Positions 1-20,117 of a stretch of 20,117 bases of DNA are shown one piece after another (the first letter of the stretch is position 1; each line of letters opens with the position of its first letter). This stretch comes from a virus: positions 1-20,117 of IMG/VR virus record IMGVR_UViG_3300031951_001529. The stretch is one strand, 5' to 3'. The notes beneath the pieces are model-generated. The model was given only the letters and a program-made list of their open reading frames with translations. It was not told the DNA's origin and made no database searches. The position numbers were made by a program, and so were the translations under genes.

Positions 1-99
1 GTCCGAATTACCCGCGTGCGGGGGTGCTAGGAAGGACCCATCAACCGGCCACCGCTGTTCAGTAGGGCTTTGCATGCGTGTCGCGCTCACTTCCTTCAT
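1..99 (-). CDS. partial hypothetical protein, N-terminal 33 residues
   Basis: An open frame on the minus strand starts at an ATG (99-97) and runs off the window edge without a stop. It lies 16 bp beyond the stop of the 116-442 gene, in the same direction, so it could be the next gene of the right-early operon. The start has no clear ribosome binding site: the upstream bases are C-rich. In-frame alternatives are a GTG at 90 and an ATG at 75. The visible residues match no family I recognise. It could be a chance frame, because only 33 codons are seen. Confidence 0.3.
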   Translation of the reverse strand, partial: MKEVSATRMQSPTEQRWPVDGSFLAPPHAGNSD

Positions 100-115
100 G
101 GGGGAGACGGGGCGG

Positions 116-442
116 TCACGCCGCGTCGGAATAGGTCGACGAGTCACCAGGCAGGGAGTCGCCGATCACGCTGGCGCCCGCCACGCGGGAAGACCTGGCC
201 TCGTCTGCCGGTGTTGTTTCGTCGTGGGGACACCGCCGGCTGGTCCCCGCTCCACCCTCAACAAACATCTGGCACTGCGGCCCATCGGCCGGCAGCGGGT
301 TCAGCGGCACGCCGCGCTGGACGCGGCGGCAGTAGTCGGCAGCGAGGCGATCGGCCTCGGCCTTCTTGCGATCGGTCGACGGGCCATACAGCGCGGCATA
401 GCCAGCCAGCAGGTGGCGCGTGGGCACCTTGCGCTTCTTCAT
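116..442 (-). CDS. small phage protein of unknown function
   Basis: 108 residues, starting MKKRKVPTRHLL. I chose the ATG at 442 because it overlaps the stop of the upstream zinc-finger gene as ATGA (442-439), typical of translational coupling. The frame is open further upstream, but that part overlaps the neighbour. The N-terminal half is basic and looks helical, with a DRKKAEADRLAADYCRRV segment. The middle holds two cysteines and the C-terminal third is Ser/Thr/Ala-rich and probably disordered. No domain is recognised. It belongs to the leftward early operon that starts with the Cro-like genes. Confidence 0.55.
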   Translation of the reverse strand: MKKRKVPTRHLLAGYAALYGPSTDRKKAEADRLAADYCRRVQRGVPLNPLPADGPQCQMFVEGGAGTSRRCPHDETTPADEARSSRVAGASVIGDSLPGDSSTYSDAA

Positions 443-657
443 CGACGCGACCCTCGGGCGGTGAAGCGCTGGCGCTGCTCGGCCTCGCGCTGGTGCACCA
501 GGCACAGGCGTGCACCCAAGGCCATGCGGTACTCACCGATCGGCTCGCCGCACTCCTCGCAATGGGAGGCGCCACGCTTGGGCGCCGTGGCCTGGGCAAC
601 GGCAGCGTCGGTGGCGGCTTGCACCGCGTCTTGCACGCGGTCCATGTGGTCTGGCAT
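439..657 (-). CDS. TraR/DksA-type C4 zinc-finger protein
   Basis: 72 residues with a short N-terminal helix followed by a zinc-finger-like module: CEEC at residues 33-36 and CLVH at 52-55. The motif order and the GEPIGEYRM link match phage and plasmid TraR proteins, the short relatives of DksA that bind RNA polymerase in its secondary channel and alter promoter choice. The last zinc ligand appears to be His rather than Cys. In family members this protein shifts host transcription during infection; that role here is inferred from similarity. The start at 657 lies just after the CII-like stop (661); a second Met at residue 5 is possible. The end overlaps the next gene by ATGA. Confidence 0.75.
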   Translation of the reverse strand: MPDHMDRVQDAVQAATDAAVAQATAPKRGASHCEECGEPIGEYRMALGARLCLVHQREAEQRQRFTARGSRR

Positions 658-660
658 GGC

Positions 661-1047
661 TCAGCGCTTCCTTGGGATATTGGCCGGCGTAACGCCAGCC
701 GCGCTCATCAGTGCGGGGAGCAGCTTCACCAGCTCGCTGAGCTGGGCCATCGCCTCGGCCTGCTGCACGCCGGGGTCTTCGAGGAAGCGCTCGACGAGGT
801 AGTAGATGGGCCGGAGGTCGCGGGTCTTCTCGAGGTAGCGCTCGAACTCCTCGATGCCGAGGTCGCGCGGGCGATCATTGCCGCCGGCCAGCTTCTCGCT
901 TAGCTTCGACGGTGCCATGTCGACCTTGCCGGCCACGGCCGAGAGGCCGCGCTCATAGACGCCGTGGGCCACCACGTCGCGCAGGCTCTGGTAGCGGGCA
1001 GCGAGGCCCGGCTCAAACACCAGGGAAAGCTGGCGGGCCGGGGTCAT
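661..1047 (-). CDS. phage regulatory protein, CII (CP76) family
   Basis: 128 residues. The N-terminal two thirds (LVFEPGLAARYQSLRDVVAH, then a helix-turn-helix-like stretch AGKVDMAPSKLSEKLAGG) resemble the phage CII/CP76 regulatory family of betaproteobacterial and gammaproteobacterial phages. This is a DNA-binding regulator of the lysis-lysogeny choice, not closely related to lambda CII. The C-terminal part is predicted helical, with LSELVKLLPALMSAAG, and may mediate oligomerisation. Its place downstream of the Cro-like genes in the leftward early operon matches a cII position. The ATG at 1047 overlaps the stop of a 48-codon frame upstream (ATGA at 1047-1044). Confidence 0.75.
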   Translation of the reverse strand: MTPARQLSLVFEPGLAARYQSLRDVVAHGVYERGLSAVAGKVDMAPSKLSEKLAGGNDRPRDLGIEEFERYLEKTRDLRPIYYLVERFLEDPGVQQAEAMAQLSELVKLLPALMSAAGVTPANIPRKR

Positions 1048-1190
1048 CGGGAAACACCGTGACGAGGAGTTCCCATTGATTCCCGATGGCAGGCCAGACG
1101 ATGGCCGGCATGGACGCCCACATCACCCTCCGCGCGCTGCACGGCCTCGACGGCCGGCTGATCGCGGTGCTGTTCAGCCTTCGCGCGCAT
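1044..1190 (-). CDS. possible 48-residue protein between P-loop and CII-like genes
   Basis: A 48-codon frame (MRAKAEQHRDQPAVEAVQRA at its start) begins 4 bp after the P-loop gene stop and ends in an ATGA overlap with the CII-like gene. This tight fit on both sides is the main evidence. No family is recognised, no strong ribosome binding site is visible, and composition alone would not support it. It would fill what is otherwise a 146-bp gap in a densely packed operon. Confidence 0.35.
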   Translation of the reverse strand: MRAKAEQHRDQPAVEAVQRAEGDVGVHAGHRLACHRESMGTPRHGVSR

Positions 1191-1193
1191 CGC

Positions 1194-1388
1194 TCAGGCT
1201 TCCGCCATCGCACCAGCGAGGACGCTGGTCTGGCCCAGCACCAAGGCGCCATCCGGCACCGGGCTGCTACCGTCCCAATCGTCGACCACCGTGGTGCAGC
1301 CCAACAGCTGGGCCAGCTCGGCCGCGTTGCGCGACTTCCCTGCGCCCTGGGGCGCGAGCACGTAAACCGCCAAAGGATTGATAGACAT
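1194..1388 (-). CDS. P-loop mini-protein (NTP-binding)
   Basis: 64 residues from the ATG at 1388. It starts with a beta-strand-like segment, VYVLAPQGAGKS (residues 7-18), a good Walker A motif. A VVDDWDG segment follows near residue 30. The protein is far too short to be a full kinase or ATPase, so it resembles small phage P-loop proteins that cover only the first part of the fold. A GAGG ribosome binding site lies about 6 bp upstream. Its start codon overlaps, head to head, the start codon of the plus-strand gene at 1387 (shared bases 1387-1388). Function unknown; nucleotide binding is inferred from the motif only. Confidence 0.6.
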   Translation of the reverse strand: MSINPLAVYVLAPQGAGKSRNAAELAQLLGCTTVVDDWDGSSPVPDGALVLGQTSVLAGAMAEA

Positions 1389-1644
1389 GAACGACCTCGA
1401 AGACTTGGGGGAGGAGCAACAGGAGCCGATCACCACGCTCTCGGACGAGGGCGAGGTTTCGTTGCAGGTGCTTGCGGTGACCGCGCTGACGCACCTGGCC
1501 CTTCAACTCGCCGAGCAAGCCGGCGAAGCCACGCCGCGACCCTTGACCGAAGCCCAGCTCGATCGGGCTTGGCAGGTGATGCGGACAGAGCGGAACACGC
1601 TGGTTCGACTGATTGGCCGGGATCTGGGGTGGGAAACGAGCTGA
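1387..1644 (+). CDS. hypothetical acidic helical protein
   Basis: 85 residues, starting MNDLEDLGEEQQEP. A good ribosome binding site (AAAGGA, 1372-1377) lies 9 bp before the ATG, which is why I chose this start rather than the in-frame TTG at 1378. The sequence is acidic at the N-terminus and amphipathic-helical afterwards (LAVTALTHLALQLAEQAG, then AWQVMRTERNTLVRLIGRDL). No family is recognised. It is transcribed against the surrounding leftward operon, as moron or antisense-embedded genes often are. An Arg/Pro-rich frame on the opposite strand (1430-1702) looks like its shadow. Confidence 0.5.
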   Translation: MNDLEDLGEEQQEPITTLSDEGEVSLQVLAVTALTHLALQLAEQAGEATPRPLTEAQLDRAWQVMRTERNTLVRLIGRDLGWETS

Positions 1645-1810
1645 GGCCGGCGCCCGTCTCCTCGCGCTGCTGCTCAGGTGCGGCCGTAATCGGGAGGCTC
1701 ATCGGCTCACCCCGCCTTCGCCAGGGGAGCCGGCTCGGCCGCCGGAAAAGTGGCAGCCCCGTGATAGCCTCGGGCTCGCCAGAGCGTCGCGACCATCACG
1801 GAGCCACCCC

Positions 1811-2008
1811 ATGCTTGACCCTGAACTCGAAGTTCCCTGCCCGGGCTGCGGCCGCAAGTTCAAGCAGCGCCTCAGTGGGCTCAACCACCACAACCGCATC
1901 GCCTGCCCGCACTGCGGCAAGGCCATCGAGATCAGCGGAGACGGCGCAGACAAAGCCCAGGCCGAGCTCAAAAAGCTCGAGGACATGTTCAAGAAACTCG
2001 GCCGCTGA
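1811..2008 (+). CDS. zinc-ribbon protein
   Basis: 65 residues. CPGC at residues 10-13 and CPHC at 32-35 form a classic four-cysteine zinc ribbon, followed by a charged C-terminal helix (AQAELKKLEDMFKKLGR). A CGGAG ribosome binding site lies 7 bp before the ATG. Small proteins with this design are common in proteobacteria and their phages and have no assigned role; nucleic-acid or protein binding is likely. It is the second of two plus-strand genes placed inside the otherwise leftward right-early region and ends 100 bp before the convergent Cro-like gene. Confidence 0.7.
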   Translation: MLDPELEVPCPGCGRKFKQRLSGLNHHNRIACPHCGKAIEISGDGADKAQAELKKLEDMFKKLGR

Positions 2009-2108
2009 CTCGACGCACGCCACGCTGCGCAAGTCCGCAATGGCGGATGCAAGTGCAGGCGACGAGTGCAACGCGAGCTGCATCGGGAGCGTTGGCACGT
2101 TCATCACC

Positions 2109-2366
2109 TCAGCCCGCCTTGGCCAGCGCGGCGCCGGCTTGCTCGGGGGTACCGAACACATCAGGGCGCAGCTCGTGACGGCTCAGGCCGGTGTGCTCCT
2201 CGACCGTCCGGCAATGCCAAGCCGGGATACGGCCGGAGCGCTTCCAGCGGGTCAGGTTCTGCGGGCGGATGCCGCAGGCGTGGGCCAGCGCCTTCGAGGC
2301 GCCGTGGCTCATCAGCGACAGGGCTTGGGCAATGCGGCTAGCAGTGGGGTCGATGCGCCGGGCCAT
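2109..2366 (-). CDS. Cro/YdaS-like helix-turn-helix protein
   Basis: 85 residues. Residues about 11-50 hold a helix-turn-helix of the Cro/YdaS type (AQALSLMSHGASKALAHACG, then IRPQNLTRWKRSGRIP). The HTH is followed by the CRTVEEHTGLSRHELRPDVFG segment typical of this family, whose members read RxLRPDVF near the C-terminus. It would act as an early repressor of cI or as part of the switch. It starts 3 bp after the stop of the related gene at 2370 and is in the same operon. Both genes end in the same LAKAG residues, suggesting shared ancestry or local duplication. Confidence 0.7.
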   Translation of the reverse strand: MARRIDPTASRIAQALSLMSHGASKALAHACGIRPQNLTRWKRSGRIPAWHCRTVEEHTGLSRHELRPDVFGTPEQAGAALAKAG

Positions 2367-2369
2367 GGC

Positions 2370-2645
2370 TCAGCCCGCCTTCGCGAGGACGGGGACGACG
2401 TACGCCGTGACAACGCCATCGGCGTCGCGCTGAAACTCCACGTCAGGCCGGAGCTGCTCAGCACGAACAGCTCCTTCAGTCGCGGCCTCGATGGCGCCGC
2501 AGCGCTCGGGAGGCACAGCTCCACGGGCCAGCCAGTTCGAAACGGCGCTCTGGCGCACACCAAGCCGCCCTGCCAGCTCGGTAACCGAGCCGGCGGCCTT
2601 GATGGCTGCCAGAAGAGGGCTGAGGGAAGGGGTGATCGGGTCCAT
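2370..2645 (-). CDS. Cro/YdaS-like HTH protein, first gene of right-early operon
   Basis: 91 residues from the ATG at 2645; an upstream TTG at 2657 is possible but falls beside the first operator. A helix-turn-helix spans about residues 16-45 (GSVTELAGRLGVRQSAVSNW, then LARGAVPPERC), and the AEQLRPDVEF tail is typical of YdaS/Cro-like phage repressors. It is divergent from cI and directly next to the operator triad, exactly the position of lambda cro. The likely role is binding the same operators to lower cI transcription. No good Shine-Dalgarno is visible before the ATG. Confidence 0.75.
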   Translation of the reverse strand: MDPITPSLSPLLAAIKAAGSVTELAGRLGVRQSAVSNWLARGAVPPERCGAIEAATEGAVRAEQLRPDVEFQRDADGVVTAYVVPVLAKAG

Positions 2646-2657
2646 GGCCGCGATCAA

Positions 2658-2718
2658 ATCACGGAACGTGATCCCAATGCAACACCCAACGTGTTAGACG
2701 CGCCTCACGCTTTGTGAA
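2658..2718. promoter_or_regulatory. OR-like operator: three dyads, 23 bp apart
   Basis: Three 15-bp dyads of the form NNCAC-N5-GTGNN lie between the divergent Cro-like and cI genes: ATCAC-GGAAC-GTGAT (2658-2672), AACAC-CCAAC-GTGTT (2681-2695) and CTCAC-GCTTT-GTGAA (2704-2718). The first two are perfect inverted repeats; the third has one mismatched outer pair. Centres are at 2665, 2688 and 2711, exactly 23 bp apart. The same half-site recurs at 4312-4351. By analogy with lambda OR these are CI and Cro-like binding sites covering PRM and PR; I could not place convincing -10/-35 boxes for either promoter. Confidence 0.75.
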
Positions 2719-2728
2719 GAATGTGCAT

Positions 2729-3454
2729 ATGAGCTTTGCGTCGAACCTCAAAGCGCTGCGCCAAGCCAAGGGACTGACTCAGGAACAGCTAGCACACGCC
2801 TGCGGGTGGCGCGGCCAGAGCCGCGTCGCGAACTATGAGAGCACCGGCAAAAGCGGCAGAGAGCCCAGCGAAGCGGACATTCGCGCCCTCGCTGCCGCGC
2901 TCGAAGTCACGGTCGCTGAACTGTTCGGTGAGTACCCAAGTGCAGAAGACGAATACATCTCGCGCCGACACGAGAGAAGTGTCAGAGAACGCGATGAACT
3001 CAGGGCTTATGCGGGCCTACCGCCACTCAGCCATGACTTAGTCGAAGTCCCGGTCTTCGACCTCGAGGTCGCCGCCGGCGGCGGAGCAATGAACTTCGAC
3101 ATGCCCGCCAAGGGCTCGCTGATGTTTCAGGCCTCCAGCCTTCGGAAAAAGGGCATCAGCGCCAAGACAAGCGCAGTTGGCTACGTGCGCGGCGATTCAA
3201 TGCTGCCAAGACTCCGCGACGGCGACGCCCTGCTCTTTGATCGTGCAGACACCACCGTTCGCCCTGGGAAGGTCTACGTCATCCGGAAGGGCGACGAGGC
3301 CTTCGTGAAGCGCCTATTCCCCGAAGGCCTTCGGTATCGCGTCGTCAGCGACAACAAATCCGACCCGCAATGGACCGAATGGTACGTCGACGTCCACGAC
3401 CCTGATCTTGAGATTGTCGGCCGGGTGCGCTGGGTCGCGAGCTGGGAAGACTAA
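2729..3454 (+). CDS. cI: CI-type repressor with LexA-like S24 peptidase domain
   Basis: 241 residues. An XRE/CI helix-turn-helix fills about residues 5-65 (LKALRQAKGLTQEQLAHACG), followed by a linker and a C-terminal S24 peptidase domain. The probable self-cleavage site is the Ala-Gly near residues 116-117; catalytic Ser157 is in GDSMLP and Lys194 in AFVKRLF. Such repressors keep the prophage silent and cut themselves when RecA is activated by DNA damage. I chose the ATG at 2729, with GAAG about 9 bp upstream; GTG codons at 2714 and 2723 are in frame, but the first overlaps the third operator. The likely targets are the dyads at 2658-2718 and 4312-4351. The stop overlaps the convergent gene by 4 bp. 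Confidence 0.9.
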   Translation: MSFASNLKALRQAKGLTQEQLAHACGWRGQSRVANYESTGKSGREPSEADIRALAAALEVTVAELFGEYPSAEDEYISRRHERSVRERDELRAYAGLPPLSHDLVEVPVFDLEVAAGGGAMNFDMPAKGSLMFQASSLRKKGISAKTSAVGYVRGDSMLPRLRDGDALLFDRADTTVRPGKVYVIRKGDEAFVKRLFPEGLRYRVVSDNKSDPQWTEWYVDVHDPDLEIVGRVRWVASWED

Positions 3455-4257
3455 GAACGTCCCTCGCTTGGAGCTGACGCATTGCCTTCAGGCTTAGCAG
3501 CTTGCGGTCCGTTGCGCCAACGATCGTTGTCAAAGCCCTTGACGGTGAAATCGAGAGTTACAGGCGGATTCTGGAACAGCTTGATCTGAACCCGAGCGCG
3601 CTGCGCGCCTCGCATCTGCTCTATGAAACCCCGAGGATTTTGGAAGAACAGCATGGTGCTGTCGTTGCTCTCGGGCTCATTCATCTGCCAAGAGCGAACG
3701 GGGCCATCATCGAATCGCACATCGACAGTGCAGTCGTTGTACCTGCAGAGCATCTGCCCCTTGTATATCGAGATCATGGCGTCGACTCCGTACCGCGGGT
3801 GCTGCCGGATGATCAGCGCACCGTACTGTCTGCCCTCATAAGGGAAACCTAATTCGAATGAGTTCTCCGAACCCACTACAGCGGTTCGATTGACTCGATC
3901 GCTCATTGCATCCGTGTCTTCTTCGTAGATCCACTGCGGCGGCTTCGCCTCGCGAATCCGTGCAGCCTCAACAGCGTTCGCCTCCCGCGCAGCAGCGATC
4001 TCTTCAGGCGTCGGCGGGACAATGGCCGCAACCGGGGCTGCTACCTCGCTTTCTGCTGCAGGCGGCGAGGCTGGGCTGCTGTTTCCCGAGCGCGAGCAGG
4101 TTCCCAATAGCATCAGGAACGCCACGCCACCGAGCGAGAGAGCAATCAGCAGTCCGCAACCGCTGCTTTTCGCCTTCAGCGGATGCCCGCAAGCGGGACA
4201 AGCTGCAGCGGCTTTGGAGACCGGCACTCCACAAGCCGGGCACTGAGTCAGCGACAT
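3451..4257 (-). CDS. zinc-ribbon membrane protein in the rex position
   Basis: 268 residues. An N-terminal double-CPAC zinc ribbon (C6, C9, C20, C23) is followed by one membrane segment (about residues 35-53), an Ala/Pro/Glu-rich linker, and a soluble C-terminal domain of about 140 residues with beta-strand character (ISIYKGQMLCRYNDCTVDVR and others). A GGAGG ribosome binding site lies 5 bp before the ATG. The gene lies between cI and the OL-like operator, the place of rexAB in lambda, but on the opposite strand and convergent with cI. Its position suggests expression in the lysogen, perhaps lysogenic conversion or exclusion; that is inference. The zinc-ribbon-plus-membrane design is common in bacterial proteins of unknown role. 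The promoter could overlap the OL-like sites. Confidence 0.7.
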   Translation of the reverse strand: MSLTQCPACGVPVSKAAAACPACGHPLKAKSSGCGLLIALSLGGVAFLMLLGTCSRSGNSSPASPPAAESEVAAPVAAIVPPTPEEIAAAREANAVEAARIREAKPPQWIYEEDTDAMSDRVNRTAVVGSENSFELGFPYEGRQYGALIIRQHPRYGVDAMISIYKGQMLCRYNDCTVDVRFDDGPVRSWQMNEPESNDSTMLFFQNPRGFIEQMRGAQRARVQIKLFQNPPVTLDFTVKGFDNDRWRNGPQAAKPEGNASAPSEGRS

Positions 4258-4311
4258 AGGAACCTCCTTGTAGGTCGCGAAAAGACTACCCCCAGCCCGT
4301 GATTCATCAAA

Positions 4312-4351
4312 ATCACGCTACGTGTTGACAACCGGAATCACGTTAGGTGAT
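4312..4351. promoter_or_regulatory. OL-like operator: two dyads plus a half-site
   Basis: ATCAC-GCTAC-GTGTT (4312-4326) and ATCAC-GTTAG-GTGAT (4337-4351) match the three dyads beside cI in half-site and spacing. Centres are 25 bp apart. A lone GTGAT half-site at 4299-4303 sits where a third dyad centre would be, 23 bp upstream. The dyads overlap the -35 box and the expected -10 area of the plus-strand promoter, so CI binding should block the left-early operon. Confidence 0.75.
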
Positions 4352-4354
4352 GCT
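4325..4354 (+). promoter_or_regulatory. PL-like promoter of the early operon
   Basis: A perfect -35 box TTGACA is at 4325-4330. The best -10 by position is GATGCT (4349-4354, 18-bp spacer), which matches the consensus poorly, so the promoter may be weak or need help. TTGACA is part of GTTGACAAC, nearly palindromic, so a reverse -35 (TTGTCA) for the minus-strand gene at 4257 overlaps it. Confidence 0.55.
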
Positions 4355-4356
4355 CT

Positions 4357-4413
4357 CCCTGCGGCCTACCCCTGGCCGCAGGGCCACCCGGCGCCGCACC
4401 CCTCGGCGCCGGG
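4357..4413 (+). promoter_or_regulatory. tandem leader hairpins (put-like RNA candidate)
   Basis: Two perfect 10-bp stems with 7-base loops lie 3 bp apart in the 5' leader of the PL-like transcript. Hairpin 1: stems 4357-4366 and 4374-4383, loop TACCCCT. Hairpin 2: stems 4387-4396 and 4404-4413, loop CACCCCT. The stems differ in sequence but the loops are the same except for the first base. Neither is followed by a T-run, so they are not intrinsic terminators. Two adjacent stem-loops in an early leader recall the cis-acting put antiterminator RNAs of phage HK022; that role is inference. Confidence 0.6.
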
Positions 4414-4434
4414 GGCCCTCCACCTCGGAGGCCC
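4413..4434 (+). promoter_or_regulatory. possible hairpin masking a ribosome binding site
   Basis: GGGCCCTCC (4413-4421) can pair with GGAGGCCC (4427-4434), with one bulged C. The second arm contains the GGAGG ribosome binding site of the gene starting at 4438. If formed, it would reduce translation of the first operon gene. Confidence 0.35.
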
Positions 4435-4437
4435 GCC

Positions 4438-4680
4438 ATGCACACCGCCGCTGTCCTGCCCTTCCCCGTCCACCGCGCCCGCGACGCCGCGGCCGTGCGC
4501 CAGGCCATCCGGCTGCGCGGCGAGGCCGAGGGCCACGCCCACGAGGCCACACGCGCCGCCGCTGCGGCTGCCATCGACGCCCTGCTGATCGGCCGCGCGA
4601 GCGCCGGCTGGGCCATCCACGTCGGCTGCTGCGCGCTTCGCGGCCGCCCACTGCCGCGCCTGCGGGCGGTGAGCGCATGA
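4438..4680 (+). CDS. first gene of PL-like operon, unknown
   Basis: 80 residues, Ala/Arg-rich and mostly helical (VRQAIRLRGEAEGHAHEATR). A CGGAGG ribosome binding site lies 7 bp before the ATG. The stop overlaps the next start (ATGA, 4677-4680). No family is recognised. As the first gene behind the CI-repressed promoter it would be made first on induction, the place of N or of early host-takeover genes, but nothing in the sequence shows such a role. Confidence 0.6.
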   Translation: MHTAAVLPFPVHRARDAAAVRQAIRLRGEAEGHAHEATRAAAAAAIDALLIGRASAGWAIHVGCCALRGRPLPRLRAVSA

Positions 4681-4913
4681 GCAGCATCGTCCCCCTCAGC
4701 GCCGGCGAGCTGCTCGCCTTCGCGTTCGTCTGCGCGTGCTTCGGCGTGTCGATCGGCATCGGCTTCGCCGGGTGGATTGCCAGCAGGGATCCGAGCACCG
4801 AACGCCGCGGGAAGGGCCACGAGCCCACCGAAGAGAACCCGAACGTCCACCACCTGCCGCCGGCGAATGCGCCGCGGCTCACCCCGCACGAGCGCCGCCG
4901 CTTCCGGAGCTGA
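4677..4913 (+). CDS. small membrane protein
   Basis: 78 residues. One membrane segment spans about residues 9-33 (AGELLAFAFVCACFGVSIGI), followed by a short hydrophilic tail rich in Pro, His and Arg. It starts within the previous stop (ATGA). No family is recognised. It may be an inner-membrane early protein, one of several in this operon. Confidence 0.6.
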   Translation: MSSIVPLSAGELLAFAFVCACFGVSIGIGFAGWIASRDPSTERRGKGHEPTEENPNVHHLPPANAPRLTPHERRRFRS

Positions 4914-4914
4914 T

Positions 4915-5211
4915 ATGTCCAACGATTTCGCCACCCCTGAATCCCTCGAGCAGCTCGCCGACGACCACACCTCGGCCGGCCTGCTGATCTCCGCGGCAAC
5001 GTTCCGCGCGATGGCCAAGAGCTGGCGCGCCACCGAGCGCGCCCTCGCCGACGCCCAGGCCGAGAACAGCCGCCTGGCACTGTCGCTGCAGACGGCCAGC
5101 GCCACGGCCGCCCGCGTCGAGGTGCTCGCCGCCAGCGTCCTGAACACGCTCTGCGCCGCCGGCGCCCGCCCGCCGCGCCCGGTCGAGTCCCAGCCCGGGG
5201 TGCCGGCATGA
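4915..5211 (+). CDS. coiled-coil small protein, unknown
   Basis: 98 residues. After a short N-terminal part (SLEQLADDHTSAGLL) there is a long helix (about residues 28-70) with coiled-coil character, of a type seen in many small phage early proteins. It starts 1 bp after the previous stop and ends in an ATGA overlap with the next gene. No family is recognised. Confidence 0.6.
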   Translation: MSNDFATPESLEQLADDHTSAGLLISAATFRAMAKSWRATERALADAQAENSRLALSLQTASATAARVEVLAASVLNTLCAAGARPPRPVESQPGVPA

Positions 5212-5348
5212 CCGCCCTGGTGCTGATCCTGTGCGGCGTGGCGGCCGGCTGGTACGCCCGCAAGGCCTACGCCACCTGGCGCGCCGAGCGGGCCGTGGGG
5301 CTCGTCCTGCGCGGCCTCGACCCGAGCATCATCCGGAGGGCGCCGTGA
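5208..5348 (+). CDS. 46-residue membrane-anchored peptide
   Basis: A short frame starts with MTALVLILCGVAAGWYARKA, one membrane segment followed by a basic tail. The start overlaps the previous stop (ATGA) and the end overlaps the next start (GTGA, 5345-5348). This coupling on both sides fits the operon pattern and supports a real gene despite the short length. Function unknown. Confidence 0.6.
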   Translation: MTALVLILCGVAAGWYARKAYATWRAERAVGLVLRGLDPSIIRRAP

Positions 5349-6121
5349 GCATCGATGTCCGCGTCGACACCAGTGAGCTTCAGGGGCTGGTGAAGCAACT
5401 GCGATCTCTCAATGAGCGGGGCATCAGCTTTGCCACCGGCCGCGCCACGAACAACGTGGCGTTCAAGATCCGCGACGCCTGGAAGACGAAGGCCGCGCAG
5501 GTTTTCGACCGGCCCACGCCGTTCACCCGCAACGCCGTGCTGGTGCGCCGAGCCACCAAAGCGAACCCCATCGCGCGAGTCTTCCTGCGCGACGAAGCCG
5601 GGAACGGCATCGCGCCTCAGGTCTACCTGCAGCAGCAGGTTCTTGGTGGCGAGCGGCGCCTCAAGCGCAGCGAGGTGGCGCTGCGTTCGATGGGCTACCT
5701 GCCGCCGGGCTTCGCCGTCGTGCCTGGTAACGGCACCCGGCTCGACAGCAGCGGAAACGTTTCGGGCCGAACCATGAAGGCCATTCTTGACCAGCTAGGA
5801 AAGCGCAACACCGGCGACCGCGGAGTATTCGCCCTTCGCGCACCGCGCGGGAAGCTGCTGCCGGGCATTTATCGGCGACGCAACGAATCCTCTCGGATTG
5901 CGAAGGGGGCGGCTAAGGGCACGTGGGACAGGCAGCGATTCGTCGTGCCGCTCCTGATCTTCGTGAAGGTTCCACGCTACGCCAAGCGCTTCGAGATCTT
6001 CGACTTTGCTCGCGACGTTATGCGGCGCGAAGCCGTTCCCGAATTCCGCGCCGCACTCACCGCCGAGATCGACCGCGCCCTCGCCAAAGCCGCCCGCGCC
6101 GCGGGCAATGGAGCCGCCTGA
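5345..6121 (+). CDS. phage tail-completion/minor-tail-like protein
   Basis: 258 residues from a GTG at 5345, which overlaps the previous stop and has GGAGGG 4 bp upstream. The layout resembles phage morphogenesis proteins of about this size: an N-terminal helix (SELQGLVKQLRSLNERG), then a FATGRATNNVAFKIRDAW segment, a FDRPTPFTRNAVLV motif, and a basic central part. In other phages such proteins lie among head-tail or tail genes. Here it sits in the early operon, far from the tail genes beyond 17.8 kb, so it may be a moron or may have another role. The similarity is from memory of the family and is not certain. Confidence 0.55.
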   Translation: MSIDVRVDTSELQGLVKQLRSLNERGISFATGRATNNVAFKIRDAWKTKAAQVFDRPTPFTRNAVLVRRATKANPIARVFLRDEAGNGIAPQVYLQQQVLGGERRLKRSEVALRSMGYLPPGFAVVPGNGTRLDSSGNVSGRTMKAILDQLGKRNTGDRGVFALRAPRGKLLPGIYRRRNESSRIAKGAAKGTWDRQRFVVPLLIFVKVPRYAKRFEIFDFARDVMRREAVPEFRAALTAEIDRALAKAARAAGNGAA

Positions 6122-6411
6122 TGTTTAGCCTGGTCAAGAAATCCCCGCACTCTGAGGCTGCCGAGCCTCCGCGCGCCAAGGTCTCGCAGCGCTCCATGGG
6201 CGACGACCTCCAGTTCATCGCGCAACACGGCAAGGCGTGGCTGTCGAACATGGGCAGCGGCTGGGCCTGCTCCTGCGACATGGAGTCGAAGCTGTATGGC
6301 GTGAAGATGGAGGTTTGCAGCAATCGCGGCCTCTCGACTCCCGATGAGGCCGCCGCCCAGTGCGCCGACCGCTTGCGTGACGCGCTGCGCGCGATGGGGG
6401 CGAACTCGTGA
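6121..6411 (+). CDS. hypothetical protein with cysteine cluster
   Basis: 96 residues. It starts at the ATG sharing one base with the previous stop (TGATG). A central part (WLSNMGSGWACSCDMESKLY) holds CSC and a further Cys 17 residues on, perhaps a metal site. The C-terminal helix contains AAAQCADRLRDALRAMG. It ends in a GTGA overlap with the next gene. No family recognised. Confidence 0.6.
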   Translation: MFSLVKKSPHSEAAEPPRAKVSQRSMGDDLQFIAQHGKAWLSNMGSGWACSCDMESKLYGVKMEVCSNRGLSTPDEAAAQCADRLRDALRAMGANS

Positions 6412-6737
6412 GCCACATCAACTCCGCGAAGCCGCGCACCGCCGGCACCATCATCGCCGCGCTACGCGCTGAGGCGCTCTCGATGCGCAAGCCGGAAGGC
6501 GACGTCGCCGCCGAGCTGGCCGACGAGCTCGCGGCCACCCTGCACGCCAACAGCAGCGTCGCGCTGCCCGAAGGCGATGCACCGGCCCTGCTCGGCCTGG
6601 TGCAGGCGCTCACGCCGCTCGAGCAGAAACAGTGGTTCGCGGCCAGCGTCGCCGTGAGCCCCGAAACCCACTACCAGGTGCAGGCCGTGCGCAACGCGCT
6701 GGCCATCGCGCGCCGCCAGCTTGGGCTGACCGCATGA
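6408..6737 (+). CDS. hypothetical helical protein
   Basis: 109 residues from a GTG inside the previous stop (GTGA, 6408-6411). Predicted mainly helical (AAELADELAATLHANSSVAL, then LGLVQALTPLEQKQWFAASV). The C-terminal helix is basic. It ends in ATGA with the next gene. No family recognised. Confidence 0.6.
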   Translation: MSHINSAKPRTAGTIIAALRAEALSMRKPEGDVAAELADELAATLHANSSVALPEGDAPALLGLVQALTPLEQKQWFAASVAVSPETHYQVQAVRNALAIARRQLGLTA

Positions 6738-7063
6738 GCAGCGTCCGGATCCAATTCGGCAACCGCCATGGCCTGCGCACAAGCGCGGAAGTTTTCGTCG
6801 ACGGCCAGAAGCTCGACCGCGTCATGAGCCTTAAGGTGATCGCTCATCCGAACGACGTGGTGCGGGTCGTTTTGGAACTTGCGCCCGATGTTCTCCACAT
6901 CGAATCGGAGCAGGGCGCCGAGTTTCAGGCTGAGGTTGTTCGGGTCGAGAGCAAAGAGCCCGCGCGCCCGGTTATGCCCCCGTCGCGCGACGTTCGAGAG
7001 CCTCAGAACGCTCCTGTTGATTGGCTCAAGGGCTTGATGCGCTTCGGAGGAAAGAAGAAATGA
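6734..7063 (+). CDS. hypothetical beta-rich protein with basic tail
   Basis: 109 residues starting within ATGA (6734-6737). The N-terminal 75 residues alternate hydrophobic and polar residues (VRIQFGNRHGL, AEVFVDGQKL, VVRVVLELAP), as in a small beta-sandwich or barrel. The C-terminus ends FGGKKK. Codon use is slightly less GC-rich in the third position than in the neighbours, so the gene may have joined the operon separately. No family recognised. Confidence 0.6.
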   Translation: MSSVRIQFGNRHGLRTSAEVFVDGQKLDRVMSLKVIAHPNDVVRVVLELAPDVLHIESEQGAEFQAEVVRVESKEPARPVMPPSRDVREPQNAPVDWLKGLMRFGGKKK

Positions 7064-7395
7064 GCAGCGGCATCACCATCGGCCGCATCGGCCAGACCGG
7101 CGCCGGCCCCACCCGCTTCGCCGAGCGCGCCATCGCCGCCACTGCGGCCATCGGCACGAACGCCAAGACCCTGCTGGCCCTGAACCGCACCAGCGGCCGC
7201 GTCAGCCTCCACGACCACGACGAGAACCTTCCGGCCGAGGTGTACTTCGCCCGCGGCGTCTCGCGCACGAGCGACCCGGACTGCCTGGCCGAAGACCTCA
7301 TGACCGAGGCGGCGAGCGCCGGCCTGCTGTCGATCAGCGCCCTGCGCGAAATGGAGCGGCGCATGAAGGCGGCCCGCGCGGGAGCGGACGTATGA
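7060..7395 (+). CDS. hypothetical protein
   Basis: 111 residues, starting in ATGA overlap with the previous gene and ending in ATGA with the next. The first half is Gly/Ala/Thr-rich (ITIGRIGQTGAGPTRFAERA) and the second acidic and helical, ending REMERRMKAARAG. No motif or family recognised. Confidence 0.6.
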   Translation: MSSGITIGRIGQTGAGPTRFAERAIAATAAIGTNAKTLLALNRTSGRVSLHDHDENLPAEVYFARGVSRTSDPDCLAEDLMTEAASAGLLSISALREMERRMKAARAGADV

Positions 7396-7610
7396 GGGCC
7401 AGCACCGACCCCGCCGGCCTCACCGACGACGAGCTGGCAATCGCCGAGCGCTACCACCAGGCGATGGGCGACAGCTACCAGCGCCTTGCCGCCAAGGACC
7501 ACAGCCCCGAGCGCGCGAAGGCCTACCGCGACCTCGCAGCGCGGCACCAGAGCATGGCCGACGCGTGCCGCAAGGAAGCCAAGCATCGGAAGCGTGGGGC
7601 CGCCGCATGA
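7392..7610 (+). CDS. small charged helical protein
   Basis: 72 residues, highly charged. One long helix with regular Tyr/Ala/Arg spacing (YHQAMGDSYQRLAAKDHSPE, then RAKAYRDLAARHQSMAD) suggests a helical hairpin. It starts and ends in ATGA overlaps. No family recognised. Confidence 0.6.
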   Translation: MRASTDPAGLTDDELAIAERYHQAMGDSYQRLAAKDHSPERAKAYRDLAARHQSMADACRKEAKHRKRGAAA

Positions 7611-8152
7611 CCTCGGCCGCCCGCACCGCGCTGGCGCTCGATTTTTTCCGCCGGCTCGCCGAGATCGTCACCCGCCGGGGCGCGAGCCTGCGCGTCGGCT
7701 TCAAGGGCCGCTTCGCCTACCTGCAGGCGCAGTGGCCGGGCGCCGAGGAAGCGCTGAGCCTGCTGCGCGCCGAGAACTTCGAGGTGGTGCGCTACCTCAC
7801 CGAGGCCGAAGAGGCGCAGCACCCCGAAGAACCCAGCACCGAACGCGGCCGCCGCCTCAGCGCCGAACGCGCTGAGCTGGCCTTCACCGCGCTGGAAATG
7901 CGCGCCGAGATCGATGCCCTGGTCGAGGCTATGGCCTGCCGCCCGAGGCTGGCGAACGACGGCAAGCGCGCCTGGCTTTGCGTGCAGGCCCAGGGCGAGT
8001 GGATCCCGGTGCTCCGCTGCCGCAAGGGCGCCGTGCCAGAACGCTTCGACCTCGAGGCAGCGCTCAGTGCCGCACGTCCCGACACCAAAGCCATTTGCCG
8101 CCGCGAGCGGCGAACCACCCCCGCTGCACCCACCACGGAGCAAGCCGCATGA
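7607..8152 (+). CDS. hypothetical protein directly upstream of DGR target 1
   Basis: 181 residues from the ATG at 7607 (ATGA overlap with the gene before); an earlier in-frame Met at 7565 would overlap that gene too far. A small alpha/beta N-terminal part (residues 1-65) is followed by an acidic linker and a long helix (about 84-105). The C-terminal part contains AWLCVQAQGEWIPVLRCRKG and ends in a basic, Pro/Thr-rich tail. It ends in ATGA with the first DGR target. No family recognised, and no motif ties it to the DGR. Confidence 0.6.
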   Translation: MTSAARTALALDFFRRLAEIVTRRGASLRVGFKGRFAYLQAQWPGAEEALSLLRAENFEVVRYLTEAEEAQHPEEPSTERGRRLSAERAELAFTALEMRAEIDALVEAMACRPRLANDGKRAWLCVQAQGEWIPVLRCRKGAVPERFDLEAALSAARPDTKAICRRERRTTPAAPTTEQAA

Positions 8153-8691
8153 ACTCATCCACCGCGAGCGCCATCGTTGGCGCATTGCAATCAGTCACCG
8201 AGGCGCTGACCACCGGCGCCGCGCTCAGCCTTCAGCAGCCCGAAACGGCCCAGATTGACGTCACTCGCCTGAGCAGCGGCAATGATGGCGCCGTCGGCGG
8301 CCCGCGTTTCGTCGACCAGGGCGACGGCACCATCATCGACACAGTGAACCGCCTCCAGTGGTCGAAGGCCACGCTGACGCCGAAGTGCATCAGCCAGCAC
8401 GACGCGTTGAGGCTCTGCGAAGGGCTGTGCTTGGCCGCGTACGGTGACTGGCGACTGCCCACGCGAGCCGAGCTGATCACGCTGGTTGACGACAGCCGCC
8501 ATCAGCCGGCGATTAACGTCGACGCGTTCCCCGACACCAAGAGCGAATGGTACTGGACCAGCACCGTCTGCGCGTGGTCCTCGTCCCGCGCCTGGTGCGT
8601 CAATTTCTATCTCGGCGATTGCAGCTACGTCGGCCGCGGCAGCAGCTACGGCCTCGTCCGCGCGGTGCGTTCGGTGCCGGCCGGTCAGTGA
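8149..8691 (+). CDS. DGR target protein 1, DUF1566/C-type-lectin-like
   Basis: 180 residues. Residues 1-52 form an extension with no clear signal peptide. From residue 54 a DUF1566-type domain begins: FVDQGDGTIIDTVNRLQW, then DWRLPTRAELITLVDDSR (WRLPT at 101-105) and EWYWTST before the variable part. The family has the formylglycine-generating-enzyme/C-type-lectin fold used by known DGR-diversified proteins. Residues 142-179 are encoded by VR1, with the varied positions clustered in residues 147-168 and a constant GLVRAVRSVPAG end. Diversified members bind ligands through the varied surface; the ligand here is unknown. It starts in ATGA with the previous gene and precedes a shorter paralog. 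No phage structural domain is attached. Confidence 0.88.
   Translation: MNSSTASAIVGALQSVTEALTTGAALSLQQPETAQIDVTRLSSGNDGAVGGPRFVDQGDGTIIDTVNRLQWSKATLTPKCISQHDALRLCEGLCLAAYGDWRLPTRAELITLVDDSRHQPAINVDAFPDTKSEWYWTSTVCAWSSSRAWCVNFYLGDCSYVGRGSSYGLVRAVRSVPAGQ
8572..8685 (+). repeat. DGR variable repeat 1 (VR1)
   Basis: 114 bp, aligned without gaps to TR (9641-9754). All 15 differences fall on template adenines, out of 24 adenines in TR. The first 15 bp and the last 36 bp have no adenine in TR and are identical. The last block (8650-8685) is the likely initiation-of-mutagenic-homing region. The first base after the repeat differs from that after TR (C here, G in TR). The repeat ends two codons before the stop of its gene. 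Confidence 0.93.
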
Positions 8692-8719
8692 CCTTTTCCT
8701 TTTGCCCACGGAGATTCCC

Positions 8720-9124
8720 ATGAACAGCGACACCCCCCGATTCGTCGACAACGGCGATGGCACCGTCACCCTGCCCGCGCTGGGACTGATGTTCTCGAAG
8801 GCCACCATCACTGAGGTCGATGTCACCCAGCACCAGGCGGAAGACCTTTGCCGCGAGCTGCGGCTGGCTGGCCACGCCGATTGGCGCCTCCCCACCGACC
8901 ACGAGCTGCTCGCGCTCGTTGATCGCTCGCGCTACAACCCGGCCATCGACACGACGTTCTTCCCCGACACGAAGAGCGACTGGTACTGGACCAGCACGGT
9001 CTGTGCGTGGTCCTCGTCCCGCGCCTGGGGCGTCTATTTCGATTTCGGCCATTGCAGCTACGACGGCCGCGACGGCAGCCTCGGCCTCGTCCGCGCGGTG
9101 CGTTCGGTGCCGGCCGGTCAGTAA
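8720..9124 (+). CDS. DGR target protein 2, DUF1566/C-type-lectin-like
   Basis: 134 residues. A GGAG ribosome binding site lies 6 bp before the ATG at 8720, 28 bp after the first target. It is a paralog of target 1 without the 52-residue extension: FVDNGDGTVTL near the start, DWRLPTDHELLALVDRSR in the middle (WRLPT at 55-59), DWYWTST, and a VR-encoded end (residues 96-133). The two proteins also share the CAWSSSRAW approach to the varied part, so the family arose by gene duplication. Short, single-domain and without a signal peptide or tail-fibre domain, it may be displayed by an unknown partner or act in the cytoplasm. Confidence 0.88.
   Translation: MNSDTPRFVDNGDGTVTLPALGLMFSKATITEVDVTQHQAEDLCRELRLAGHADWRLPTDHELLALVDRSRYNPAIDTTFFPDTKSDWYWTSTVCAWSSSRAWGVYFDFGHCSYDGRDGSLGLVRAVRSVPAGQ
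9005..9118 (+). repeat. DGR variable repeat 2 (VR2)
   Basis: 114 bp, gap-free alignment with TR. There are 17 differences: 16 on template adenines and one T-to-G change at 9029, in the codon where TR reads TAC and VR2 GGC. The adenine-free 36-bp end (9083-9118) is identical to TR and VR1. The base after the repeat is C, as after VR1 and unlike TR. Nine adenine positions carry the same new base in VR1 and VR2. Confidence 0.93.
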
Positions 9125-9146
9125 CTCTGCCCTCTGATTGCCCCGC

Positions 9147-9587
9147 ATGTCCGCCAACCTTCCGCCTATCGTGAATCTTGCCGAGCGCCTGATGCTTGAG
9201 GTGGAGCGTGCTGTACGCGCGTTCCCGCGCTACCACAAGTACAGCCTTGGCCAAGAGCTGCGCCAGCAGTGCCGCGACTTGGTGCGCCTGTGCTATCGGG
9301 CGTGGCGGGCGAGGGACCAGCAGCACGTGCTGCTCCCCGCGCTGGTGGATGGTGTCGACGACATCAAGCTCAGCCTGCAGCTTGGCAGCCAGCTCCGCGC
9401 GTTCCGCAGCTTCGACCAGTTCGAGGCCCTGCTGCGCGTCGCGCTTGATCTTGGCCGCCAAGCTGGCGGATGGCGCAGGCAAGTCCTTTCGCACCCCAAG
9501 GGCCAGAATCCCGAGCCCGCGCCGGCCCGGGAGCGTGCCCACACACTGAGTACCCGCTCCGCCTCAACCCAAGGGGCCAACGCATGA
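9147..9587 (+). CDS. avd: DGR accessory variability determinant (Avd-like)
   Basis: 146 residues from the ATG at 9147; a TTG at 9138 is also in frame. The order and pattern (LPPIVNLAERLMLEVERAVR, then FPRYHKYSLGQELRQQC, then a long helix to LLPALVDGVDDIKLSLQLGS) match the Avd/four-helix-bundle family of DGR accessory proteins (S23-like fold). In known DGRs, Avd forms a basic pentameric barrel that binds the reverse transcriptase and template RNA and is needed for cDNA synthesis. Family members are usually about 120-130 residues; this one has a Pro/Arg-rich tail of about 30 residues. It lies between target 2 and the TR and ends in ATGA (9584-9587) with the reverse-transcriptase ORF. Confidence 0.85.
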   Translation: MSANLPPIVNLAERLMLEVERAVRAFPRYHKYSLGQELRQQCRDLVRLCYRAWRARDQQHVLLPALVDGVDDIKLSLQLGSQLRAFRSFDQFEALLRVALDLGRQAGGWRRQVLSHPKGQNPEPAPARERAHTLSTRSASTQGANA

Positions 9588-10948
9588 CGAAGCCGCGCCG
9601 CCATACAGGCCGTTCGGACGGGTCGCAAGCGAGCGGGGATGCGTGGTCCTCGTCCCACGCCTGGTACGTCAATTTCAATAACGGCAATTGCAACAACGAC
9701 AACCGCGACAACAACAACGGCCTCGTCCGCGCGGTGCGTTCGGTGCCGGCCGGTGAGTGTGAGGGTGCCGCGGCCCAGGGCGTGAACCTTCGCGCCCTGC
9801 ATGCCGCATGGAAGGAAGCGCGGCGCGGCAAGTCGCCCAGCCGTGACCAGCTCGCGTTCGATGCGCGATGGGCCGAGGGGCTGGCGGCACTCGAAAGCGA
9901 GCTGCGCAGCGGCACGTGGAGGCCGCGCCCGAGCACCTGCTTTGTCGCGACCCGCCCGAAGGCCCGCGAGATTCATGCCCCGCACTTCGCCGATCGCGTG
10001 GTTCATCACTGGCTGGTGCCCCAGCTCGAAGCCATCTGGGAGCCTCGCTTCATCCACGACAGCTACGCGAATCGCCGTGGCAAGGGCAGCCATGCGGCCG
10101 TGCAGCGCGTTGAAGGCTTCGTCCGCCAGGTAGCGAGCGGCCAGGGCGGGGGCTGGTTCCTGCAGCTCGACATCCACAACTTCTTCGTCAGCATTCACCG
10201 GGCCACCCTGTATGGCTTGCTGCGGCCGGTGACGCGCACGGCCGGCCTGCACCTCGATGCCCAGCGTGCCGCCCATGCGCTGCTCCGCGGGCCGGCACTG
10301 GCCGCCGGAGTGCACCAGGTGGGCACCGATGCGGAGCACGCCGTGGTGCCGCCCCACAAGCGGCTGGCCAATGCGTCGCCCGGCTGCGGCCTGCCGGTTG
10401 GCAACCTCAGCAGCCAGTTCTTCGCCAACGTCTACCTCGATCCGCTGGACCAGTTCATCAAGCGAACTCTGCGCGCGAAGCGCTACGTGCGCTACGTCGA
10501 CGACTTCGTGCTGGTGCACCACGACCGCAGCCAGCTCGAGGCGTGGTGGCGCGACATCGAGGCGTTCCTCGGGCGCGTGCTTAAGCTCTCGCTGAAGCCC
10601 GGCGCGATGATCCGCCCGCTCGGCGACGGCATCGATTTTCTGGGCTACGTGATCCGCCCCACGCACACCATCACGCGGCGGCGCGTTGTGGCCCACCTGC
10701 GCGAGTCGCTCGCCGCTTGGGAGGCTCAGCACGTCCGCGAGGGCGCCATCGAGTGCACGCCGCGGGAGCTCGAAGCCGTCAAGGCGAAGCTGGCCAGCTT
10801 TCGTGGCCACCTGCAGCACGCGCGGGCGCATCGCCTGCAGCAAGCCGTTGCGCGCCGATTCCCTTGGGCATTGGCACTGGACGTCCGCCGCAGGTTTCGG
10901 CCGGCACAGCTGGACCACCCCATTTCAATCCGCTGGAGGACGGCATGA
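9584..10948 (+). CDS. DGR reverse transcriptase
   Basis: 454 residues from the ATG at 9584 (ATGA overlap with avd, AAGGGG 7 bp upstream). The polymerase domain begins near residue 68. Motif A is LDIHNFF with Asp196; motif B is GLPVGNLSSQFFANVYLDPL (GNLSSQ at 273-278), the altered form typical of DGR and related reverse transcriptases; motif C is RYVDDFVLV with YVDD at 304-307; DFLGYVIRPTH follows near residue 350. It would copy the TR RNA with errors at adenines, giving cDNA that replaces VR1 or VR2. A start at the GTG at 9782 would give 388 residues, closer to usual DGR enzymes, but lacks a well-placed ribosome binding site. It ends in ATGA with the HNH gene. Confidence 0.93.
   Translation: MTKPRRHTGRSDGSQASGDAWSSSHAWYVNFNNGNCNNDNRDNNNGLVRAVRSVPAGECEGAAAQGVNLRALHAAWKEARRGKSPSRDQLAFDARWAEGLAALESELRSGTWRPRPSTCFVATRPKAREIHAPHFADRVVHHWLVPQLEAIWEPRFIHDSYANRRGKGSHAAVQRVEGFVRQVASGQGGGWFLQLDIHNFFVSIHRATLYGLLRPVTRTAGLHLDAQRAAHALLRGPALAAGVHQVGTDAEHAVVPPHKRLANASPGCGLPVGNLSSQFFANVYLDPLDQFIKRTLRAKRYVRYVDDFVLVHHDRSQLEAWWRDIEAFLGRVLKLSLKPGAMIRPLGDGIDFLGYVIRPTHTITRRRVVAHLRESLAAWEAQHVREGAIECTPRELEAVKAKLASFRGHLQHARAHRLQQAVARRFPWALALDVRRRFRPAQLDHPISIRWRTA
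9641..9754 (+). repeat. DGR template repeat (TR)
   Basis: 114 bp, the unmutated source of VR1 and VR2. All 24 adenines lie in one block (9657-9717); ten codons read AAC or AAT in the VR frame. AAY codons under adenine mutagenesis can yield up to 15 amino acids and no stop, the normal design of a template. The flanks are adenine-free (first 15 bp, last 36 bp). Unlike many DGRs the repeat is inside the reverse-transcriptase ORF and in the same frame as in the targets, covering residues 20-57 if translation starts at 9584. Confidence 0.93.
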
Positions 10949-11652
10949 AGCGCCCGATGGCCCCGCGCCGCTACTGGACCGCCGCCGAGCTGCGCAAGCT
11001 GCGGCGCAAGTTCCCCACCACGAAGACGGCCGACCTCGCCCGCGAGCTGGGCCGGCACCCGTCCTGCGTCTCGCACAAGGCCTACAGCCTCGGCCTGCGC
11101 AAGGCGCCGGAGTACATGGCCGACGCGCTGCGCTCCGGCCGCACCGACGGCAAGCGCGGCCTCACCACCCGCTTCAAGGCCGGCCAGACGCCGTGGAACA
11201 AGGGCCGCAAGGGCTGGCAAGCCGGCGGTCGGGCCAAGACCACCCAGTTCAGGCCAGGGCGGCCGGCGCACGAGTCGCGCAACTACGTGCCGATCGGCAC
11301 CTACCGCATCAACCACGACGGCTACCTCGAGCAGAAGACCACCGACGACCGCAGCCTCGCGCCGGCGCGCCGCTGGGTGGGCGTGCATCGCCTTGTGTGG
11401 GAAGCCGCGCACGGCCCGGTGCCTCCAGGCCATGCCGTGGTGTTCCGCCCCGGCCGTCGCAGCTCGGAACTCGCGCGAATCACCGTCGACGGCCTCGAGC
11501 TGATCACCCGCGCCGAGCTGATGCGCCGGAACACCCACCACAACCTCCCGCCCGAAGTGAGCCAGCTCATCCAGCTCCGCGGAGCGCTGAACCGGAAGAT
11601 CCGCAACAGGACGAAAGCCCATGACGCAGAACCGAATGCAGAACGTGCGTGA
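10945..11652 (+). CDS. HNH-endonuclease-like protein with SANT-like N-terminus
   Basis: 235 residues, starting in ATGA with the reverse transcriptase and with GGAGGA 4 bp upstream. Residues 9-52 look like a Myb/SANT-type DNA-binding helix bundle (YWTAAELRKLRRKFPTTKTA). Residues 76-90 (RFKAGQTPWNKGRKG) fit NUMOD3-like motifs seen in homing-type nucleases. Residues 146-196 are HNH-like: VHRLVWEAAHGPVPPGHAVV, then VDGLELITRAELMRRN. The usual HH pair before the zinc-binding Asn is VF here (166-167), so catalytic activity is uncertain. Such proteins are common in phages as free-standing nucleases. Coupling to the reverse transcriptase raises the possibility of a DGR role, but chance operon placement is simpler. 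Confidence 0.7.
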   Translation: MKRPMAPRRYWTAAELRKLRRKFPTTKTADLARELGRHPSCVSHKAYSLGLRKAPEYMADALRSGRTDGKRGLTTRFKAGQTPWNKGRKGWQAGGRAKTTQFRPGRPAHESRNYVPIGTYRINHDGYLEQKTTDDRSLAPARRWVGVHRLVWEAAHGPVPPGHAVVFRPGRRSSELARITVDGLELITRAELMRRNTHHNLPPEVSQLIQLRGALNRKIRNRTKAHDAEPNAERA

Positions 11653-11881
11653 CCACCTGGTCGCGATGATGGAAGAGCTGAAGGACCCGAAGGTCACGCC
11701 CGAGGCGCTCGACCGCGCCCGCGCGATCTCCGGCCTCGCGCAGACGTTCACCAACAACGTGAAGGTCGAGCTCGACTTCCGCCGCGAAGCCGGCCTGATG
11801 AGCGAACTGCCCGAGGTGCTCAAGGCGCCGGCGCTTCCGCCGCCGGGCCGCGGGCAACTGATCGAGGGAAAAGCAGAGTGA
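11621..11881 (+). CDS. small hypothetical phage protein
   Basis: 86 residues. The ATG at 11621 lies 32 bp inside the HNH gene end, with AGGA upstream. Two helices (VRDHLVAMMEELKDPKVTPE, then ALDRARAISGLAQTFTNNVK) precede a Pro-rich tail. Proteins with this design (a short helical hairpin ending in a linker) often follow HNH genes in phages; function unknown. The stop overlaps the next start (GTGA). Confidence 0.6.
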   Translation: MTQNRMQNVRDHLVAMMEELKDPKVTPEALDRARAISGLAQTFTNNVKVELDFRREAGLMSELPEVLKAPALPPPGRGQLIEGKAE

Positions 11882-12390
11882 GCGCCTACACGCGACTCGC
11901 GGATGCAATCGCCGAGTTCGATGCCTTGCACCCGGCGCTCGCCCCAGATCACGATCCGCATACCGACAAGGTCATCGACGCCGCCCGCGCCTTCGTGGCC
12001 GAGGCGATGCTCGCCGCGCCGCAGGCCGAGCCGCGCGTCGAACGCTACGGTGACGGCGTGCTGGTGCATTGGCCGGACGGCACGACTAGTCAGTACCTTG
12101 AGGCTGGCGACTGTGTGACTGGTGCCCCGCAGCCGCAGGCCGCTCGCTGCCAGAAGTGCAAAGGAACCGGCGACGTTTGCACCGGAACGATTGACGGAGT
12201 GCCCGAGCTTTTCGACTGCGAACAGTGTGGCGGAACCGGCAAGCAGGCCCCGCAGCCCAGCCCGCAGGCCAGCGCGGAGGATGTCGAGCTTGTCGGCTTG
12301 GCGGTAAAGGAACACGCCGCGAGGTATCCGGGCAGTGTCACCGAAGCCGCATTCGAGCGCATCCGCGCATCGCTGGGGGTGGGCAAGTGA
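11878..12390 (+). CDS. protein with DnaJ-like CxxCxGxG zinc finger
   Basis: 170 residues from a GTG overlapping the previous stop. Residues 91-98 (CQKCKGTG) and 114-121 (CEQCGGTG) form a pair of CxxCxGxG repeats as in the DnaJ zinc-binding domain, but only two of the usual four. There is no J domain. The N-terminal 45 residues are helical and the C-terminal 40 look like a folded helix pair (VELVGLAVKEHAARYPGSVT). Phages often carry such minimal zinc proteins; protein or nucleic-acid binding is possible. It ends in GTGA overlap with the next gene. Confidence 0.65.
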   Translation: MSAYTRLADAIAEFDALHPALAPDHDPHTDKVIDAARAFVAEAMLAAPQAEPRVERYGDGVLVHWPDGTTSQYLEAGDCVTGAPQPQAARCQKCKGTGDVCTGTIDGVPELFDCEQCGGTGKQAPQPSPQASAEDVELVGLAVKEHAARYPGSVTEAAFERIRASLGVGK

Positions 12391-12710
12391 ACAAGCGATA
12401 CGAGGCATATCAGGGCGGCGTGTACCGCCTGAACAAGAACGGCCTGCGCTCCGTGTGGCCGATTGCGCGCGCCGAGGCAGACACCGAAGCCGAGCGAATC
12501 GCGGAGGCAGAGCGCATCGCCGCCGCGCTGAACGCGCAGGCCGAACCCCTGAGCCAAGAGTCGTTGCTTCGCCGAATCGCCGAGCTACAGGGCGCGCAGG
12601 CCGGGGTGGTGGAGGCGTTGGAGTGGATCGCCCGCGTCAATGCCACTGAGGCGGAATATCAGAAGGTCGCACGCGCCGCCCTCGCGGCGGTGAAGGGGGT
12701 GGAGTCGTGA
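12387..12710 (+). CDS. hypothetical protein with charged helix
   Basis: 107 residues from a GTG in the previous stop (GTGA). A short N-terminal beta-hairpin-like part (YEAYQGGVYRLNKNGLRSVW) is followed by Glu/Ala/Arg-rich helices (EAERIAEAERIAAALNAQ). The frame is open far upstream, but the GTG fits the operon pattern. No family recognised. Confidence 0.55.
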   Translation: MNKRYEAYQGGVYRLNKNGLRSVWPIARAEADTEAERIAEAERIAAALNAQAEPLSQESLLRRIAELQGAQAGVVEALEWIARVNATEAEYQKVARAALAAVKGVES

Positions 12711-12937
12711 TTCTCGCCATTCTGTTCTGCGCGCTGATCCTGATTTCCTACGCAAGCGCCAAGGCGCTTGAGAAATGGGTTGCGCGCGCCTTCGAAATCG
12801 ACAGGCGCCACCGACTGCTGACCAAGGCGCGTGAGTGCGTGCTGTCCGACCGATGCAATGCGGGCCGATGGGCCGATGCAGCAAGCGGAATGGTCAATGC
12901 CGTGAACCGATCCGAGCCGCCGGAGGTGAAGCCGTGA
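12707..12937 (+). CDS. small membrane protein
   Basis: 76 residues from a GTG in the previous stop. An N-terminal membrane segment (ILAILFCALILISYASAKAL) is followed by a basic cytoplasmic helix and two cysteines. It ends in GTGA overlap with the next gene. No family recognised. Confidence 0.55.
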   Translation: MILAILFCALILISYASAKALEKWVARAFEIDRRHRLLTKARECVLSDRCNAGRWADAASGMVNAVNRSEPPEVKP

Positions 12938-13449
12938 AGCCACTGACGAAATGCCAGCCCTACCTGTGGCGTGAGCTTGACGGCACGCCGTCGATTGTCG
13001 TCATCGACACCGAGAGCGGCAGCTACTACAGGGCCAGCGAAGCCGACGCCCGCATTCGCCACTGGCAAGACGAGGCATTGTGCGCCGAGGAGGCTGCGCT
13101 GTCGCACGCCAAGCGCATCGCGGAGCTTGAGGCCGAGCGCGATAGCTTGAAGGTTGACCGATCCTTGGCGCTTGAAGCTGTCGCAACGGCAGAGGCCGAG
13201 CGCGGCGCGGCCCTTCAAGCCGTCGATGACCTGCGAGCCGCGCGCGCGGAGGTGGCCGAGCTTGAGAAGGCGGTCTATACATGGCGTCGTGACTGCGAAG
13301 CGGCGCGGGCGGTTGCGGACGAGCAGCTAAAGCTCGCGCACAAAATGGGCATCGCGCTGGACGTTGTTAGCCGAGGCCCCGACACCTCCGGCATGACTGT
13401 GACGATCAACGCGATGCCGGCCATCGACGCGGCCCGAGGTGCCCAATGA
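12934..13449 (+). CDS. coiled-coil protein, unknown
   Basis: 171 residues from a GTG in the previous stop. Residues 1-35 look like a small beta domain (WRELDGTPSIVVIDTESGSY). Residues about 50-125 are one long, highly charged coiled coil (KRIAELEAERDSLKVDRSLA and on). The last 30 residues contain MTVTINAMPAI. Similar coiled-coil proteins occur in left-early phage operons without known role. It ends in ATGA with the next gene. Confidence 0.6.
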   Translation: MKPLTKCQPYLWRELDGTPSIVVIDTESGSYYRASEADARIRHWQDEALCAEEAALSHAKRIAELEAERDSLKVDRSLALEAVATAEAERGAALQAVDDLRAARAEVAELEKAVYTWRRDCEAARAVADEQLKLAHKMGIALDVVSRGPDTSGMTVTINAMPAIDAARGAQ

Positions 13450-13676
13450 GCAAGGCGTTCGCGAACCTGCTCCGCCCATCCGCAGAACAACGCAACTCCG
13501 CCCGCCGCGGCGGCGCCAAGGTGGCCGGCCTGTACCTGATCGAGGGCCAGTACCTCACCGCCGATCAACTCGCCGCACGCATGCGCACCGAGAAGGCCAA
13601 AGCCGTCGCGCGCTACAGCCGCGCGAAGCGCAAGCCGGGCCCGATGACCTGGGCGAAGCTGGGCGTCACCGGCTGA
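13446..13676 (+). CDS. small basic protein, possibly DNA-binding
   Basis: 76 residues starting in ATGA with the gene before. The middle (YLIEGQYLTADQLAARMRTE) resembles a short helix-turn-helix, and the C-terminal part is strongly basic (AVARYSRAKRKPGPMTW). DNA binding is plausible from charge and helix pattern, not from a recognised family. It lies two genes before the integrase. Confidence 0.55.
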   Translation: MSKAFANLLRPSAEQRNSARRGGAKVAGLYLIEGQYLTADQLAARMRTEKAKAVARYSRAKRKPGPMTWAKLGVTG

Positions 13677-13677
13677 C

Positions 13678-13887
13678 ATGGTCCGCGCCCTGGTCACCTT
13701 CGACGACCTGAAGGCCACCACCGGCTATGCCCGGCTGGCCGACGTCGAGCGCTGCCTGAAGAAAGCCGGCATCCGGTACTTCTACGGCCGGGGGGGCGTC
13801 TGGACCACCGTTGACCTGATCAACGCCGCCGGCGGCGGGCTGCCGGCCAACGATGGACAGCCCTACAGTCCAGACGACATCGTGTAG
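13678..13887 (+). CDS. DUF4224-like protein upstream of integrase
   Basis: 69 residues; the ATG lies 1 bp after the previous stop. LVTFDDLKATTGYARLADVE followed by LKKAGIRYFYGRGG resembles DUF4224, a small winged-helix-like family often encoded directly before phage integrases. By position it may act as an excisionase or integrase partner; that is inferred. The integrase ATG follows 2 bp after its stop. Confidence 0.65.
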   Translation: MVRALVTFDDLKATTGYARLADVERCLKKAGIRYFYGRGGVWTTVDLINAAGGGLPANDGQPYSPDDIV

Positions 13888-13889
13888 CC

Positions 13890-15020
13890 ATGCCCCGCGC
13901 CCGCCAGCACAACCCGAGCATCCCCGCGCACATCGACCAAGCCGCCCTGCCCAAGGGCGTCTACTGGGAGCGCGGCCGCTGGTACGTGCTGGATCCGCAC
14001 CCCGAGGGCGGCAGGCCCCGCAAGCGCACCGTGGCGGGCGCTGCGGCGCGCCTGAGCGACCTGCACACCATCATCGAGCAGCGGCGAGGCGTCGACACCG
14101 GCACGCTGCGGGGCGTCTGCGCGCTGTTTCGCGAGTCGCCCGACTTCCGCCAGCTCGCGCCGAGCACCCGGAAGAGCTACGACTACTGCCGCGACGTGCT
14201 GTGCGACTTCAAGACGAAGATCGGCGCGCCGCTCGGCGATCTCGACCTTCGCCGGCTCACGCCACCCGCCCTGCAGCGCGTGGTCGACGCCATCGGCGCC
14301 GAGCACCCGCGCACCGCATCGCAGTCGCTGGGCTACATGAAGCGCGTGCTGCGCTGGGCCGTGAACCGCGGCCATGCCCAGGCAAACCCCGCCGCCAGCC
14401 TCGAGGCGCCGAAGCTGCGGCCGAAGCGCCGCCTGCCGGACCACGACGCCTACGTGGCGCTGCTGAACTTCGCCCGCGAGCGCGGCGCGCTGCAGGCGCA
14501 CACAAAGGGCTCGGTCGCGCCGTACCTGTGGGTGGCCATGGAGATCGCCTACCGCTGCCACCTGCGCGGCATCGAGGTGCTCGACCTCACCGACGCCGAC
14601 GCCACGGCGGAACACCTGGTCACGAACCGTCGCAAGGGCAGCCGGTCGACGCGGTGGGAGTGGACACCCGCGCTGCGCGCCGCCTGGGACGCCGCCATCG
14701 CCTACCGCACGGCCGTCTGGGATGCCTCGCGCCGGCCGGTACCGATGCGCGCCGAGCTGCGCCCGTTGATCGTTTCCCAGGGCGGCGAAGCGCTCCGGAA
14801 GTCCAGCTTCGACACCGCGTGGCAGCGCTTTGTGCACCTCGCCATGGCCGAGGGCGTGATCACGCCAGAGCAGCGCTTCTCGCCGCACGACCTCAAGCGC
14901 AAAGGCATCACCGAGCGCCCTGGCACTCGCGCCGACAAGCAACTCGCCAGCGGCCATCGGGCGGCCCAGATGCTCGACGTCTACGACCTCAGCGTGCCGA
15001 CGGCGAAGCCGATCGAGTAG
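13890..15020 (+). CDS. int: tyrosine-recombinase phage integrase
   Basis: 376 residues. An arm-binding-like N-terminus (residues 1-60) and a SAM-like core-binding domain (about 70-175, LAPSTRKSYDYCRDVLCDFK) precede the catalytic domain. Candidate catalytic residues are Arg226 (CHLRGIEVL), Lys249 (NRRKGSR), His333 with Lys336 where HxxR is usual (PHDLKRKGIT), His356 (ASGHR) and the nucleophile Tyr365 (DVYDL). The Lys in the second Arg position is a known variant but worth noting. It catalyses integration at attB and, with a directionality factor, excision. It is the last gene of the left-early operon, 66 bp before the tRNA-Lys att core, as in lambda. Confidence 0.92.
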   Translation: MPRARQHNPSIPAHIDQAALPKGVYWERGRWYVLDPHPEGGRPRKRTVAGAAARLSDLHTIIEQRRGVDTGTLRGVCALFRESPDFRQLAPSTRKSYDYCRDVLCDFKTKIGAPLGDLDLRRLTPPALQRVVDAIGAEHPRTASQSLGYMKRVLRWAVNRGHAQANPAASLEAPKLRPKRRLPDHDAYVALLNFARERGALQAHTKGSVAPYLWVAMEIAYRCHLRGIEVLDLTDADATAEHLVTNRRKGSRSTRWEWTPALRAAWDAAIAYRTAVWDASRRPVPMRAELRPLIVSQGGEALRKSSFDTAWQRFVHLAMAEGVITPEQRFSPHDLKRKGITERPGTRADKQLASGHRAAQMLDVYDLSVPTAKPIE

Positions 15021-15027
15021 CGCGTAG

Positions 15028-15051
15028 TTTTCCCAATCGTTTCCCCAATCG
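15028..15051. repeat. tandem 12-bp repeats, probable integrase arm sites
   Basis: TTTTCCCAATCG (15028-15039) is followed directly by TTTCCCCAATCG (15040-15051), identical except for one base. A similar GTTTCCCCACAC lies beyond the core (15226-15236). Repeats of this size beside an att core are typical integrase arm-binding sites. Confidence 0.55.
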
Positions 15052-15085
15052 CACGCAGTCGACGCGGCTAAGGTACTGATTGAAG

Positions 15086-15130
15086 TGGTGGGCCGTGATG
15101 GATTCGAACCATCGACCAACTAGTTAAAAG
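15086..15130 (-). other. attP: att core: 3' half of tRNA-Lys(UUU)
   Basis: On the minus strand the segment reads from the anticodon loop CTTTTAA (anticodon UUU at 15128-15126), the 3' arm of the anticodon stem CTAGT, a 5-base variable loop, a perfect T-arm (GATGG/CCATC with loop TTCGAAT), the acceptor arm ACGGCCC and a coded CCA at 15086. The 5' half (D-arm, acceptor partner GGGCCGT) is absent; the bases before the loop cannot complete the anticodon stem. Phages that insert into tRNA genes carry exactly such a 3' half so that the host tRNA is restored. Flanking sequences are int on one side and lysis-type genes on the other. Not an expressed tRNA. Confidence 0.85.
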
Positions 15131-15331
15131 GCACCTACAAAATGCCCCTTAATCAGTGCGTTACCGTCGAAAGACTTCCCACCAGTCAGCCGCCGAACTC
15201 TCGTTTTCTGCGGGGGTTTTTCGTCGTTTCCCCACACCTTTCGAAGTGCCCGGCACAGCTTCGACCTTGCTCAAGGGCCGGGGCGGTTGGGGGGGGGAGC
15301 GGCAACCCTTCGGAATTGTCGAACAGTTCGT

Positions 15332-15547
15332 TCAGCCCTTGCCCGCCAGCGCCTCAAGCGCGTACTGCACGGTGTACGGAGCCGCCCGCCAGCCATCCGA
15401 CCCCTCGGCGGCGAGGTAGTAGCGCATTACCCGCTCGCTCACGCCGATACGCTGGGCGGCAGCGCGCTGACTCAGGCCGCTGCGTTCCACCAGCGCCCGG
15501 AGATACTCCGGGGCTGGGTTGTGCTGGGACGCGTCGGGCTGGTTCAT
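15332..15547 (-). CDS. small XRE-like HTH regulator
   Basis: 71 residues. LVERSGLSQRAAAQRIGVSE, then RVMRYYLAAEG, is a helix-turn-helix of XRE type near residues 18-50, with a short C-terminal helix. The ATG overlaps the stop of the gene at 15544 (ATGA), so both are one transcript from the promoter at 15910-15938. It could bind the palindrome in that promoter; that is inference. It is the last minus-strand gene before the att region. Confidence 0.7.
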   Translation of the reverse strand: MNQPDASQHNPAPEYLRALVERSGLSQRAAAQRIGVSERVMRYYLAAEGSDGWRAAPYTVQYALEALAGKG

Positions 15548-15864
15548 TCTTCGCCAAACACCTGAAAGAGAAGCTCTTCGCGCTCAGCCGCGTCCTCAAA
15601 TCCATTGATGAGGCTGCGGGCGTGCTCTGGGTCGGTCGCCGCGATGGCCGCCAGCACGATGCCGCCACCGAGCCCACCGGCAGAGCCGACAAGCGCCGCG
15701 CCTTCGCATCGCTCAGCGTCGTCGAACTCGACACGAACGGACTTTCCACGATTGAACTTTGCGTCGCCACGCACTTCAACGTGCGTGCGGTTCCAGCGAG
15801 CAACCCACGCCGGGCCAGCGACTTTTTGAACTGCGGCGGTAACTGCTTCCTGAGTGGTGTTCAT
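15544..15864 (-). CDS. hypothetical phage protein
   Basis: 106 residues with a GGAG ribosome binding site about 7 bp before the ATG. The N-terminal half looks like an alpha/beta domain (VARWNRTHVEVRGDAKFNRG). A short glycine-rich hydrophobic stretch (ALVGSAGGLGGGIVLAAIAA, about residues 57-76) could be a membrane segment, and the C-terminus is acidic. First gene of a two-gene unit with the HTH regulator. It could be a small effector or toxin partner of the regulator, but nothing shows this. Confidence 0.55.
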   Translation of the reverse strand: MNTTQEAVTAAVQKVAGPAWVARWNRTHVEVRGDAKFNRGKSVRVEFDDAERCEGAALVGSAGGLGGGIVLAAIAATDPEHARSLINGFEDAAEREELLFQVFGEE

Positions 15865-15909
15865 GGTCTATCTCCTGTTTCGCCTCGCCGGGGTGGCTGG
15901 CATGGGAGT

Positions 15910-15938
15910 AGAATAAGGCACAATGTGCCTATGCGCAA
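15910..15938 (-). promoter_or_regulatory. promoter with a 15-bp palindrome in its spacer
   Basis: On the minus strand a -35 TTGCGC (15938-15933) and a -10 TATTCT (15915-15910) are 17 bp apart. Most of the spacer (15930-15916) is the perfect inverted repeat AGGCACA-T-TGTGCCT. A regulator bound there would block RNA polymerase. It lies 46 bp before the 15864 gene and downstream of the lysis genes, so the two-gene HTH unit can be expressed separately from late genes. Confidence 0.6.
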
Positions 15939-15962
15939 GTGTTCGCTTATGACTTTTCGTCA

Positions 15963-16223
15963 TCATTTTTCCGGCACCGCCCCGCCCTCGATGCGGCGGA
16001 TGGCGGCCTTGTCGGCGTTGCACGCCTCCAGCTCGGCCTTCCGCGCGGCGGCCACCACCGGGCAATGGCTCAGCGGCCCCTCGGCGATGGGGTGGGCGTC
16101 GGTGAGGGCCGCCGGCACCTCCACGTACACCGTGCGGTCGACGTAGACGATCCGGGGCTCGACCACGGTGCGGCCGCAGCCCACCAGGGCGAGGGTCAAT
16201 AGTCCGAGAGCGATGCAGCGCAT
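15963..16223 (-). CDS. Rz1: Rz1-like outer-membrane spanin lipoprotein
   Basis: 86 residues from the ATG at 16223. MRCIALGLLTLALVGC is a lipoprotein signal with lipobox LVGC (Cys16). The mature part is about 71 residues with two further cysteines. The start lies inside the Rz gene 3' end in another frame (28-bp overlap), the classic overlapping Rz/Rz1 arrangement. The spanin pair joins and fuses inner and outer membranes in the last step of lysis of Gram-negative hosts. An upstream open frame exists but is the antisense-like shadow of Rz. Confidence 0.8.
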   Translation of the reverse strand: MRCIALGLLTLALVGCGRTVVEPRIVYVDRTVYVEVPAALTDAHPIAEGPLSHCPVVAAARKAELEACNADKAAIRRIEGGAVPEK

Positions 16224-16594
16224 GCGGCCTCCATCTGAGTCAGGGCAATAGCGCAGGACGGCGGCCGGCGGCCCCAGTTCGTGCGGAAGTCGGCGAGGTC
16301 CCGCTCGGCCTTGTCCTTCTCGCGCTCCGCGGCGGCGATAGCGTCTGCGGCCTGCTCGGCCTGCCGTTTGCGGGCGGCTTCGGCCTTTTCGCGCTCGGCC
16401 TCGGCGGCGTCTGCCGCCTCCTGCCAAGCCTCGTTGGCGCCGCGGGCGATCGTGAGCTGGGCCGCGGCGTCGGCGCTTTCTGCCTGCAGCTTCCACAGCC
16501 GGGCCGTCTGCACGCCCGCGGTGAGGGCCAGCACCAGGGCGATGCCGGCGACCACCGTGCCGCGCACCCCAAGGAAAGCGACGATGGCGCTCAT
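16196..16594 (-). CDS. Rz: Rz-like inner-membrane spanin
   Basis: 132 residues. An N-terminal membrane anchor (about residues 8-28, VRGTVVAGIALVLALTAGVQ) is followed by a long Ala/Glu/Lys-rich periplasmic coiled coil (about 32-100) and a C-terminal part with two cysteines. This is the i-spanin layout; its partner Rz1 overlaps the 3' end. It begins in a 4-bp overlap with the coiled-coil membrane gene upstream (16591). Confidence 0.82.
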   Translation of the reverse strand: MSAIVAFLGVRGTVVAGIALVLALTAGVQTARLWKLQAESADAAAQLTIARGANEAWQEAADAAEAEREKAEAARKRQAEQAADAIAAAEREKDKAERDLADFRTNWGRRPPSCAIALTQMEAACAASLSDY

Positions 16595-16866
16595 CGGCGG
16601 GCCTCCAGGGCATCAAGGCGGCGATTGATCGACTCCAGCCTGGCGTCGATCTCGCGCTGCGTGGGCAGCTGGGCCAGCTGCGTGCGCACGTCCTTCACCT
16701 CGGCCTTCAGTTCGTCCATCGCGACGCGCTGCTCGATCTGCGCGTCATACATGGTCTGCAGGGTGCCCCCCACCCAAATCAGCCCCGCCGTGATGAGCGC
16801 CAATGCGATGGTCTGAAAGTGACGTTCCATGGCCCCTGCCTTTCTCCGGTTGGTTTCGTCGTTCAT
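16591..16866 (-). CDS. one-TM coiled-coil protein, holin candidate
   Basis: 91 residues. After a basic N-terminus one membrane segment (about 19-37, FQTIALALITAGLIWVGGTL) is followed by a coiled coil (ELKAEVKDVRTQLAQLPTQR and on). The ATG at 16866 overlaps the endolysin stop (ATGA-type); Met13 is an alternative start. It sits between endolysin and spanins, where holins or holin-like proteins usually lie. Single-TM coiled-coil proteins of this size occur in many lysis cassettes; function as holin is inferred. Confidence 0.6.
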   Translation of the reverse strand: MNDETNRRKAGAMERHFQTIALALITAGLIWVGGTLQTMYDAQIEQRVAMDELKAEVKDVRTQLAQLPTQREIDARLESINRRLDALEARR

Positions 16867-17831
16867 GCCCCTGCCCTCGCCGCCTGCGCCTCAGCGCGCC
16901 GCCGGGCACATAGCCCGGGCCCGTTCTTGGTGTCGTTCGCCCAGACGCTGCAGCTCGCCTGAAGCTGGCGGGCCGTGCACTCGGCGTCGCCGGCGGGCAG
17001 GCACACGTCGCGGATCTCGCGCCGATGCACGCGGCGGCTGCCGGCCATGGCCTCGCCGCGGTTGTAAGTCTCGGAAGTCAGCGCGCACTGCACGCCCGGC
17101 GGAGCGGCGTCGAAGTGGCGGCCGTAGGCGCGCCGAGCAGCTGCTCGGTACCGGGGAATGCTGCTGGCCTCCAGCACGTCGACGGCCATGGCCCAGGGCA
17201 CCACGATGTCGCGATAGCGCGGCAACGCAGCCCGGGCCGGCTCGCCGATCACCCCGGCCGTCGTCGAGAGGCGCGGCGCGGCGGCGTGCGCCGACCACTC
17301 GCGCAGGATCGTCGGCGCCGACTGGTGGCCGCCGTCGTACCCCACGCCCCAAGTGATGCCGCTCGCCCCACCCGGCCAGATCGGCGACTGGTACCGCCGC
17401 ACGTAGGCCTGCTGGCTGGTGATCTCCCACCGCACCAGCAAGTCGCGCGTGCACTGCGTGGCCGGCGTGGTAGCGCCCGCGAAGCTGCTGAAGGCGAAGT
17501 ACAGCACCCCGAACATCACCAGCCATTCGAGGCGATCCTTCACGATCACCCACAGCGCGTTCTTGTTGCCGTTCGCGGCGCGCTCGTGCAGGTCTTTCTC
17601 GGCCTCGGCGTCGAGGTCGTACCAGTACTCCGCTTTGAATCGCCACGCGAGGTAGCCCAGCAGCGCGACCGGCAGCAGGCCCACCAGGTAGTCGGTGAGG
17701 ATGGGCCCCACCTCGAGCGCCGGCTGGCCGCGATACCAGGTGAAAGCCCACGCCGCGGCGAGCAGCACCAGCAGCGCGGGGACGATGGCCGACACCTCGA
17801 TGTGGCGGCGGAGGAAGGTGAGAAGGCGCAT
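16863..17831 (-). CDS. membrane-anchored GH24-like endolysin
   Basis: 322 residues from the ATG at 17831; a GTG at 17837 is also possible. Three membrane segments lie at about residues 12-33, 43-64 and 102-119. The lysozyme-like domain begins near 130: WEITSQQAYVRRYQSPIWPG, then GITWGVGYDGGH, which fits the GH24 (T4-lysozyme type) active site, with Glu136 the candidate catalytic acid. It would cut peptidoglycan at lysis. Anchored endolysins usually have one signal-arrest segment; three segments suggest a fusion with a membrane protein, or that holin-like and lysin functions are joined. It is followed by a holin candidate and spanins. Confidence 0.72.
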   Translation of the reverse strand: MRLLTFLRRHIEVSAIVPALLVLLAAAWAFTWYRGQPALEVGPILTDYLVGLLPVALLGYLAWRFKAEYWYDLDAEAEKDLHERAANGNKNALWVIVKDRLEWLVMFGVLYFAFSSFAGATTPATQCTRDLLVRWEITSQQAYVRRYQSPIWPGGASGITWGVGYDGGHQSAPTILREWSAHAAAPRLSTTAGVIGEPARAALPRYRDIVVPWAMAVDVLEASSIPRYRAAARRAYGRHFDAAPPGVQCALTSETYNRGEAMAGSRRVHRREIRDVCLPAGDAECTARQLQASCSVWANDTKNGPGLCARRRAEAQAARAGA

Positions 17832-17868
17832 GGTCACAAGTCCGTAAGCGGCGAAGTCGGAGAGCTAT

Positions 17869-18348
17869 TCAAGGACGCGTAAAGACACGCGTTTCGCCAG
17901 CGGAAGACCACGTTTGACCGGCGACGCTCCAAAGCGTTGTCCAAGCCGCGTTGTCGCTGCTGTATTGAATCTCGAAATCTCGAGGGTATTGACCTAACAG
18001 GCCATCCGACCTTCCCGTGTACGCAACTTCCGCGACGGACACCGGCGATCCGAAATCATAGGAAAGCCAAGCGGGAACGCCTGTTCCACTGGCGCCGCTC
18101 CAGATCGTCGAAGGGTTGCCATCGAACGCGAAAGACGGGACGAGCGAGCCGAAAACGGAGCTAGCCGCGGCTGTTCCCCCGGTTGCGATACTCGGCCCTC
18201 CAGGCACACTTCTGAACTGGAGTTCAGCGCACGAATGGGCGCTTCCGCCGCCGTCAAGCTGCGTCACGAAGAATCGCCAATAGCGTGCAGAAACACCGCC
18301 GCCGCCCGAAGCGCCGAGGCTCATCATCCCTTGCGTGAGCGCGAGCAT
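17869..18348 (-). CDS. discoidin (F5/8 type C)-like tail-associated protein
   Basis: 159 residues from the ATG at 18348, which overlaps the previous stop (TAATG). After a Gly-rich N-terminus, a discoidin-like domain covers most of the protein: ARYWRFFVTQLDGGGSAHSC, PSFAFDGNPSTIWSG, LSYDFGSPVSVAEVAYTGR and DFEIQYSSDNAAWTTLW are typical strands. Such jelly-roll domains bind carbohydrates. Placed after the tail-tip genes, it is a likely host-surface-binding or tail-fibre-end protein. It is 38 bp before the endolysin. Confidence 0.75.
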   Translation of the reverse strand: MLALTQGMMSLGASGGGGVSARYWRFFVTQLDGGGSAHSCAELQFRSVPGGPSIATGGTAAASSVFGSLVPSFAFDGNPSTIWSGASGTGVPAWLSYDFGSPVSVAEVAYTGRSDGLLGQYPRDFEIQYSSDNAAWTTLWSVAGQTWSSAGETRVFTRP

Positions 18349-19016
18349 TACGCGGCCACCCCGCGCATGGTGTATTCCCAGCGCGCGCCCTGGTCGAACG
18401 TGGTGATGGTCAGCAGCGTCCACGCGTTGCTCGCGGTCTGGATCGCGGTGTCGCTGCCTGCCGTGGCGCGGAAGCTGGTGGGCAGCGCGAACGTGCGGCC
18501 GCCTGTCGCGTCCTGACGGATCCGGATGGCCAGCGACACCGCGCGTCCAGTCGCAGGCAGGTTGGTGAACGTGAGGGCCGTGACGTTGCCCGTCAGGTTC
18601 AGGGTGAAGAAATCGCCGAGCGAACAGTCGACGTTTACCGATCCCGAAGTGCTCAGCGCCGTGACGGCATCACGCGCAGCCGCGCCACCGCCGCCAGTCA
18701 CCACCACCCAAGCCGAACCGTCGAAGCGGCGCACCTCGGTGCCCACCTGCTTCAACCAGCCGAAGAACGGGGCGAAGCGATACCAAGTGCCGGAGCGCCA
18801 CAGAACCACGTCGTTCTGCGCGAAGGTCGACCACGCGCCGGTCGGCGTCGCGCCGAGGATGTGAACCTGGCCATCGGCGGGCGAGGCGGGCGGCGTGCTG
18901 AGGATGCTCGTCGCCCCGCGAGCCAGCACCTCGGTGCGCAGAAAGCTGTCGTTGACGGGCGTGCTGGGCTGGGTCGTGCCCTGAATCCAGACGGGCAGCG
19001 GGAACATGGCGCTCAA
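18348..19016 (-). CDS. DUF2793-like tail protein
   Basis: 222 residues from a TTG at 19016 (GAGG 8 bp upstream, overlapping the previous stop); an ATG at 19007 is three codons later. The first 100 residues (ILSTPPASPADGQVHILGAT, then PTGAWSTFAQNDVVLW, GTWYRFAPFFGWLKQVG) match DUF2793, seen in GTA and siphovirus tail modules. The second half is a beta-rich domain (SVNVDCSLGDFFTLNLTGNV, then TALTFTNLPATG) as in fibre tips. It is probably part of the distal tail, downstream of the tail-tip protein. Confidence 0.75.
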   Translation of the reverse strand: MSAMFPLPVWIQGTTQPSTPVNDSFLRTEVLARGATSILSTPPASPADGQVHILGATPTGAWSTFAQNDVVLWRSGTWYRFAPFFGWLKQVGTEVRRFDGSAWVVVTGGGGAAARDAVTALSTSGSVNVDCSLGDFFTLNLTGNVTALTFTNLPATGRAVSLAIRIRQDATGGRTFALPTSFRATAGSDTAIQTASNAWTLLTITTFDQGARWEYTMRGVAA

Positions 19017-20117
19017 GGGACGATCCTCGTGGCAGGGTCACCCAAGCCCGCGAGCCGGTTGCGGCCGCGGACGGTGACGGTGATGGGGTTGGCCAAGCCG
19101 GCCACGTCGATGGCGACCGAAGGCGTGATCACGGTGGCCGTGCGGGTGGTGCCCCCGCTGGTGGCGTCCACCTGCCAGCCGTCGAAGTGGCTCGATGCCA
19201 CCGGGGTCTCTTCGCTGCCGAAGCGGTGGCGCGGCGTCCAAGTCACAGCGAGGCTGTCGCCGGTACGCACCGCGCTCTCGATGATGGGCGGCCACTCACG
19301 CTGGCTGCGGGCCGTCCAGGCGCGGGCCTGCGCCGCGGCCGTGGTGGGGTCGTTGCCGATGCTGTAGGCGCGGTGGCTGAGCGTGGCGCCGATGCGCTCG
19401 CTGCCGGTCTGCACCACCAAGGCGCCATCCAGCAGCACGAACACTGTGCCGGCCGCATGGGCGCTGGCGCCGGAGTTGAGCCGGCCGCGCTGCAGGCCTG
19501 TGAGCCGCCACGTGCCGGGCGTGGTTTCGACGGCCTCGCGGAACTGAACCACCTCGGCCGTGCCGTCGGCGCGCACCAGTGCGGCGGCATTGCCGCGGCT
19601 CAGCCACTGCTCGCGGCTGATGGCTTCCAGCTCGTCATCGGCCCGGGCGAGCTGCACCACGATGGCGTTCGATTCGTCGGGGTAGAACTCGCTGGCCAGC
19701 GGCAGCGTCGCCGTGAGCGTGCCCATGACGGCGCCGGTGCCATCCGTGGCGATCAGGCCGAACGTGCCGCCAATGTCCGCGCGCTCGATGGCCGCGCCGC
19801 GCCATGCCGGCACCTCGCCGCTGGTCGCCAGGTGGTAGCTCAGGACGTCGCCGGCCTGCGTCAGCGCCGGGATGTCGAGGAACGCGAAGCGCGTGGCGCC
19901 CACGATGGTGGAAGGCGGATTGGTGACCGGCGCCGTCGGGATGGGCTGCACCTCGGCGGTGTAGGCGCTCTGCCGATCGCGCTGGCAGGTGAGGCGCTGC
20001 CAGCCGTCCATCACCTCGACCTTCTTGATGCGGCAGCGCTGCGAGCGGCCGCGGTACTGCACCACCGGCACATCGGCAGCCACCAACCCAATCAGACGGT
20101 CGCTCACGCCGAAGACC
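19013..20117 (-). CDS. tail-tip/host-specificity protein, C-terminal part
   Basis: The frame is open to the window edge; a GTG at 20107 is in frame but probably internal, since tail-tip proteins are far longer. The visible 368 residues resemble the C-terminal part of GTA/siphovirus tail hub proteins (rcc01698-like): the segment FAFLDIPALTQAGDVLSYHL, the LARADDELEAISREQWLSRG part, the short LTGLQRGRLNSGASAHAAG motif, RTGDSLAVTWTPRH and a fibronectin-like end with VAIDVAGLANPITVTVRGRN. It forms the baseplate hub or central fibre base that contacts the host and leads the late operon seen here. Confidence 0.75.
   Translation of the reverse strand, partial: VFGVSDRLIGLVAADVPVVQYRGRSQRCRIKKVEVMDGWQRLTCQRDRQSAYTAEVQPIPTAPVTNPPSTIVGATRFAFLDIPALTQAGDVLSYHLATSGEVPAWRGAAIERADIGGTFGLIATDGTGAVMGTLTATLPLASEFYPDESNAIVVQLARADDELEAISREQWLSRGNAAALVRADGTAEVVQFREAVETTPGTWRLTGLQRGRLNSGASAHAAGTVFVLLDGALVVQTGSERIGATLSHRAYSIGNDPTTAAAQARAWTARSQREWPPIIESAVRTGDSLAVTWTPRHRFGSEETPVASSHFDGWQVDATSGGTTRTATVITPSVAIDVAGLANPITVTVRGRNRLAGLGDPATRIVP

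Follow-up and report, generated by a model that had tools for sequence, protein, structure and literature searches.

The window analysed here, a 20,117-nucleotide stretch that is an IMG/VR virus record, carries a cassette which is almost certainly an intact diversity-generating retroelement (DGR) of the Bordetella BPP-1 type, found in a temperate phage of lambda-like type. By DGR standards it is a textbook case, one more complete and well-formed example. The gain is comparative: across a supported clade of temperate-phage reverse transcriptases (RTs), the early operon is where the cassette and its two or three small lectin targets are retained, and in natural relatives strong conservation of the TR goes together with hypervariability of the VRs. 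The original prediction had claimed that every part needed for mutagenic retrohoming is present and intact, and all components were confirmed at the level of sequence (Table 1); the open reading frames of target 1, target 2, Avd and RT are intact in all four cases.

Table 1. Position of the cassette components and neighbouring genes in the window
Feature	Position	Strand	Description
CI-like repressor	2714-3454	+	PHROG 4 transcriptional repressor, 6e-46; Peptidase_S24; upstream border of the putative early-left operon
Minor-tail-like gene	5351-6121	+	PHROG 1924, 3.5e-60; within the early region
Target gene 1, 180 aa	8149-8691	+	N-terminal extension of ~60 residues and Lcl_C (DUF1566) C-type-lectin domain bearing VR1
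VR1	8572-8685	+	15 mismatches to TR, 15/15 on A
Target gene 2, 134 aa	8720-9124	+	Bare Lcl_C domain bearing VR2
VR2	9005-9118	+	17 mismatches to TR, 16/17 on A
avd, 146 aa	9147-9587	+	Predicted four-helix bundle; PHROG 3206 and fold
TR 5' flank	9544-9640	+	End of avd, conserved block ACTGAGTACC at 9545, ATGA overlap 9584-9587
TR	9641-9754	+	114 bp, 24 adenines; G9755 next (IMH* side)
DGR RT, 388 aa from GTG 9782	9782-10948	+	Motifs GLPVGNLSSQ and YVDD
Tyrosine integrase	13890-15020	+	PHROG 1 integrase, 2.2e-25; Phage_int_M; downstream border of the putative operon
Tail region	17869-20107	-	Tail tip like the C-terminus of the GTA 'megatron', then DUF2793 fibre-like protein and discoidin-like virion protein

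One TR and two VRs with adenine-specific differences had been predicted, and independent comparison confirmed them, the coordinates and figures (114 bp, 15 and 17 differences, 31 of the 32 on the 24 TR adenines) proving exact on recount. The TR aligns without gaps to each VR over the full 114 bp, the lone non-adenine mismatch is a T>G of VR2 at TR position 9665, and the adenine bias has a hypergeometric probability of 6e-13 for VR1 and 9e-13 for VR2. Between VR1 and VR2 there are 10 differences over 115 positions, nine of them at TR adenines, and upstream of the VR the two target genes share only 64% identity. Past the 3' end, the first mismatch sets G9755 of the TR against C8686 of VR1 and C9119 of VR2, and this G/C difference was found again across the whole family, with a 3' boundary of CAG in the VR and GAG in the TR in 97 of 97 comparable VRs. 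By its signature, this boundary is a candidate for the IMH/IMH* mark that would restrict homing to one direction; a hairpin 3' of VR1 and VR2 is weak and not alike between the two sites. Ten of the TR adenines fall at codon position 1, 14 at position 2 and none at position 3, so that adenine mutagenesis can create no stop codon. Up to 14 residues per target can be changed through the 24 adenines, and the number of reachable protein variants, computed from the codon positions, is ~1.5e14.

HMM search, PDB sequence search and phylogeny agree that the RT is of the DGR type, as had been predicted. It matches PHROG 1423 (4e-100), and its closest solved sequence is the DGR RT of PDB 8ub7 (1.4e-34, versus 5e-13 for group II RTs). 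The RT phylogeny had been named as able to overturn the prediction; in our tree of 41 rows, a division supported at 100/99 sets DGR RTs apart from those of group II introns, with the RT of the window on the DGR side. In addition, it bears YVDD and the DGR-type SQ motif (GNLSSQ), where group II enzymes have SP. Identity as a group II intron RT or maturase was rejected, given a TIGR04416 score of 99 bits (cut-off 300) and a position outside the group II clade of the tree. The RT frame is already open at an in-frame ATG at 9584, which overlaps the avd stop, and for this reason the start codon of the RT is uncertain.

An HMM search had also been proposed for the Avd-like gene and, once run, identified it as PHROG 3206 'Avd protein of DGR' (1.8e-19), in agreement with its predicted fold; scores against NCBIfam DivGenRetAVD (4e-11) and Pfam bAvd were both under the curated cut-offs. 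Comparison with PDB sequences gave no match, and the relation was picked up instead by fold comparison, in which TMt values of 0.76-0.88 were obtained for the AF2 model against Avd of Bordetella (4dwl) and the Avd chains in 8ub7. An accessory avd gene is thus recognised by both HMM and fold. The targets, described earlier as DUF1566/C-type-lectin-like, were assigned to Pfam Lcl_C/DUF1566 (9.7e-28 for target 1 and 2.1e-26 for target 2), and the lectin fold was recovered from the AF2 model of target 1 (pLDDT 83.4), whose best PDB match in a fold search was the C-terminal domain of Legionella Lcl (8q4e, E 2.9e-5), followed by other C-type-lectin folds. As judged by Lcl_C and the 8q4e fold, the gene that carries the VR at its 3' end is a C-type-lectin target. 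A tblastn search with target 2 against the phage collection returned no matches at 1e-5.

The window is part of a lambda-like temperate phage. Cro-like genes are opposed to the CI repressor, and the tail-tip and fibre genes lie on the minus strand at 18-20 kb; searches of the window for tRNA and Rfam matches returned none. A 29,769-base contig of the same collection holds the entire window with one mismatch in 20,117, at position 5769 and outside the cassette, and in its left extension are putative primase, terminase and portal genes, the order and similarity of which are shared with phage G002. The cassette is encoded on the plus strand between the CI repressor and the integrase, away from the tail genes, a placement among early genes that dozens of related viruses share; neither target is thus encoded in a tail module as in the Mtd type, and no VR was found in the tail-tip, DUF2793 fibre-like and discoidin-like genes. 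The original prediction had overlooked this early/integration position. The region corresponds to an early-left operon and, by its gene order, would be read as a single transcript. The G002 homologue of the minor-tail-like gene is on the terminase/tail strand, beside a homologue of window ORF 16863-17837.

The BPP-1 DGR (mtd-avd-TR-brt) shares with the window the order target-avd-TR-RT, adenine-specific VR differences, a C-type-lectin target, the Avd fold and the RT family; its single target, however, is a 381-aa tail protein encoded beside the tail genes, whereas the window has two small Lcl_C targets in an early operon. Also related are the DGRs of Magia (Burkholderia), Haboob, LPPA56, Cruim01, SC_8 (Pseudomonas) and QDWS (Shewanella), the RTs of which fall with that of the window in a 100/99 clade. 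Like the window, they carry in the early region a pair of small lectin-like targets together with Avd, TR and RT, and Magia, LPPA56 and QDWS likewise have an integrase after the DGR, although RT identity to the window is about 40% and the target sequences are different. The gene order is RecT, AAA ATPase, lectin target, second target, Avd, RT, HNH and integrase in Magia; CI, targets, Avd, RT and Bet in Haboob; and RT followed by integrase in LPPA56 and QDWS, with a similar cassette position in Solimonas and in locus L036. Tail-linked DGRs (BPP-1, ACA1, ARM81mr, Lagaffe and YPCBV-1) stand elsewhere in the RT tree than the window clade. The Magia annotation already carries a 'potential DGR target', and the DGR of SC_8 is without annotation in its record.

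DUF1566 targets and multi-target DGRs, like the DGR machine itself, are already known (PMC6642488, PMC10743442). DGRs with DUF1566 targets occur in Proteobacteria and related bacteria. That of Stenotrophomonas sp. SKA14 has six VRs (PMC6642488), and it resembles the window, as do those of Desulfobulbaceae (L011) and Desulfobacteraceae (L012), in its Lcl_C/DUF1566 targets, the possibility of multiple targets and a related RT; the bacterial L011 and L012 targets start with a signal-peptide-like sequence, unlike the window targets. In the gut phage DGRs nd4 and nd12 (tentaclins), one TR serves two C-type-lectin targets (PMC10743442), which are mutually unrelated, one having Ig domains, whereas those of the window are tandem paralogues. 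The genomic setting of the cassette, in an early operon, is little described. In the part of the literature covered, we found no account of an early-operon class of phage DGR, which is a weak sign of novelty.

The early/integration location bears on what the targets may do. The usual account of phage DGRs is a tail-fibre tropism switch, and we give an even chance to its equivalent here, namely that the targets are virion receptor-binding proteins like Mtd of BPP-1, small tail-mounted lectins that switch host receptors. The early-operon position would then be an accident of phage mosaicism, an explanation strained by the window, Magia, Haboob, LPPA56, Cruim01, QDWS, Solimonas and several IMG/VR loci, in which the cassette has repressor, recombination and integrase genes for neighbours and lies apart from the tail genes. 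In addition, tail-linked DGR targets have long structural domains at the N-terminus, which the present targets lack. Yet viral DGR targets of the main clades are mostly annotated tail proteins, the remainder being of unknown role (PMC8144416), virion proteins need no signal peptide, and the minor-tail-like gene on the same strand and in the same region warns against dismissing a virion role.

Somewhat on the improbable side, in our judgement, is the alternative that the targets are early, non-virion proteins, made soon after infection or induction, which bind variable host or competitor molecules in the cell. It would account for the early-left operon position being kept across the 100/99 RT clade and for the third VR target of locus L084, which lies beside the repressor and ahead of RecT/RecE. 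Nearly all targets in the family are without a hydrophobic N-terminus (one exception by hydropathy, a crude signal test), and often they consist of no more than a lectin domain, about 141 aa long; both features speak for this alternative. The same minor-tail-like gene weighs against an early, non-virion role, as does the fact that, to our knowledge, those DGR lectin targets whose ligands are known work extracellularly. The wider proposal that a widespread temperate-phage DGR clade diversifies small early proteins and not tail fibres, with one to three hypervariable, signal-less lectins expressed from the early-left operon and working within the infected cell (directed, for example, at host defences that vary or at competitors), is tentative, and we consider it rather unlikely. 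The clade allows a direct test for such other diversified functions by means of the cultured phages Magia, Haboob and LPPA56.

Whichever the role, the cassette in the window phage is very probably active, to judge from its sequence and that of its relatives. By analogy with BPP-1, mutagenic retrohoming would proceed through an RT-Avd complex that reverse-transcribes TR RNA and misincorporates at template adenines; the mutated cDNA would replace the 3'-terminal VR of either Lcl_C/DUF1566 gene, and replacement would stop at the conserved GC-rich 3' segment, GAG in the TR and CAG in the VR. The targets would be hypervariable ligand-binding proteins. Phage G002, with an RT 69% identical to that of the window, has its own TR and three VRs. 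At the 16 columns where the window and G002 TRs differ and both are non-A, 79 of 80 VR bases agree with their own TR, an agreement that shows co-evolution of the VRs with their TR and that we read as the mark of homing having recurred in both lineages.

A target-alignment scan revealed 71 viral loci, most with two tandem targets, Avd, TR and RT. Whether VR differences among relatives are biased to template adenines had been named as another point on which the original prediction could fail; among 105 unique VRs in 49 loci, 1,524 of 1,546 mismatches (98.6%) fall on a TR adenine, in alignments for which non-adenine mismatches were penalised in the choice of segment. Comparison of contig pairs is independent of that penalty, and here 0-6 differences were counted over the roughly 170 sites of the TR regions and mostly 8-20 over the 96 of the VRs; in the pair L100/L113, for example, differences number 2/429 in avd, 0/171 in the TR, and 11/96 and 14/96 in the VRs. 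Since the TR is almost invariant and the VRs are 10-20% different between near relatives, the family appears to be active in nature. Further VR targets were observed 2-6 kb upstream of the RT (n=16 in 15 loci, the duplicate locus L035 being excluded: L079, L084, L085, L088, L090, L093, L094, L102, L107, L108, L110, L122, L125, L127 and L137), such that a single TR supplies two or three genes lying apart. Among the 26 loci with enough sequence, at least 13 have an integrase downstream of the RT, a lower bound given that the profile used to detect it was made from seven sequences.

It is very improbable that the cassette was once active and is now a frozen relic in the window phage. No variants of this phage were seen, the only second copy (the 29,769-base contig) being identical across the cassette, and the relatives include a seemingly detached target; against this, the open reading frames, the catalytic motifs and the TR/VR 3' boundary are all intact, a single non-adenine mismatch is present across two VRs, and the relatives appear to be active. 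The detached target is a lone target 2 homologue (87% identity over 382 bp) at 14279-14692 on the minus strand of L039 (IMGVR_UViG_3300025080_000002), a phage contig that is unrelated elsewhere and gave no match to the RT. In this homologue, other sequence has taken the place of the 3' boundary (it ends ...PAIDKARKA) and 6 of the 20 differences from the window TR are on T, so that it resembles a target severed from its DGR. That VR1, VR2 and TR, near copies as they are, might be tandem duplicates homogenised by gene conversion with the RT a bystander has a negligible probability, as gene conversion alone does not yield mismatches confined to TR adenines and the genes are merely 64% alike outside the VR.

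The surroundings of the TR are conserved as well. The TR-flanking sequences 9544-9587 and 9751-9766 (ACTGAGT block, ATGACGA and GTGAGT) are near-invariant among six phages that have diverged in avd and RT, and they are likely, from this pattern, to be a functional part of the DGR RNA. In six of six close relatives, the RT frame is open through the TR, with ATGA over the avd stop. A fused TR-RT product was considered and rejected, as openness of the RT frame is no evidence of translation: of 32 DGRs, 23 have a TR open in that frame, versus 19 and 18 for the other two. The ATGA overlap within the clade is the sole part of this frame pattern that stands. In BPP-1, priming requires an RNA region 3' of the TR. 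The spacing from TR to RT domain is about 25 nt in the window and its clade, versus about 200 nt in BPP-1, so that any BPP-1-like 3' priming region would have to overlap the RT gene.
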